64,000 nucleotides of DNA from Hufsiella arboris (GTDB lineage: Bacteria > Bacteroidota > Bacteroidia > Sphingobacteriales > Sphingobacteriaceae), in NCBI RefSeq assembly GCF_009834875.1, contig NZ_WVHT01000006.1:186001-250000 (forward strand), in the 5' to 3' direction. The notes beneath the pieces are model-generated. The model was not told the DNA's origin. It did no database searches and saw only the letters and a list, made by a program, of their open reading frames with translations. Shown here in pieces: positions 1-64,000 of this stretch (its first letter is position 1; each line of letters begins with the position of its first letter). A program made the translations under genes and the position numbers.

Positions 1-550
1 CTACCGGGAAAAACACCTCGTTAACAGTACCATTATTATCCTGCTTAAAATTTGTTTGAGCACCGCTTGCATCTTCCAATACTGGTTTATAGCCCATAAA
101 ACCAAAACCAGCTGTAACATACGGGCGCATAACGCTCGAGCCGTTTAACCAGTTAATGTTGGCAAGCGTCAACTCGCCGCTTAATGCAGCAGACCAGTGA
201 ATCTCTGTTGAAAAAGAAGGTGCGAAACTGCCACGCGGCGATGATCCTTCCAGTTTACCGCGAAGGAAATCAGCACGCAAACCAAAGCCAGGTAAGATTT
301 GGTTTTTGATATAAGCGCCATAGCCGATATCCGCTTTGTTACCGGTATAGTCGTTATTCCCAAAAAATGCCTTTGGAGTTAACACACCACCATGTACACC
401 AATTGACCATGTTCTGTATGAAGCAACCGGTGAAAAAGGTTTTAGATTAGATGATGCTCCGGATGTAGATAGAGAATCCTGAGCATATAAGCCCGAAGAC
501 AGCATGACAGCTGATAGAAGGGCTGAAGATTTAAGAAAAGTCATTTTCAT
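1..550 (-). CDS. Outer-membrane beta-barrel protein, N-terminal part (cut by window edge)
   Basis: An open frame on the minus strand starts at the ATG at 548-550 and runs off the left edge, giving 183 residues with no stop. The first 23 residues (MKMTFLKSSALL...LYAQ) form a signal peptide ending AQ. After it come alternating amphipathic strands with many Gly and aromatic residues (WSIGVHGGVLTP, YGAYIKNQILPGFGLRADF, MRPYVTAGFGFMGYKP), the pattern of an 8-stranded outer-membrane barrel such as the N-terminal part of OmpA-family proteins. Whether an OmpA peptidoglycan-binding domain follows cannot be seen. It is transcribed away from queG. The barrel assignment is fairly firm; the exact family is not. 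Confidence 0.75.
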   Translation of the reverse strand, partial: MKMTFLKSSALLSAVMLSSGLYAQDSLSTSGASSNLKPFSPVASYRTWSIGVHGGVLTPKAFFGNNDYTGNKADIGYGAYIKNQILPGFGLRADFLRGKLEGSSPRGSFAPSFSTEIHWSAALSGELTLANINWLNGSSVMRPYVTAGFGFMGYKPVLEDASGAQTNFKQDNNGTVNEVFFPV

Positions 551-785
551 AGTAAAAAAATTAAATTAGTTATATGGTAAGTCGCAATACTTACGTTGCC
601 CCATATAAGAGAAAATCCTGCCAAAGGTTTTACGAATTTGTTAACAAGCGCCTGCTTATTCAGCTAAGTAATTGAATATCTGAACAAAAAGCGGATGAGC
701 AGATCAATGCAGACAGTTTTTAGTTTTGGTCTGAAATGTCTATTTATTGGGATAATTGAACACATAAACGTACAGCGATTAATTG

Positions 786-793
786 TAATTTTG
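786..793 (+). promoter_or_regulatory. Bacteroidota -7 element upstream of queG
   Basis: TAATTTTG at this position matches the Bacteroidota -7 consensus TAnnTTTG. Its last base is only three bases from the ATG at 797, so transcription would begin at or near the start codon and the message would be leaderless or nearly so. No well-spaced TTG -33 element is evident. Confidence 0.4.
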
Positions 794-796
794 CAC

Positions 797-1732
797 ATGC
801 TCCTAAATAAATCAGCCTACAGCAAGTTGATCAAAGATGAAGCCCAGCGGTTGGGATTTTTCTTTTGCGGCATTGCGAAAGCTGATTTTCTGGAAGAAGA
901 AGCGCCAAAACTGGAAAGCTGGCTGAATAAAAATTACCAGGGCAAAATGGATTATATGGAAAACCATTTTGATAAACGGCTTGACCCCAGGAAACTGGTT
1001 GAAGGCGCTAAAACGGTGATATCGCTGGCTCTTAATTACTATACAACCGAAAATCAGTCGGATGATATCTCGCCAAAAATTTCAAAGTATGCTTACGGCC
1101 AGGATTATCACACGGTCATAAAAAACAAACTCTTCTCTCTGTTATCCTTTATCAAAGACCAGATTGGTGAAGTGAACGGTCGTGCATTTGTCGATTCAGC
1201 TCCCGTTCTTGATAAAGCGTGGGCAAAAAAAGCAGGTTTAGGCTGGATTGGAAAGAATTCCAATTTACTGAACCGGCAAACCGGCTCATTCTTTTTCCTG
1301 GCGGAATTAATTATCGATTTGGAACTCGATTATGATAACCCGGATACGACCGATTATTGCGGAACCTGTACGCGTTGTATCGACGCCTGCCCTACTGAAG
1401 CGATTGTCGCTCCTTATGTAGTCGACGGCAGCAGATGCATTTCGTATCTCACAATCGAATTGAAAGATCAGATCCCGGATGAGTTCACCGGAAAAATGGA
1501 CAACTGGATGTTTGGCTGCGACATTTGCCAGGACGTTTGCCCCTGGAACCGCTTTTCCATCCCTCACACAGAGCCGGAGTTTGAGCCAAAAAACGAACTT
1601 CTTCAGCTTAGTAAGTCCGAATGGGAGGAATTGACCGAAGAAACGTTCCAGGTTATCTTTAAAAACTCAGCGGTCAAGCGTACCAAGTATGCGGGACTTA
1701 AGCGAAATATATTGTTTCTGAGCAAACCTTGA
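797..1732 (+). CDS. queG: Epoxyqueuosine reductase QueG
   Basis: This cobalamin-dependent iron-sulfur enzyme reduces epoxyqueuosine to queuosine in tRNA wobble positions in the cytoplasm. From the ATG at 797 it has 311 residues. Two ferredoxin-like clusters are visible: C188-x2-C191-x2-C194-x3-C198 followed by P, and C241-x2-C244-x3-C248-P ([13 protein letters not shown]). The QueG signature [12 protein letters not shown] supplies the conserved catalytic-site Asp. The frame is open back to an ATG at 695, but the 34 extra residues resemble no QueG N-terminus, and the family usually begins close to the [11 protein letters not shown]-type helix. It converges with the M1 peptidase gene, with three bases between the stop codons. 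Confidence 0.93.
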
Positions 1733-1735
1733 CAG

Positions 1736-3601
1736 TCACCTCATCGGAAAAACGTTATTTCGCTTATCAGAGTCTGGTGTATACGTACTTTCCAGGGTAA
1801 CTTTTTTCAATGCTTTGCTAGCAGGAAATTCAACAGTTATTGTCTTATTTCCGTCTTTCCAAACAGCGATACTACGATGCACCCGCTCTTCGGTTCCGTC
1901 TTCATAAAATAAGTTCAGATTTACAGGAACAGGCTTCGAACCTTTCGATTCAACCAATACCCGATAATTTGCGCCGGCTTTTTTCACTTCATTTATTGAC
2001 AGATCAGGTATTCCGCCATCATAGAACCATTTTTTCCAAAACCAGTTCAGATTCTCGCCGGCACCTTCATTCATCGAATTGAAAAAATCCTGTGGGATCG
2101 GATGCTTTCCATTCCAGTTACGGATGTAAGTATGTAATGCCTTATTAAATCGTTCTTCCCCAAGCATATCTTTTACGTACAGGTAACCGAATGCCGGCTT
2201 AGGATAGGAATTGAGATAAAACGCCATCCCGTTCTGCTGAGTCGTTAAGGTAGTTATCGGCACATCAAAATCATGCCCCGCTCCTCTTTCATACGGTACA
2301 ACGCCGTAGTCATCGATCATACCCGGATTAATTTCCGCAGAAAGCAGCCACTCACCAATCGTCGCCCATCCTTCATCCATCCATCCATATTTGGTTTCGT
2401 TTACTCCCATGTAAAAAGGAAACATGGTATGAAATATCTCGTGATCCGTAAGTGTAATTGTCGATTCCTTATCTTCAAGGGGATTGTCATTGACCATCAT
2501 AGGATACTCCATCTGATCCAGGCCATCAAAAACTGTTTCGTGCGCGTAAGGAAACGGCCATTTCGGAAACTTGAAGCTCATCAGCTCGACAGTTTTTCGG
2601 CCGTAAGCGGCAACATCATAAAAGTCCTTGTGTTCCGGATTAAAAACCGCGTCCACACGTGTTCTGCGTTTTGTTATCGAATCAACTACCAGGCTGCTTG
2701 ACTTCCACATATAATGATTGCTCGTTGCAAAAACGAAATCTGTAACGTTTTCGGCATTGAATTTCCAGGTGTTATTATCGGTTGTCACCGCATTTTGCGA
2801 AGCATCTTGTTCTGATATTACGTCAATTATTGCATCGCTTTTTTCAGCTTGAATTAAGCGGTTATAAACAGCTGGTTGTAAAACATCTTTGGCGTTAACC
2901 AGGTCGCCTGTGGCCCAAACCGCATAATTTTTGGGAACTGTAATCTCTGCTTTAAATGAACAGAAATCATTGTACATCTCCGCTGCACCGAGATAAGGGT
3001 ATTTATTCCAACCGTCTATATCGTCGTAAACGGCAACCCGGGGGAAAAAATAAGCGATAAAAAAAGAGCCGTCATCAACCTGGCCGGTACGTTGATGAGA
3101 TCCCTTGTTTACTTCGTAAGAATAATCTATGTTTATTTTAACCGATTGTTTTGGCAGGATCTGGTTTACCTGCGTATACATATTGGTGCCGTCGATTACG
3201 AGCCGTTTAACATCTTTATCCTCGCCGGCGATTTGCATCTTGGTAATTTTCACACCGTCTGTCAAATCGCTTGCGGCAACTTTTGAATCACGCGCCGATC
3301 CTTTTTTATAATAGTTAGGGTAAAGCTTAAACCATAGTTGTTTTAAGGTATCGGGGCTACTGTTTAAGTAATTAATTGAAACAGTTCCTTTCAGCAAACG
3401 GCTTGTGGGATCGAAATCCACTTTTATATTATAGTCGGCTGTATTTTGCCAGTAAGCCGACCCCGGAATTCCTGATTCTGTTCGTGTTTGTTTTTTTACC
3501 GCGTTTTGTACGTTTACCGGAACGGGCAGCTTTACCTGCGAGAACGATGACGCAATTGTAAAGCTGCAAACGACAGCCGCGAGCAGATTTTTTAATCTCA
3601 T
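1736..3601 (-). CDS. Secreted M1-family metallopeptidase
   Basis: A 621-residue zinc aminopeptidase-like protein with a signal peptide (about residues 1-22, ending SSFSQ). The zinc-binding signature is complete: H387-E388-x-x-H391 (HEIFH) and the third ligand E410 in WMDEGWA, 19 residues after the second His. Upstream, DQMEYPMM stands where M1 enzymes carry the substrate-binding GxMEN motif, a variant common in Bacteroidota members. The N-terminal 200 residues form the M1 beta-domain (YNIKVDFDPTSRLLKGTVSINY). It probably trims peptides in the periplasm or outside the cell. The exonuclease gene lies 13 bases upstream on the same strand, so the two may be cotranscribed, although their functions are unrelated. 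Confidence 0.9.
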   Translation of the reverse strand: MRLKNLLAAVVCSFTIASSFSQVKLPVPVNVQNAVKKQTRTESGIPGSAYWQNTADYNIKVDFDPTSRLLKGTVSINYLNSSPDTLKQLWFKLYPNYYKKGSARDSKVAASDLTDGVKITKMQIAGEDKDVKRLVIDGTNMYTQVNQILPKQSVKINIDYSYEVNKGSHQRTGQVDDGSFFIAYFFPRVAVYDDIDGWNKYPYLGAAEMYNDFCSFKAEITVPKNYAVWATGDLVNAKDVLQPAVYNRLIQAEKSDAIIDVISEQDASQNAVTTDNNTWKFNAENVTDFVFATSNHYMWKSSSLVVDSITKRRTRVDAVFNPEHKDFYDVAAYGRKTVELMSFKFPKWPFPYAHETVFDGLDQMEYPMMVNDNPLEDKESTITLTDHEIFHTMFPFYMGVNETKYGWMDEGWATIGEWLLSAEINPGMIDDYGVVPYERGAGHDFDVPITTLTTQQNGMAFYLNSYPKPAFGYLYVKDMLGEERFNKALHTYIRNWNGKHPIPQDFFNSMNEGAGENLNWFWKKWFYDGGIPDLSINEVKKAGANYRVLVESKGSKPVPVNLNLFYEDGTEERVHRSIAVWKDGNKTITVEFPASKALKKVTLESTYTPDSDKRNNVFPMR

Positions 3602-3614
3602 AAATTCAATGTGG

Positions 3615-4568
3615 CTATTTACCGAATTTTAGTTTCAACTGTTCAAGCATATCGTTTGTAACGGGCTCGGTGTTTTGCTTTTTAAACTCCGGCCTTGGTG
3701 ACGGTGCAGTCTCCACCTTTTCTACGGTGACGGTAGTTTCAGTTTTTTTCTTCAATTGTACGCGTTTGCCGTTCCATCTTACCCAGATACGCTCAAGACA
3801 ACGTTTGGTATACAATGGAAAATCTCCGTTCTGCATCCACGAATAATAGCTAGGCTCCATATCAAATACTTCCTCCACGCATTTTCCTTTATGCTTTCCG
3901 AAATTGAATACCTCAATACCGTCTTCATTGAATACCATACGACCGGCATAATCCACCGGTTTGTTCAGGTTTGTGAAAACATGTAAAGCGTCGATATCAT
4001 TCTGGACGGGAGTTGATATGTTTCCCTTTTTATCCTCAAAAGGTGTTTCTTTATAACGTTCTATCTGCGCGAGCAGCACTTCGTAAGTTGCTTTAATGTC
4101 AGCTTCCGCCGAGTGAGCGTTTTCGATAGTTTTTCCGCAATAAAACTGGTATGCGGCCTTTAATGTGCGCTGTTCCATTTGATGGAAAATATTTTGAACA
4201 TCAACGAATCTTCTGTTTTCAATATCGAAGTTAATCCCTGCACGTAAAAATTCCTCCATTAAAACAGGAATATCAAACCGGTTGGAATTATATCCGGCTA
4301 AATCGCTATTCTCAAGAAAAAGCTCTAATTCGGCGGCAACTTGTTTAAATGACGGAGCGTCCTTGATATCTTCATCATAGATACCATGGATTAAAGATGA
4401 CTCCAGCGGAACTGGTATTTGTGGATTTATACGCAGTGTTTTAATTTCTTCGGTGCCATCGGGCATTGCTTTAAGGATGGATATTTCGACAATGCGATCG
4501 GCGCTTATATTGGTGCCCGTGGTTTCCAGATCAAAGAAAGCCAACGGTCTTTTTAAATTCAATTTCAT
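3615..4568 (-). CDS. DEDDh 3'-5' exonuclease with ExoX-like C-terminal domain
   Basis: A cytoplasmic nuclease of the DnaQ/epsilon superfamily. From the ATG at 4568 (317 residues) the ExoI motif is FFDLETTG (D13, E15), the ExoII region is GYNSNRFDIPVL, and the ExoIII motif is HSAEADIKATYEVL with the His and Asp of a DEDDh site. Residues about 205-265 (FNFGKHKGK, YYSWM, DFPLYTK) match the small domain found at the C-terminus of exodeoxyribonuclease X-like proteins. An ATG seven codons further upstream is possible, but the family starts near the first strand. It is probably involved in DNA repair or end processing; the substrate cannot be read from the sequence. Confidence 0.87.
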   Translation of the reverse strand: MKLNLKRPLAFFDLETTGTNISADRIVEISILKAMPDGTEEIKTLRINPQIPVPLESSLIHGIYDEDIKDAPSFKQVAAELELFLENSDLAGYNSNRFDIPVLMEEFLRAGINFDIENRRFVDVQNIFHQMEQRTLKAAYQFYCGKTIENAHSAEADIKATYEVLLAQIERYKETPFEDKKGNISTPVQNDIDALHVFTNLNKPVDYAGRMVFNEDGIEVFNFGKHKGKCVEEVFDMEPSYYSWMQNGDFPLYTKRCLERIWVRWNGKRVQLKKKTETTVTVEKVETAPSPRPEFKKQNTEPVTNDMLEQLKLKFGK

Positions 4569-4703
4569 ATGGATGGCAAATGTCGGCAAAAGACATTAAA
4601 AATTACGTAACAATACTTACATTAAACAAAAGTTTCGTAACGAAAAACGATTCATCTGATTAATTAAAAAAATTAAATTAGCGCTCTTAACCTAACTTAT
4701 CCA

Positions 4704-6671
4704 ATGAAAAAAATTTCGTTATTCATAGCATTGCTATGTCTTTTTAAAGCCGCTGATGGTCAGGATTTTGCTTATGGAAGCACCACACTTCAGGAGCTTG
4801 ATATGAAGTCGTACTCCAGGGACACTTCTGCCAACGCGGTAGTGCTGAAAGAATTTGGAACGGCCCGTATCAGCAGTGATGATAAATGCCCGCTTATTTT
4901 TGACTACCACGTAAAAATCAAAATTTTTAACAGCAAGGCATTTGAGTATGGCGACGTGGTAATTCCGGTTTACAAATCAAATAACGACCGATATGAGCTG
5001 GTAAGGGAGATTAAAGGAGTTACCACTTATCTCGGAAAAGACGGGGCAATGCATACCAGCGAACTGGACCCTAAAAAAGTCTTCCGTGAAAACAAGAATA
5101 TTCATTGGGACCTGTTAAAATTTGCGATGCCAAATCTGACCGATGGCTGCATTGTCGAATATAGTTATGAGATTGAATCGCCTTATGTTTTCAATTTCAG
5201 GAAGTGGGATTTCCAATGGAACATTCCCAAAATGTCCAGCGAATACGTTGCCCATATCCCTGCCGTGTATAATTACAACGCATCTTTAAAGGGCTATTTA
5301 AAGTTAACTAAAAATGACGCAGAGCTGGAAAAAGAGTGTTTTGCTCCCGGCGGTGGAGTGAAAGCTGATTGCTCAAAAATCTCCTATTTAATTACAGATG
5401 TTCCGGCATTTGTTGAAGAGGATTACATGACGTCATCAGTAAATTTCAAATCTTCTATAAACTACGAATTGTCCGACTATGTCGATTATATGGGCGCTAA
5501 GCACAAAGTGACAAAAGATTGGAAAGACGTTGACTACGAGCTTAAACAAGACGAAAACTTCGGCAGCCAGCTAAAAAAGAAAGATTTCTTCAAGCCGTTG
5601 TTAACCGCAAGCATTCAAAATCAACCCGACGAGCTTTCAAAAGCGAAGGCTGTTTATTCATTCATCAAAAGAAGCTTTAAATGGAATAACCGCTTCGGAT
5701 GTTACAGCGAGAACGGGATAAAAAAGGCCTTTGAAAGTCATACCGGCAATATCGGAGATATCAATTTATCACTTATCGCTGCATTATCATCGGCAGGTAT
5801 TAATACCGAGGCAGTACTTTTATCAACCCGGGACAATGGTCTGATAAACCGGCTATTTCCTGTGATAAGTGATTTTAATTATGTGGTCGCAAAAGCAACT
5901 ATCGGTGGCAAAAGCTATATGCTTGACGCTTCAGACCCTTTACTTTCTTTCGGGCTTTTACCTGTACGGTGTATCAATGATCAGGGCCGTGTTCTTAGTT
6001 TGGATAAAGCATCATATTGGGTTGACCTGACGGCCTCACAAAAGGAAAATAAAATCTACAATTTAAACCTTGAGCTAAAAAACAACGGTAAAATTGAGGG
6101 CGACATGACTATTATGTCTTTCGGTTATGAGGCTTATAACAAACGAAAAGCCATAAAAAAGTTTAATTCGGAAGAAGAATACCTGGAAGATCTCGACGAA
6201 AAAATGCCTAAGATCAAGCTGCTGAAGTCAGAAATTAAAAACGTTGATTCGCTTGACATCGGCGTGGTTGAAAATTATCACATTGAGATCGATGCCTACA
6301 GTTCGCTCAATCAGCAGTTTTCTTTCAATCCCTTCTTTATGGATCCCGTTAAAGAGAATCCCTTTAAACTTAAGGAACGTAACTACCCTGTCGATTGGGG
6401 TGTACCTTCCGAATCAAAAATCAGCATAAATCTAACCTTTCCGAAAGAGTATGAAATAGTTAGCAAGCCGGCAGACGTCGGTCTCGCTTTACCTGAAGGC
6501 GGTGGTCGTTTTATCACTTCAATAACAACCGACCAAAACAGCCTTAATTATTCAGAATTGTTCGCCCTAAATAAGTCAGTATATATGTCTGACGAGTATC
6601 CCTTTTTAAAAGAGTTATTTAACCGGATCATACAAACGCAGAAGTCCGACATCATATTTAAAAAGAAATGA
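4704..6671 (+). CDS. DUF3857 protein with a degenerate transglutaminase-like domain
   Basis: A 655-residue secreted protein with a signal peptide ending ADGQ. The N-terminal half matches DUF3857 (CPLIFDYHVKIKIFN...EYGDVVIPVYK). The middle matches the transglutaminase/protease-like fold found with it, but the site is eroded. GDINLSLIAALSSAGI stands where active members have GDCKD, so the Cys is Ile, and FNYVVAKA replaces the usual N-H pair; only the Asp in MLDASDPL remains. I infer a non-enzymatic partner, perhaps of the next gene, which it overlaps by four bases (ATGA). The function of the family is unknown. Confidence 0.85.
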   Translation: MKKISLFIALLCLFKAADGQDFAYGSTTLQELDMKSYSRDTSANAVVLKEFGTARISSDDKCPLIFDYHVKIKIFNSKAFEYGDVVIPVYKSNNDRYELVREIKGVTTYLGKDGAMHTSELDPKKVFRENKNIHWDLLKFAMPNLTDGCIVEYSYEIESPYVFNFRKWDFQWNIPKMSSEYVAHIPAVYNYNASLKGYLKLTKNDAELEKECFAPGGGVKADCSKISYLITDVPAFVEEDYMTSSVNFKSSINYELSDYVDYMGAKHKVTKDWKDVDYELKQDENFGSQLKKKDFFKPLLTASIQNQPDELSKAKAVYSFIKRSFKWNNRFGCYSENGIKKAFESHTGNIGDINLSLIAALSSAGINTEAVLLSTRDNGLINRLFPVISDFNYVVAKATIGGKSYMLDASDPLLSFGLLPVRCINDQGRVLSLDKASYWVDLTASQKENKIYNLNLELKNNGKIEGDMTIMSFGYEAYNKRKAIKKFNSEEEYLEDLDEKMPKIKLLKSEIKNVDSLDIGVVENYHIEIDAYSSLNQQFSFNPFFMDPVKENPFKLKERNYPVDWGVPSESKISINLTFPKEYEIVSKPADVGLALPEGGGRFITSITTDQNSLNYSELFALNKSVYMSDEYPFLKELFNRIIQTQKSDIIFKKK

Positions 6672-8575
6672 TCCGCAAATTTTTATTGTTGTTAAGCATG
6701 ATCGTTAGCGGAGAAATAGCTAATGCTCAAACAAATTACGCGGCTTCAGACATACCTAAAAACCTGATGATCAGAAGCAATGCAGTGATCAGGACTCATA
6801 ACGAGACGGTAGAAGTTAAATCATATACCCAGGTAATTTATCACGTTAAAAAAGCTATAACGGTTTTCAATAATAACGGCGATGTACATGCGGCTATTGA
6901 TATTTATTACACGCGTAATCGTGAAGCACGAATAAACTTAAAAGGCGTGATTTACAATGAATTTGGCATGCCTGTTTCAAAGTTTTCGGATAAAAATCTT
7001 ACTGATGAAAGCGCGATTTCTGACGGCTCGCTCTACGAAGATTCACGAGTGAAGCGTTTTAAACCTGCCATCGCTTCATATCCTTACACAATTGAATATG
7101 AATATGAGCAAACCTTCAATCAAAGCTTGCTTTTGCCATATTGGAAGCCGATCGAAACAACCGGCGTTTCAGTGCAAAGCGCTCGATTTGAGCTAAAAAC
7201 TTTTCCTGGCTTCAGCTATCGCTTAAAAGAATTGAATTATGCAGGAAAGGCAATCAGTGATTCTACGAAAGATTTCAAGTCAACCGTTTGGACTATGCAC
7301 GATGCACCATCTTATCGCAGCGAATTATATAGCCCGCACCCCGAAACGTTTTTAACATCTGTTAGAATCACTCCCGATAAATTTAGCTATCAGGGCGTTG
7401 ACGGATCATTCGCCAATTGGAAAGAATTTGGCACATGGGTGAATGAAAAGCTATTGAAAGGACGCACAGAGCTTCCACCTGAAACAATCGCCAGCATCAA
7501 AGAATTGGTAAGTCAGCTTCCTGACGAAAAAAGTAAAGCGAAAAAGATTTACGAGTACATGCAGCAAAAATCGCGATACATAAGCGTTCAGATAGGAATC
7601 GGCGGTTTCCAGCCTGCCAAAGCTTTTGAAGTAGATAAATTAAGTTACGGCGATTGTAAGGCATTGGTGAATTATACACAGGCCTTACTGAACGTCGCCG
7701 GAATCAAATCATATTACTGTATCGTTCAGGCCGGCAGTTTTAAACGGAATGCGCCCGCCGATTTTGCAACGATGCAGTTCGGTAATCATATAATTCTTTG
7801 TTTACCGTTTGAACGTGACACAACGTGGCTTGAGTGCACCAGCAAGGATATTCCCTTCGGTTTTTTAAGTGATTTCACCGATGACAGAACTGTTATAGCG
7901 TGTACAGAGAGCGGTGGTAAAATCATGCATACTCCATACTACTCACCGCTAAAAAATAAACAAATACGTAAAGCAAATTTTCGTATCGATTCGCTTGGAA
8001 ACGCAGATGTAACAATGGAAACCTCTTTCAGCGGTACACAATACGAAAATCACGACGCGTTGCTGAGGCTTACGCAGACTGAGATGATCAAAAAGTTTCG
8101 GGAGTTTTATGAAATCAATAACATCGAATCAGCCAAAATCAGTTTTACGCAGAATAAAAGCGCTAATCCGACAGCTGTTGAAACCGCGGAATTTACGGCA
8201 TATAATTATGGTGTCATAAATGGCGGCAGGTTATACATTCCGTTAAATGAAGTTAATTCTTCCAGAACTATTAACGAATTGCGAAACAGAACCTTTCCGG
8301 TATATATCAATCGCGGTTATACCGACGTTGATGAACTGACTTTTAAACTTCCCGGAGATTATAAGATCGAATCGTTGCCAGAAAATAAGGTTATTAAACA
8401 ACCGTTCGGTGAATTTTCAGTCACGATAAAAAAAGACGAAAAGTCTGTTACCTACACCAGGAGTTTGATATTGAAGGAAGGGAATTACCCTGCAGAGGCT
8501 TATCAGCAGCTTGTTGACTTTTACCAGGAAATTAAGGAGGCGGATAACAGTAAACTGGTTTTGATAAAACGTTAA
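6668..8575 (+). CDS. DUF3857 / transglutaminase-like secreted protein
   Basis: A 635-residue protein with a signal peptide ending ANAQ. DUF3857 occupies about residues 50-230 and a transglutaminase-like domain about 270-410. Here the catalytic Cys is present (YGDCKALVNYTQALL) and the His lies in FGNHIILC. The third position reads WLECTS, so Glu replaces the usual Asp, a substitution I believe is common in the Bacteroidota branch. The start codon overlaps the stop of the preceding paralogue, so the two are translationally coupled and probably work together at the cell envelope. The substrate is unknown; proteolysis or amide cross-linking would fit the fold. Confidence 0.87.
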   Translation: MIRKFLLLLSMIVSGEIANAQTNYAASDIPKNLMIRSNAVIRTHNETVEVKSYTQVIYHVKKAITVFNNNGDVHAAIDIYYTRNREARINLKGVIYNEFGMPVSKFSDKNLTDESAISDGSLYEDSRVKRFKPAIASYPYTIEYEYEQTFNQSLLLPYWKPIETTGVSVQSARFELKTFPGFSYRLKELNYAGKAISDSTKDFKSTVWTMHDAPSYRSELYSPHPETFLTSVRITPDKFSYQGVDGSFANWKEFGTWVNEKLLKGRTELPPETIASIKELVSQLPDEKSKAKKIYEYMQQKSRYISVQIGIGGFQPAKAFEVDKLSYGDCKALVNYTQALLNVAGIKSYYCIVQAGSFKRNAPADFATMQFGNHIILCLPFERDTTWLECTSKDIPFGFLSDFTDDRTVIACTESGGKIMHTPYYSPLKNKQIRKANFRIDSLGNADVTMETSFSGTQYENHDALLRLTQTEMIKKFREFYEINNIESAKISFTQNKSANPTAVETAEFTAYNYGVINGGRLYIPLNEVNSSRTINELRNRTFPVYINRGYTDVDELTFKLPGDYKIESLPENKVIKQPFGEFSVTIKKDEKSVTYTRSLILKEGNYPAEAYQQLVDFYQEIKEADNSKLVLIKR

Positions 8576-8664
8576 GCGAAAATCAGCAAACCGATTACGA
8601 TAATCGCAACCATCACTACATAAAGTAATATTTCGGTTTTAGCAAAACGCTGATATTTTTCCAA
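8572..8664 (-). CDS. Possible 30-residue single-span membrane protein (non-ATG start)
   Basis: The minus strand between the DUF3857 gene and the thioredoxin gene contains a frame that reads (M)EKYQRFAKTEILLYVVMVAI and then IVIGLLIFA before TAA at 8572-8574. It would begin at TTG (8662-8664); an upstream CTG at 8698-8700 would add 12 residues. The sequence has a charged head and one clean hydrophobic span, which is more protein-like than chance. There is no ATG, and the stop overlaps the neighbouring stop on the other strand. It sits just beyond the thioredoxin terminator, so expression is uncertain. Confidence 0.3.
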   Translation of the reverse strand: MEKYQRFAKTEILLYVVMVAIIVIGLLIFA

Positions 8665-8690
8665 AAGGTGTAGGTTTCCTTTTCTTTCAT

Positions 8691-8725
8691 AAAAGTGCAG
8701 TCTTCAATTATCATGGAGACTGCAC
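8691..8725 (-). terminator. Terminator of the thioredoxin operon
   Basis: A perfect 9-bp inverted repeat GTGCAGTCT/AGACTGCAC (8695-8703 and 8717-8725) with a 13-base loop. Read on the minus strand it is followed by TTTT at 8694-8691 and begins 11 bases after the end of the thioredoxin-like gene. Confidence 0.6.
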
Positions 8726-8736
8726 AAAGGTATATT

Positions 8737-9348
8737 TTAAACTTTCTCTTTTTTCCATTTTATACCGCAGCCAACGGCTCTAGTACTGCTTATTTCAACT
8801 GGTTTTCCAGCTAACAGTGCGTTGACGGCATTGGCTACGTACGTTGTCTTGGAGGGATTTGTATCTTCGGTATCGTTGTCAATTGCACCGATATATTTGA
8901 CGATGTTTCCGGAAATGGTTTTCTCAAGGACATACACATGCGGAGTAGCTCTTGCTCCATACGCCCGGCTTGTTTCCTGGGTTTCATCAATCAGGTATGG
9001 AAAGGCATATTTTCGTTCAGCAGCACGCTTTTGCATGTTTTCAAATGAATCATCGGGTTCGGCTATAGGATCATTTGTACTGATTGCAATTACCGGGTAA
9101 CCCTTCGACGCGAACTGTGTGTTTAAATCCATGATTCGCTTTTCGTAAGCTTGTGCGTACGGGCAATGGTTACAGGTAAAAACAACGATATATCCCTTTG
9201 CCGATTTATAATCCGCCAGTGATATTAATTTTCCATCTACATTTTTAAGCTTAAAATCGGTTGCCTTATCACCAACCTTATAGCCTGTGCCTGCAGCTTT
9301 TGCCATCAATGCGACGGCGACAAAGCATAAGAATATCATCTTTTTCAT
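8737..9348 (-). CDS. Thioredoxin-fold / peroxiredoxin-like exported protein
   Basis: A 203-residue protein with a signal peptide (residues 1-19, ending KAA). The thioredoxin fold begins at GDKATDFKLKNVDGK, the AhpC/TSA style of opening. The redox motif is C59-N-H-C62-P, followed by YAQAYEKRI. The cis-Pro region is GARATPHVYVLE. It probably works as a periplasmic thiol-disulfide protein or peroxiredoxin-like reductase. Its start codon overlaps the stop of the TlpA-like gene upstream (ATGA), so the two are coupled and may act on the same redox chain. Confidence 0.85.
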   Translation of the reverse strand: MKKMIFLCFVAVALMAKAAGTGYKVGDKATDFKLKNVDGKLISLADYKSAKGYIVVFTCNHCPYAQAYEKRIMDLNTQFASKGYPVIAISTNDPIAEPDDSFENMQKRAAERKYAFPYLIDETQETSRAYGARATPHVYVLEKTISGNIVKYIGAIDNDTEDTNPSKTTYVANAVNALLAGKPVEISSTRAVGCGIKWKKEKV

Positions 9349-9836
9349 AATCCATTATTAAAAGTTTTATAGATATTTTGTAGCTCAGAGAAACTTAATT
9401 CGCCTTCATGAAATTTGCGTTTGCCGCCATTATCACGTACAAATAATGTTGCAGGCAAGGCACCAGACCAGTCTTTACTGATTCGTTCCATATATTGTTG
9501 TTGATTGTCGTCGCTTAATATAAAAGCCGAAGCCCATGGCAATTGCTTTTCAGCAAAGGGTTCGACATGCGTCTTAAGCTTGGATTTGAAATCAAGGCTT
9601 ATCATTAAAACCTTTACAGGATAATCTTTATAGCTCGACTGTAACTGGCCGAAATTTGGTAGTTCTGCTACACAGGGCTTACACCATGTTGCCCAAAAGT
9701 TTACCACGTAAGTAGTATCGCCGCCATTTTTGAATCGATTTTCCAATTGATCCATACTGATAGGATTCACTTTCTGTGCTTTAAGCTGGCTGCTTATCAG
9801 CAAAAAAAAACCACAAACAACTAATTTCCAATACAT
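9345..9836 (-). CDS. TlpA/ResA-like thioredoxin
   Basis: A 163-residue exported thioredoxin with an N-terminal signal sequence (VVCGFFLLISSQLKAQ). The active site is WATWC52-K-P-C55, followed by VAELP, the classic TlpA/ResA motif. The cis-Pro segment is GALPATLFVRD. It probably reduces disulfides in periplasmic proteins. It is the first gene of a two-gene unit with the peroxiredoxin-like protein, overlapping it by four bases. A TAnnTTTG element lies just upstream. Confidence 0.88.
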   Translation of the reverse strand: MYWKLVVCGFFLLISSQLKAQKVNPISMDQLENRFKNGGDTTYVVNFWATWCKPCVAELPNFGQLQSSYKDYPVKVLMISLDFKSKLKTHVEPFAEKQLPWASAFILSDDNQQQYMERISKDWSGALPATLFVRDNGGKRKFHEGELSFSELQNIYKTFNNGL

Positions 9837-9857
9837 TAATCAACAGCGTTACTACAA

Positions 9858-9865
9858 CAAAGTTA
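9858..9865 (-). promoter_or_regulatory. -7 element for the thioredoxin operon
   Basis: On the minus strand this reads TAACTTTG, matching TAnnTTTG, 21 bases upstream of the tlpA-like ATG. I found no -33 TTG at the ideal spacing. Confidence 0.45.
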
Positions 9866-9882
9866 ACGTATAAAACACTTGT

Positions 9883-9890
9883 TAATTTTG
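9883..9890 (+). promoter_or_regulatory. -7 element for the GH20 gene
   Basis: TAATTTTG matches the Bacteroidota -7 consensus and lies 85 bases upstream of the hexosaminidase ATG, back-to-back with the minus-strand element at 9858-9865. This gives a compact divergent promoter region. Confidence 0.35.
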
Positions 9891-9975
9891 AAAAGATGTT
9901 AAAATCAGTCATTAACAACTCGTTTTAAAGAAAATTAATAATTTGCGATTTCTTATTTGGTAATAAATCCTTTCA

Positions 9976-11910
9976 ATGAAAAGACTCATAACAGCATGTA
10001 TGCTATTAATTGCGTTTGCGGCGCACTCACAAACTTCCAGGCAAACAGGAATTGCGATCATTCCCGAACCGGTTAGTTTAACTCGTACCGAGGGCTTTTT
10101 TGTCCTTCCAAAAGAAGAATTGACCTTAAGAATCAGTAACGGCGCTGAGGTAGCAAATGTAGCTTCTTACCTTAAAAAGAAGCTTGCTGTTACTCAAACA
10201 CAGGTTAACGTCAGCACATCTTCTACTGGAGGATCGATTCAATTACTGTTGGTCTCCGATGAGAATGCGGAACTTGACAGCGAAGGATATAAATTAAGCA
10301 TCACTCCTAAAACCGTCGTTATAAAGGCGCGACAACCAGCCGGCCTTTTTTACGGCGTTCAAACGTTGCTCCAGCTATTTCCGAAAGAAATTGAAAGCAA
10401 TAAGGCTGAAGATGTCAAATGGGCTGTTCCTTGTGTAGAAATTACCGATTATCCGCGATTTGGATGGAGAGGCCTAATGTTCGACGTGTCAAGACATTTC
10501 TTTACAAAAGATGATGTAAAGAAATATATTGATGAAATGGTAAAGTACAAGTTTAATCTTCTTCATCTGCATCTCGCCGATGATGAAGGCTGGCGCGTTG
10601 AAATAAAAAGTCTTCCCAAGCTTACCGAAGTTGGGGCGTGGCGCGTAAACAAAACAGGTTACTTCGGAAACTTTACTCCTCCTACACCAAACGAGCCAAA
10701 AAATTACGGTGGTTTTTATACCCAGGACGATATTCGTGAACTGGTAAAATATGCCAAAGACCGTTTCGTCAACATCCTGCCTGAAATTGATGTGCCAGGA
10801 CATAGCCTGGCTGCAATAGCTTCCTACCCGGAACTGTCTTGTACTCCGGGAGCTGATAAATATGTAGTTCGTTCGGGTGAGCAAATTATGGACTGGTCGC
10901 ATGGCGCGCCGCCGATTGCGCTGGTCGACAACACGTTGTGCCCGGCAAACGAGAAGGTGTACGATTTCATGGATAAAGTGATCACCGAGCTTGCACAATT
11001 GTTTCCGTTCGAGTATATCCATCTTGGCGGCGACGAATGCCCGAAAAACTTTTGGGCAAAAAATGATTCGATAAAAGCTCTTATGCAGCGCGAAGGTCTG
11101 AAAACGATGGAAGAAGTACAAAGTTATTTCGAAAAACGTGTTGAAAAAATTGTCGAATCGAAAGGCAAAAAATTTATGGGATGGGATGAAATTCTTGAAG
11201 GAGGCCTGTCTCCTACTGCTGCTGTGATGAGCTGGAGAGGCATCAAGGGAGGAATTGAAGCCGCCAAAACCCAGCATGAAGTCGTAATGAGTCCTACCAC
11301 GTTTGCCTACCTTGACTATATGCAGGGCGATCCGGCAATTGAACCAAGAGTTTATGCTACGCTTCGTTTAAACAAATCCTATGAGTTCGACCCGCTTCCG
11401 GAGGGTGTCGATAAAAAGTATATCAAAGGAGGTCAAGCGAACTTATGGACTGAACAAGTTTACAATATGCGCCACCTGGAATACATGATGTGGCCACGCG
11501 GATTAGCTATCGCAGAATCGGTCTGGTCGCCAAAAGAGAAGAAAAACTGGGACTACTTCTTCGGAAAAGTGGAAAAGCACTTTAAGCGTTTTGACGAAGC
11601 CCAGGTAAAATATTCACCAAGCGCTTACGATCCGATAATAAGCACAGGCGTAACGGCCGACAGGCAGCTGCAAATCAACCTGAGTACTGAAGTAAGCGGA
11701 TTAGATATTTATTACACTTTCGACAACTCTTTCCCCGACAACTTCTATCCTAAATATACTGCGCCTTTAGTAGCTCCGAAAGACGCTGTTATGCTAAAAA
11801 TGATTACCTATCGGGATGGAAAACCTATCGGCCGACTGATCAATTATCCTATTAAGGATCTGCAGGACAAAATTCAAAAATCACCGGGCAGAGCGCAGCA
11901 AGGAAAATAA
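9976..11910 (+). CDS. Beta-N-acetylhexosaminidase, GH20
   Basis: A 644-residue secreted enzyme that removes terminal beta-linked GlcNAc/GalNAc from glycans or chitooligosaccharides by substrate-assisted catalysis. The signal peptide ends AAHSQ. The GH20b domain covers about residues 25-150 (IIPEPVSLTRTEGFFVLP) and the GH20 barrel starts at PRFGWRGLMFDVSRHF. The catalytic pair is D353-E354 in HLGGDECPK, and the substrate-binding motifs HLHLADDEGWR and ARGLAIAESVWSP-like (MWPRGLAIAESVWSP) are present. The C-terminal ~90 residues look like the chitobiase C-terminal domain (LDIYYTFDNSFPDNF). It stands alone, followed by a strong terminator. Confidence 0.94.
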   Translation: MKRLITACMLLIAFAAHSQTSRQTGIAIIPEPVSLTRTEGFFVLPKEELTLRISNGAEVANVASYLKKKLAVTQTQVNVSTSSTGGSIQLLLVSDENAELDSEGYKLSITPKTVVIKARQPAGLFYGVQTLLQLFPKEIESNKAEDVKWAVPCVEITDYPRFGWRGLMFDVSRHFFTKDDVKKYIDEMVKYKFNLLHLHLADDEGWRVEIKSLPKLTEVGAWRVNKTGYFGNFTPPTPNEPKNYGGFYTQDDIRELVKYAKDRFVNILPEIDVPGHSLAAIASYPELSCTPGADKYVVRSGEQIMDWSHGAPPIALVDNTLCPANEKVYDFMDKVITELAQLFPFEYIHLGGDECPKNFWAKNDSIKALMQREGLKTMEEVQSYFEKRVEKIVESKGKKFMGWDEILEGGLSPTAAVMSWRGIKGGIEAAKTQHEVVMSPTTFAYLDYMQGDPAIEPRVYATLRLNKSYEFDPLPEGVDKKYIKGGQANLWTEQVYNMRHLEYMMWPRGLAIAESVWSPKEKKNWDYFFGKVEKHFKRFDEAQVKYSPSAYDPIISTGVTADRQLQINLSTEVSGLDIYYTFDNSFPDNFYPKYTAPLVAPKDAVMLKMITYRDGKPIGRLINYPIKDLQDKIQKSPGRAQQGK

Positions 11911-11928
11911 CAGCAAGTCAAAATATTG

Positions 11929-11968
11929 AAAAAGGACCTCTCAGGACAATCTTGAGAGGTCCTTTTTT
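11929..11968 (+). terminator. Rho-independent terminator of the GH20 gene
   Basis: A perfect 15-bp stem (11929-11943 with 11953-11967; AAAAAGGACCTCTCA and its complement) with a 9-base loop, ending in a run of six T. It lies 18 bases after the GH20 stop codon. Confidence 0.9.
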
Positions 11969-12021
11969 ATGTTAGTAGTCTGATTTTAAAGTATGCAATA
12001 AAAGCTTCGTATCGTGGTTAA

Positions 12022-12061
12022 AATAAGTCATGACTTTTTCCTCAAGAAGTCATGACTTATT
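12022..12061. repeat. 15-bp hairpin built from two copies of a 12-bp palindrome
   Basis: AATAAGTCATGACTT at 12022-12036 is the reverse complement of 12047-12061, with a 10-base spacer. Each arm contains the self-complementary 12-mer AAGTCATGACTT, so the element is also a direct repeat of a palindrome. It could be a second terminator or a dimeric protein-binding site. Confidence 0.6.
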
Positions 12062-12135
12062 ATTGAAAAGTACAGCATCGTTCCAAAATGTAACCAAACT
12101 TCCGATACCAGTTCAAAGGTTCGACACCACCAATA

Positions 12136-12178
12136 ATAAAGAAGCTCCTTGTCACAAACAGACAAGGAGCTTCTTTAT
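12136..12178. terminator. Bidirectional terminator between GH20 and M16 genes
   Basis: A perfect 18-bp stem (12136-12153 with 12161-12178) with the seven-base loop ACAAACA. It is AT-rich at its base on both sides and ends 19 bases from the M16 stop codon. It can end transcription from the minus-strand M16 pair. Confidence 0.8.
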
Positions 12179-12197
12179 ATTATCTACAAAAAGCCGC

Positions 12198-13532
12198 TTA
12201 ATGACTCACCGGATTATCAGGTTTTTTCACCGTGCCGTTTATAAATAATACCGGATTTACCTTTTTCGTGTCACCCTGGTATACCCAAACAGTGTTGCCG
12301 ATGTAATTTCTGAAAGCTGTGTTCACATCATCGAGCGTGAGCTTCTTGACGTCATTAACCATTGTCATTGATCGCTTCCAATTGTTAAACAGCACTTCGT
12401 TTGAGGCGATCGATGAAGCCTGGGCGCTGTTCGTTTCGTTTTTGTAGTAAAATCCTGTAAGGTATTCAACTTTCATATTAGCTACTTCGTCGGCTTTAAA
12501 GCCTTGTGTTTTAAGTTGATCTACCAGTTTGTCGAAAACAGCGATATACTTGTCTGGCTGAGTAGTCGAGACCGAAAAGCGCGCAGTAGAAGTGGTGCCG
12601 CTGCTAAACCAGGCCTGCGGAGCGTAAGAAAGTCCATTGTTGGTACGAACATCTAAAAAATGCCGGTCGGCAAATATGCGCATCGCTACGCTGAACGCGT
12701 CAAAATCGGGAGTTCCCGGCTGCGGACCGCCGGTTATTCCCTGTACATAGTTCGTTGCAAACTCGCGTGGTTCTGCATTAAATGTATTCTTATAAACCCT
12801 GAATGATGATTTCTTCAACTGAAATGGACTACCTTGCGGTACAGCTGCCAGCATCGCGTTCACTCTTTCTTCGATCAGTTTTTTATCGAGATTTCCAACA
12901 ACCACAACAAGCAGATGCGCCTTATTAAACACAGACTTATAATAGGCTTTTGTTTCCTGAGGGGTCAGTTTGGTAAGGGACGGCACGGTTCCGGAAGGTT
13001 CCTTGGCGTAATCACGACCCGCAAATGCGATGCTGTCGGCAAATTTGTTGATAGCGGCGTCAGGTTGCGATTCCTGTGCTTTCAGGTTGGAAATAGCTAC
13101 CTTTTTTATACGTGCGAACTCTGTTGCATCAAATTTCGGAATAGTTAAAGCTTCAAGATATAAAGGCCAAACGGCGTCGAAATCTCCCTTTATACAATTC
13201 ATCCGGATTACCGAGTAATTTTTATTAGAGTAGCCGTAAACATAGGCGCTTACTTTATCGAGCGCATCTTTAAAACTATTTTTGTCATGTTTTTCAGTGC
13301 CGCATTCAGTCAAAGCGTTCATGGCGAGCGATTCTATACCAACCTTTGAAGCCGGGTAATTTTGCACACCGCCTTTTATGATCGTTTGTATTTCCAAAAT
13401 ATCATTTTTCGTTGGTTGAACGATGACTTTCACCCCGCTCACCATCATTTCGTAGGCTTCTTCCTGCGCATTAGCGGTCTGACTACCTATCGCCAAACAA
13501 GTGATCAATATCGTATATAAAAATTTCTTCAT
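12198..13532 (-). CDS. M16-family protein without the zinc motif (non-catalytic subunit)
   Basis: A 444-residue exported protein with a signal peptide ending ANAQ. Its fold matches the M16 (pitrilysin/mitochondrial processing peptidase) family: GVKVIVQPTKNDILEIQTIIKGG, SKVGIESLAMNALTECGTEKH, and the second domain NKAHLLVVVVGNLD. The HxxEH zinc motif is missing at the expected place (GIESLAMNAL), so it should not cleave peptides itself. It follows the active M16 gene by 16 bases. The active/inactive pairing is well known for bacterial and mitochondrial M16 heterodimers, so I infer a two-subunit periplasmic peptidase. Confidence 0.87.
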   Translation of the reverse strand: MKKFLYTILITCLAIGSQTANAQEEAYEMMVSGVKVIVQPTKNDILEIQTIIKGGVQNYPASKVGIESLAMNALTECGTEKHDKNSFKDALDKVSAYVYGYSNKNYSVIRMNCIKGDFDAVWPLYLEALTIPKFDATEFARIKKVAISNLKAQESQPDAAINKFADSIAFAGRDYAKEPSGTVPSLTKLTPQETKAYYKSVFNKAHLLVVVVGNLDKKLIEERVNAMLAAVPQGSPFQLKKSSFRVYKNTFNAEPREFATNYVQGITGGPQPGTPDFDAFSVAMRIFADRHFLDVRTNNGLSYAPQAWFSSGTTSTARFSVSTTQPDKYIAVFDKLVDQLKTQGFKADEVANMKVEYLTGFYYKNETNSAQASSIASNEVLFNNWKRSMTMVNDVKKLTLDDVNTAFRNYIGNTVWVYQGDTKKVNPVLFINGTVKKPDNPVSH

Positions 13533-13548
13533 TGCTTTTGGATTAAGA

Positions 13549-14928
13549 TTATTTAGCTACAAAAAATGATGGTACATTGTATTGCTTGCTTACATCAGCC
13601 TGGAGAATTACACCGGCAACTTTCGGCTTGCCAACAATGTACTTATCAACGTATTTTTTAATATCCTCACGCGTTACTTTCTGGTAGTTCTCGTCCAAAT
13701 CAGTTGCATAATTTAACGAAGTGCTGCACCACTGGTAACTTAACTGGCTGGCTAACGAAGACGGCTTTTCCTTACTGCGCAGACTATTTCTAAGCAAAAT
13801 GGCCTTTGCATCTTTCAGCTGCTCATCTGTATAATAATCATCCTTATCCCACATAGCTATATGCTGCATCAATATATCATTGCATTCCTTGATTTTATCT
13901 GCGCCTGTAGGAACAATAAAGACTTCGATGGGGCCAGTATACCGGCACGTTGAGTAGCTGAAATCGACAGAAGAAGCCAGGCCTTTATCAACAAGGGCCT
14001 GATGCAGCTTAGACGAATTCAGTCCGATTATAGTTGAAAACACATCAGCGGCAATTGTAGCAGCAGAATCAGTAAGATATGCCGGTCCCTGCCAGTCGTA
14101 AGACATGTACGGCGTTTTGGCGATAGACGATTCTTTTACGAAAAACTCGTCCTTTGCTAAAGGTTTGAATTCCGGAATGGGATATTTAACATGCGGATCA
14201 AAGCCGCTGGATGCCCAGTCGCCGTATATGCTGCTTGCCAAAGCGAACGCTTCTTCGTGTTTAACATCGCCGCAGATTGTCAGGAGGCTATTATTTGGGA
14301 AATAATATTTATCCTTGATCACCATCATTTTTTGAGGTGTCGCCGTATTAATCACTTCATGGTCGCCAATCGGATTTTTTCTGGTAAAGTTATCTCCCCA
14401 AAGACGTTTTCCTGTTTCATAATAAAGCTGAAAACCAGGATCACTCTCAGCGCGCTGGAACTCGCCGTCGACTACCGGGCGTTCCTTTTTCATGTCTTCT
14501 TCACGGTAGATAGGGAACCGGATGGCCGAATTCATGAACTTAAGACCAGCTTTCAAGCTGTCCTTATCAAAAGTGAAAAAGTAGTTAACTCTTTCGACAT
14601 TGGTCGTTCCATTCCAGATTGCGCCAAGCTCCTGCGTACGTTTCAGAAACTTCTCCTGATCCGGATAATCCTTATTCGCTTTAAAGAACATATGCTCAAA
14701 TAAGTGAGAAAGGCCGCTGTACTCGGGTCCTTCCGTGTAGGCACCGTTCTTAACTGCAATCTCAATAGTCGCCAACGGAACTTTACTATTCTCAATGACG
14801 ACGACTTCCAACCCGTTTGGAAGCTTTTTCCAAAAATAACCCTCAGGAAGCCGGGGTTGAGCCATTAAACAGGTTACGGATAACATTCCTGCACCTGCAA
14901 GTAAACATTTGATAAATTTTGAAGCCAT
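13549..14928 (-). CDS. M16-family zinc peptidase (catalytic subunit)
   Basis: A 459-residue exported protease counted from the ATG at 14928, which begins a good signal peptide (MASKFIKCLLAGAG, ending LMAQ); an ATG nine codons upstream is less likely. The inverted zinc motif is H75-L-F-E78-H79 in GLSHLFEHMFFK, and the distal Glu region is EEDMKKERPVVDGEFQRAE. It heads the M16 pair, and the downstream partner lacks the motif. It probably degrades peptides or processes proteins in the periplasm. Confidence 0.9.
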   Translation of the reverse strand: MASKFIKCLLAGAGMLSVTCLMAQPRLPEGYFWKKLPNGLEVVVIENSKVPLATIEIAVKNGAYTEGPEYSGLSHLFEHMFFKANKDYPDQEKFLKRTQELGAIWNGTTNVERVNYFFTFDKDSLKAGLKFMNSAIRFPIYREEDMKKERPVVDGEFQRAESDPGFQLYYETGKRLWGDNFTRKNPIGDHEVINTATPQKMMVIKDKYYFPNNSLLTICGDVKHEEAFALASSIYGDWASSGFDPHVKYPIPEFKPLAKDEFFVKESSIAKTPYMSYDWQGPAYLTDSAATIAADVFSTIIGLNSSKLHQALVDKGLASSVDFSYSTCRYTGPIEVFIVPTGADKIKECNDILMQHIAMWDKDDYYTDEQLKDAKAILLRNSLRSKEKPSSLASQLSYQWCSTSLNYATDLDENYQKVTREDIKKYVDKYIVGKPKVAGVILQADVSKQYNVPSFFVAK

Positions 14929-15039
14929 ACGTGAAAAATCTTTACTAAATATCAAGTAAAAACTTCAAAATCTATCACATACAAGACTAATTTTTAAAAA
15001 TAATTTTACTTAAAATAAAAACAGAATCAGCTTAACTGC

Positions 15040-15780
15040 TTATTTTTTACCGCCAACGTTTACAATCAATCCAATGGTAAAAATAGAGTTGCCGGCCGTA
15101 AGATATTTCCTGTTCTTTAAGCCGAAATTACTGCTGGTGGTGTATTGTAACTGCACATTTTTACTAAGTGCCGTTCGGGTGAAGAAAACAGGCTCAATGA
15201 AGATATTATCCTCGGTTGGCTGATAGACATCATTCAGCTTGAAGTCTTTCATATTGATATAACTGAGCCGGAAAACCGTACCGTAATTCAGCTCAATATT
15301 TTTATTAAACAACTTTATTCCGTCCTTTTTCTTCGCCGAATAATTAACCTGGGCAAAGTATTTATTCAGCGTAAACTCTTGCCGTTCAGTTGTGGTATAA
15401 ATATGATCACCGGTTTCTTCCCGGTAATTACGTTCGCTATTTCCTTTGCCTAAACCCGCGTAGATTTCAAAAATGCGTTCTTTATCGTCTCCAAAGTTAT
15501 TGAAATAACCAGCGCCGGCCTCTATCAGATTGTGCCTGAAATCCTCGTCACTGTGTTTATTATTCATTATCGATCCGTTAAGCAAAACAGCAAAATGATC
15601 TGACGCGGCATAAGCGGAATTTAAACTTACATTTCCTTTTAGCGAAATATGTGCAGCTGCGCTCAGCTCGCCTTTCGAATCGAGCATTGGCGTGTTTGGA
15701 ACGTTCGGCATGTAAATAGATGAGCAACTGCAAAAAAATACGGATAAACTAAGAGCGATCAGCCCGGCGGCTTTGGTCAT
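15040..15780 (-). CDS. Predicted outer-membrane beta-barrel lipoprotein
   Basis: A 246-residue protein of no family I can name. The N-terminus (LIALSLSVFFCSCSS) is a lipoprotein-like signal with two candidate Cys residues, followed by IYMPNVPNTPML. The rest alternates in short beta strands rich in Asn, Tyr and Gly (HISLKGNVSLNSAYA, DHFAVLLNGSIM, LIEAGAGYF, RIFEIYAGLGKG) and ends in a strand typical of outer-membrane barrels (IFTIGLIVNVGGKK). It lies 85 bases downstream of the MRJP-like gene and on the same strand. Confidence 0.65.
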   Translation of the reverse strand: MTKAAGLIALSLSVFFCSCSSIYMPNVPNTPMLDSKGELSAAAHISLKGNVSLNSAYAASDHFAVLLNGSIMNNKHSDEDFRHNLIEAGAGYFNNFGDDKERIFEIYAGLGKGNSERNYREETGDHIYTTTERQEFTLNKYFAQVNYSAKKKDGIKLFNKNIELNYGTVFRLSYINMKDFKLNDVYQPTEDNIFIEPVFFTRTALSKNVQLQYTTSSNFGLKNRKYLTAGNSIFTIGLIVNVGGKK

Positions 15781-15867
15781 AAAAATTACAAAGAGTTAAA
15801 ATATTCAACGGTGTAACAGGCTAAACGACGCTTTGCTTAGATTATTTTTAAACAAATTAACAATCTG

Positions 15868-16935
15868 TTACTCGGGAAGCTTTACTTTGAAAAGCCGGAA
15901 TGGGTACTCTACCCTATCCTCACCGTTATTGTAAGCCGGCGTCCGGTTAATTTGTGAGCAGGTTACATAGAGGTAATTATCCGGGCCGATGGCAAATGAG
16001 TCGGGCCAGGTAAGGCGTTTATCTTCTATCAGAACTTTTAGCGTTCCATTCCTTGTAACATAGCGTATCGCATTGTCGGGAGAATCGCTTAAGTAAATGT
16101 TTCCTTTTTCGTCTGCAATCATTCCGTGCGAAACACCAACATCATCAATATGTTCAACACGTTGTGTAAGCTGTGAACCACTCAGCGTTGAGTCTGCCAG
16201 GTAAGAAGCTGAAATCCTGTAAAGCTTTGTCTGGTTTATCGGCCGAAAAAAAAGATAATCATTGTAAAAAGCGAGACCGTTCACATTCGAGCTGAATGCC
16301 TTTCCTTCCTGGTTGATCACATCTTTTCCATCGATGTTCAGCACAAAAGTTGTATCCGCCTTCGTTGACGGTTCATTTTTTAATACCAACCGGCTTTTAC
16401 CCGTTTTCAAATTTAATACAACAATGCAAGCTTGTTTAGGATCAGAAAGATAAGCCAGCTGCCGTTCATTATCTATTCGTACATCATTCAGAGCCGTTTG
16501 TTCCCGGCGGAGATCCTCAAACCGGTAAATACGTTCAACCCTGTTACTATCAATATCTATTTTAAGCAGCTTGACACCCTCGGGTATCGTTGGTCCACCG
16601 CTGGGATTAGCCGGATCAAGCACCCATAATTTATTTTCCTTATCGGTCCATAAAGCCTGAACATTGGTAAAATGTTCTGCTGTATTTAATGTATCGTATT
16701 TATTCCACACCGTATCCGGATAGGGAACACGCTTTCCATCCTTAATTTCTGCAAGTCCAAATTCGTATTGCTCACGTTTTGGAAATGTAACGAATATCCG
16801 GCCGGCCTTACTAACAGCAAGTCCGATGGGCTGGAACTTTCCGAATTGTGCTACTTCAACAAGGGCTGGCATTTGAGCTTTTAACTGTATGGCGGATAAT
16901 AAGGTTATGCATACAAAAAGAGGATTTTTTTTCAT
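15868..16935 (-). CDS. Major royal jelly protein / Yellow-family secreted protein
   Basis: A 355-residue secreted beta-propeller from the ATG at 16935, where MKKNPLFVCITLLSAIQLKAQ is a signal peptide; ATGs 2 and 9 codons upstream are alternatives. Family hallmarks are the opening FQPIGLAVSKAGRIFVTFPK, WVLDPANP, LNDVRIDNERQLAYLSD, VNGLAFYNDYLFFRP and SHGMIADEKGNIYLSDSPDNAI. These match the MRJP/Yellow domain, known first from insects but present in many bacteria, where its role is unclear. Confidence 0.85.
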   Translation of the reverse strand: MKKNPLFVCITLLSAIQLKAQMPALVEVAQFGKFQPIGLAVSKAGRIFVTFPKREQYEFGLAEIKDGKRVPYPDTVWNKYDTLNTAEHFTNVQALWTDKENKLWVLDPANPSGGPTIPEGVKLLKIDIDSNRVERIYRFEDLRREQTALNDVRIDNERQLAYLSDPKQACIVVLNLKTGKSRLVLKNEPSTKADTTFVLNIDGKDVINQEGKAFSSNVNGLAFYNDYLFFRPINQTKLYRISASYLADSTLSGSQLTQRVEHIDDVGVSHGMIADEKGNIYLSDSPDNAIRYVTRNGTLKVLIEDKRLTWPDSFAIGPDNYLYVTCSQINRTPAYNNGEDRVEYPFRLFKVKLPE

Positions 16936-17048
16936 GCGCATGCTGGTTTGAACATGGAACACAGAAAAAGCTGCTTGGTTTAGTATTTATCACATTTTCA
17001 AGCGGCTCGCTCACCGAAACAGCGGTTGATAAAAAATTATTTTTTTTC

Positions 17049-17078
17049 TTGCATAACTAGATTTGTTATGTACATTTG
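17049..17078 (+). promoter_or_regulatory. Promoter of the aromatic amino acid operon
   Basis: A complete Bacteroidota-type promoter: TTG at 17049-17051 (-33), a 19-base spacer, then TACATTTG at 17071-17078 (TAnnTTTG, -7). Transcription should start near 17084, about a dozen bases before the leader peptide ATG at 17097. It is the best-matching promoter in the window. Confidence 0.75.
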
Positions 17079-17096
17079 GCGCAAGCAATACAAATA

Positions 17097-17159
17097 ATGA
17101 TTACAACTAACGCATATTTTTACGGTTACTTTTACTTCTGGAGTAAGAGCCGGGACTGA
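17097..17159 (+). CDS. Aromatic-rich leader peptide of the pheA operon
   Basis: A 20-codon frame from ATG 17097 to TGA 17157-17159. Residues 7-15 read YFYGYFYFW: four Tyr, three Phe and one Trp, with a single Gly between them. The end of the frame (codons 18-20 and the stop) overlaps the first RNA segment of the downstream attenuator. This is the arrangement of enterobacterial phe and trp leader peptides, where ribosome stalling on scarce aminoacyl-tRNA decides whether the terminator forms. Its biological role is inferred from layout; no function as a protein is expected. Confidence 0.85.
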   Translation: MITTNAYFYGYFYFWSKSRD

Positions 17160-17220
17160 ATGCGTTTAACTTAACGATATAAAAACGAAAAGTCCCGGTC
17201 AAAAGCCGGGACTTTTTTTT
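17149..17220 (+). promoter_or_regulatory. Transcription attenuator: antiterminator and terminator segments
   Basis: Three segments compete. Segment 1 (17149-17157, GCCGGGACT) and segment 3 (17205-17213) are identical 9-mers, and segment 2 (17191-17199, AGTCCCGGT) can pair with either. Pairing 2 with 3 gives the intrinsic terminator (stem 17188-17198/17206-17216, seven-base loop, eight T to 17220). Pairing 1 with 2 prevents it. Segment 1 overlaps the last codons and stop of the leader peptide, so a ribosome that finishes the peptide hides segment 1 and permits termination. A ribosome stalled on the Tyr/Phe codons leaves it free. Confidence 0.85.
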
Positions 17221-17230
17221 GTGCTTTATT

Positions 17231-18058
17231 ATGAGTAGAAAAATAGCAATACAAGGCATCAAGGCATCATTCCACGAAGAAGCTGCTTTCAAGTTTTTTG
17301 GTGAGGATATCGATACCATCGAATGCAACTCCTTTCGTGCCACTTGCGAAGCTTTAAAAAACAAAGAAGCGGACTATGTGGTGATGGCTATCGAGAACTC
17401 TATTGCCGGCAGCATCCTACCAAACTATACGCTATTACAAGATTACCATTTTAGCATTATCGGCGAAGTTTACCTCCCTATACAATTACATTTAATGGCC
17501 TTGCCGGGAGTGAAATTTGAAGATATTAAGTTCGTTGAATCACATCCTATTGCTATCCGTCAGTGTATCGACTTCTTTTATGAATATCCGCACATAAAAG
17601 TTGTTGAAAGTACAGATACCGCAGCATGTGCAAAGAAAATCCGTGACAACCAACTAACTGACACGGTTGCCATCGCCAATCAACTTGCGGCAAAACTATA
17701 TGGCCTGGAAATCATTGAACGCCGGATAGAATCCAACAAGAAAAACTATACACGTTTCCTGATCCTTACCTATCCCGGAAAATCAATCGACGGCCTGGCG
17801 AATAAAGCATCCTTAAGTTTCCAGGTTGGTAATGAAGTTGGCTCACTGGCAAAAATCCTGAATATATTCGCCGATAAAAATATCAACCTCAGCAAGATTC
17901 AATCCATGCCTGTTTTAGGCAAAAGAAATGAGTACAACTTTTATGTCGATATCGAATGGAATAACTCGCCCGATTACGATTCAGCGATCAGGCAGGTTTT
18001 AAAATATGCCGTAAACTTCACCATCATGGGTGAATATCAAAAGAACGAAGAAGTTTAA
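17231..18058 (+). CDS. pheA: Prephenate dehydratase
   Basis: Converts prephenate to phenylpyruvate, the committed step to phenylalanine, in the cytoplasm. From the ATG at 17231 it has 275 residues; an in-frame TTG at 17219 lies inside the terminator T-tract and is unlikely. The PDT domain (IAIQGIKASFHEEAAFKFF, VVMAIENSIAGSI) carries the catalytic TRF motif in KKNYTRFLIL. The C-terminal ACT domain (SLSFQVGNEVGSLAKIL, INLSKIQSMPV) is the phenylalanine-sensing regulatory module, with the ESRP motif altered to IQSMP. It is the first gene after the attenuator and has no fused chorismate mutase; that activity is on the next gene. Confidence 0.95.
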   Translation: MSRKIAIQGIKASFHEEAAFKFFGEDIDTIECNSFRATCEALKNKEADYVVMAIENSIAGSILPNYTLLQDYHFSIIGEVYLPIQLHLMALPGVKFEDIKFVESHPIAIRQCIDFFYEYPHIKVVESTDTAACAKKIRDNQLTDTVAIANQLAAKLYGLEIIERRIESNKKNYTRFLILTYPGKSIDGLANKASLSFQVGNEVGSLAKILNIFADKNINLSKIQSMPVLGKRNEYNFYVDIEWNNSPDYDSAIRQVLKYAVNFTIMGEYQKNEEV

Positions 18059-18142
18059 AAGTAAAAAAATACACTAGTCACCGAATATTATTTTATAAAA
18101 TACTTAATCTATAGAATTATTAAAAGCTTTAAATCAACAAAC

Positions 18143-19255
18143 ATGAAATTAAATCTTAACATCGAGCCATTATCAAACTGGCTGCAGCCAACAAATGAAA
18201 AAAAGCCGCTGGTAATTGCCGGGCCTTGCAGCGCCGAAACTGAAGAACAATTACTTGCTACAGCACATTTGCTTGCGAAAACCGGTAAAGTATCCGCTTT
18301 ACGTGCCGGCATCTGGAAACCACGCACCCGTCCGGGAGAATTCGAAGGAATCGGAAGCATTGGTTTACAGTGGTTAAAACGCGCCAAAGAAGAAACAGGG
18401 TTAAAAACCGCTACCGAAGTTGCGACTGCCAAACACGTAGAAGAAGCTTTAGCCGCCGGAGTTGATGTACTTTGGGTTGGTGCCCGATCAACGGCCAATC
18501 CATTTACCGTTCAGGAAATTGCTGATGCTCTAAAAGGCGCTGACGTTCCGGTAATCGTTAAAAACCCGGTTAACCCGGACGTTTCATTATGGGTTGGAGC
18601 GCTTGAACGTATCAACAACGCGGGAATTACCAAGCTTGCTGCTATTCACCGCGGATTCAGTTCATTCGAGAAAACAGCTTTCCGGAACGAGCCTATGTGG
18701 GAACTTGCCATCCAACTGAAAACACTTTGCCCTGAATTGCCGATGATCAATGATCCGAGCCATATCTGCGGAAATCGCGAACTTATCTCGTACGTTTCGC
18801 AAAAAGCGCTTGATCTGGATATGCAAGGATTAATTATCGAATCACATATAGATCCTTCTGTTGCATGGACTGATGCAAAACAGCAAGTTACTCCGGCGGC
18901 GTTATCTGACCTGATTGACAACCTTACCCTGCGCCACCATGATCTGCAAACCCCTGAACTGGTTGACAAATTGACTGAGCTTCGCAAGCAAATCGACAAA
19001 CTTGATGATCTGATCTTTCAAAAAATCTCTGATCGTATGAAAGTTGCCGAAAAAATTGGCGAGCACAAACGTGATAATGACGTAACGATCCTGCAGGTTA
19101 ACCGTTGGGAAGAGATTCTTAAAAACCGCACAGCTTACGCCCGCGCTTTGAAACTTGACGACACATTCACAGAAAAACTTCTGGAGTTACTGCACAACGA
19201 ATCTATCCGTCGTCAAACCGAAGTTATGAACACAAAAACAGCGACAGAAGCCTAA
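18143..19255 (+). CDS. Bifunctional DAHP synthase / chorismate mutase (type II)
   Basis: A 370-residue fusion. The N-terminal domain (about residues 20-265) is a type I DAHP synthase of the AroG/KDOP group: VIAGPCSAETEEQ, RAGIWKPRTRPGEFEG, KTATEV, VGARSTANPF, KNPVNPD, INDPSHICG. It condenses PEP and erythrose-4-phosphate to open the shikimate pathway. The C-terminal ~90 residues are an AroQ-type chorismate mutase (LRKQIDKLDDLIFQKISDRMKVAEKIGEHKR split over one helix, with conserved Arg, Lys and Asp). The fusion of the first pathway step with the branch-point step is typical of Bacteroidota. It overlaps aroA by one base (TAATG). Confidence 0.94.
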   Translation: MKLNLNIEPLSNWLQPTNEKKPLVIAGPCSAETEEQLLATAHLLAKTGKVSALRAGIWKPRTRPGEFEGIGSIGLQWLKRAKEETGLKTATEVATAKHVEEALAAGVDVLWVGARSTANPFTVQEIADALKGADVPVIVKNPVNPDVSLWVGALERINNAGITKLAAIHRGFSSFEKTAFRNEPMWELAIQLKTLCPELPMINDPSHICGNRELISYVSQKALDLDMQGLIIESHIDPSVAWTDAKQQVTPAALSDLIDNLTLRHHDLQTPELVDKLTELRKQIDKLDDLIFQKISDRMKVAEKIGEHKRDNDVTILQVNRWEEILKNRTAYARALKLDDTFTEKLLELLHNESIRRQTEVMNTKTATEA

Positions 19256-20529
19256 TGAATTCTCAAGCAATCGCTTTAAGTAACCTGAATAACAGCTTTC
19301 ACGGAACGATTCAATTAACCGGATCAAAAAGTGAAAGCAACAGGGCTTTGATTTTGCAGGCATTGAGTGACGGATTGATTGAAGTAAAAAATCTTTCATC
19401 CGCAGCCGACACAGTGACTCTAAACAATCTTTTAAAAGAATTGTCCGGGGTTAACAGTGCCGGCGAGAGTACCGAAATCAGCGTCGGCCCTGCTGGCACT
19501 GCAATGCGGTTTCTCACTGCATATGCCGCAGTTAAAGGAACGAAGGTTACCATCACGGGAAGTGAGCGGATGAAACAGCGCCCAATTGGAATTTTGGTTA
19601 ATTCGTTGCTTGACCTGGGCGCCAAGATCTCATACAGTGAAACCGCCGGTTTTCCTCCCGTCAAGATTACGGGGAATTTCAATCAGAAAACGGCTAAGGT
19701 AAAAGTTAAAGGCTCCATCAGCTCACAATACATTACAGCTTTGCTTCTTGTGGCGCCAACGCTGTCGAAGGGCATTACGATCGAAATCGAAGGAGACCTG
19801 ACATCAAAACCTTATGTAGAAATGACACTGGCGATGATGGGCCAATGCGGAATCAATCATACGTGGCACGACAACCAGGTAAAAATTGGTGCGCAAACTT
19901 TTAAGCCCTCAACTATTACGGTTGAACCTGACTGGAGCGCCGCATCATACTGGTACTCAGTTGCCGCGCTTTGTAACGACGCGACTATCAAACTGCCTTT
20001 TCTGAAAAAAGATAGCTTGCAGGGAGATAACCGTATTGCAGAAATCATGTCGCATCTTGGCGTGGAAACGACTTATGAGGAAGATGGCATTACGATCGTC
20101 AATACAGGAAAAAAACTTGATCAAACAGATTTTGATTTCAAGGAATGCCCGGATCTGGCGCAAACGGTTATTGCATGCTGCGCAGCTTTAGGGTATAATG
20201 CGACATTTACCGGCCTGGAGACGCTTAAGATCAAAGAGACCGATCGTGTAGCAGCCTTACAAAATGAGCTAGCAAAATTGAATGTAACGCTTACCGAAAA
20301 TAACGGTTCATATTTTTTGGACAGCGAAGGCAAGCAAATTCCCGACGAAGTTAGCTTCAGCACTTATGAAGATCACCGGATGGCTATGGCGTTTGCTCCG
20401 CTGGCATTAGTAATTAATAAAGTTATTATTGAGGATCCAGAGGTGGTTGAAAAATCATATCCTCATTTTTGGGAAGACATGAAAAAAGCCGGGTTTGAAA
20501 TAAAAACTTCAGAATTAGCCAAAAGCTAG
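19255..20529 (+). CDS. aroA: 5-enolpyruvylshikimate-3-phosphate synthase
   Basis: Transfers enolpyruvyl from PEP to shikimate-3-phosphate. The 424-residue sequence shows the family landmarks: [17 protein letters not shown] (substrate Lys/Ser loop), GPAGTAMRF, a [11 protein letters not shown] phosphate-binding region, [27 protein letters not shown] and [14 protein letters not shown] near the C-terminus. The glycine-rich loop reads GPAGTAMRF rather than the NAGTAMRP of enterobacterial enzymes. Its start overlaps the stop of the DAHP synthase gene, which indicates coupled translation in the operon. Confidence 0.95.
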
Positions 20530-20587
20530 CCACAAAATATGGCACTTAAAAAATCTTATTACTGATATCTCATTACTCAATACTACA

Positions 20588-21694
20588 ATGGCAGGTAATT
20601 CATTCGGACAGCTTTTTCGCATCACTACATTTGGCGAATCGCACGGCGCAGCAATCGGTGTAGTAATAGACGGCTGTCCGCCAAATATTGAAATTGACCA
20701 GGATTTTATTCAGGGAGAACTGGACAAACGAAAACCGGGACAGTCGCGGATTACTACCCAAAGAAAAGAAAGCGATGAATTCCAGATCCTGTCGGGGATT
20801 TTCGAAAATAAAACGACAGGTACTCCTCTCGCAATCATTATTCCCAATTCAGACCAGCGTTCAAAAGATTACGATCATAACAAGGATATTTTCAGGCCGT
20901 CGCATGCCGATTTTACTTACGAGGCAAAGTACGGGATAAGAGATCACCGGGGAGGCGGCAGGTCGTCCGCCCGCGAAACTGCAGCACGCGTAGCAGCAGG
21001 TGCGATAGCAAAGTTATTTCTTCAAAAATCAGGGGTTGAGATATTTGCGCACGTTTCCGGCGTAGGAATAATTGAAGCGCCTGAACCATCCAGTGCCGAT
21101 TTAAAGCAACTTGAAACAATTCGCGAATCAAACCTTGTTCGCTGCGCCGATGAAAATAAGGCTGCAGAAATGGTTGAATATATCGACGGTATACGCAAAG
21201 CCGGAGATACTGTTGGCGGACGGATTTCATGTGTCATTAAAAATTGTCCGGCAGGTTTAGGCGAACCGGTTTTTGATAAGCTTCACGCAGAATTGGGCAA
21301 AGCTATGCTAAGTATCAACGCCGTGCACGGATTTGAGTATGGCTCCGGCTTTAAAGGCTCGGAGATGCGGGGCTCACAACATAATGACATTCCTGTCGCC
21401 ACAAATGATCCAACCAAAATGGAAACTGTAACTAATTTTTCAGGGGGCGTACAGGGAGGTATTTCAAACGGAATGGATATTACATTTAAAGTTGCATTTA
21501 AACCCGTTGCGACCATTATGCATAACCAGCCAACAATAGACAAAGAAGGCAATTCCGCTGAAATCAAGGGAAAAGGCAGACATGACCCTTGTGTAGTTCC
21601 AAGAGCAGTTGCCATAATTGAAGCAATGGCAGCCCTGGTAATTGCCGATCATCTATTAAGAAATCAATCTGTAAAACAAAATTTCTCCGTATAA
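20588..21694 (+). CDS. aroC: Chorismate synthase
   Basis: An FMN-dependent lyase that forms chorismate from EPSP. The 368-residue protein begins with the family signature [20 protein letters not shown] and contains RRPGQSR-like [33 protein letters not shown] and RGSQHNDI, and ends with [20 protein letters not shown]. All the usual flavin- and substrate-binding blocks are present. It is the last gene of the operon and is followed within 25 bases by a terminator. Confidence 0.96.
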
Positions 21695-21715
21695 ACAGCT
21701 ATGCAAGTTAGCTTG

Positions 21716-21741
21716 AAAACGCTCGAATGGGCGTTTTTTTT
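21716..21741 (+). terminator. Terminator of the aromatic operon
   Basis: A nine-pair stem with one G-U pair (AAAACGCTC 21716-21724 with GGGCGTTTT 21729-21737), loop GAAT, and a T-run to about 21741. It begins 21 bases after the aroC stop. Confidence 0.8.
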
Positions 21742-21929
21742 ATTTCCCTTTTTGTTTGTTCAGACCGTTTTTTTTCATTGGTTTTCATTGCGATTTTTTA
21801 TTTCCCTATAACCACCTCCAATGATTTAAGCAACCAATACGCCTCGATCTGTCACTTTATTTACCGCCGGTAATATCAAAATACTTATTAGTTTTAAGGG
21901 CCAAAAAATTTCGCGGGCGTCAATCATAA

Positions 21930-23516
21930 ATGAAGGTTTTTAATTTTTTTGTTCTGCTACTTTTAAGCATCAATTCATTTGCTAATACCGATAGCCTGCT
22001 TAATGAACTAAATACCGCCTTAGCAAATAAAAAAACATACGAGGGCAAGAAAATCAATCGTATTGAAAGCCTTAAAACTTCATTAAACGGCGCTCCTTCA
22101 GCTAAAAGCAGGTATGATATCTGCCTTTCCATTTACAATGAATATAAAACGTTCCAGTTTGATTCGGCATTTGTTTATAGCAAACAACTTGAACTGGTCG
22201 CTTCTAAACTCGATGATCCTTCAAGGCTTGAATATGTAAAACTCAAACAGGGTTTTATACTGCTGTCTTCAGGTATGTTTAAGGAAGCATTTGATATCCT
22301 CTACAAAATCGATAAGGCAAAATTAAGCCGGAATGAACAAATAGAATATTACAGTACGCTGGCCAGGAGCTATTACGATCTCGCGGATTTTGACAAGAAC
22401 ATCTATTACAACTCGGAATATAATAAAAAAGGACTCGCTTATTCTGATTCGGCCATTCATTTGAGCAAAACAGGGTCTTATGATTTTTATTCGCAAAGCG
22501 GGTTGAAAAATCTTCGCACCGGCAATCTCCAGAACGCGCTGGTGGACTACAAGAATTTAATGGCCTATAAAAACCAGGACCCTCACCAGTTTGCGATTAA
22601 TACAAGCTGTCTGAGTTTCATTTATTCGCATGCCGGCGAATCTGAAAAATCGCTTGATTATCTTATCATGGCCGCTATTTCAGACATCAAGTCGGCAACG
22701 AAGGAAACAGTTGCCATTTCGAACCTGGCTGATATTCTCTTTAAGAATGGCGATACAAAAAATTCGTACGTATATATCAAGCAAGCACTGGAAGATGCTG
22801 TCTTTTACGGCGCTCGTCACCGTGAAATTCAAATCAGCGCTATTCTGCCAATCATTGAGGGTGATAAACTAAATACCGTTGAGCGGCAAAAAACGCTGCT
22901 TCTCACCTATTCGGTTTTATTGACGATACTCGCAGTCATCATCGTGATATTCGTGATTATAACATTACGTCAGCTTAAAAAGATCAAGCTTGCAGATCAG
23001 ATTATTTCGCTGGCGAATGAAAACTTGCAGGAAAGCAATAAGCTGCTCACGGATGCGAATAAAATCAAAAACGAGTATGTTATATACTATTTCAAAATCA
23101 GCTCGGAATACATTGATAAGATCGAGCGTTTTAAAACTTCGGTCGAACATAAACTTGCCCTGCGAAACGTCGATGAAATAAAAAGCAGTGTTGGTAAGAT
23201 CAACATCCAAAAAGAACGCGAAGATCTCTTCCTGGGCTTCGATAAAGTTTTCCTAAAACTCTTTCCGAATTTCGTTAGCGATTTTAACGATCTGCTGAAA
23301 GCTGAAGAAAAATTTGTTCTGCCGGATGAGCACATGAATACTGAACTTCGGATTTACGCGCTCATACGGATCGGTATCACAGATAATGATCGTATTGCCA
23401 AGATCCTGAATTATTCCGTGAACACTATTTATGCTTATAAAACCCGGATTAAGAAAAAATCGAACTTTCCGGGTGATGAATTTGAGGATAAAATCATGCA
23501 GATTAACCCGGTTTAA
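21930..23516 (+). CDS. SusR-like membrane-bound transcriptional regulator (DUF6377-type)
   Basis: A 528-residue protein: a signal/anchor at the N-terminus (FNFFVLLLLSINSFA), a long helical TPR-like periplasmic region (about 20-320; repeats such as ARSYYDLADFDKN, LSFIYSHAGESEKSLDYL), one transmembrane span (about 325-347, LLLTYSVLLTILAVIIVIFV), then a coiled coil and a C-terminal helix-turn-helix (DNDRIAKILNYSVNTIYAYKTRIKKK). This is the architecture of SusR, the maltooligosaccharide sensor that activates the sus genes in Bacteroides thetaiotaomicron. It lies directly upstream of susC on the same strand. I infer that the periplasmic part senses maltodextrin and the cytoplasmic HTH activates the operon. 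Confidence 0.8.
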   Translation: MKVFNFFVLLLLSINSFANTDSLLNELNTALANKKTYEGKKINRIESLKTSLNGAPSAKSRYDICLSIYNEYKTFQFDSAFVYSKQLELVASKLDDPSRLEYVKLKQGFILLSSGMFKEAFDILYKIDKAKLSRNEQIEYYSTLARSYYDLADFDKNIYYNSEYNKKGLAYSDSAIHLSKTGSYDFYSQSGLKNLRTGNLQNALVDYKNLMAYKNQDPHQFAINTSCLSFIYSHAGESEKSLDYLIMAAISDIKSATKETVAISNLADILFKNGDTKNSYVYIKQALEDAVFYGARHREIQISAILPIIEGDKLNTVERQKTLLLTYSVLLTILAVIIVIFVIITLRQLKKIKLADQIISLANENLQESNKLLTDANKIKNEYVIYYFKISSEYIDKIERFKTSVEHKLALRNVDEIKSSVGKINIQKEREDLFLGFDKVFLKLFPNFVSDFNDLLKAEEKFVLPDEHMNTELRIYALIRIGITDNDRIAKILNYSVNTIYAYKTRIKKKSNFPGDEFEDKIMQINPV

Positions 23517-23593
23517 GCAAATACCTTTTTAGTATAATCAATATTCGACCTTTACAACCATTTTTCAAAACATTAATAATCAGTGTTTTAACT

Positions 23594-23632
23594 ATTTACA
23601 ATCTGTAAATAATCGATATCGGGCATCTGCCC
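23594..23632 (+). promoter_or_regulatory. Candidate operator region upstream of susC
   Basis: The 205-base gap between the regulator and susC contains the inverted repeat ATTTAC-N5-GTAAAT (23594-23610) and, ten bases on, GGGC-ATCT-GCCC (23621-23632). A near-match to the -7 element (TTCCTTTG, 23658-23665) follows. The first repeat is a plausible site for the SusR-like protein; this is inference from position and symmetry only. Confidence 0.25.
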
Positions 23633-23721
23633 CGTTTTAAATCCCTTTCCCTCTTCTTTCCTTTGACGGGTAAAATCTGCAGAAGATTTATACACCCAAT
23701 TAACCAATTTATTAAACTTAA

Positions 23722-26703
23722 ATGAAGAAGATCTACGCTTTAAAGTACGGGATTTTATTGCTGTTTATTTGTTTCGCAGGGTTTGCCCAGGCACAAAACA
23801 CAACGCTGACAGGAAAGATCCTTGACGAGAAACAGCAGCCGCTTCCCGGCGCTTCAGTATTAATTAAAAACACAACCCGAAGCACCTCCACCGATGTTGA
23901 CGGTAACTTCCGGATAAACGGCTTCCCCACCGGCAAACAAACGGTAGTTATCACGTTTATCGGTTACCAAACTATCGAAAGAGAAATCGATGCATCACAA
24001 ACCAGTTCCCTGAATGTTGAGATGAAGCCCTCTGCTCAAATTCTGGATGAAATTGCCGTTATCGGTTACGGTATCGTAAAAAAATCAGATGCCACCGGTG
24101 CTGTTGATGTGGTAAGTTCGAAAAACTTTAATAAGGGTGTGACTAATTCACCCCAGGAACTAATTGCAGGAAAAATTGCTGGTGTTTCCGTAACATCAAT
24201 CAGTGGTGCACCGGGCAACACGTCGACTATTCGTATTCGCGGCGGCGCGTCGCTAAGCGCAAGTAATGATCCTTTAATTGTTATTGATGGTGTTCCGATC
24301 GAGAACGTACCGATCGGTGGATCGCCAAATATCTTATCAACGCTGAATCCTAACGATATTGAAAGCTTTACCGTGTTAAAAGACGCCTCGGCAACCGCCA
24401 TATATGGATCACGGGCTTCAAACGGCGTTATCCAGATTACAACCAAGCGTGGCGGCAAAGATTTGAAGATCGGTTATAACCTGACCACTTCCCTGTCGAC
24501 TACGCCAAACAAAATTGACGTTTACACCGGCGATGAGTTCAGAGAACTTGTGAATCGCGTTTATGCGGGCAATAATGCCGTTACTTCACTGTTGGGGACA
24601 GACAACACCGACTGGCAAAGTCAGATTTACAAGAACGCTTTTACCCAGGATCACAATCTTTCTTTCTCGGGTACAGCCTGGAAAAAACTTCCATACCGGA
24701 TTTCAGGAGGTTACAACAACGCTGACGGTGTTTTGAAAACTTACAACTACGAGCGCACAACGCTGAATGTCGGCTTAAATCCCAGCTTTTTGAAAGATCA
24801 CCTGAAGTTTAACGTTAATTTTAAGGGCTTAATCAATAACAACAACTTCGCTGATCAGGGCGCCGTTGCAAGTGCTGTATTTTATGATCCGACGAAACCG
24901 GTTTACAACGGCAACACCCGCTGGAGAGGTTATACAACCTGGACTGAAAATGGCGATATCAACGGCAATCCGATCACGCTGGCAACTCCTAATCCTGTAG
25001 CACAACTTGATCTGACCGATAATACATCGAGAGTTAAAAGAAGCATCGGAAATATTCAAACCGACTATAAATTCCATTTCCTTCCGGAACTACGGGCCAA
25101 CCTGAATCTCGGTTACGACTATGCAAAATCTGAAGGACATAATAATGTTCAGGATAGCACGCAATGGGTTTATGTTCCTGTCGTCGCCGGCGGCCGGTTA
25201 AATAATTACAGTACGACAACCCGTAACCAGCTGGCCGACTTTTACCTGAATTACGCGAAGGACCTGAAAAGCATTAAAAGCCGCATAGACGTTACAGCAG
25301 GCTATTCGTGGTCGCATTTCTATCGTGAAGGTGTAAATAACACATCAGCGTTAGACGGATCTCAACCACAACCGACCGATGCCTACAAAACAGAATATTA
25401 CCTGGCGGCATTTTTCGGCAGACTCAACTATTCCTACAACGACAAATATCTTTTAACCTTCACCTTGCGTGATGATGCGACCTCTCGTTTTTCACCCGAT
25501 ACACGCTGGGGCTTGTTCCCTGCCGGTGCTTTTGCATGGAGAATCAAGAACGAGGACTTCCTGAAAAACAGCAATACGATTTCAGATCTGAAATTAAGAT
25601 TAGGCTACGGAGTAACGGGACAACAGGATCTGACATCATTAAACAATTATCCGTATCTCGCTAAGTACACCATCAGCGATGCAACATCGCGGTACAAATT
25701 TGGCGATACATATTATTACACGCTAAGGCCGGATGGATATGATGCCAATATTAAATGGGAATCGACAAACACCCTCAATGCTGGCATCGACTTTGGATTT
25801 GCAAATAACCGTATTACCGGTGCAATCGACTATTACTCGAAAAAAACAAGCGATTTGCTGAGCATCGTCGACTTACCGGCGGGAACGAATTTTTCCCCTA
25901 CCGTACTTACAAACATTGGCAGTCTTGACAACCATGGTATTGAATTCAGCTTAAACTCAAACATCATCGCGACTGGCAATTTCAACTGGTCGGTTAACTA
26001 CAACATCAGCTATAATAAAACCAAGATCACCAAGCTGAACCTGAACGATGATCCAAATTACGTGATTCCGTTGGGCGGAATTGCCGGAACGACGTCAGGA
26101 ACAATCCAGGCACAGAAAGTGGGCTATCCGGCCAATTCGTTCTACGTTTACAAGCAGGTTTATGACCCTTCAGGAAATCCGATCGAAGATAAATATGTCG
26201 ATCTGAACAATGACGGCGTGATCAATACCAGCGACTTGTACATCTACAAAAAACCGACTGCAGATGTGCTGATGGGCATTTCGACCAATCTAACCTACAA
26301 ACATTGGGATTTCTCGGCTACAGGACGGGCAAGCCTCGGCAACTACGTGTACAACAACGTAGCAGCCAACAGTACCTATCGCGGTTTGTATTCGTCGCTG
26401 CGTTACCTAAGCAATCAAACAACGGCTGCTGACGAAACTCAGTTTACAACCGCTCTTACAACTAACCTGTCCGACTATTATATTCAGAATGCATCGTTCT
26501 TCAGGCTGGATAATATGGTACTCGGTTACCGTTTCGCGCCGATGTTCAGCAACAAGTTTAAGTTGCGTTTAAGCGCATCCGTTCAGAACGTGTTTGTTAT
26601 CACCGATTACAAAGGACTTGATCCAGAGATCAGCGGCGGACTGGATAACAATTTCTATCCAAGATCCAGAACTTTTCAATTAGGTCTGAACGCTGAATTC
26701 TAA
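23722..26703 (+). CDS. susC: SusC/RagA-family TonB-dependent outer-membrane transporter
   Basis: A 993-residue outer-membrane importer for large saccharides, powered by TonB. The signal peptide ends GFAQAQ. A CarboxypepD_reg-like domain follows (TGKILDEKQQPLPGASV...VDGNFRING, about 28-110), then the plug with the SusC landmarks IRIRGGASLSASNDPLIVIDG and LKDASATAIYGSRASNGVI, and the barrel to the terminal strand RTFQLGLNAEF, which ends in Phe as expected for BAM recognition. The susD partner lies 18 bases downstream. Neighbouring amylase and alpha-glucosidase genes point to starch or maltodextrin as substrate. Confidence 0.95.
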   Translation: MKKIYALKYGILLLFICFAGFAQAQNTTLTGKILDEKQQPLPGASVLIKNTTRSTSTDVDGNFRINGFPTGKQTVVITFIGYQTIEREIDASQTSSLNVEMKPSAQILDEIAVIGYGIVKKSDATGAVDVVSSKNFNKGVTNSPQELIAGKIAGVSVTSISGAPGNTSTIRIRGGASLSASNDPLIVIDGVPIENVPIGGSPNILSTLNPNDIESFTVLKDASATAIYGSRASNGVIQITTKRGGKDLKIGYNLTTSLSTTPNKIDVYTGDEFRELVNRVYAGNNAVTSLLGTDNTDWQSQIYKNAFTQDHNLSFSGTAWKKLPYRISGGYNNADGVLKTYNYERTTLNVGLNPSFLKDHLKFNVNFKGLINNNNFADQGAVASAVFYDPTKPVYNGNTRWRGYTTWTENGDINGNPITLATPNPVAQLDLTDNTSRVKRSIGNIQTDYKFHFLPELRANLNLGYDYAKSEGHNNVQDSTQWVYVPVVAGGRLNNYSTTTRNQLADFYLNYAKDLKSIKSRIDVTAGYSWSHFYREGVNNTSALDGSQPQPTDAYKTEYYLAAFFGRLNYSYNDKYLLTFTLRDDATSRFSPDTRWGLFPAGAFAWRIKNEDFLKNSNTISDLKLRLGYGVTGQQDLTSLNNYPYLAKYTISDATSRYKFGDTYYYTLRPDGYDANIKWESTNTLNAGIDFGFANNRITGAIDYYSKKTSDLLSIVDLPAGTNFSPTVLTNIGSLDNHGIEFSLNSNIIATGNFNWSVNYNISYNKTKITKLNLNDDPNYVIPLGGIAGTTSGTIQAQKVGYPANSFYVYKQVYDPSGNPIEDKYVDLNNDGVINTSDLYIYKKPTADVLMGISTNLTYKHWDFSATGRASLGNYVYNNVAANSTYRGLYSSLRYLSNQTTAADETQFTTALTTNLSDYYIQNASFFRLDNMVLGYRFAPMFSNKFKLRLSASVQNVFVITDYKGLDPEISGGLDNNFYPRSRTFQLGLNAEF

Positions 26704-26721
26704 TCCTTAAGAAAACGAAAA

Positions 26722-28320
26722 ATGAAATCACACAAATTAATCATATCTGCACTGCTGGCTTCAGGAACGTTATTTTCGTCATGCCTGAAAGATCTGGACA
26801 CAAAACCGATCGACCCGCGAATAATAACTTCTGCCGATGTATTCAATGATCCGGCTTCATACAAACAATCGCTCGCTAAATTATATGGCTCGCTAACCTT
26901 AACAGGACAAAAGGGACAATTTGGCCTTGCCGATATATCTGCTCCTGATGAAGGTACTACTTCTTTTTTGAGAACGTACTGGAGCGCACAGGAAATCACA
27001 ACCGATGAATGCCTCAACGCCTGGGGCGATCCGGGGCTGGTAGAATATCACGGACATATCTGGTCCGACCAGAACTCGTACAACAAATTGTTGTATCAGC
27101 GTATCTACATCAACATTGCTTATTGCAATGAATTCATCCGCTCAGCCCAGGAAAATGTTGATAAAGTTGAAGCAGGCAGCCGGCCGGATATTGTAAAATA
27201 CATTGCCGAAGCCCGTTTCCTGCGTGCACTGAATTACAGTTTTGCAATGGATCTTTGGGGTAATGTTCCCTTCGTAACGGAGGCCGACAAACCTGGTGCG
27301 TTTCTTCCCAAACAAATTACAAGGGCCGATCTGTTCGCATACATCGAATCGGAGTTAAAAGCAATCGATAATGACCTGGCTAAACCCGGCGCAAATGAAT
27401 ATGCCCGTGCTGATCAGGCGGCAGCGTGGACTTTACTTTCCCGTATCTATCTGAATGCGGAAGTTTACCTGGGTAAAGGCGCGAATAAATATTCCGACTG
27501 CGTAACTTATTGTAACAAGATCATCGGTTCCGGAGCTTATTCGCTTACGCCGGATTATAAAAATCTTTTCCTGGCGGATAACGACAAACTTCGCAACGAA
27601 GTAATATTCACAGTCGCTGAAGACGGAACTAATACGCAGAATTATGGCGGCGTGACTTACATCATCCACGCCGGTGTGGGAGGATCACAAAATGCCGGTC
27701 CGGACTACGGAATCGCGTCGGGCGGATGGAGCGGCAACCGGCTTACTTCAACGTTTGTAAAGAAATTCGCCGACCCATCGGGAGCTACCGATAAACGCGC
27801 CATCTTTTATACAAACGGACAATCCCTGGAGATAACTCATCCAACAGTTTTCACGGAAGGTTATCTGAGCGCGAAATACAAAAACATGACCTCGGCAGGC
27901 GCAGTTGGCTCGAACAGCACGTTCGTCGATACCGATTTCCCGATGTTTCGCCTGGCTGATGTATACCTGATGTATGCTGAAGCCGTATTGCGCGGCGGTA
28001 CCGGAGGTGACCAGAACACGGCGCTAGGATACATCAACCAATTGCGCACACGCGCTTACGGCAATAGCAACGGCAACATTGCAAGTTCAGCGTTGACGTT
28101 AAACTTTATCCTGGATGAACGTGCACGCGAATTGTACTGGGAAGGCCTTCGGCGTACAGATTTGATCCGTTACGGTTTGTTTACCGGAGGAAGCTATTTG
28201 TGGGACTGGAAAGGAAACGTACAACAAGGAACTGCGACGGATGCAAAATACAACCTGTTCCCTATTCCGGCTTCAGACCTGTCATTAAACACAAATCTGA
28301 CTCAAAATCCTGGCTATTAA
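26722..28320 (+). CDS. susD: SusD/RagB-family glycan-binding lipoprotein
   Basis: A 532-residue surface lipoprotein forming the lid on the SusC pore. The lipobox is LFSSC near residue 20, followed by LKDLDTKP. SusD features include the RFLRALNYSFAMDLWGNVPFVTEADKPG segment with the TPR helices, ARADQAAAWTLLSRIYLNAEVY, and the C-terminal domain FILDERARELYWEGLRRTDLIRYG ending YNLFPIPASDLSLNTNLTQNPGY-like. The usual length is 500-600. It is cotranscribed with susC; a hairpin separates it from susE. Confidence 0.95.
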   Translation: MKSHKLIISALLASGTLFSSCLKDLDTKPIDPRIITSADVFNDPASYKQSLAKLYGSLTLTGQKGQFGLADISAPDEGTTSFLRTYWSAQEITTDECLNAWGDPGLVEYHGHIWSDQNSYNKLLYQRIYINIAYCNEFIRSAQENVDKVEAGSRPDIVKYIAEARFLRALNYSFAMDLWGNVPFVTEADKPGAFLPKQITRADLFAYIESELKAIDNDLAKPGANEYARADQAAAWTLLSRIYLNAEVYLGKGANKYSDCVTYCNKIIGSGAYSLTPDYKNLFLADNDKLRNEVIFTVAEDGTNTQNYGGVTYIIHAGVGGSQNAGPDYGIASGGWSGNRLTSTFVKKFADPSGATDKRAIFYTNGQSLEITHPTVFTEGYLSAKYKNMTSAGAVGSNSTFVDTDFPMFRLADVYLMYAEAVLRGGTGGDQNTALGYINQLRTRAYGNSNGNIASSALTLNFILDERARELYWEGLRRTDLIRYGLFTGGSYLWDWKGNVQQGTATDAKYNLFPIPASDLSLNTNLTQNPGY

Positions 28321-28326
28321 ACAAAG

Positions 28327-28362
28327 AACCTGCTCTGCTGTATCCCGGCAGAGCAGGTTTTT
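28327..28362 (+). terminator. Hairpin between susD and susE (partial terminator)
   Basis: A perfect 12-bp stem (28327-28338 AACCTGCTCTGC with 28348-28359), a 9-base loop, and five T at its end. It starts six bases after the susD stop and ends 12 bases before the susE ATG. It probably terminates part of the transcripts or protects the susCD message end, so that susCD exceed the downstream genes. Confidence 0.75.
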
Positions 28363-28374
28363 AATCATAGAAAA

Positions 28375-29424
28375 ATGAAAAAGATCTTACTTTACACAAC
28401 AGCAATATTCTTCCTGATTTTACATGCCTGTAAAAAAGATGAACAACGCGCTGTGATATCTGCCGATGTCATCGCACCGGTAATAACAAGTCCCGCTGAC
28501 GGCTCTTCTATCGTCATTACGGCGCCCGACACTTCGAAAGCAGTCTCGGTAAAATGGAGTTCGGCTGATTACAATGTCAACACGATCATCGATTACGTGG
28601 TTCAAATTGATTCGGCAGGAAAGAATTTCTCAAAACCTGCAACCTTGGGCGGAAACAGCAGTGATTCCCTTTCTACAACGCTGGGCGCACTGAACAACAC
28701 CTTATTGAACTCACTAAAATTCACGCCGAACAAGGCCGGTACTGTTGAACTCCGGGTTGGCGCAACCTTAAATAAAAAGGATTATGTGTATTCAAACGTG
28801 GTTAAAATCAGCGTAACGCCGTTCAAGTCAACAATCACTGCGCTTTGGGTTCCCGGACAATATCAGAACTGGTCTCCCGGAAATGCTCCAAAAATTTATT
28901 CAGTCGGCGACCAGCTTTACGAGGGCTATGTTTACATGAACGTCGGCGATTACTTCAAATTTACAAGCTCGGGAGATTGGGATCATACAAACTTTGGTGA
29001 CGGCGGTGCCGGAAAATTGACTACAGACGGACTTGCAGGTGGCTTAAAAGTAAACGTACCCGGTTATTATAAATTTAATGTCGATACAAAAAATCTCACC
29101 TGGTCTTACGCACTCATCAACTCTTTTGGATTGATCGGCTCAGCAACGTCCGGCGGATGGGATAATTCTACGCCAATGACTTACGATCCTGTGAAAAACA
29201 CCTGGACGACAACAGCAAATTTAGTTTCGGGTGCGTTAAAATTCCGTGCAAATAACGGCTGGGATATTAACTATGGTCCGGCGGATAGCAACGCGATGAA
29301 TGGTTTCCTGATTCAAACAGATGGAGCAATCACAATCCCTTCAGACGGAAATTACACTGTTACGATCGACATGAGCCGTTCATCTGATCCATACAAATAC
29401 AGTTACACTGTAAAAAAGAACTAA
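28375..29424 (+). CDS. susE: SusE-like starch-binding outer-membrane lipoprotein
   Basis: A 349-residue surface lipoprotein (lipobox region LILHAC near residue 19, followed by KKDEQ). The first domain (about 35-150: APVITSPADGSSIVI, VSVKWSSADYNV) is the Ig-like SusE N-terminal domain. Two tandem starch-binding modules follow, each opening with the aromatic platform pattern (ALWVPGQYQNWSPGNAPKIYS about 157; FGLIGSATSGGWDNSTPMTYDP about 255). SusE/SusF proteins hold starch at the cell surface. The gene sits between susD and the glucosidase, the usual position, and no separate susF is present. Confidence 0.88.
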   Translation: MKKILLYTTAIFFLILHACKKDEQRAVISADVIAPVITSPADGSSIVITAPDTSKAVSVKWSSADYNVNTIIDYVVQIDSAGKNFSKPATLGGNSSDSLSTTLGALNNTLLNSLKFTPNKAGTVELRVGATLNKKDYVYSNVVKISVTPFKSTITALWVPGQYQNWSPGNAPKIYSVGDQLYEGYVYMNVGDYFKFTSSGDWDHTNFGDGGAGKLTTDGLAGGLKVNVPGYYKFNVDTKNLTWSYALINSFGLIGSATSGGWDNSTPMTYDPVKNTWTTTANLVSGALKFRANNGWDINYGPADSNAMNGFLIQTDGAITIPSDGNYTVTIDMSRSSDPYKYSYTVKKN

Positions 29425-29438
29425 ACATTTGTCAAACT

Positions 29439-29479
29439 GGGCGTGATCTGATTATTCATCGGAGTAATTGGTCACGCTC
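29439..29479 (+). repeat. Long imperfect hairpin between susE and the GH31 gene
   Basis: Outer stem of ten pairs (29439-29448 with 29470-29479, two G-U) and an inner stem of seven (29451-29457 with 29462-29468) around the loop ATCG. There is no T-run, so it is more likely an mRNA stability or processing element than a terminator. Confidence 0.5.
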
Positions 29480-29521
29480 TGCCTGACATCACCCTTTAAT
29501 TTCAACAGCTAGTTTACCAGC

Positions 29522-31984
29522 ATGACAATCCCGTTGATTAAAAAGTCAATATCATCATCTGTTCTTCTGTTCGTATCGCTTTCCGTATTCTGCCAAAACA
29601 CACCGGTAAAAAATCCCGGGAATGTTACGGCAGTACATATCGAACAACAAAAGGTCAGCATTACAACGCAAAACGCCCAGGCAGAAATCATTGTATACAG
29701 CCCGTCAATAGTCCGCGTGAGGGTCGATAAAAAGGCCCTTTTACCGGATTTTTCCTATGCAGTAATTAACAAGCCTGTAGTGGCTAAAACATCGATTACA
29801 CAGGATGCTCAATCAATCACGATAACAACGGATTCTGTGAAGACTGTTGTTGGCAAGAATCCATTCGGCGTTTCGTTTTATACCAAAGACGGTGAGGCGA
29901 TCAACGAAGAAGAAAAAGGGCTGCAGGTTTCCTGGGTAAATGAAGAAGTTACCACATACCGTAAAATGCAAAATTTCGAGCATTTTGTCGGACTCGGCGA
30001 AAAAACCGGGAACCTGGATCGTAACGGAAGCGGTTATACAAACTGGAACTCCGACGTTTTCGGCTACCGGACAGATCAGGATCCTTTGTACTCTACAATC
30101 CCGTTCTACATCGGCTTACACGACGGCCTGAACTATGGGATCTTCATGGACAACACCTGGCAGAGTGATTTCAACTTTGGCGCGAGTAATAACCGGTTTT
30201 CTTCATTTGGCGCGCGTGGCGGAGAGCTGAACTACTATTTTATTTACGGCAAGCGGGTAAAAAACATTATTGAATCGTACACCTGGCTAACGGGCCGGAT
30301 GCAAATGCCGCCGTTGTGGAGTTTGGGATACCAGCAAAATAGGTATAGTTATTATCCCGAAACTGAAGTTTATCGAATCGCCCAAACACTGAGGGAAAAG
30401 AAAATTCCCGCCGATGGGATCACGCTCGACATCCATTACATGGACCGTTACCTGCTTTTCACATGGGATAAAGCCCGTTTCCCGGATCCAAAACGGATGA
30501 CGTCTAAACTAAAAGACATGGGTTTTCGAACGACTGTCATCGTCGATCCGGGGATAAAAGTCGAACCGGGAGCTGCTGCCTGGGAACGGGGATTAAAGGA
30601 CAGCATTTTTATCAAGTATCCGGATGGAACGAATTACACAGGCCAGGTTTGGCCGGGCTGGTGCAATTTCCCGGATTTCACGAGCGCCAAAGGCAGGAAC
30701 TGGTGGAAAAACGAGGTTAAATTTTTTGCAGACAATGGCGTAAGCGGTATTTGGAATGATATGAATGAGATCGCAACCTGGGGCCAGAAAATGCCGTCGA
30801 ACGTGATTTTTGATTATGACGGCAAAAAAGCTGCTCACCCGGAAGCCCATAACGTTTACGGGCTTGAGATGATACGTTCAAGCTATGAAGGGGCACTGCA
30901 GCAATATAAAGAACGCCCTTTTATTTTAACCCGGTCCGGTTATGCAGGTTTACAGCGATACTCCGCAATCTGGACTGGCGACAACCGTTCGGAAGAAGAT
31001 CACATGCTGCTTGGAGTTCGTTTAATTAACAGCCTTGGCTTAAGCGGCGTGCCGTTCACAGGAATGGATATCGGCGGCTTCTCAGGCAATCCATCTGTGG
31101 CGCTTTACACTCGCTGGATTCAGCTTGGAGCATTTATTCCGTATTTCAGAAACCATACACAGGTAAATACCAAATCTTCTGAACCCTGGTCATTTGGCGA
31201 AGAAGTTCTTGAAATTTCAAGGAATTATATCAATTTAAGATACAAGCTGTTACCATACCTGTATTCAACATTTAACGAAGCATCGGAAAATGGTATGCCG
31301 GTAAACCGTTCGCTTGTGTTCGACTTTTCCGATGATCCAAAAATCTTCGACTGGCAGTTCCAGAATCAGTTCTTATTTGGCCAGGCTTTTTTAATTGCGC
31401 CATTTGAAAGCTCCAAAGATTTCGGCAAAATCTATTTCCCTGCAGGTAACTGGTACAATCTTTACACCGGTAATCTTGAAAAAGGGAAACAGGAAAAAAT
31501 CATTGAATTAAGTAACCAGACGCTTCCCGTTTATGTTCGCGAGAGCAGCATTATACCGATGCAGTCACTTATTCAAACCACGGACGAAAAGCCTTCTGAC
31601 ACGCTGACCATTCATATTTACAATGGCGAACGCAACAACTCATTCAAGTATTATGAAGATGACGGCAAAAGCTTTCAGTACCGAAACGGCGACTTTTACA
31701 GCCGTTTGATCAGCTATTCCCCTTCGCAAAAAATGATAACATTTGATAAAGTGCAGGGAAGCTATAAATCTAATTTTACAAAAATACATATCATCTTACA
31801 CGGATTTTCCGGGGCAAATCTTAAGGTGAACGGTAAAGCTGCCAGCCTGAAAGAAGAAAGCTATTCCATGCTGAAAGCGATATCAAGTTTCGATCCGCAA
31901 GGTGCACAATACACAGGGCCGGTCGAAGGGGTAATAGCGTTTTACACAGAAAATTTACCGGATAAATTTTCAATCAACTACTAA
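29522..31984 (+). CDS. Alpha-glucosidase, GH31
   Basis: An 820-residue exported enzyme (signal peptide ending SVFCQ) that releases glucose from the non-reducing end of maltodextrins. After an N-terminal beta-sandwich the catalytic barrel carries the nucleophile D413 in GIWNDMNE and the acid/base D487 in WTGDNRSEEDHM. Other GH31 blocks are RYSYYPETEVYRIAQTLREKKIPADG, LDIHYMD and MDIGGF. The C-terminal part contains proximal and distal beta domains. In the locus it should process oligosaccharides in the periplasm after import. It is followed directly (one base) by the amylase gene. Confidence 0.93.
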   Translation: MTIPLIKKSISSSVLLFVSLSVFCQNTPVKNPGNVTAVHIEQQKVSITTQNAQAEIIVYSPSIVRVRVDKKALLPDFSYAVINKPVVAKTSITQDAQSITITTDSVKTVVGKNPFGVSFYTKDGEAINEEEKGLQVSWVNEEVTTYRKMQNFEHFVGLGEKTGNLDRNGSGYTNWNSDVFGYRTDQDPLYSTIPFYIGLHDGLNYGIFMDNTWQSDFNFGASNNRFSSFGARGGELNYYFIYGKRVKNIIESYTWLTGRMQMPPLWSLGYQQNRYSYYPETEVYRIAQTLREKKIPADGITLDIHYMDRYLLFTWDKARFPDPKRMTSKLKDMGFRTTVIVDPGIKVEPGAAAWERGLKDSIFIKYPDGTNYTGQVWPGWCNFPDFTSAKGRNWWKNEVKFFADNGVSGIWNDMNEIATWGQKMPSNVIFDYDGKKAAHPEAHNVYGLEMIRSSYEGALQQYKERPFILTRSGYAGLQRYSAIWTGDNRSEEDHMLLGVRLINSLGLSGVPFTGMDIGGFSGNPSVALYTRWIQLGAFIPYFRNHTQVNTKSSEPWSFGEEVLEISRNYINLRYKLLPYLYSTFNEASENGMPVNRSLVFDFSDDPKIFDWQFQNQFLFGQAFLIAPFESSKDFGKIYFPAGNWYNLYTGNLEKGKQEKIIELSNQTLPVYVRESSIIPMQSLIQTTDEKPSDTLTIHIYNGERNNSFKYYEDDGKSFQYRNGDFYSRLISYSPSQKMITFDKVQGSYKSNFTKIHIILHGFSGANLKVNGKAASLKEESYSMLKAISSFDPQGAQYTGPVEGVIAFYTENLPDKFSINY

Positions 31985-31985
31985 T

Positions 31986-33395
31986 ATGAAATTACATCGA
32001 TTACTGAAACTGTCTGTTCTAAACATCATCATTATTTTGATTGGTTCGGCTTTATTAAGTTGCAAAAAGTCGGACGGCACGAAGCCTACGCCTCCAGCGC
32101 CACCCGTCACACCAAGCGACCCACCAGCTTATGCAAAGCCATTTTCGGCTGTGCCCGACACGAAAGATATCGTCATGTACGAGGTAAATCTGCGTGCGTT
32201 CAGTAAAGACGGAAACTTCCAGGGTGTACGCGCACGCCTCGACTCAATAAAAAGTCTTGGGATCAATGTAATCTGGCTCATGCCGACCTACCCGGTTGGA
32301 CAGGTAAAATCAGCCGGCGGCCTGGGCTCGCCGTATTCTATAAAAGATTACAAAGATGTAAATACTGAATTTGGAACATTGGACGATTTACGAACACTGA
32401 TCAAAGAAGCGCACGATCGGAACATGGCCGTGATTTTCGATTGGGTTGCGGATCATACATCGTGGGATAATTCGTGGATCAGCAATAAATCATGGTATAA
32501 ACAAGATGCGGCGGGCAATATTATCAGCCCGCCGGGAACTAACTGGGCCGATGTTGCCGCGTTGAATTACAATAACCAGGAAATGCGCAAAGCAATGATT
32601 AGTGCTATGAAATACTGGATATTACAGGCGAACATTGATGGATATCGCTGCGATGCAGCAGATTTTCTGCCTTTTGATTTTTGGGAGCAGGCGACTGACA
32701 CCCTTAAAAAGTTCACTGACCGGAAATTGATCTTATTAGCTGAAGGAACGCGAACCAACCATTTTGACGCTGGTTTCCAGATGACCTATGCCATGGAATT
32801 TTACACCAGGCTGAAAAGCGTTTTCGGCAATCCTGCGACGGCATCTGATTTATTTACGACAAATTCAACCGAGCAAACCAATCTGAACAACTCAAGGATG
32901 AAACTTCGTTATACTACGAATCACGACGTTACATCTTCAGAAGGGACGCCTGTTGATCTGTTTGGTGGTAAAGACGGTTCGCTGGCTGCATTGGCCCTTT
33001 CAATATATACGGGGGGCGTTCCGCTGATCTACAATGGACAAGAAGTTGGATGCCCCAAAAAGCTATCTTTCTTTGATAAGGATCCGATAGACTGGACGAT
33101 CAACCCGGATATGACGGCGGCATATAAAAAACTGATCGCGTTCCGAAAATCCAGCGAAGCTGTAAAAACCGGCATGCTTACCTCCTATCCATCGGCCAAT
33201 GTAGTTGCGTTTACAAAGACCAGCGGATCTGAAACTGTTATGGTGATTGTCAATGTTTCGGGGTCTCAATTAATTTATCCTACGCCGCAGCAACTTCAAA
33301 ATACAAGCTGGAAGGACGCTTTTAGCAATACAGATTTTAATGCAGGAACCGGAATTTCTCTGAAACCATACCAATATCTGGTATTAAAAAAATAA
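31986..33395 (+). CDS. Alpha-amylase family lipoprotein, GH13 (SusG-like)
   Basis: A 469-residue lipoprotein (lipobox LLSC, then a Pro/Thr-rich linker TPPAPPVTPSDPP) with a GH13 barrel. The conserved regions are VIFDWVADHTSWD, GYRCDAADF with nucleophile D223, LLAEG with acid/base E253, and TTNHD with transition-state stabiliser D314. It plays the SusG role of cutting starch at the cell surface. The length (~440 residues after the Cys) leaves no room for the inserted CBM58 of B. thetaiotaomicron SusG, so it is a minimal version. The C-terminal beta domain ends LKPYQYLVLKK. Confidence 0.93.
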   Translation: MKLHRLLKLSVLNIIIILIGSALLSCKKSDGTKPTPPAPPVTPSDPPAYAKPFSAVPDTKDIVMYEVNLRAFSKDGNFQGVRARLDSIKSLGINVIWLMPTYPVGQVKSAGGLGSPYSIKDYKDVNTEFGTLDDLRTLIKEAHDRNMAVIFDWVADHTSWDNSWISNKSWYKQDAAGNIISPPGTNWADVAALNYNNQEMRKAMISAMKYWILQANIDGYRCDAADFLPFDFWEQATDTLKKFTDRKLILLAEGTRTNHFDAGFQMTYAMEFYTRLKSVFGNPATASDLFTTNSTEQTNLNNSRMKLRYTTNHDVTSSEGTPVDLFGGKDGSLAALALSIYTGGVPLIYNGQEVGCPKKLSFFDKDPIDWTINPDMTAAYKKLIAFRKSSEAVKTGMLTSYPSANVVAFTKTSGSETVMVIVNVSGSQLIYPTPQQLQNTSWKDAFSNTDFNAGTGISLKPYQYLVLKK

Positions 33396-33418
33396 ATTTT
33401 AATTGGTTGTACTTGTGT

Positions 33419-33449
33419 GCGATGTTCAGGAATGGGCATCGCTTTTTTT
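33419..33449 (+). terminator. Terminator of the starch locus
   Basis: Stem GCGATGTTC/GGGCATCGC (33419-33427 with 33434-33442, two G-U pairs), loop AGGAAT, followed by seven T. It lies 24 bases after the GH13 stop. Confidence 0.85.
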
Positions 33450-33698
33450 ATTTTTCGATTATTGGTGTCCCACCTCAGATGTGCGGAAGATTATTCCATG
33501 ACTCACTATCTACTCCGCTGATCAGGGTTTGCAATCCTGATCCTGATGACTAAAGATTTTCAATCGTTAAAACGGCTCGCAATGGAAATTAAACCAATCT
33601 GTAAAATTTAACCTTGTCGTTTATTCGTTGTTGGTGAGACACCGGCAATGGGTGAAGAAGCCTTATTTTTGGAAACTTAAGTTAAAACCTCAATAATT
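33450..33698. other. Gene-free stretch with small inverted repeats
   Basis: The 303-base gap between the GH13 and helical-protein genes contains, beyond the terminator, no frame I would call a gene. It has GATCAGG-N9-CCTGATC (33520-33542) and two short hairpins of the form GGTG-N3-CACC. These resemble decayed REP-like or insertion-element ends, but nothing is intact. Confidence 0.35.
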
Positions 33699-34244
33699 TC
33701 AGTTTTCTAATCTGCCAAGAATTTTCCTTCCCCTGCTTTGCATCGCAGCACTACCGTCACGAAGCAGAAATTCCGTTTGCGCTTTCAATTCGTCTTTGAT
33801 CCAATCAAATTTATCACTTAGATCAAACAGAATATCCAGGCAATTTACTTTGACAGCCACCGGCGTTTTACTGTCAATCAGCCATGAAAATGTCGTTTCC
33901 ACAATAGATTCAAGATCAATATCGCGTAAAGCATTCTGATAAATTTCCGGAGCTTTTTTGGACGTGAAGTGCATCATGATCTTTGTGAAATGGCGCTGGC
34001 AGCTGTGATTTTTCTGATTAGAATAAATTTTGTTAAAAGATTCAAAATGAGGCAGAAAACGTGCCGGAAAATACACTTCAATATATTCAAGTATCCAGGC
34101 CGCACGAAACGCAATCGCGTCATCTTTATGAAACGTTAAGTCGATCAATTCGCTGATTGAATAATTCTCCTTTACAGCGATAGCGGAGATTTTCCCTGCT
34201 TTTGTTTTGGTTAGCGTGAATGAAATTTCTTTCAGAAGATCCAT
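33699..34244 (-). CDS. Unknown helical (HEAT-repeat-like) cytoplasmic protein
   Basis: A 181-residue protein without a signal peptide or membrane span. It appears all-helical: DAIAFRAAWILEYIEVYFPARFLPHFESF and TPVAVKVNCLDILFDLSDKFDWIKDEL look like paired amphipathic helices of HEAT or ARM repeats. Proteins of this size and style occur in other Sphingobacteriaceae as hypothetical proteins. It is transcribed away from the ABC-F gene, with 140 bases between the starts. I cannot assign a function. Confidence 0.7.
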   Translation of the reverse strand: MDLLKEISFTLTKTKAGKISAIAVKENYSISELIDLTFHKDDAIAFRAAWILEYIEVYFPARFLPHFESFNKIYSNQKNHSCQRHFTKIMMHFTSKKAPEIYQNALRDIDLESIVETTFSWLIDSKTPVAVKVNCLDILFDLSDKFDWIKDELKAQTEFLLRDGSAAMQSRGRKILGRLEN

Positions 34245-34300
34245 TAATCAGGAATGTTTGTCTAACGATATTGTAAAAATAATCACAGCGAAGTAATTAA

Positions 34301-36013
<1,713 letters not shown>

Positions 36014-36080
36014 TTCTGCAAAACGATCAAAGTCTCATTTCTAATTTTTATTTTCACTGTTCAGATTTTTGAATGGTGAC

Positions 36081-36100
36081 GAAGCCATCATGATGGTTTC
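36081..36100. repeat. 20-base palindromic element
   Basis: GAAGCCATCATGATGGTTTC contains the perfect palindrome CCATCATGATGG flanked by GAA/TTC. It is in the gap between the ABC-F stop and the next ATG, 18 bases upstream of that ATG. It could be a weak terminator or an operator. Confidence 0.35.
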
Positions 36101-36118
36101 AAATAAATAAAATTAGGA

Positions 36119-36931
36119 ATGAGATTTTTTTATTTACTCCTCTTTATGGCAATAAGCCATGCAGCAATCTCGCAGGTCGCATTTGAGGGCTTGGTAAAAG
36201 ACGGTGACACGAATCAGCCTTTAGCCTATGTAAACATCGGGATAAAGAATAAAAGCAACGGCACAGTAACCGATGCTTCCGGCAAATTCACTATTAAGCT
36301 AACCGATGATTCTGACTCACTCAAAATTTCGATGATTGGCTATGCACCTCAAATCTATAAAGTCAGCGATTTTAAACAGCGCTTTTCAAGCGTTAACGCA
36401 GTCCTCCTTAAACCAGCCATAATCCAGTTAAAAGCTGTAAAAGTTTCCAATAAAAAATTGAAGGAAAGTATATTGGGAAACACTACACAATCCAAATCAA
36501 CCAATGCCGGCTTTACCAGCAATAAACTTGGTAACGAAATCGGCGCGATTATCAAAATCAAACGGGCGCCTACATTTCTAAAGCGCTTCAATGTTTCGCT
36601 GACAAACGAAGTTAGCTCGGATGTCAAACTCAGATTGAATATCTATAGCGTCAAAAATGGCTTCCCCGAACAAATATTGTCTGACCGGAATATCTTCGTT
36701 ACCGTACTAAAAGGTGCCGAAAAAATTTCAGTTGACCTTGAACCATATGGTATCATCGTTGACGGCGACTTTTTTGTAAGCCTTGAATGGATCGAGAATT
36801 CACGCGGCCACGGATTAATGTTTTCAGCTAGTTTGTTCAGCAGTCCGATTATCGCCCGCGAAACCAGCCAGGCAGCCTGGGAAAAAGTCGGGCTTGCCGG
36901 AGTTGGATTTAATGTGCTGGCCGAATATTAA
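36119..36931 (+). CDS. Secreted protein with CarboxypepD_reg-like domain
   Basis: A 270-residue protein with a signal peptide (MRFFYLLLFMAISHAAISQ). Residues 20-105 form the transthyretin-like carboxypeptidase regulatory domain (FEGLVKDGDTNQPLAYVNIGIKNKSNGTVTDASGKF split by strand), the same module that precedes SusC plugs. Here it stands with a unique C-terminal beta-rich region (LKRFNVSLTNEV, KLRLNIYSVKNGFP, FFVSLEWIENSRG) and no TonB receptor. Similar small proteins are common in Bacteroidota envelopes; the function is unknown. It ends 60 bases before the tRNA gene. Confidence 0.75.
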   Translation: MRFFYLLLFMAISHAAISQVAFEGLVKDGDTNQPLAYVNIGIKNKSNGTVTDASGKFTIKLTDDSDSLKISMIGYAPQIYKVSDFKQRFSSVNAVLLKPAIIQLKAVKVSNKKLKESILGNTTQSKSTNAGFTSNKLGNEIGAIIKIKRAPTFLKRFNVSLTNEVSSDVKLRLNIYSVKNGFPEQILSDRNIFVTVLKGAEKISVDLEPYGIIVDGDFFVSLEWIENSRGHGLMFSASLFSSPIIARETSQAAWEKVGLAGVGFNVLAEY

Positions 36932-36961
36932 ATTTTAGCTGGCAATTGTGCTCATAGATTG

Positions 36962-36969
36962 TATATTTG
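36962..36969 (+). promoter_or_regulatory. -7 element of tRNA-Lys
   Basis: TATATTTG matches TAnnTTTG and lies 22 bases before the tRNA 5' end. The expected -33 position reads TGG. Confidence 0.5.
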
Positions 36970-36991
36970 CCATCCGGTTTTACCGGAAATC

Positions 36992-37067
36992 GACTTGGTA
37001 GCTCAGTTGGTAGAGCAACTGACTCTTAATCAGTGGGTCGAGAGTTCGAGCCTCTCCCAGGTCACCA
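36992..37067 (+). tRNA. tRNA-Lys (anticodon CTT)
   Basis: 76 bases with a full cloverleaf. The acceptor stem GACTTGG pairs with CCAGGTC (one G-U), the D-loop segment is TAGCTCAGTTGGTAGA, and the anticodon loop CTCTTAA carries CTT at 37025-37027. The T-loop is GTTCGAG, and A73 plus an encoded CCA (37065-37067) complete it. It reads AAG codons. No integrase or direct repeat marks it as an attachment site. Confidence 0.97.
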
Positions 37068-37100
37068 AAAACGCCTTCCAATAACAGGAAGGCGTTTTTT
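37067..37100 (+). terminator. Terminator of tRNA-Lys
   Basis: A 13-bp stem (37067-37079 AAAAACGCCTTCC with 37087-37099), seven-base loop, ending in a run of six T. It starts at the last base of the tRNA. Confidence 0.88.
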
Positions 37101-37122
37101 ATTTTATAAGATTCACCGTTTC

Positions 37123-37770
37123 TTAAAATGTAAACCACGGATACGGGTGCTGCTCGTTCCATAAGGCTCGAGGCGCATCATCAGTTGGTAGACCTTTAGA
37201 TTTCGGTTCAACGGAAGGATTGAAAGGATATTTATTACCGTTCCATTTTAACAAGCGGTCTGCTCCACCGCTTCGAACAACCAGGTCATGCCAGCCTTTG
37301 GTTTTACCAGGATATATCGTAAATGGATAATCAACAACAGAAAAGGAACTGATCTTTTTCCCTTCCGGAGACAAAATTAAGGCCTGGCAACCGCCGCTTC
37401 CGCAGAAATACGTACCCGTAAAGCCCACAAAGATTTCTTTTTTTCCATCATCGTTTAAATCTGTTTCGTAAAAAATAAACTTACGTTCATTTTCAGGAAT
37501 TGAGTTGAGGTCACTCTTAAAGATTTCCTGCAACGAGTTACGAACTAAGTCTGCCGTTGTCTGGCTGCTGGTATTTGTGTCATACTGTAAACCGGGCACA
37601 CTATCAGTGATATCCGAATCGGATGTATCGGCCATTGGTACATTTTCAACTAAGGTATCACCTGCAAGTGTTGAATCGGAGTTCTGTTTGAATTTAGTAT
37701 CTGTGTTGCAAGCATATAAATTTGCAAAAAGCAATGCGGCCGTGATGTACAGGATTCGTTTGTTTTTCAT
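37123..37770 (-). CDS. Hypothetical lipoprotein with Asp-rich repeat-like motif
   Basis: A 215-residue protein with a lipoprotein signal (ITAALLFANLYAC, Cys 21) followed by a Ser/Thr/Asp-rich linker of about 50 residues. The globular part contains YETDLNDDGKKEIFVGFTG, a D-x-N-x-D-G loop of the calcium-binding/FG-GAP kind, and FCGSGGC, whose two Cys could form a disulfide. It ends HPYPWFTF. It lies on the opposite strand just after the tRNA. I do not recognise a named family. Confidence 0.65.
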   Translation of the reverse strand: MKNKRILYITAALLFANLYACNTDTKFKQNSDSTLAGDTLVENVPMADTSDSDITDSVPGLQYDTNTSSQTTADLVRNSLQEIFKSDLNSIPENERKFIFYETDLNDDGKKEIFVGFTGTYFCGSGGCQALILSPEGKKISSFSVVDYPFTIYPGKTKGWHDLVVRSGGADRLLKWNGNKYPFNPSVEPKSKGLPTDDAPRALWNEQHPYPWFTF

Positions 37771-37830
37771 GTCGGTTGATCTGATTAAAATTCCATTATT
37801 TCAACTATCAGTGAATTTACCAATAAACCT

Positions 37831-39438
37831 TTATTTTAAAGCGACTTTTTGACTCATAGCCGATTCATTACGCTGTAAATCAACCGCCTGAACGGTAAAT
37901 ATTCTTTTTGGCGTCGTCGAATAATTTGGCACATCGAATTTATTTAACGGAGTAAAACCAATTTTTCTGCCATTTTCATAAATATTGTATCCGATAACCT
38001 GTTTGTTATCAGAGGACGAACGCCATGTGAGTAATGTCTGATCATTCATTTGCTTAATTACTACGCTGGAAGGCACCGTTGGGGTTTGCTTATCAGGATC
38101 CAGACGAAGCACGCAATTCATCAGCGCTCTGAAATTATGGTAGGTTCCCTTCCATATCTGCCCTTTCAAGGCAAGCTTATACTGCGGTTCTTTATCGAGC
38201 CCGCCCTGGTACCAGTCGCCATTTTCGTGATCGATCAGGTACGTTTGAACATAGCTCCAAAGCTTTAGAAATTTGGAATAATATTGCTGCTTATCATTGG
38301 GATAGTAATCAGACATAAGCAGTAATGAATTCAGTCCTTCCGCCTGCGCCCACCAGTTTTTGCTATCGCGGATAATTGTCATCCCTATTTTATCTTTAAA
38401 ATAATAGCCTTCATCATAAAAGCCGCCAACTTTGTTATCCCAGCCGTTATCAAGCGCATGATCGACCATTTTTTTTGCGATACGCATTGTTAACGTATCG
38501 TTTTCGAAACCTAAGGCATGCGACGCTTCCAGCATGAGATAAGCCGTTTCAACGTCATGCCCAAATGAAACGTGATCAAGATAATGATGTTTAAGAATTG
38601 ACGCCTCAGATGAGTCACGGAATGATACCGGCGTCCAGTCAGGCTGAAAAAACAAAGTAAGATAGCCCTTGGGCGTAGTGATTTTGTCTCTTACAAGGAA
38701 TAGCAACTCCTTTAATCGTTCACGCACCAGAGAATCCGACCATACGGTATATAATTCTGTAAAAGCTTCCAGTAAATGAATCGATGTATTTTGATCCTTG
38801 TAACCCCTGTCTGATGTTGAGGGATAACTTGCGTTACGCTTAACCGGTGTTCCGTCTCTCATCATATGCTGGAAGTATCCCTTTTTAACTGGATCATGGC
38901 TGTGTTTTTCCAGCCACATAAAAACCTGTTTTGCCATATTTAAAGCTGCCGTATCGCCTGAAGATTCGTAATAAGCAGCCAGTGCATACAAACCAAACGA
39001 ATTACCGTATGCTTCTTTTGCAGCGAATGAATCAGTATTTTTAACGTTTCCCTCCCGGTCCGTTAAAGTGTAAAAACCTCCGTAGGTTTTATCCCACATA
39101 ACATTTTTCAGAAATTCGAAGCCATGTTTCGCGCCGTATTTATAGTAAGCTACACCAGGAAACATCAGCGAAGCTTTGGCATTTGACCATGTATGCCGCG
39201 CCTGTGTCACTATCATTTTTTCCTGGTTTGGCGCCAGTCTAAAATTGTAAGTAAACGCGCTTTTAAATCCGCCGTAAGCTGTGTCAATCGAAAGCGGATA
39301 CCACTTATCCAACAACTCTACCCTGGAAGACTTCAGCATTTCGTGTGCAATTGCGATCTTTTGCGTTTGCGCATTGCTATTAAGAACACAGAAAAATAAT
39401 GCTTGCAAAATACATACAGATATAAAACGCTTATTCAT
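37831..39438 (-). CDS. Secreted AGE-family epimerase with C-terminal Fn3-like domain
   Basis: A 535-residue protein from the ATG at 39438, which begins a signal peptide (MNKRFISVCILQALFFC...NAQ); the frame is open 21 codons upstream. Residues 25-430 match the (alpha/alpha)6 barrel of N-acylglucosamine 2-epimerase/cellobiose 2-epimerase: QARHTWSNAKASL, AYGNSFGLYALAAYYESSGD, NTSIHLLEAFTELY, HVSFGHDVETAYLMLEASHAL, WWAQAEGLNSLLLM. The conserved His residues of the active site are visible (ARHTW, FGHDVE). The last ~90 residues (PSSVVIKQMNDQTLLTWRSSSDNKQVIGYNIYENG) look like an Fn3 domain. Export is unusual for this family. It is divergent from the GH9 cellulase, which suggests action on cellulose- or glucomannan-derived disaccharides. 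Confidence 0.82.
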   Translation of the reverse strand: MNKRFISVCILQALFFCVLNSNAQTQKIAIAHEMLKSSRVELLDKWYPLSIDTAYGGFKSAFTYNFRLAPNQEKMIVTQARHTWSNAKASLMFPGVAYYKYGAKHGFEFLKNVMWDKTYGGFYTLTDREGNVKNTDSFAAKEAYGNSFGLYALAAYYESSGDTAALNMAKQVFMWLEKHSHDPVKKGYFQHMMRDGTPVKRNASYPSTSDRGYKDQNTSIHLLEAFTELYTVWSDSLVRERLKELLFLVRDKITTPKGYLTLFFQPDWTPVSFRDSSEASILKHHYLDHVSFGHDVETAYLMLEASHALGFENDTLTMRIAKKMVDHALDNGWDNKVGGFYDEGYYFKDKIGMTIIRDSKNWWAQAEGLNSLLLMSDYYPNDKQQYYSKFLKLWSYVQTYLIDHENGDWYQGGLDKEPQYKLALKGQIWKGTYHNFRALMNCVLRLDPDKQTPTVPSSVVIKQMNDQTLLTWRSSSDNKQVIGYNIYENGRKIGFTPLNKFDVPNYSTTPKRIFTVQAVDLQRNESAMSQKVALK

Positions 39439-39592
39439 CTTCTTAATTAACTGAGGAATATAAAAGTAGAACACCGTACCAGCATTGTCTAATATTGACA
39501 AGAATCAACCAGTATTTGGCAAAAATTCATTGCCCGGAACTCGTTTCCGTTTCTATTTTTATTGTGCCTACTATCCGCTAACAATCAACAAC

Positions 39593-42085
39593 ATGAACTT
39601 TCGAATATTTATCAGAAGTATAAAAATTATTACTGTCGTTTTGTGCAGTATGGAGGTCGCCGTAGCACAGCAGCACATAACTTCATTTACATTAAACAGC
39701 CAGGAATACCTTGAAAATGGCGGTGTGAACGTTATGCTGGCGCACGACTTTTATCCGGAGGGCCATCAGGGCGGCGTTGGAATTATTCAGCAAGGTCAGC
39801 GAGTAGCTACTAACGGTGATCTTCGTCTTGAGCCAACACCCGGTCAATGGTCGCCAACCCCGAAGGTTGGAAAACGGGTTGTTAATAAAGGAAGCCGCGA
39901 GGTTAGCGTGCGTATGGAATACCCTAACCAGGAAGTAAACCGGAAAGGTTTTAATCCGATCATTTATCCGGATCTAAACTTTGCCTACACGCTACGCATT
40001 CAGCCTGCTGGCGAATCGTTTAAAATAATTGTCGATTTGGATAAACCGCTACCTGCCAGCTGGGAAAACAAGGTAGGTTTTAACATCGAACTTTTCCCGG
40101 GGATACTGTTCGGTAAATCGTATTACATGGATAACCAGCCTGGTATATTTTCCCGACAACCAAACAACCAACTTTACAAGGATGAAAGCGGTGAAGACCA
40201 GGTTAAGCCGATGGCAATGGGCAGAACGCTAATGGTTAGCCCTGAGTCGCCAGCGCAGCAGTTAATTATCAAAAATATTGGCGAAGGAAATTTAGAACTG
40301 CTTGATGGCAGGGCCAGGCACAATAATGGCTGGTTCGTTGTACGGTCGCTCGTAAAAAAGGGTGCATCTAAAAAGGCCATCGAATGGCTGGTGACGCCAA
40401 ACGCCGTTCAAAACTGGCAGCGGAAGCCGGTCATTCAGGTTTCGCAGATTGGCTATCACCCGTCGCAGCAAAAAATCGCGATCGTTGAACTGGACAAAAA
40501 AGATCTGAAACGATACCCGGCTACTCTTCTTCGCCTGTCTGAAAAAGGCGGATTTGAAAAAGTTACCGCATTAAAAGGAAAAGATTGGGGCGATTTTCTG
40601 CGCTATCATTATCTGCAGCTTGATTTCAGCAACGTTACCCAAAAAGGGATGTATTTGATATCTTATGGATCTTACCGGTCAAACCCATTTTCAATTAGCC
40701 CGGATATATACAAGGAAAATGTCTGGCAACCGACCATTGACTATTTTCTGCCTGCCCAGATGTGTCACATGCGGGTTAATGAAAAATATCGCGTCTGGCA
40801 CGGCTGGTGTCACCTGGATGATGCCAGGATGGCTCCGCTTGATTCCAATCATTTTGACGGATATATCCAGGGTGCCGAAACGCTTACAAATTTTAAGCCC
40901 GGAGAGCATGTACCAATGCTCAATCGCGGAGGCTGGCATGACGCGGGCGACTACGATATGCGTGTTGAGTCGCAGGCTGAAACGATTTACGGGTTAACGT
41001 TAGCTTATGAGCAATTTGCTGAGAAACATGACAATACCTCTATTGATCAGAAAACTTTGGTCACAGAAATACATCAGCCTGACAACAAACCGGATATTTT
41101 AGAGCAGATCGAACACGGCTTACTTTCAGTGACGGCCAGCTATCGTTCAATGGGTAGATTTTACCGGGGCATAATTGAACCAACGATCCGGCAATATGTA
41201 CTGCTTGGCGACCCAGCTAACTTAACTGACAATATCGACTATGATAGCTCTAAAAAGCAAGGCGAAAGTTTTCAATCAAATATTCCAGATGACCGCTGGG
41301 TTTTTACAGAGAAAAATCCGCGCCGTGAGCTTGAAACCGCTGCATCCCTTGCCGCTTCCAGCCGGGTTATGAAAGGATACAATGACACGCTTTCAAAAAG
41401 CTGTATTGAAATTGCACAGGCAATTTGGGAGCAAAACACTGCTAACGACTTGTTGGAGCGCACTCATCTCGCTTCAGAGTTGTTACTTACAACGCATGAA
41501 AGGAAGTATGCCAATTATCTGATCAATAAACTCGCTACGATTACCAGTAAAATAAATCAAACCGGCTGGTATATCGGGCTTTCCATGGCAGCGGTAAACG
41601 ACAAGAATTACAGCGCCGCCATCAAAAAAGCTGTTCAAACGATGTTTGCCAACATTCAAAAGCAAGGGCTTCTGACGCCTTACGGTGTGCCTTACGAACC
41701 AAATATCTGGGGCGCCGGCTGGACGATTCAGAACTTCGGCGCACGCCAATACTTTCTGCATGTGAGTTTTCCCGATATTGTTTCTGACCGTTATATGCTC
41801 GACGCGTTAAATTTTATTTTAGGCGTTCATCCAGGCTCAAATACCTCTTCATTTGTCTCGGGAGTTGGTTCCAGGTCGATGACAACTGCATATGGATTTA
41901 ATCGCGCGGACTGGTCGTACATACCGGGCGGCATCTCATCAGGAACGGCATTAATAAGACCTGATTTTCCGGAATTGCTTGACTGGCCTTATTTATGGCA
42001 GCAGGGCGAATATGTTTTAGGATACGGAACAACTGATTTCCTGATCCTTGCAATGGCTGCTGATCATCTGTTAAATTCCAAATAG
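39593..42085 (+). CDS. Cellulase/endoglucanase, GH9, with CelD_N Ig-like domain
   Basis: An 830-residue exported glycoside hydrolase from the ATG at 39593, which starts a signal peptide (MNFRIFIRSIKIITVVLC...AVAQ). An N-terminal beta-rich region of about 280 residues comes first, then the Ig-like CelD_N domain (VIQVSQIGYHPSQQKIAIVELD). The GH9 (alpha/alpha)6 barrel follows, with the catalytic base region RGGWHDAGDYDMRVE and the C-terminal acid Glu probably in WQQGEYVLG. The conserved LGVHPGSNTSSFVSGVGSRS block precedes it. The family hydrolyses beta-1,4-glucans or exo-glucosamine-type substrates. It shares a 154-base divergent promoter region with the AGE epimerase. Confidence 0.88.
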   Translation: MNFRIFIRSIKIITVVLCSMEVAVAQQHITSFTLNSQEYLENGGVNVMLAHDFYPEGHQGGVGIIQQGQRVATNGDLRLEPTPGQWSPTPKVGKRVVNKGSREVSVRMEYPNQEVNRKGFNPIIYPDLNFAYTLRIQPAGESFKIIVDLDKPLPASWENKVGFNIELFPGILFGKSYYMDNQPGIFSRQPNNQLYKDESGEDQVKPMAMGRTLMVSPESPAQQLIIKNIGEGNLELLDGRARHNNGWFVVRSLVKKGASKKAIEWLVTPNAVQNWQRKPVIQVSQIGYHPSQQKIAIVELDKKDLKRYPATLLRLSEKGGFEKVTALKGKDWGDFLRYHYLQLDFSNVTQKGMYLISYGSYRSNPFSISPDIYKENVWQPTIDYFLPAQMCHMRVNEKYRVWHGWCHLDDARMAPLDSNHFDGYIQGAETLTNFKPGEHVPMLNRGGWHDAGDYDMRVESQAETIYGLTLAYEQFAEKHDNTSIDQKTLVTEIHQPDNKPDILEQIEHGLLSVTASYRSMGRFYRGIIEPTIRQYVLLGDPANLTDNIDYDSSKKQGESFQSNIPDDRWVFTEKNPRRELETAASLAASSRVMKGYNDTLSKSCIEIAQAIWEQNTANDLLERTHLASELLLTTHERKYANYLINKLATITSKINQTGWYIGLSMAAVNDKNYSAAIKKAVQTMFANIQKQGLLTPYGVPYEPNIWGAGWTIQNFGARQYFLHVSFPDIVSDRYMLDALNFILGVHPGSNTSSFVSGVGSRSMTTAYGFNRADWSYIPGGISSGTALIRPDFPELLDWPYLWQQGEYVLGYGTTDFLILAMAADHLLNSK

Positions 42086-42203
42086 ATTAATTTATTACGT
42101 ACGAAGTTGGATCTATACTCGTCGGATTTATGCCCCGGGCGGCGAATTTCAAAACATTAGTTAGCAATTATTGTAATTTCATAGACTTATATGATAATAA
42201 ATA

Positions 42204-42581
42204 ATGCCTGGAAAAATTCTCGTTTTAGATGATAGTGAAGATACGCTTACGGCGGTGAAGGATGTACTCGAAGTATCCGGCTACGAAGTAAAACCTATTA
42301 ATGACTGGAGACAAATTTTTGAAACACTTGAAACATTTGAACCGGATCTCATTATTCTGGATTATCTCCTCAAAGATTCAAATGGCGGCGAAATCTGTCA
42401 TCAAATAAAATCTAATCCAAGATGGAACCACGTGCCAGTTATAATTTTAACTGCCTACCCGAAAGTGCTGCTTTCACTAGGCACTTACGGCTGTGATTTA
42501 TTCCTTGAAAAACCTTTTGATGTTCAAAATTTTATCGATGAAGTTTCAAAGTTCTTCGATTTTAACGCTACAAAGCAATAA
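42204..42581 (+). CDS. Single-domain response regulator (CheY-like)
   Basis: A 125-residue receiver domain with no output domain. All phosphorylation residues are present: acidic pair D9-D10, phospho-acceptor D53 in IILDYLL, T83 in ILTAY and K103 in LEKPF. It probably works as a phosphorelay intermediate or a protein-interaction switch. No kinase is adjacent; the nearest is the four-PAS histidine kinase 2.3 kb downstream, with the SIR2-like and NHL genes between. Confidence 0.93.
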   Translation: MPGKILVLDDSEDTLTAVKDVLEVSGYEVKPINDWRQIFETLETFEPDLIILDYLLKDSNGGEICHQIKSNPRWNHVPVIILTAYPKVLLSLGTYGCDLFLEKPFDVQNFIDEVSKFFDFNATKQ

Positions 42582-42706
42582 GACCCCTACTTCCCAACTA
42601 CAATTATCCATCTATCGGCTACTATAACTTTAAATTCTCAAAAAAATATTTGCCCGGCCCTCTAACTTATTCTATTGACCACCTCCTTTTCAAATAACCT
42701 ACGACT

Positions 42707-43597
42707 ATGGCGTATAAACCATTGACCGGCTTATATAATGAAAATGAAAAATATCTTTTTCTCGGAAACGGAATCAATCAGCTGAGTAAGGGCTTTTCCT
42801 GGAGCGATCTGTTAAATAACATTCGGAAAAGCGCCCGAATAACATCAGAAATAGGTAGTAAAACTTATCCGCTTTTTTTTGAAGAACTATCTTTTACACT
42901 GGATACAAAAAAACCGGTAGAAGCGAATATCAGGGAATTAAAAAAACTGATCGCCGATAATGCGATTAAACTAACTCCCAATCCAGCTCATTTTGCGCTG
43001 CTGGAAAATAACTACTACAAACATTACCTGACAACCAATTATGATTATTGTATCGAACTAGCTGCAGATCCGGATTGTATGCCTTTGACGCATAACGATC
43101 GCCGAACATCCAAATTTAGCTTATACCGTTACAATGAAGTCAATGGCCATCATATCTGGCACATCCATGGCGAATGTGATAATGGTCGAAAATCCAATCC
43201 CGCGGATTCAATTTTGATTGGCTTCGAGCACTATGCGGATTATCTTGATAAAATTCACCGGTTAATTAAGAGTGACACAGGAAAAGGGTTGGCCGAGCAG
43301 ATTTTGGAGGCCAGGTATAATTGGGTGCATAAATTTTTTACGCATGATATCGACATAGTGGGATTCGGCATGGATTTTAACGAACTTCATTTGTGGTTTA
43401 TTTTAAATCTTCGCGGCCGGCTTATCAGAAAAGGCGCGGAAATCAGGAATACAATCCAGTGGATCATTCCTGAGATCAATGCTGAAAAACAAATGGATAA
43501 GATAGAGCTGTTAAAAGCCCTTGGAGTTAAAATTATGATTTTGAAATCTGCCAGCTATCCCTCATTTTATGAAAAATTTATTGGCACATTAAGTTAA
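42707..43597 (+). CDS. Stand-alone SIR2-like protein (candidate NADase)
   Basis: A 296-residue cytoplasmic protein with the SIR2-like fold. Near the N-terminus FLGNGINQL provides the nucleotide-binding Gly loop. LTTNYDYCIE carries N111 and WHIHGE carries H152 and H154, the catalytic Asn/His positions of SIR2 enzymes. GFGMDFNELHLWF near residue 225 is the last conserved motif. There are no zinc-binding Cys pairs, so it is of the bacterial SIR2_2 type found as NAD-degrading effectors in anti-phage systems such as Thoeris and DSR, rather than a classic deacetylase. No second defence gene is adjacent. Depletion of NAD in response to infection is a hypothesis only. Confidence 0.82.
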   Translation: MAYKPLTGLYNENEKYLFLGNGINQLSKGFSWSDLLNNIRKSARITSEIGSKTYPLFFEELSFTLDTKKPVEANIRELKKLIADNAIKLTPNPAHFALLENNYYKHYLTTNYDYCIELAADPDCMPLTHNDRRTSKFSLYRYNEVNGHHIWHIHGECDNGRKSNPADSILIGFEHYADYLDKIHRLIKSDTGKGLAEQILEARYNWVHKFFTHDIDIVGFGMDFNELHLWFILNLRGRLIRKGAEIRNTIQWIIPEINAEKQMDKIELLKALGVKIMILKSASYPSFYEKFIGTLS

Positions 43598-43731
43598 GCT
43601 CAAGTGTCGGACGATCTGTAGGAATATTAAAAAATTTAACCGAAACTACTTGACTTCCAGTTTAAATCAACGTATTTTTATTACAGATCTACTGTTAAAG
43701 CTTTCCAACTTTTAAACCCAATCTTCCTGAT

Positions 43732-44772
43732 ATGAAAGCGTTCAAATACACAGAACTTATTCTATTTCTTTTATTTGTCTTTTGTTTAGCAAACTGCAAA
43801 AAAGACTCAGATGATTATTCGTACAGATCTTCCGATGTTGCACTCACAGACGGTTTAGGTAAAAATAAAGTATCGGCCCTCGCAGATTCATTTTATGTGT
43901 CGACTTATACGACAACAACGCTGCCCTATTTAAGTAGATTGGGAAGTGCACCTGACGGTACAATTTATGCTTCTGACTACCCGGACGATAAAGTTTTTAA
44001 AATATCACCAGGCGGGATTGTTAGTGTGCTCGCTGAAGGCTTAAACAGCCCCTTCGGATTAAAAGTAGCTAAAAATGGGGATGTTTATGTCGCGCTTTAT
44101 TTCGACAACCGGATTGTGAAGATTACACCTCAGGGAACTGTCAGCCCGGTAAATGTAGGCATCAGCCTGTCGCGGCCAACGGATTTAGCTATTGCCGACA
44201 ATGGAACATTGTATATTGCTGATGCCTGGCACAGAAGAATCATCAAACTGCCGCCTGCGGGCAATGCGTCTGTAATCGCCGGTTCTGGTGCTTATGGAAT
44301 TGTTGATGGAAAAGGCGGAAAAGCTCGTTTTGGTTATGTTACAACTTTGAAGCTCGCCGGCGACGGCATGCTTTACGCTATCGACTCCAAGACCGACAGT
44401 ACAGAAATTACGTACATACGGCGAATCAGCCTTAACGGCGAAGTCAGCACATTGCTAAGGATGGATGGATATAAAGAAGGCCGGCGGCTGAAAGATCTGT
44501 CATCATCGAAAAGAGACTCGGTTTTTGGGCAGGCCGCTCATGAAAATCTTTTCACAGTAAATAGTGACAACACCATTTCGTTTGTCAACTTGTCTACACG
44601 AACAGTCAAACTATTATCTCCTGAGCCACCTTCCTCTGGCAATTTCGGGTATGTGGATGGTCCGCTGTCTTCAGCAAAGTTCAGATCAATCAATGGGCTC
44701 TCCATCAGATCTACCGGAATTTACGTTGCGGATGCCGGAAATCGTGTAATAAGAAGGATTTATAAAAGATAA
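43732..44772 (+). CDS. NHL-repeat beta-propeller lipoprotein
   Basis: A 346-residue lipoprotein (LLFVFCLANC, Cys about 22, then KKDSDD). The body consists of NHL-type blades, each with the pattern D/NGTLYIADAWHRRIIKL: SAPDGTIYASDYPDDKVFKI, AKNGDVYVALYFDNRIVKI, IADNGTLYIADAWHRRI, and the closing IRSTGIYVADAGNRVIRRI. Such propellers bind proteins or sugars at the cell surface. A weak promoter (TTG 43650, TATTTTTA 43673-43680) lies upstream. The role is unknown. Confidence 0.83.
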   Translation: MKAFKYTELILFLLFVFCLANCKKDSDDYSYRSSDVALTDGLGKNKVSALADSFYVSTYTTTTLPYLSRLGSAPDGTIYASDYPDDKVFKISPGGIVSVLAEGLNSPFGLKVAKNGDVYVALYFDNRIVKITPQGTVSPVNVGISLSRPTDLAIADNGTLYIADAWHRRIIKLPPAGNASVIAGSGAYGIVDGKGGKARFGYVTTLKLAGDGMLYAIDSKTDSTEITYIRRISLNGEVSTLLRMDGYKEGRRLKDLSSSKRDSVFGQAAHENLFTVNSDNTISFVNLSTRTVKLLSPEPPSSGNFGYVDGPLSSAKFRSINGLSIRSTGIYVADAGNRVIRRIYKR

Positions 44773-44856
44773 TTTCCGTTACTTACCAATCAAGCTAAAT
44801 TTTGAATGAACTATTTGATTCATTTAAGGTTATGCTGTACAAAATTTACATATTTA

Positions 44857-44864
44857 TACATTTG
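44857..44864 (+). promoter_or_regulatory. -7 element of the PAS histidine kinase gene
   Basis: TACATTTG matches TAnnTTTG, with CTG 19 bases upstream (44835-44837) as a partial -33. The transcription start would be near 44870, inside a longer open frame that begins at 44806. This supports the ATG at 44887 as the real start codon. Confidence 0.55.
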
Positions 44865-44886
44865 TACTTTAGTTTTTATAAAATTG

Positions 44887-47250
44887 ATGAGTAATCCGGT
44901 ACGCCGCTTTTCCAGTGATGAATTGCTGGAAATTTTATCCATTTCAGAAAACGCGACAGCAATCTATACAACAGAAGATTTAATTATTCAAACTGCTAAC
45001 GATGCGATGGTTGGCTTTTGGGGTAAAGACCGCAGCGTTATTGGTTTACCGATAGCCGAAGCAATTCCGGAGTTAGAAAACCAGCCATTTATCGGTTTAT
45101 TGCAAAATGTATGGCGAACCGGCACCACCTATGAAGCTCGCGACGCTTCTGCGATGCTGTTTGTAGATGGCAAGCTGAATATTTTTTATTTTGATTTCAT
45201 TTACCGGGCAATTAAAGACGATGAAGGCCGGATGTACTGTATCTTACATACCGCAACAGATGTCACAGAAAGAAACGCGCAAAAAAAAGTTCTTAAAGAG
45301 AGCGAACAAACCAAAAATGCTTTAAATAAAGAACTTGAAGCCTCTAATCATGAACTTTTGAGCGTAAACCATGAGCTAAAGGAATCTCATAAAAATCTTA
45401 AAACACTTAATAATAATTTAGCCGAAAGTGAATCCCGTTTTAGAGGCTTGGTACAGCAGGCTCCGGTGGCAATCGGCATATTAACCGGGCGCGAGCTGAT
45501 TGTCGAATCGGCAAATAATTTGATGCTCGCTATATGGGGCAAACAAAATAACATTATCGATAAACCACTTGCCGACGCGTTACCAGAATTAAAGGGTCAA
45601 CCTTTTTTGCAAATTCTTGACGAAGTGTACATGACCGGTGTCGAATTCCGGGGAAGTGAAACCAAGGCTACTCTCGAATATAACGGGAGACTATTGGATA
45701 AATATTTCAACTTTGTCTATCATCCTATAAAAAATTCAACAGGCAATACCGTAAATATAATCGTTGTTGCAACGGAAGTTACGGAACAGGTATTGGCTAA
45801 GCAGAAAATCCAGGCCAGTGAGCATCGCCTGAATAGCATGGTTATGAATGCCCCGATTGGAATGACTGTGATAGAGGGCCGTGATTTAGTTATTACAATA
45901 GCTAATCAGCCAATGCTTGATATCTGGAATCGAAAAAAAGAACAGGTTATCGGCAAAAAGCTATTAGAAATATTTCCCGAATTACATGATCAACCCTTCC
46001 CTGGAATGCTGCAACAGGTTTTTGATACAGGGGAACGACTCTCGCTGCCGGAGATCTCCGCGGATATTTCTACTGAAAACGGCTTGGTTAAATATTTTAT
46101 CGATTTTAGCTACGATCCGCTTTTTGATCTTAACGGAAACGTAGAATCGATACTTGCCACGGTATTAAATATTACCGAACAGGTACAAGCTCGCCAATCT
46201 ATTGAACGTGCTGAGCAAATGCTGCGTTTAGCCGTAGATTCTGCGCACCTGGGGACCTGGTATTTTGATTTAGAGACAAAGGACTTCATACCATCGGCGC
46301 GGCTTAAAAACGTCTTCGGCTTTTATGACGATGAGCCAATTTCTTACGAACACGCCGTGCAACAGATTAGCCAAGATTATCTCGAAAAAGTAGTTTCAGC
46401 TGCAAAAGAATCCTTTTTTAAAGGAGTTCCCTTTGAGCAGGAATTTCCGGTGACGGGATTTCACGACAATGAAAAACGCTGGCTAAGGGCAACCGGCAAA
46501 CTTTATAAACCGGAAAGTGGAAAGTCAGCGCATTTTTCGGGAACAATTATCGACATAACTGAACGAAAGAACACTGAACAACGCAAGGATGATTTCATCA
46601 GCATTGCTAGTCATGAGTTAAAAACTCCAACAACCACATTAAAGGCTTCGCTACAACTTCTAAATCGGATGAAAGACGATCCGGGCAAAAACGTTCCGAT
46701 TGTGTCGCGACTGATAGAACAGGCCAACCGAAGCATGGGGAAAATCAGCAATCTGATCGATGATCTGCTAAATGTTAGCCGAATGAACGAAGGGCAGCTT
46801 CATTTGAATAAAACGACGTTTTTTATTTCCGACGTGCTTAATAATTGCTGCAACCATGTGCGCGAAGCAGGTAAACATGAGCTGATTTACCAGGGGGATC
46901 TCGATATTGAAGTTTTCGCCGACGAACATCGCATTGACCAGGTGGTAGTAAATTTTGTCAACAACGCCGTTAAATATGCATCGGAATCGACCGAAATTTT
47001 CCTTATCGCGGAAAGAGAAAACGAAGTAGTCCGGGTATCGGTGAAAGATAGCGGGCCGGGCGTTGCTCCTGATAAACTCCCCTATTTATTCGACCGCTAC
47101 TATCGCGCCGACCACTCAGGTACACAATATTCAGGATTGGGTTTAGGATTATTTATTTCCGCTGAAATTATCCGTCGTCATGGAGGCAAGATCGGCGCCA
47201 TTAGCGAATTGGGTAAAGGAAGTACATTTTGGTTTACGCTTCCTTTGTAG
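44887..47250 (+). CDS. Soluble sensor histidine kinase with four PAS domains
   Basis: A 787-residue kinase from the ATG at 44887. The first three PAS domains are near copies of each other, sharing the block IxxxLxExxPELxxQPFxxxLxxVxxTG. A fourth PAS (AVDSAHLGTWYFDLETKDF) differs and precedes the catalytic part. HisKA has H576 in SIASHELKTP, and HATPase_c has the N-box NFVNNAVKYA, the G1 box DSGPGVAPDKLPYLFDRYYR and the G2 box GLGLGLFISAEIIRRHGG. A coiled coil of about 45 residues (ALNKELEASNHELLSVNHEL) lies between PAS 1 and PAS 2. There is no membrane span, so it senses a cytoplasmic signal. Its partner regulator is not adjacent. Confidence 0.93.
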   Translation: MSNPVRRFSSDELLEILSISENATAIYTTEDLIIQTANDAMVGFWGKDRSVIGLPIAEAIPELENQPFIGLLQNVWRTGTTYEARDASAMLFVDGKLNIFYFDFIYRAIKDDEGRMYCILHTATDVTERNAQKKVLKESEQTKNALNKELEASNHELLSVNHELKESHKNLKTLNNNLAESESRFRGLVQQAPVAIGILTGRELIVESANNLMLAIWGKQNNIIDKPLADALPELKGQPFLQILDEVYMTGVEFRGSETKATLEYNGRLLDKYFNFVYHPIKNSTGNTVNIIVVATEVTEQVLAKQKIQASEHRLNSMVMNAPIGMTVIEGRDLVITIANQPMLDIWNRKKEQVIGKKLLEIFPELHDQPFPGMLQQVFDTGERLSLPEISADISTENGLVKYFIDFSYDPLFDLNGNVESILATVLNITEQVQARQSIERAEQMLRLAVDSAHLGTWYFDLETKDFIPSARLKNVFGFYDDEPISYEHAVQQISQDYLEKVVSAAKESFFKGVPFEQEFPVTGFHDNEKRWLRATGKLYKPESGKSAHFSGTIIDITERKNTEQRKDDFISIASHELKTPTTTLKASLQLLNRMKDDPGKNVPIVSRLIEQANRSMGKISNLIDDLLNVSRMNEGQLHLNKTTFFISDVLNNCCNHVREAGKHELIYQGDLDIEVFADEHRIDQVVVNFVNNAVKYASESTEIFLIAERENEVVRVSVKDSGPGVAPDKLPYLFDRYYRADHSGTQYSGLGLGLFISAEIIRRHGGKIGAISELGKGSTFWFTLPL

Positions 47251-47354
47251 TTAAAAGCTGCTCAGATTGAAAATAAAATCGATGCAACTTAAGGCTGTAC
47301 GACTAAAATATTCTGCTTATCTTTCTTCAATTAACCATTTAGAACTTATAATTA

Positions 47355-47732
47355 ATGAAAAAGGTAAACCTTATTTTAGTGGCAGTCATCGGCTTGCTGA
47401 TGTCGATAGCAGCCAAAGCACAAACAAAACCAGATTATTATGTCGGAAAGTGGAATGTTACTGTTTTCGGCACTCCTCAGGGCGATGCTAAAATCAACTT
47501 TCTTTTTGAAAGAAAAGATGGAAAAATGACAGGAACTCTCCAGGATTCTACTGGGAAAGAAACCGCTAAAATCACCCAAATCGAGGAAAAAGATAAAACC
47601 ATAACCGCCTATTTCACAGCCCAGGGATATGATGTAAATATCACGCTTGACCCTGTAGACGACGATCACGTAAGCGGAAGTTTGATGGGCATGTTCGACG
47701 CGAAAGGAATACGGGTCAAAGAAAATAAGTAA
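47355..47732 (+). CDS. Small secreted protein, unknown function
   Basis: A 125-residue exported protein with a signal peptide (MKKVNLILVAVIGLLMSIAAKAQ). The mature part is short beta strands with Gly turns (YVGKWNVTVFG, INFLFERKDGKMTGTLQD, ITAYFTAQGYDVNITLDPV, HVSGSLMGMF), compatible with a small lipocalin-like barrel. Similar proteins are scattered in Bacteroidota. It ends near a symmetrical hairpin. Confidence 0.7.
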   Translation: MKKVNLILVAVIGLLMSIAAKAQTKPDYYVGKWNVTVFGTPQGDAKINFLFERKDGKMTGTLQDSTGKETAKITQIEEKDKTITAYFTAQGYDVNITLDPVDDDHVSGSLMGMFDAKGIRVKENK

Positions 47733-47745
47733 TTACGAAACGTTA

Positions 47746-47783
47746 AATTAAGGCAGGGCTCTTCAGAAAACCCTGCCTTAATT
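47746..47783. terminator. Bidirectional hairpin between convergent genes
   Basis: A perfect 13-bp stem (AATTAAGGCAGGG 47746-47758 with 47771-47783) and 12-base loop, four bases from the end of the pyruvyltransferase gene. It has no clean T-run but is AT-rich at the base on both strands. Confidence 0.65.
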
Positions 47784-47787
47784 GATA

Positions 47788-48777
47788 CTATTGAATCAAA
47801 TGTACCTTTTCAAAATCCTTCATCCAGGCGTTAAAAAAGGTGCTGTTCTTACCGTATGAATTATCAATCATATAAACTTCCTTGTTTAACAACACAGAAA
47901 GAATAAAACCGTGCAGGCGGGTTGTATATATCACATCGTACTCATTGATGTAATTGATGCCTTTTATTGCGTAATCGTGAGCCAGGTCTTCCGACATAAA
48001 TCCATATCGATGATCAATCTGCTCTTTAATCACAGGAACGTTAATCAGCGCCTTTGACAATACGCCATTAGCGCGGTGCAGAGCGCCCTTCACTTTTCCT
48101 TCAATTGTACCTTTTTTAATCGATGGCCAGTCGCGGATTTCAATCTGTTTTCCGTTACGGACTTTGTTCGCGAATTCAATTGGATTAAATCCCTTTCCTA
48201 TTTCCTGGTCGACACGTTCCAGCAGCAGCGCTTTACCCGTATCTTTCATGGATATATATTGGTCGAAATCAAGATTGAAAGCCATATCGGGCAGCATGAA
48301 AATTTTGTTGTGAACAAAATGCTCTTTCATCAGTTCGAACGATCGCGAATCTCGTACACAAATAGTCAGATCAGGATGTTTACTAAATTCAGCAGCATCC
48401 TGCTTCAACATTTCAGGATCTTTATAGTGAACAGTTTGCGGCAGGATGATGATCCGGTTATGGGGAAACCGTTTGATAACATCTAACCTGAATTCCTGGA
48501 AACCACGCCATAAATCACCAAAATTGCCTCCGCCATGAAATAAAATAACACTTCCTACCGGGATTTTTTCCATCTGGCACAGCCGATCGTTCGATGTATA
48601 AAGCATCTTGTGCGGAATGCGTTGTAAAAAAGCAAACTCCCCGCCCGCAATTAGCTGATCGCCAATGTTAACGTGGTCGGGAATATCCAGTAAACAGTAA
48701 TCTTTATTAATCAGCGGACTTAACGTATTGAATATGAGTTCACGCAGTTTTAGTATATGCTCTTTATTTGTATTCAT
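47788..48777 (-). CDS. Polysaccharide pyruvyl transferase family protein
   Basis: A 329-residue cytoplasmic enzyme of the CsaB/PssK type, which attaches pyruvate ketals to sugars. Motifs are DHVNIGDQLIAGGEF at the N-terminus, HGGGNFGDLW, ILPQTVHYKDPE and the C-terminal catalytic-site block TTRLHGFILSVLLNKEVYMIDNSYGK. It is transcribed divergently from a GT4 gene, with 174 bases between them. It probably contributes to surface polysaccharide decoration together with the operon further right. Confidence 0.88.
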   Translation of the reverse strand: MNTNKEHILKLRELIFNTLSPLINKDYCLLDIPDHVNIGDQLIAGGEFAFLQRIPHKMLYTSNDRLCQMEKIPVGSVILFHGGGNFGDLWRGFQEFRLDVIKRFPHNRIIILPQTVHYKDPEMLKQDAAEFSKHPDLTICVRDSRSFELMKEHFVHNKIFMLPDMAFNLDFDQYISMKDTGKALLLERVDQEIGKGFNPIEFANKVRNGKQIEIRDWPSIKKGTIEGKVKGALHRANGVLSKALINVPVIKEQIDHRYGFMSEDLAHDYAIKGINYINEYDVIYTTRLHGFILSVLLNKEVYMIDNSYGKNSTFFNAWMKDFEKVHLIQ

Positions 48778-48895
48778 AGGTGTGCTTTGCGGGTAGAATG
48801 ATTTATATAACGAATTCCCATTGCCTATCTTATCGGCGTTGTTAGAATTTGTTCAATAAAACGGCAATCAAACAAAGAAAGTTGCAACAAAAAGC

Positions 48896-48916
48896 AAATT
48901 TTATCGAATAAAATTT
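48896..48916. promoter_or_regulatory. 21-base AT-rich inverted repeat in a divergent promoter region
   Basis: AAATTTTAT-CGA-ATAAAATTT is perfectly symmetrical and lies 35 bases before the GT4 start codon, between two divergent polysaccharide genes. It may be an operator or a regulatory hairpin in the leader. Confidence 0.35.
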
Positions 48917-48951
48917 AAATAGTCACGTTACTATTACGCAAACTACCTTTA

Positions 48952-50088
48952 ATGAAAATTTCTTACGTAACAACCTACGACGCAAAAGACGTTCATAGCT
49001 GGTCGGGAACCGGCTACAATATTGCCAAATCGCTTGAAGATAAAGGAGTGGAAATTGATTACGTGGGTGAGCTGAGGCGAAAGCTCGGTCCCTCGACATT
49101 GCTGAGGCGAACTCTTTATAATGCCTTGGGAAAAAAGTATCGTTTTGACCGCGACGTAAGAATCGCCAGGCACTATGCCGAACAAGCCGAGGAACGAATT
49201 AACCGCAATTCCCAGGTTTTATTTTCTCCCGGAGTGAATGCGCTGGCATTTATCAAGAGCAATAAGCCCAAAGTTTTCTATACTGATGCAACTTTCGCTT
49301 CGATGATTAACTTTTACGAAGGCTTCACTAATATGTCAGCTGAAAACATCCGCAACGGCCACTTAATTGAGCAAACGGCGATCGACAGTGCCGCTCTGGC
49401 TATCTTTTCATCCGACTGGGCGGCGCAATCGGCGATCAACGATTACAATGCTGATCCGGCAAAAGTTAAAGTGGTTCCGTTCGGGGCGAACATTGTTTGC
49501 AACAGAACTTTAGATGACATCAAAATCATTGTCGGAAACCGCTCAGAAACCGTTTGCAATCTACTTTTCCTAGGCGTTGAATGGGATCGCAAAGGCGGTG
49601 ATATGGCTATGGATGTAGCGAGACTACTAAACGAACGCGGGCTAAAAACTATACTTCATATTACAGGAATTAAAGAACTTCCGTTTGAAAATGTCCATGA
49701 TTTTGTAGTAAACCACGGCTTTATAAGCAAAGCCACCGAAGAGGGGCAAAAGAAAATCGATAAACTGCTGGCCGAAAGCCACTTTTTGATTCTACCGTCA
49801 AAAGCCGATTGTACGCCGATTGTTTATGCGGAAGTTAACTCGTTCGGACTGCCATGCATCACCACGAACGTAGGTGGAATTACCAGCCTGGTAACCGACG
49901 ACGTAAACGGTAAAACATTTGGATTAAATGAAAGTGCCGCTTCTTACGCAGATTATATTGCCCAAAAGTTTTTTAACGGACAGACGTATAAAGATTTGTG
50001 TTACTCTTCGTTTAACGAGTATGAAACAAGGCTTAACTGGAAAAAGACGGGAGAATTGCTGTTCGGGCTGATGAAAGAAGTGATTTAG
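48952..50088 (+). CDS. Glycosyltransferase family 4
   Basis: A 378-residue GT-B glycosyltransferase. The N-terminal Rossmann domain begins MKISYVTTYDAKDVHSWSGTGYN; the nucleotide-sugar domain starts around NLLFLGVEWDRKGGDMAMDVARLL and contains the donor-binding GT4 motif region HFLILPSKADCTPIVYAEVNSFGLPCITTNVGG. The usual E-x7-E is modified to the D/E pair in ADCTPIVYAE. Acceptor and donor are unknown. It is divergent from the pyruvyltransferase gene. Confidence 0.88.
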   Translation: MKISYVTTYDAKDVHSWSGTGYNIAKSLEDKGVEIDYVGELRRKLGPSTLLRRTLYNALGKKYRFDRDVRIARHYAEQAEERINRNSQVLFSPGVNALAFIKSNKPKVFYTDATFASMINFYEGFTNMSAENIRNGHLIEQTAIDSAALAIFSSDWAAQSAINDYNADPAKVKVVPFGANIVCNRTLDDIKIIVGNRSETVCNLLFLGVEWDRKGGDMAMDVARLLNERGLKTILHITGIKELPFENVHDFVVNHGFISKATEEGQKKIDKLLAESHFLILPSKADCTPIVYAEVNSFGLPCITTNVGGITSLVTDDVNGKTFGLNESAASYADYIAQKFFNGQTYKDLCYSSFNEYETRLNWKKTGELLFGLMKEVI

Positions 50089-50119
50089 CAATTACATAAA
50101 GGATCGTCGCATTTCTCAA

Positions 50120-50887
50120 TTATTCTTTAAGAAAGCCGGTTAACTCTTCAATCTTATCAGTTCCAATCACATCCGCTCCTAACTGCATTTGAGTTTTCCA
50201 CGATAAAGGAGTATCGGGTGCAGCCCAAAAACGGATCGTTCGATGGGCAGAATGAACACTGTCGATCACCGCACGGATCTTCTGCTGATCAGATGCAGGC
50301 AGCGGCGTCAGACCATCCCATTTTGCAAAGCGGGTAAAAGGCATACTTACCAGTCCTACCCGTTGCCACTGCTTGAGCGTAAAACCCTTAACATGGCTTG
50401 CGTCAAAAAAGAAAAAAGAAGGATAAGTGGAAAATTCGGAAGGCGGCGGTTGGTTGCCACTAATTACGATAGTAACCTGCCCAGGCTGCTCCAATGTGCG
50501 TAAGTAATGATTTAATGGCGTTAATTGTTGCTGCAGAATAGGTAAAGTGACTTTATAGTCGCCCTTCAAATCAATTAAAAGTCTAATCTGGCGACTTTTA
50601 TTCTTTTTCAATTCGCTAAGCAATGGTTGTAAATAAAGCGCGTTCAAGGTACGGCCGTCGACAATATCTTCTTTATTGTGTGCGATATACAAATTGCCGT
50701 TCAGAGTGAATATATCGGCTTCGATAGATCCAAAACCATTGTTGTAAGCCAGAGAGAAAGGTATACTATGCTGATAATCATTATGCGCGTGAGCGTTCGC
50801 GACTGTATAGTGCGACGGTTGAGCTACCGCTTTAAGGCAACCGGGCAAAGTAAATAATAGCAGTAGAAAAGATATGTTAGATCTCAT
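50120..50887 (-). CDS. GDPD/PI-PLC superfamily secreted phosphodiesterase-like protein
   Basis: A 255-residue exported protein from the ATG at 50887; GTG two codons upstream is an alternative. The signal sequence ends LPGCLKAVAQ, so it is either a lipoprotein (LPGC) or a cleaved protein. The barrel opens with NAHAHNDYQHSIPFSLAYNNGFGSIEADIF, with the His and the Glu-x-Asp metal ligands of glycerophosphodiester phosphodiesterases, then GNLYIAHNKED with the second His. The end reads FWAAPDTPLSWKTQMQLGADVIGTD, also family-like. It may hydrolyse glycerophosphodiesters at the envelope. Confidence 0.83.
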   Translation of the reverse strand: MRSNISFLLLLFTLPGCLKAVAQPSHYTVANAHAHNDYQHSIPFSLAYNNGFGSIEADIFTLNGNLYIAHNKEDIVDGRTLNALYLQPLLSELKKNKSRQIRLLIDLKGDYKVTLPILQQQLTPLNHYLRTLEQPGQVTIVISGNQPPPSEFSTYPSFFFFDASHVKGFTLKQWQRVGLVSMPFTRFAKWDGLTPLPASDQQKIRAVIDSVHSAHRTIRFWAAPDTPLSWKTQMQLGADVIGTDKIEELTGFLKE

Positions 50888-51109
50888 AGGCACCAGAATT
50901 AGTAGTTAACCAGCTTGAGTAAAGTTATGGATAGCGGTTGCAATTTCACTTTATCCCGACCTATTTTGTTACAAAAGCTGAAATCATCTCTGTGCGATTT
51001 ATCTCACATTCTGAGGCAAGCGTCACCTCCGAGCTTAACTTATTTTGAAAAGCAAGATTTGTCTTATTAATTTAAAAACGCTTTATTTATACCCACCAAA
51101 CCGAATCAC

Positions 51110-51619
51110 ATGAAAAAGTTATTTACAGCGATCATCGCGCTGTTATTTCTGGCTTTCAACAGCTATTCTCAGGACAGTGTCCTTTTCAAAGAAAATCCGG
51201 CGAAAAAAAGGTTGAAGGCAATGTCTACGATCGTTTCGAATATGAGATATCAGCGGAGCATTGCAACGATTCCTGAAGGCCATCATTCATTCGGATCACG
51301 CTATACAATCAAAGACATACTGATAAAAGGAAATGTAAGCCTGATAAGCGTCACCTACGGAGGCGCGTTAAGTTCTACGTTAATGAACAGTGGCACTAGC
51401 GACACATTTTATTATATTCTGAAACAAGGTTTAGAAGACACTTACCAGGAAATCTTTTTGGGTGAAACAGATATCACTTACTTGAACAACTCAAAATCCA
51501 TCATGAAACAGGCGATGAGTGATGAGCCGGCAGTTGTAATGAAAATAAATCAGCTTAACAGATTAACTAGAGGTCAGGTAAAGAAACTGATTAAGGAATA
51601 TAATGCAAAGCACTCCTGA
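51110..51619 (+). CDS. Secreted protein of unknown function
   Basis: A 169-residue protein with a signal peptide (MKKLFTAIIALLFLAFNSYSQ). The mature part is basic with a hydrophobic middle (IKDILIKGNVSLISVTYGGALSSTLMNSG) and an amphipathic C-terminal helix (NRLTRGQVKKLIKEYNAKHS). I recognise no family. It is isolated: a GDPD gene on one side in the opposite orientation and a 294-base gap with structured sequence downstream. Confidence 0.6.
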   Translation: MKKLFTAIIALLFLAFNSYSQDSVLFKENPAKKRLKAMSTIVSNMRYQRSIATIPEGHHSFGSRYTIKDILIKGNVSLISVTYGGALSSTLMNSGTSDTFYYILKQGLEDTYQEIFLGETDITYLNNSKSIMKQAMSDEPAVVMKINQLNRLTRGQVKKLIKEYNAKHS

Positions 51620-51913
51620 GACAAACTGCGGTTGCAACGTATAAACCTAAGGATCGGAATAAATTTTATACAATGACAGCTATAATTACAATGGTTAAGT
51701 AAAACTTGATTTACTGATTTATAGAAAAGCAGATCCTGATTACCTTTTTCACCGATAGCCCCGTCATACGCTTGTACTCCTCCTCAGCCGCACAACTCAA
51801 CGCTTCAGTGCGGGGTAATCGCTCCTACCGAGTTTAAAACGCACAAACATTGCGCGTAAAGCCGGGCTGAGGTTCGCTAAGCAGAAATGCCTTCATTTTC
51901 AAAAAATGTGTCA
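51620..51913. other. 294-base convergent gap with GC-rich inverted repeats
   Basis: No gene is visible. The right half has nested inverted repeats: CCTCAGCC (51782-51789) with GGCTGAGG (51865-51872) enclosing CCGCAC/GTGCGG, GGTA/TACC and ACGC/GCGT. This could fold as a branched RNA of about 91 bases, or be a remnant of a mobile repeat. There is no T-run to mark it as a terminator. Confidence 0.35.
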
Positions 51914-53083
51914 TCAGCCCTTGACTTCCTCCAATTCCTCAATCAACTTATCGTCCGCTTTCTTCGTCGGCTTATTCAGCATGAAAGGCCTTTCAAAAAT
52001 CAAATGAAAAATATAGGAAATACCAATCGCTGCAGGAACGACCAGTAAAATCATTATGAGAAAGCGAACATTGATATTGATCGGAACGTGTAAGGTTAGC
52101 AAGTTAAAAAGTGCAAGCAAAGGGCTGTGAATCAAATAAATGCTATATGAAAAAACCCCTAGCTTCACAGCGATTCCGGAGTTAAGAACCTTGAGTGGAA
52201 GCGGTTTGCGCTCACCTGAAACTTCAATCAGCGTATAATTGATAATCAGGATACTGACCAATACACCAACTAATGTTTCAGAGATGATCGGATTGGTATT
52301 TTTAGCAAACACCAGTAAAGCGGCTACTAGCAGACCCGCACCGTAAAAAGTAATTTTCCAGTTAATTCTTTCGCGAATTTTCACCCAAAAGACATCCTCA
52401 GAAAATGCAGTTATCGCGGCGGCCATACCGATTGCAAAGAGCCCAAGATACCAGGGATGCATCCAGGCAAGGTTATAAGAAGGCACCAGCAGACGTGGCA
52501 GCACTCCTATAAACAGTGCAAAGGCTAGCGACCATATTAAATTCGTCTTTCGCCAGATCCATAATAAAACCGGGAACAGGAAATATATCTGCCATTCAGT
52601 TGCAACGCTCCACATCGGACCGTTAATTTTCAGAACCCAATCAGGATTGAGATTATGAATCATCAGGAAGTGTGAAAGAATCGCCTGCCAGTCGACAGGA
52701 ATTTTAGAGTCCCAGGCTGTTTTCTGCGCGACCTGCATAACCGGCACTGCGAAGACCAAAATTACAGAAAGGATTAGCGCGATATAATACGGAGGCAATA
52801 TCCTTTTGCTGCGCCGGGCAATATAGGTTTTAAAACCATTTCGCAACTTTTTATCAGGATTAAGCGCTACAGGAATAGTCAGGCAAAAACCCGACAAAAC
52901 AATAAACACGGCGACTGAAAAATGCCCGAAATTAAGCAGGAAGCTAAGCGGTTTCAATGGCATCACTAACTGTGATGTCGTAACGCCGTGGCCTGTAAAT
53001 AGCTGTGAATGATATAACGCTACGTACACAGCACAGATACCTCTTAATCCATCCAGAAATTCAAACTTTGGTCTTTTGGTCAT
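51914..53083 (-). CDS. Acyltransferase 3 family (OafA-type) membrane protein
   Basis: A 389-residue integral membrane O-acyltransferase with about ten spans. The N-terminus has the signature FEFLDGLRGICAVYVALYHS, with the conserved R (LRG) and the catalytic His (YHS). A further block, RRSKRILPPYYIALILS, is typical. It probably transfers acetyl or another acyl group to the exopolysaccharide on the periplasmic face. It is the last gene of the polysaccharide operon, 11 bases after the GT4 gene. The C-terminus is charged (KKADDKLIEELEEVKG). Confidence 0.92.
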   Translation of the reverse strand: MTKRPKFEFLDGLRGICAVYVALYHSQLFTGHGVTTSQLVMPLKPLSFLLNFGHFSVAVFIVLSGFCLTIPVALNPDKKLRNGFKTYIARRSKRILPPYYIALILSVILVFAVPVMQVAQKTAWDSKIPVDWQAILSHFLMIHNLNPDWVLKINGPMWSVATEWQIYFLFPVLLWIWRKTNLIWSLAFALFIGVLPRLLVPSYNLAWMHPWYLGLFAIGMAAAITAFSEDVFWVKIRERINWKITFYGAGLLVAALLVFAKNTNPIISETLVGVLVSILIINYTLIEVSGERKPLPLKVLNSGIAVKLGVFSYSIYLIHSPLLALFNLLTLHVPININVRFLIMILLVVPAAIGISYIFHLIFERPFMLNKPTKKADDKLIEELEEVKG

Positions 53084-53094
53084 AGCAAATTGCT

Positions 53095-54177
53095 TTAAAC
53101 GACAGCTTTGTAAGCCTCAAGGGTTTTTTCAGCTGTTTTATTCCAGGTATAGTCGCTCAATATCTTCTCTTTAAGGCGTGACGAAACGGGAGCTTCAAAC
53201 GCCAATGTTACTTGTTCCCGTATGGATGAAATATCGTCCGGTTCGCAGTACCAGGCCATGTCCTCAAAATATTCCTCGGTATCTCCTTTTCGCGTTACTA
53301 CGATGTTGCAATCCATCACGGCCGCCTCGAGCGAGCTCAAGCCGGTTGTTTCGAACCAGCTCGGCAAAACATGAACTTTGGCCGCTTTGTAAGCCGCCGA
53401 TAGCTCGCGATGGTCCATGTGTTCGATGATTTTCACGTTGTCGCTTTTCTCCGCCAGCACCCTGCATTCTTCAAAATAGCTCAAGTGATTGGGCGACGGC
53501 TTTCCGACGATAGTAAGCGGGATGCCGGTTCCAGCCATTGCACGAATGAGGTTCAGTTGATTTTTCCGCCCCTCGATTCTGCCAACGCATAGAACATGGT
53601 TGCGAAATGCTTCGTTGGGTGTTACGGTTTCATCAAAGGTGTGAACATCGATCGCATTAGGGATTTTAAAATATGTGCTTCCGGTTGAATACTGCTTGTT
53701 GAACCTGCGGAACTCACTGTGAGAATTAGGCAATAATGCGGCGGATTTCGTCGCAATATAGCGGATCGAAGAACGGTGGCCATTCAACAAATAATAAACC
53801 GAATTAAGCCTGTAACCATTAATAAAAACACGTGCGATCGCTTTTAGATATTCAAGATTATCGGCGCCAAAAACGTTCGTTACCAATTTCAAAGCACCCT
53901 TTCGATTTCGTTTTTCGAACTCGCTATAATCAACATAAATCGTTGACACGACAAAGGGCAAACCTGATTTACGCACATGATCGACAATATCGTCAGGCCG
54001 GATGATGTTAAAGAAATGCATCAGGTCGTATCGCGAGTAGTCAACTTTATCGCCGCTGAATAAAATATCGACGTTGACATTCAGTTTCCGGAGGTATTCG
54101 GCTGTCGAATTGATTTGGACGGTATCACCTCCGGGCGAAGTGTTAAGCGTTTTTCGGGCAATCATTAATACATTCAT
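53095..54177 (-). CDS. Glycosyltransferase family 4
   Basis: A 360-residue GT-B enzyme. It begins MNVLMIARKTLNTSPGGDTVQI with the glycine loop of the acceptor domain. The donor domain has HVLCVGRIEGRKNQLNLIRAM and the E-x7-E region LPSWFETTGLSSLEAAVMDCNIVVT. It is part of the minus-strand polysaccharide operon, 19 bases after the GH99-like gene, and probably adds one sugar of the repeat unit. Confidence 0.9.
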   Translation of the reverse strand: MNVLMIARKTLNTSPGGDTVQINSTAEYLRKLNVNVDILFSGDKVDYSRYDLMHFFNIIRPDDIVDHVRKSGLPFVVSTIYVDYSEFEKRNRKGALKLVTNVFGADNLEYLKAIARVFINGYRLNSVYYLLNGHRSSIRYIATKSAALLPNSHSEFRRFNKQYSTGSTYFKIPNAIDVHTFDETVTPNEAFRNHVLCVGRIEGRKNQLNLIRAMAGTGIPLTIVGKPSPNHLSYFEECRVLAEKSDNVKIIEHMDHRELSAAYKAAKVHVLPSWFETTGLSSLEAAVMDCNIVVTRKGDTEEYFEDMAWYCEPDDISSIREQVTLAFEAPVSSRLKEKILSDYTWNKTAEKTLEAYKAVV

Positions 54178-54196
54178 ACGGGCAGATAAAATATTC

Positions 54197-55237
54197 TCAG
54201 TTTTTATTCATGGCCTTTTTTACGCCATCCAGCAGGTTATCTTTTGAATTAGCGGACGGCGTGAGCCAGGCTCCTTCGCCATATTCATTCCAGGCGTAAA
54301 GCAGGGCAATTCGCTCCTTCGTAGTTTTATCGGGGTTAGCGTCGAGCCATGTTTTTAAAGCTTTTACAGACTGGTAAACCGAGGCAGACGAATACCCCAC
54401 GAAATGTCTCGCTTTTTTTTCGTCATCACCAGTTCGCCAGGGGCGGTTATCCCAGTTAAGTGTTGCTACAGGGATATAGGGCAAATGTGAGTTTTCAAAC
54501 TGCTTCCAGGTCCACGAATACCTGTCTATCAAACTATTGATCGGAGTTTTGGTATCTTTCAATCCCACCCCCGGATAATTATATCCCGTAAGGATATCAA
54601 ACCCGCAGTTTTGCGCAAGTGCAATTGACCTGGTATCCGGCGACGGGCAACCGCCAATTTCGACGCCTGAAAATCCCGCCGTCTTCGCTGCACTTCTCAA
54701 TTCATCGAACGCTTTATTCACAGCTTCCGCAGATCCAAAAGCTTTAACAAGGGAATTAATGCTAAAAAACGCTATATAAGGCTTCCGCTGAATCTTTAGA
54801 TACTGCGGATCTTTGAAAAGTTTGATCCACTGTGGAATCAGATCAGGCCAGTCTTCCGGCCTGATGGTAAAACCTTCATGATTCACCACCATCAGGTTAA
54901 ACTGAAGCGCAGACTTATTAGGCGCATCTAAATAATAAGATAAAGCCTGGTTGCCGGCATCGGGATTACTTTTAGCGTAATACCAGCAAAAGCTGAAAAA
55001 GGAAATACCCGCGTTCGACGCCAGGTCAATCTGTGATTTCACCGCTTCAGGCGTGCTGGTTACCCAGCCCCAAACCGGCTTCCGTTCAGGAAAGCTGTCA
55101 ACCAATGCTTTTGTCACATGTTTGCTTCCCTTTTTCCATCCGTCGAAGTAATAGGCTCCAAGTTTTATAGCCGATGTTTGGGCCTGGCTAAGCTGCAGAA
55201 CCAGCGCCAAAATCCCAAATAACATATATTTTTTCAT
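54197..55237 (-). CDS. Secreted GH99/WbsX-like glycan-active protein
   Basis: A 346-residue protein with a signal peptide (GILALVLQLSQAQ). The barrel starts IKLGAYYFDGWKKG and contains SNAGISFFSFCWYYAKSNP, RKPYIAFFSI and the closing WNEYGEGAWLTPS, a block seen in WbsX/GH99-like proteins, with candidate catalytic Glu residues in WNEYGEG. WbsX-type proteins sit in O-antigen and capsule clusters; most are cytoplasmic, and here the protein is exported. It could trim or release the exopolysaccharide. The activity is inferred. Confidence 0.82.
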   Translation of the reverse strand: MKKYMLFGILALVLQLSQAQTSAIKLGAYYFDGWKKGSKHVTKALVDSFPERKPVWGWVTSTPEAVKSQIDLASNAGISFFSFCWYYAKSNPDAGNQALSYYLDAPNKSALQFNLMVVNHEGFTIRPEDWPDLIPQWIKLFKDPQYLKIQRKPYIAFFSINSLVKAFGSAEAVNKAFDELRSAAKTAGFSGVEIGGCPSPDTRSIALAQNCGFDILTGYNYPGVGLKDTKTPINSLIDRYSWTWKQFENSHLPYIPVATLNWDNRPWRTGDDEKKARHFVGYSSASVYQSVKALKTWLDANPDKTTKERIALLYAWNEYGEGAWLTPSANSKDNLLDGVKKAMNKN

Positions 55238-55251
55238 AGGCAGGCATGTTT

Positions 55252-56025
55252 TCAGGTTTTCAGGTAGGCGTTAAATCCGAAACGTCGTAACAGGTATTTC
55301 CCTTTAAATTTGATGTATACAACAGCTCCATTGAGCTTCGCTTTGTATTCGGGATAGCCGCCGGTTTTCGATGCGGCACGTAAATGTTCTTTAACAGCTG
55401 CGATGCTGTCACTAGCTCCTCCTTCGCTCATTTTTACCTGCACTTTGTCATAATAGGCTGTTTTTAACTCTTTTCCCGGGCGAAGTAAAAATTCGTAATC
55501 GCCGGTAATTTTGTAGCTGGTATCAAACCGCCCATATTTTTCAAACAGCCGCTTAGAATGAAGTGACCCGGGATGCGCGACCGTCATTTCCTTCAAAAAC
55601 ATAGGCCATTCCCAGGGCCAGCCCTTGATACGAATCGTGGTATCATTTTCGTCGATCATTTCGATACGTGACGAAACGTAGTCAACTTCTTTTCCAACAC
55701 CTTTCAAAAATTCAACATAGTCTTTTATCGCCCCGGGAACGAGCAAATCATCGGCACCGAGAAACATGGTCCAATCTCCTGTTGCTTTATCTACGCCTTT
55801 GTTCCAGGCATCATAAATACCTTTATCTGGCTCGGAAACCCAATAAGCGATGCCATCTTCGAATTTCCTTATTTTGCTTACTGTGTCGTCCTTTGAATTG
55901 CCATCGATTACAATCAACTCCGTATTCGGATATTTTTGATCAAGCACGCTTTGTAAAGCCCGCTCAATAAAACTACCGGCGTTGTAGGTGGCAATGATGA
56001 TGGAGATTTTCGGAGTGTTTTCCAT
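55252..56025 (-). CDS. Glycosyltransferase family 2
   Basis: A 257-residue GT-A enzyme: PKISIIIATYNAGSFIERALQSVLDQ at the start, DGNSKDDTV for the donor-binding Asp, and LGADDLLVPGA as the DxD-equivalent metal site. The region AWNKGVDKATGDWTMFL is typical of EPS-type GT2 proteins. It sits between the Wzy gene (11 bases upstream) and the GH99-like gene (14 bases downstream). Confidence 0.93.
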   Translation of the reverse strand: MENTPKISIIIATYNAGSFIERALQSVLDQKYPNTELIVIDGNSKDDTVSKIRKFEDGIAYWVSEPDKGIYDAWNKGVDKATGDWTMFLGADDLLVPGAIKDYVEFLKGVGKEVDYVSSRIEMIDENDTTIRIKGWPWEWPMFLKEMTVAHPGSLHSKRLFEKYGRFDTSYKITGDYEFLLRPGKELKTAYYDKVQVKMSEGGASDSIAAVKEHLRAASKTGGYPEYKAKLNGAVVYIKFKGKYLLRRFGFNAYLKT

Positions 56026-56036
56026 AGTTACTTTAT

Positions 56037-57326
56037 TTATGAAATTGCCCTTGCGCCTTTCACGCTTACTTTTTTAAAATAAGCGTCAGGGAACACGTTT
56101 GTGAAAGCCAGCACCCAGATAAAATATTCATACACACTTACGATGTTACTGCCAACGAACTGCGCAATAAACATGTACAAAAACAGGCAAAGCCTGTATG
56201 AACTCCGGTAAACCCTGGTTCTGAAAAACAGGAATATTTCAAGGAAAAAACGAATTGCCAAACCGATATATCCATAGATTACCAGGGTTTCGGCAGTCAC
56301 CGAGGGTATTCTTGCTTCAGGTTGTTCCTTTTGAGTTAAGCCGTATTCGTAATAATCATTAACGATGTCTTTTCCGATGATTTTAAACTGCCCGGGACCG
56401 ATACCGAAATATTTGCTTTTCGTTTCAAGAACTTTATCGGCTATTAAATAAGCATCCGATGATCGTCCTTTGGCGGAGGTATCATTGCCTTCGATGATAT
56501 TGAAGAATCGTTTACCGATCAAACCGTTTCTCAAAGGCCCTGCAAGTAAAAATATCATCAGGCCAACTGTACCGATCAATGCTAACACGATCTTAAAATT
56601 GTATTGCCCCCGCAGCGAACTGAAAAAATTAATCAGCACGAACAAAACCGTCGAGGCGATGATGGCGCCTATTGTTCCGTAGGATAGCGACAGTAATAAC
56701 GAGATAAGTACCGAGAAGAACAGGTATTTTTTTCGCTTGCTGAGATTTGAATAATACAGGTACTGGAAGTAGAAAAAGAAAACCGGCACCAACCGGGAAC
56801 TGTAAGCCGAGGATTCGGATGTAAAAAGCTTTAATCTTAATATTCCGTTCTCATTGCGGAACCAAAGGATATTTCCATCTCTCATCGCTAACAATGACAC
56901 AATCGCGATACCAACAAGCGCAATATTTACGAAGACTATTTTCTCAATCACATACTCGTAGGTGTAACTGTATCTGATAAAGTATTGATAGATCACCAGC
57001 GCAAAAATCAAACACGTGTAATACAACACCGATGACCGCAGATAATCGAATACATAAATTCCGTTGTACAGGTGAATACTAAAAAAAAGCAGGAAAATAA
57101 GAATGAAAATACCGGTGGGTTTTACCAGGTTGACATGTTCTTTCTGCAACCAAACAATAAAAAACGGAGTCAGCAGGGTTGTAATCAATAAACCAGAAGG
57201 CAGAAAAAAACTGTTGACGAAAAAAAAGGCTATAGCAATCCAAACGAAGTTTTGATTTACTTTCACTTTATGCAAACCTGCTTCCAGGTTATACGACCAG
57301 ACCTTTAAATTCACATATTTATTCAT
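56037..57326 (-). CDS. O-antigen/exopolysaccharide polymerase (Wzy-like)
   Basis: A 429-residue integral membrane protein with about ten to twelve hydrophobic spans (FVWIAIAFFFVNSFFLPSGLL, YTCLIFALVIYQYFI, IVFVNIALVGIAIVSLLAM, IVLALIGTVGLMIFLLAG). It has a large periplasmic loop between late spans (FFNIIEGNDTSAKGRSSDAYLIADKVL...FGIGPGQFKIIGKDI), where Wzy and WaaL proteins carry the conserved G-x-G-P-G-type motif. Its place between GT genes in a locus with Wzx and Wzc supports the polymerase role. It overlaps the acetyltransferase gene by four bases. Confidence 0.82.
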   Translation of the reverse strand: MNKYVNLKVWSYNLEAGLHKVKVNQNFVWIAIAFFFVNSFFLPSGLLITTLLTPFFIVWLQKEHVNLVKPTGIFILIFLLFFSIHLYNGIYVFDYLRSSVLYYTCLIFALVIYQYFIRYSYTYEYVIEKIVFVNIALVGIAIVSLLAMRDGNILWFRNENGILRLKLFTSESSAYSSRLVPVFFFYFQYLYYSNLSKRKKYLFFSVLISLLLSLSYGTIGAIIASTVLFVLINFFSSLRGQYNFKIVLALIGTVGLMIFLLAGPLRNGLIGKRFFNIIEGNDTSAKGRSSDAYLIADKVLETKSKYFGIGPGQFKIIGKDIVNDYYEYGLTQKEQPEARIPSVTAETLVIYGYIGLAIRFFLEIFLFFRTRVYRSSYRLCLFLYMFIAQFVGSNIVSVYEYFIWVLAFTNVFPDAYFKKVSVKGARAIS

Positions 57327-57955
57327 ACCACAACACTATCTAACTCTTTCACAAATTTCGCCGGATTACCCGCCCAAACCTGGTTTGCCGGAATATCTTT
57401 ACTCACCACGGCTCCCGCGCCGACAATGGCGTTTTCGCCAATCGTAACACCTTTTAAAATAATGGCGTGCGCTCCGATAAATGCTCCTTTCCGTATCAGA
57501 ACAGGCTTCGTCTTTACATTTGCTTTGTCTTTATAAAAGTCTTTTCGCAATTCTGCATCCAGTGAATGGAAGTCCGAATCGTAAATCACTACATTCCCTC
57601 CTATTTTCACATCGTCTTCAATTTCAATGCGGTGCTGGCAGATAATAGCCGATGAACTGATACCGACGTTGTTACCAATAATTAGTTCCGCACCCTCCCT
57701 GACAATTAGGTAAAGAGGCTGCTGCCGGCCAATCACATTGTAATTTCTGCCACAGTGAAATATAAACCGGTTGCCGATTTTGAGCTTCCCTTTCATACTC
57801 ACGTTGATAACCGGAAGCCCTCTCGCCATAAAGTCATCCTGGTAGTCGACACCGTTCAGCGCAAAGCGTATTTTGGTAATCGCTTTACAGAAGCGCCTGT
57901 CAAACTTAAATTTGACTGATTTATAGCCTTTATATGCCAGCCTTAACAGTTTCAT
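57323..57955 (-). CDS. Hexapeptide-repeat acyltransferase
   Basis: A 210-residue left-handed beta-helix (LbH) transferase of the maltose/serine O-acetyltransferase type. Repeats are seen from IGNNVGISSSAIICQH through IEIEDDVKIGGNVVI to VLIRKGAFIGAHAIILKGVTIGENAIVGAGAVVSKDIPANQVWAGNPAKFV, which carries the acetyl-CoA site. It probably acetylates a sugar nucleotide or lipid-linked repeat unit. It overlaps the upstream GT4 gene by 26 bases and Wzy by four, so translation is coupled. Confidence 0.9.
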   Translation of the reverse strand: MKLLRLAYKGYKSVKFKFDRRFCKAITKIRFALNGVDYQDDFMARGLPVINVSMKGKLKIGNRFIFHCGRNYNVIGRQQPLYLIVREGAELIIGNNVGISSSAIICQHRIEIEDDVKIGGNVVIYDSDFHSLDAELRKDFYKDKANVKTKPVLIRKGAFIGAHAIILKGVTIGENAIVGAGAVVSKDIPANQVWAGNPAKFVKELDSVVV

Positions 57956-59114
57956 TCGTTTTATTTTTCACCGCATCGTAAGCTTCGATAACCTGTTGAG
58001 TTATTGAGTTTTTATCATGCCGTAATAAGGCGACACTTCTCGCGTTTTCGCTAATAGTTTGTCTTTGCTGGTTATCGAACCATAACTTTAATAACGTACC
58101 GGCATCGTTTTTAACATCGCTATCCAGCAACAAACCGGTTACACCGTGGTTAATTAAGGAGCTTAAACCGCCGGTATTTGTCGCCACAACCGGTAAACCG
58201 GCAAGCTGAGCTTCGCATACAGAATTAGGACTATTATCAATTAAGCTTGGATGGTACAGGCAATAGCAATCTGTATAAAGCTCCATGATTTTGCCTGCCG
58301 AAACGCCCCCGTGAAGAATCACGTTATCCTTCCGGATATTCTGTAGGCCGTACCTGATCCGCACTTCCTCAACAAACTCCCATTTACAGCCGCCACCAAT
58401 AACGTGAAGCTTCTTATCAACCTTGTTTAACACTTCATTGAATGCACGTAAGGCTCGGGGAAGCCCTTTGAGCGAATTCGCTCCACCGGAGAAAAGAATA
58501 TCAGAACCCGTAGTTTTAATGCCCTGGTAAAACTCGCTGCGGATCATTTCCCATACGGTAAATATTCTGGCACTTTTATTTAGTGAGCGAACGGAACCAG
58601 AGTCCCAATGCGTACGGCACATGAAGTTATCGGCCTTCCTGATTTCGTTTTTTTCGTACATGGCACCGAGCTCCCACAGCAGCCTTCGTTGCGTAAACCG
58701 ATCAGAAATATATTTTTTGTATTGATATAGTAGCCCTTGTATCGAGATAACATAGGGAATCGAAATACCTGATAAGGATGTGGCGTACTGATGTTCCGTG
58801 CCGTGAACGTGAACCAGGTCGAAATTTCCGGCCACGTTTGAAATATAGTTTTGCAGTTTGCCTATACGGGTTTTGAAAAGCGTCAGCGTATCAATTTTTC
58901 CGGAAGGCACATTCAAAATAACCAATTTGTAGGCGCCCATGTCGAACTCCTGAATCTCGTGATTCATCCGTTTTAACGTTGTCACGATCGTTATTTCGAC
59001 GCCTCTCAATGCCAGCTCTTCGGCCAGGGATGTGATCCATGGTGCCGGATGCATACGTTTACCATTGGTATCGTTATTAGGCAACGGATGGGGTGCGAGC
59101 CAGAGTACTTTCAT
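57930..59114 (-). CDS. Glycosyltransferase family 4
   Basis: A 394-residue GT-B enzyme beginning MKVLWLAPHPLPNNDTNGKRMHP. The C-terminal domain shows the GT4 donor site, ILFSGGANSLKGLPRALRAFNEV, and the E-x7-E-type motif CLYHPSLIDNSPNSVCEAQLAGLPVVATNTGG. One base overlaps the stop of the pyruvyltransferase gene (TAATG). It is part of the polysaccharide operon. Confidence 0.92.
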   Translation of the reverse strand: MKVLWLAPHPLPNNDTNGKRMHPAPWITSLAEELALRGVEITIVTTLKRMNHEIQEFDMGAYKLVILNVPSGKIDTLTLFKTRIGKLQNYISNVAGNFDLVHVHGTEHQYATSLSGISIPYVISIQGLLYQYKKYISDRFTQRRLLWELGAMYEKNEIRKADNFMCRTHWDSGSVRSLNKSARIFTVWEMIRSEFYQGIKTTGSDILFSGGANSLKGLPRALRAFNEVLNKVDKKLHVIGGGCKWEFVEEVRIRYGLQNIRKDNVILHGGVSAGKIMELYTDCYCLYHPSLIDNSPNSVCEAQLAGLPVVATNTGGLSSLINHGVTGLLLDSDVKNDAGTLLKLWFDNQQRQTISENARSVALLRHDKNSITQQVIEAYDAVKNKTNETVKAGI

Positions 59115-60157
59115 TACTTCCTGATAAATTGATTTTTCCAGAGCGCTATCGTGTCGTTCGGCAACTTAATGTCAGTTTTATAGGGCTTAGAAACAAAATC
59201 CAGACTTGAATCGACCTGCTTACGGTCTATCACATTAAGATTTGTATCTTTTCCAATTTCTATAGCGCGATTGTCAACTGCGACTATCAGTGTTCTTTTG
59301 CCTTTCTGAAGTGCACGAACGCCGGCATGCAACCTTGTTCCGAAATACTCAATATCTTCCGACTCAAGCATCTCATTATAAAGCTCAAGAACAGGCGGAA
59401 CCAGTTTTACCTGCTGCCATCCGGGATATATTTCTTTCAGGTAATCGAAGTCTTGTAAACCCTGAACCCAGAGGTATACGTTCTCATAATTTGCCTGAAG
59501 GATTTCCATCATGCGGCGGTCGAGTTCGGCATTTCGATGATAAAACGTGAGCGTTGTAATTACGTTCTTCGCCTTTTGCTGCGGAATAGTAACGCAATGT
59601 TCCGGCGACAATTGCCATAGCGTCGGACAGGTGGTATTAACAACATTTTCAATACCAGCCTTCTTCAGCATTTGCTCGGTATAACTGTCCCTTACTGAAT
59701 GAATATAATTCTGCGACAAAATATTCTGAAACAGACTCTTGGTATAATCATTTGGGTCCTGCTGGTATTGCCACCATCCGGTACCCATCAATACGATTTT
59801 ATTTTTCAGATAAACTTTATCCAGCGGATCAATTTTCCATTGATAGCGATCCTCCATATTGGATGCCAGCAAGTTCGTTCCACCGACAAAAACCACATCT
59901 TCCTGTGCCATCTTCAGCCGGGCGTCGTAAGTGCGGTGCAGCTGTGAAGGATACGACGTTAAAAAAGCATCCGGATAAACAGTTCGAAGATGCCTGGTAA
60001 CAGCATTTTGTATGATGATATCACCGAGGTTATTGGAACCGATGGAAGGATCAATCAGGCCGATTGAAGGATACGTTGTGTGCTTTGGCTTTGCATTTTT
60101 CAGCGTCTGGTACGACTTTAAAAAACGCTTGTAATAATTATAGTAATAGCTAATCAT
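59114..60157 (-). CDS. Polysaccharide pyruvyl transferase family protein
   Basis: A 347-residue enzyme from the ATG at 60157; the frame is open 12 codons further but would overlap the flippase gene. It shows the family motifs SIGSNNLGDIIIQNAV, VFVGGTNLLASN, HSVRDSYTEQMLKKAG and the C-terminal EDIEYFGTRLHAGVRALQKGKRTLIVAVDNRA. It probably adds a pyruvate ketal to a sugar of the repeat unit. It follows the flippase gene by 10 bases. A second, distinct member of the family lies at 47.8-48.8 kb. Confidence 0.87.
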   Translation of the reverse strand: MISYYYNYYKRFLKSYQTLKNAKPKHTTYPSIGLIDPSIGSNNLGDIIIQNAVTRHLRTVYPDAFLTSYPSQLHRTYDARLKMAQEDVVFVGGTNLLASNMEDRYQWKIDPLDKVYLKNKIVLMGTGWWQYQQDPNDYTKSLFQNILSQNYIHSVRDSYTEQMLKKAGIENVVNTTCPTLWQLSPEHCVTIPQQKAKNVITTLTFYHRNAELDRRMMEILQANYENVYLWVQGLQDFDYLKEIYPGWQQVKLVPPVLELYNEMLESEDIEYFGTRLHAGVRALQKGKRTLIVAVDNRAIEIGKDTNLNVIDRKQVDSSLDFVSKPYKTDIKLPNDTIALWKNQFIRK

Positions 60158-60167
60158 GATTCGGTTT

Positions 60168-61529
60168 TTATGAGTTCCAGATACTGTTATCATCGCTGAA
60201 TGAAATTATTTTCCGGTATTGAATGTATCGCAGTGGCAACGTAGCAACCAGCCAGAAACAGCTTACGCCAATCACGCCGATAATCCCTGCATGGAAATAT
60301 TTAACCACCAGAACCGTCAGCGGAATATGAAAAAAGCAGGGAATCAGTGAAGTATACATTTGCAGTTTGATACGGCCGGTTCCATTTAAAAAGGTAGAAA
60401 ATACAGCGGCAACTAATGTTAGAATTGTAAATACACCCACCGTAACGGTTAGATACAGGGGAATCTGAACCAGTTCACCAAGCCATATCCGGTAGATAAA
60501 TGATGAACCGATCACCATCAGAAAACAGGCTGCGGAAAACAGCAGCGCCATATTCAGCAGCTTTTTCATAATCGAGTTGAGCCATTCTTTATTTCGCTTT
60601 ACGTAGGCTTCAGTAAAATGCGTCCAGAATGGCAGCAGAATCATTCCCTGCAGCATGATCGGAACATTGAAATATTTGGAAACCACGTTATATCGGGTCA
60701 CATCTTCATTCCCGAAGAAGTGAGATATCATAAAATTATTGGTTGTAAAAACTACAATTGCCGAAATCTGGATCACAAAGAATTTTAAGCTTAGCGAAGT
60801 CAGCGTCCGGGCATATTTAAAATCCGCCGTAGTAGCTGATGGACTGAAATCCTTAAACGTTTTATTGTAAAGAATGACACTTAAAATCAGGGTGACGACA
60901 ATCGGGGTAAAACAAAAGAGCGTGGCCAAGCTGAGAAGGCTTCCGGCCGGAGCCGTTTGGGTGAATATCCAGATAATACCCAGGTTCACGAAGTTGGACA
61001 AGAAAATGATCAGGTATTCCAAACCCGGCCGATGCAGCGCATACGCAACGCTGGCAATAGGCTTCAGGATAAAGGAAATAAAAAATGAAACCCCGACAAT
61101 AATGAGCAAAAGTTTGAAATCCGAATAACTAAGATCTTCGGGGATATGCAAAACATTATGCCAGTTCAGCAAATAAATTACTCCAAATACAACTGCCAGC
61201 CCAATTAAGGACATGATTCCAAGCAAGCCATAGGTTGTGCTGACATAGGTTTTCGCCAATTTGAAATCTTTCTCAGCGATTGCTTCCGTCAATTTATTTC
61301 GTAAGCCGTTAGACAAGCCGATATCCATAATACTCAGCCAGCCGATCATGGAACTAACCGTTAGCCACAAACCGTACGAAGCTGAGGATACGAACTTAAT
61401 CGACACCGGAATAATCAGCAGCTGTATGGCGATATTTCCTCCGCGAAGGATAAAAAGAGAAATGATACTCTTTAACGTCCGGTTATTGAACGAGGCTTTT
61501 TCTTTGATTTTTAAAATTGCAGTAACCAT
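60168..61529 (-). CDS. Polysaccharide flippase, Wzx-like (MATE/PST type)
   Basis: A 453-residue membrane protein from the ATG at 61529, seven bases after the wzc stop; longer starts would overlap wzc. Around twelve hydrophobic spans are seen, starting FNNRTLKSIISLFILRGGNIAIQLLIIPVSIKFVSS, with the DIGLSNGLRNKLTEAIAEKD loop typical of polysaccharide transporters. It should flip the lipid-linked repeat unit to the periplasm for the Wzy polymerase. Confidence 0.9.
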   Translation of the reverse strand: MVTAILKIKEKASFNNRTLKSIISLFILRGGNIAIQLLIIPVSIKFVSSASYGLWLTVSSMIGWLSIMDIGLSNGLRNKLTEAIAEKDFKLAKTYVSTTYGLLGIMSLIGLAVVFGVIYLLNWHNVLHIPEDLSYSDFKLLLIIVGVSFFISFILKPIASVAYALHRPGLEYLIIFLSNFVNLGIIWIFTQTAPAGSLLSLATLFCFTPIVVTLILSVILYNKTFKDFSPSATTADFKYARTLTSLSLKFFVIQISAIVVFTTNNFMISHFFGNEDVTRYNVVSKYFNVPIMLQGMILLPFWTHFTEAYVKRNKEWLNSIMKKLLNMALLFSAACFLMVIGSSFIYRIWLGELVQIPLYLTVTVGVFTILTLVAAVFSTFLNGTGRIKLQMYTSLIPCFFHIPLTVLVVKYFHAGIIGVIGVSCFWLVATLPLRYIQYRKIISFSDDNSIWNS

Positions 61530-61536
61530 CTTCACT

Positions 61537-63828
61537 TTATTGCTCGTAATAACCATAGTCGTGGTGGTAGCCATAACCGTATTTGCTTCCCTGTTTAATG
61601 CCGTTAAACACCAGGTTCAAATTTTTAAATTTCTTTTGTTTGTGTATCAAATCCACAAACTGCAACCGCTCCCTCGGAGTATAGTCATGCCGGATGATAT
61701 AAAGCGTGGTGTCGGCAAAATCTTCAATAATCTGCGAATCGGTAACAACGCCAACCGGTGGCGCATCAATTATGATATAGTCGAAACGGGATTTCAGGTC
61801 TTCAAATAACTCTTTAAGTTTCGGACTGATCAAAAGCTCAGCAGGATTCGGTGGTATGGGTCCGGAAGTTATAATGTAAAAGTTTTCCTGCTCCGGTACC
61901 GCCGTTATGACATTGTCGATCGTTTCCTGCCCGATAAGGAAGTTGCTTATTCCTTTTATATTCGGCATTTTCAATGCAACATGCAGCTTCGGTTTTCGAA
62001 GGTCCATTTCCAGGATAACGGTGCGTTTACCGGTCATCGCGAGACTGGCTCCAAGATTCAACGACACAAATGACTTACCTTCGCCGCTCATACTCGATGT
62101 GAACAAAATGCTTTGAATGCCTTTGCCTGGCGATAAAAACGCAAGATTTGTTCGCAGCGCACGTATCTGTTCGGCTATGGCGGTTCGGCCGAGTTTGCTA
62201 ACAACCAGCGCTTCCTTGTTATCTGTCTCAGCAATCTCTCCGATAATCGGTGCACTGGTAAATTTCTCGATTTCGCGGCGGTTACGAACACGATCGTTCA
62301 TCAGATCCCGGCCGTAAACTACGCCAAATGGAACTATTAATCCCACCACAGCGAAAAGCAGGAATATATTTTTCTTCACTGGTTTCACGGGCAACACGCT
62401 GCTTCGCGCTTTGTCAACGGTGCGACTATCGTAAACGGCGGAAGCGTAAGACAAGGCTGTTTCTTCGCGCTTTTTCAGCAGATAAGTGTAAAGATCATTT
62501 TTTATCGCTTGCTGACGGCTGATGTCGACCAATGTTCGTTCCTTGACAGGAATGGTACGAATGGTCGACTCTATTCCCCTGTTTTGTGTTTCGAGCTGGT
62601 CGCGGGTTATCTCGATATTCTTTTTCAGTGTTTGAATATTATCGTAGATATTGGCTTTTATACTGCGGATTTGATCGTCGAGCGATTGTACGATCGGGTT
62701 GTCAGGTTTGATAATGCGGATTGTGCTTTGCCGCTGCGTTTGCAATTTAGTAAGCGTTTCAATCAGGCTCAGAAGCGTCGGATCGCTAACACCTAAAGTC
62801 GCAGGAACGGTTCCTGAATTATCACCAGTTGAACTGACATACCTTTCGATGCTGTTCAACACGCCCTGCTGTATCTTGACCTGCGAAAGCTGCTGATCAT
62901 TTTGCTGAACGTTTTGCAGGAATAATTGCGATTCTGTACTTATATCGGTAATTCCTTCACTCGATTTGAAGTTTTGCACGTTTTTCTCAACGCTGGTTAA
63001 TTCCTGCGATATCAGCTTTAAGCGTTCATCAACAAACACGAGTGTATTAGCTGCAACCTTGTTTTTATCCGCGAGGCCGGCATTGTTATAAGCGTCGACC
63101 AATTTATTCAAAATATCAACGCCTCTGGCTGGCACCGCATCCTGCAAATTAAGTAACAACACTGACGACATCTTGCTGCTTGTTTCAACGGTCAGGTTAT
63201 GGATATAATTTTCAACTACCCATTCGGTTTTCCTGAGTACGGCTTCAACTTCTTTTACATCGGGAGATTTGCCGCTTAGCTCGATGCGAAAAGTTCCGAA
63301 ACTGGTTTTAACAGGCGTGTTTAACGGCACTTTTGCATCATTAAGTTCGACAGTTTGCCGGTCAACAATTTTAATTTGCAGCGGCTTCTTATACGTTTCC
63401 CCGTTGTCTTTCAAAATATGTACATACACCGGTGAGTTCTTGTAAAGCTCTGTCTTCGTCAAACCTTCTTTCGAAAAATAGGAAGCCTGAAGGTTCAGAT
63501 TATTTACAACCTTTTCCATCAGCGTATAAGATTTTAAGATGACGATCTCATTATCTACAATCTTATTAGACGAAAAAATATCAAGCTCTTTCATGAGATC
63601 GTCTTCGCCTACTCCCTTATCCTGATCTTTAATCAGGATGCTGCTTTGAACGTTATATAAAGGTGTTTGCAATTTCAGGTAAACGAAGGCCAATACCAGG
63701 GCAAGCAAAATTGAAATGACGAACCATTTCCAGTAAGCCAGGTATTTTGAAATTAATTCCTTGAAATTAAATTCATTCTGAGGCTCTTCGTGCTGAAAGA
63801 AAAAAGAATCATTGGGCAGATTATTCAT
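61537..63828 (-). CDS. wzc: Tyrosine-protein kinase / chain-length regulator (Wzc-like)
   Basis: A 763-residue inner-membrane co-polymerase with a fused bacterial tyrosine kinase. The Wzz domain follows the first span (AYWKWFVISILLALVLAFVYL), long coiled-coil periplasmic helices occupy about 230-490, and the second span is IFLLFAVVGLIVPFGVVYG. The cytoplasmic kinase has Walker A SMSGEGKS (K585), Walker A' VILEMDLRKP and Walker B IIIDAPPVG. The C-terminal tail holds the Tyr cluster GYGYHHDYGYYEQ that is autophosphorylated. It controls the assembly of long chains together with Wza, encoded 36 bases upstream. Confidence 0.95.
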   Translation of the reverse strand: MNNLPNDSFFFQHEEPQNEFNFKELISKYLAYWKWFVISILLALVLAFVYLKLQTPLYNVQSSILIKDQDKGVGEDDLMKELDIFSSNKIVDNEIVILKSYTLMEKVVNNLNLQASYFSKEGLTKTELYKNSPVYVHILKDNGETYKKPLQIKIVDRQTVELNDAKVPLNTPVKTSFGTFRIELSGKSPDVKEVEAVLRKTEWVVENYIHNLTVETSSKMSSVLLLNLQDAVPARGVDILNKLVDAYNNAGLADKNKVAANTLVFVDERLKLISQELTSVEKNVQNFKSSEGITDISTESQLFLQNVQQNDQQLSQVKIQQGVLNSIERYVSSTGDNSGTVPATLGVSDPTLLSLIETLTKLQTQRQSTIRIIKPDNPIVQSLDDQIRSIKANIYDNIQTLKKNIEITRDQLETQNRGIESTIRTIPVKERTLVDISRQQAIKNDLYTYLLKKREETALSYASAVYDSRTVDKARSSVLPVKPVKKNIFLLFAVVGLIVPFGVVYGRDLMNDRVRNRREIEKFTSAPIIGEIAETDNKEALVVSKLGRTAIAEQIRALRTNLAFLSPGKGIQSILFTSSMSGEGKSFVSLNLGASLAMTGKRTVILEMDLRKPKLHVALKMPNIKGISNFLIGQETIDNVITAVPEQENFYIITSGPIPPNPAELLISPKLKELFEDLKSRFDYIIIDAPPVGVVTDSQIIEDFADTTLYIIRHDYTPRERLQFVDLIHKQKKFKNLNLVFNGIKQGSKYGYGYHHDYGYYEQ

Positions 63829-63864
63829 TTATTCCTTTTTAGATGTAAGAATTACGGGTGCAGA

Positions 63865-64000
63865 TTATTTCAAGATCACTGTCAGCAGAGATACTGCGCT
63901 GATCAGCAATGGCAATAACTGCACAAGTCTGTCGGTTGATGTCAACTTTCCACTTGAAGGCTCGACGTACACTACGTCGTTAGCATGCAGGTAATAATAC
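63865..64000 (-). CDS. Polysaccharide export protein Wza, C-terminal fragment
   Basis: A partial frame from the right edge to TAA at 63865-63867, 44 residues visible. It begins YYYLHANDVVYVEPSSGK, the end of the SLBB/periplasmic domain that precedes the outer-membrane helix, and closes with a hydrophobic segment LVQLLPLLISAVSLLTVILK. The ANDVVYVEP motif and the position 36 bases before wzc identify a Wza-type outer-membrane export protein. It is the first gene visible of the operon; its start is outside the window. Confidence 0.88.
   Translation of the reverse strand, partial: YYYLHANDVVYVEPSSGKLTSTDRLVQLLPLLISAVSLLTVILK

Follow-up and report, generated by a model that had tools for sequence, protein, structure and literature searches.

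The pheA gene of Hufsiella arboris heads an operon for aromatic amino acid synthesis, and it is preceded by a short reading frame rich in Tyr and Phe codons and by a hairpin with a U-run. How does this leader region control the operon? Leader-peptide attenuation is a textbook mechanism exemplified by the enterobacterial trp and phe leaders, and it is best known from Proteobacteria and Actinobacteria. The original prediction assigned the present site to this mechanism. Analysis in silico of the 64,000-nucleotide stretch that contains the locus (the window, to which unlabelled positions refer) and of related genomes established the anatomy, conservation, pair statistics, and geometry of the site. 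These strongly suggest, with a probability of about 0.92, that a ribosome-mediated transcription attenuator governs the pheA operon.

Layout of the leader region and the operon

All features of the site are on the plus strand. The Bacteroidota-type promoter (17049-17078) consists of TTG at 17049-17051, a spacer of 19 nt, and TACATTTG at 17071-17078. The leader ORF (17097-17159), with its ATG at 17097 and its stop TGA at 17157-17159, has 20 codons and encodes MITTNAYFYGYFYFWSKSRD; residues 7-15 are YFYGYFYFW. The ORF has no Shine-Dalgarno sequence, and we therefore infer its translation. Messages of the Bacteroidia are mostly without such sites.

Segment 1 (GCCGGGACT, 17149-17157), the 5' arm of the antiterminator, overlaps the end and the stop codon of the peptide. 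Segment 2 (AGTCCCGGT, 17191-17199) is common to the antiterminator and the terminator. Segment 3 (17205-17213), the 3' arm of the terminator, is identical to segment 1, both being GCCGGGACT. The U-run of the intrinsic terminator, eight T at 17213-17220, is followed by 10 bases and then the ATG of pheA at 17231. When positions 16700-18500 were re-read, every one of these elements was found where it had been predicted, including the overlap of segment 1 with the stop codon. The three-segment layout stood as regards segments 1-3, but it was not complete: two further conserved stems, absent from the original prediction, were found. Stem P0 is formed by AACGCAT in codons 5-7 (17109-17115) and ATGCGTT just past the leader stop (17160-17166), and it encloses both segment 1 and stem P1. 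The latter is formed by CTTTTAC in the Tyr-Phe-Tyr codons (17129-17135) and GTAAGAG (17143-17149).

The folding z-score of the leader-region RNA was -4.6, and none of 200 shuffles was equally stable. The leader hairpin, with 13 pairs, is the strongest terminator-like site within 14900-22000. It does not serve as the terminator of an upstream gene, because the gene that flanks the site away from pheA (15868-16962) is read from the minus strand.

Four genes follow on the plus strand: pheA (17231-18058), encoding prephenate dehydratase with an ACT domain (PF00800, PF01842); a gene for DAHP synthase fused to chorismate mutase (18143-19255; PF00793, PF01817); aroA, encoding EPSP synthase (19255-20529; TIGR01356 above the cut-off); and aroC, encoding chorismate synthase (20588-21694; TIGR00033 above the cut-off). 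A terminator-like site at 21715-21738 closes the operon. Four relatives have the same gene order with matching ORF starts. Besides the fusion protein, the genome yielded a single PF00793 protein, a KDO8P synthase; the operon thus probably carries the type I DAHP synthase of the genome, type I being the class that the search covered. For this reason, sensing of Tyr and Phe together seems sensible for control of the shared pathway.

Two other loci of the genome should be mentioned. A 452-aa ORF unlinked to the operon (L213 619-1974, minus strand; G000:C23) matches prephenate dehydrogenase (PDH_N) only below the cut-off, and it is possibly a divergent TyrA. A biopterin-dependent aromatic amino acid hydroxylase adjoins an HPPD-like dioxygenase (L214 290-3183; G000:C12), and the two probably serve Phe/Tyr breakdown. 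A route to Tyr from Phe, in compensation for a missing tyrA, was considered and dropped, since the 452-aa ORF may be a TyrA and the hydroxylase looks catabolic.

Conservation and base pairing among relatives

pheA was located in 135 of 151 genomes of the Sphingobacteriaceae, and 125 distinct upstream regions were compared. An automatic scan detected the leader, the terminator, and segment 1 in 120 of them. Inspection added two loci, so that a Tyr/Phe-rich leader and a terminator are present in 122 of the 125. In one of the two (L147), the leader and the hairpin had been overlooked by the script. In the other (L086 5388-5516, Mucilaginibacter aurantiaciroseus), the leader lies 604 nt upstream of pheA, and the RNA model gives it 116.5 bits. 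Between this leader and pheA, an ORF of about 125 codons has been inserted, which would now be under the control of the attenuator. No leader was found in L128-L130, which carry the most distant pheA genes (43-45% identity). The original prediction had named lack of a conserved aromatic-rich ORF before pheA in relatives as the result that would count against it; such an ORF was found in nearly every member of the family.

As a control, ORFs of 200 aa or longer were collected from these loci and the window, and each of the 659 was checked for a short ORF ahead of it with 7 or more aromatic residues in 10 codons. All 77 ORFs that have one are at pheA loci, and a comparable ORF was found before none of the approximately 580 other genes in the same DNA. 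This excludes chance as the explanation. The promoter is also conserved: TAnnTTTG occurs in the 60 nt that precede the leader ATG in 82 of 120 relatives (3% in shuffles), and TTG precedes it by 16-22 nt in 78 relatives, with a spacer of 19 in 62.

The position of the terminator bears on how expression would be stopped. Since the U-run in the window ends only 10 nt before the ATG of pheA, the hairpin of segments 2 and 3 might instead hide the start region of pheA, so that control would be translational and transcription would not be ended. In Pedobacter, however, as much as about 100 nt can separate the terminator from pheA, and many loci have it at 30-100 nt with the T-run kept; this distance fits termination rather than occlusion of a ribosome-binding site. 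Furthermore, a T-run of 4-10 accompanies the hairpin wherever it is present, also in distant families. Translational attenuation is thus very improbable, and transcription termination is the preferred reading.

Base pairing was assessed in a MAFFT alignment of 73 leaders by comparison with shuffles and with slid versions. For P0, P1, and the terminator together, 92.8% of cells are paired, and all slid versions are much lower. These helices contain 14 double-change pairs, compared with 6.6 in shuffles, and none of 500 shuffles was as high. In the terminator helix, downstream of the leader ORF and ahead of the first gene, 98% of cells are paired, and both sides have changed in 8 of 11 pairs. The antiterminator is mutually exclusive with it and is conserved, with 94.8% of cells paired as compared with 18-57% when slid. 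Its double changes are few (3 pairs, a number reached by 101 of 500 shuffles), and the covariation of the antiterminator by itself is modest. Compensatory changes in segments 1-3, which the original prediction had called for, were nevertheless observed. In Daejeonella, segment 2 became CCCTGC in coordination with GCAGGG in segment 3 and GCGGGG in segment 1.

In P1, 98% of cells are paired. A double change from C-G to U-A is seen in 11 sequences, in which C/U of a Tyr codon and G/A of GUAAGA/AUAAGA vary jointly. Of the stems, P0 is the least certain: 81% of its cells are paired, its support consists of the conserved CAUAU:AUAUG and one GC/AU/GU pair, and, counted by pair, its double changes are no more numerous than in shuffles. 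On its 5' strand, 72 of 73 leaders have A in the third position of codon 6. On its 3' strand, ATG is nearly invariant despite being non-coding.

Predicted sensing of Tyr and Phe and the proposed switch

The aromatic block is 80% aromatic in frame, as compared with 18% in the other frames and 31% in shuffles, the in-frame value being inflated by definition of the block ends by aromatic residues. Codons 8 and 9 therefore give cleaner evidence. They are outside both stems and are aromatic in 63 and 71 of 73 leaders, respectively, with Trp, Phe, and Tyr codons replacing one another; codon 8 is TGG, TTT, or TAC. This interchange indicates selection on the class of the encoded residue. The short ORF before the operon is thus enriched in codons for products of the pathway: a leader contains on average 4.2 Tyr and 3.6 Phe, which make up 21% and 18% of leader residues. 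Trp is present in just 44 of 120 leaders, and in H. arboris itself a separate WWW leader precedes the trp operon (see below). The predicted sensing of Tyr and Phe is supported by these observations.

From this anatomy we infer the dynamics of the switch and its response to amino acids. Transcription would begin near 17084, and a ribosome would translate the 20-codon leader. When Tyr-tRNA or Phe-tRNA is short, the ribosome would stall on codons 7-15 and leave segment 1 outside its footprint. Segment 1 could then pair with segment 2, the terminator made of segments 2 and 3 and the U-run would not form, and pheA-aroG/CM-aroA-aroC would be transcribed. When both tRNAs are plentiful, the ribosome would reach the stop codon and cover segment 1. 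Segment 2 would then pair with segment 3, and transcription would end just before pheA.

The stall geometry was examined by folding RNA that ends after segment 2, with an assumed ribosome footprint of -15 to +12 around the A-site masked. In the window, the probability of the antiterminator was 0.90-0.98 with the A-site at codons 2-14, 0.66 at Trp15, and 0 from codon 16. With this assumed footprint, a stall at the sensor codons frees the antiterminator arm and run-on to the stop covers it, which fits the predicted attenuation. In 72 of 73 leaders, the antiterminator collapses 0, 1, or 2 codons past the last aromatic codon. This codon and segment 1 are separated by 10-14 nt in 71 of 73 leaders, whereas the stop codon may fall anywhere between about 26 nt beyond the start of segment 1 and 5 nt ahead of it. 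In other words, the distance from sensor to switch is kept constant, as stalling requires. Homology contributes to constant spacing within a family, and for this reason distant families matter; there, segment 1 is usually 7-16 nt from the last aromatic codon.

When the full-length RNA is folded to equilibrium, the terminator prevails whatever the state of the ribosome. The model therefore relies on co-transcriptional order, that is, on the assumption that the antiterminator would pair before segment 3 emerges. To our knowledge, this reliance is common to all such attenuators.

On ribosome-free RNA ending after segment 2, the antiterminator forms as well in 70 of 73 leaders, and P0 loses to it at equilibrium in these 70. 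P0 as a thermodynamic block of the antiterminator is therefore unsupported by the folding of truncated RNA, and a kinetic role alone was retained. P0 is formed before segment 2 emerges in 67 of 73 leaders. P0 and P1 would form on RNA free of ribosomes; they might pace the polymerase, keep segment 1 looped, or both, and so favor termination in the absence of a ribosome. A G-10 Y-1 G+1 pattern is located 12-13 nt past the base of P1 in 72 of 73 leaders (in the window at 17160-17163, the AUG after the leader stop). This pattern fits the pause consensus of RNA polymerase, and it may simply reflect P0. P1 was also considered as a classic pause hairpin. In hisL and trpL, the hairpin base is 11-12 nt from the pause position; the distance of 12-13 nt from the P1 base to position -1 is slightly longer.

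Other leaders and relation to known systems

The content of leader peptides follows the operon product. In the same genome, trpE is preceded by MNALHTNNWWWHKNNAAGFAC, containing WWW, and then by the terminator AACCCGGCGCAAAACGCCGGGTTTTTTT (L204/L207, G000:C45); judged from its sequence, the site appears to be a tryptophan attenuator. It was unmatched in Rfam. hisG is preceded by the His-rich MPLVFTHHVHFHHRHCGDR (L206 1225-1285, reverse complement; G000:C55), with a hairpin over the last codons. No intrinsic terminator with a U-run was evident there, and hisG may be controlled at translation or in some other way. The weak matches to the R1 motif that were inspected elsewhere in the genome, the trpE leader excepted, look like ordinary post-gene terminators and were rejected as further copies.

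Among 198 sampled genomes of the class, 52 matched the pheA query, and the following results apply to the matched genomes. An aromatic-rich short ORF lies upstream in 29 of 44 pheA loci of other Bacteroidia families; the sequences are unrelated, and the layout is that of the Sphingobacteriaceae leaders. Outside the Sphingobacteriaceae, pairing of segments 1 and 2 beats shuffles (p<=0.05) in 22 of 34 cases with leader and terminator.

These comparisons bear on whether the Tyr and Phe codons are incidental to a riboswitch or a protein-binding leader. Conservation and covariation of P0 and P1 might suggest such an RNA, but no T-box or riboswitch model of Rfam matched at the gathering score. Moreover, aromatic residues persist while nucleotides change (as at codon 8), leaders of other families are alike in aromatic content and not in sequence, and the specificity of the peptide matches the operon also before trpE and hisG. 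This explanation is hardly tenable. Equally little speaks for a functional small-protein gene with its own ordinary terminator, uncoupled from pheA: a short ORF is conserved together with a promoter and a terminator, but its length (16-25 codons) and C-terminus vary among relatives, its stop shifts across segment 1, only its aromatic richness and its distance to segment 1 are kept, and it occurs specifically with pheA.

The predicted attenuator resembles the enterobacterial pheA/pheL and trp leaders in its product-rich peptide, its competing antiterminator and terminator, its U-run before the first gene, and a hairpin built with leader codons, which may serve here for pausing or protection. 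It differs from them in its predicted sensing of Tyr and Phe together, in its Bacteroidota promoter, and in the extra enclosing stem P0, and there is no detectable sequence relationship. The Phe_leader model (RF01859) gave 26.3 bits against a gathering score of 55; this and other sub-threshold Rfam matches were taken as chance or analogy. Bacteroid-trp RNA (RF01692) is a predicted cis-regulatory RNA of Bacteroidetes (PMC2864571). It had no match at the gathering score in the window or in the trpE leader region L204.

A 2021 transcriptome of Flavobacterium psychrophilum, the only relevant paper found in the literature search, describes structured 5' elements before pheA and hisG that are conserved within the Flavobacteriaceae and not in Rfam, and it mentions strong clues for leader-peptide attenuation before amino-acid operons (PMC9723704). 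These elements belong to the same phylum and the same genes; the main text deals with Flavobacteriaceae only and is without details of the pheA peptide, pairs, or mechanism. The kind of system is therefore already known, and the family-level case was hinted at in that paper. What seems to be new is that the mechanism is spelled out, that further stems and the geometry are described, and that the system is traced through the Bacteroidia, although the overlap with the full paper may be larger.

In four loci from three other Bacteroidia families (L185, L195, L186, L191), the region 0-350 nt before pheA contains two complete Tyr/Phe-rich leader ORFs in series, and each has a hairpin and a T-run behind it. 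They are apparently tandem leader-peptide attenuators. A wider picture can be proposed tentatively: pheA leader-peptide attenuation might be widespread and perhaps ancestral in the Bacteroidia, with P0 of the Sphingobacteriaceae serving as a kinetic anti-antiterminator on RNA that carries no ribosome, and with some families stacking two complete attenuators. The tandem versions, if confirmed, would represent an unusual serial logic. The conserved spacing between the last aromatic codon and segment 1 provides an in silico ruler for the leading edge of the ribosome. As a class-wide case backed by covariation, the attenuator would show how aromatic amino-acid synthesis is controlled in the Bacteroidia, and it would imply close timing of transcription and translation in a group with atypical translation initiation.
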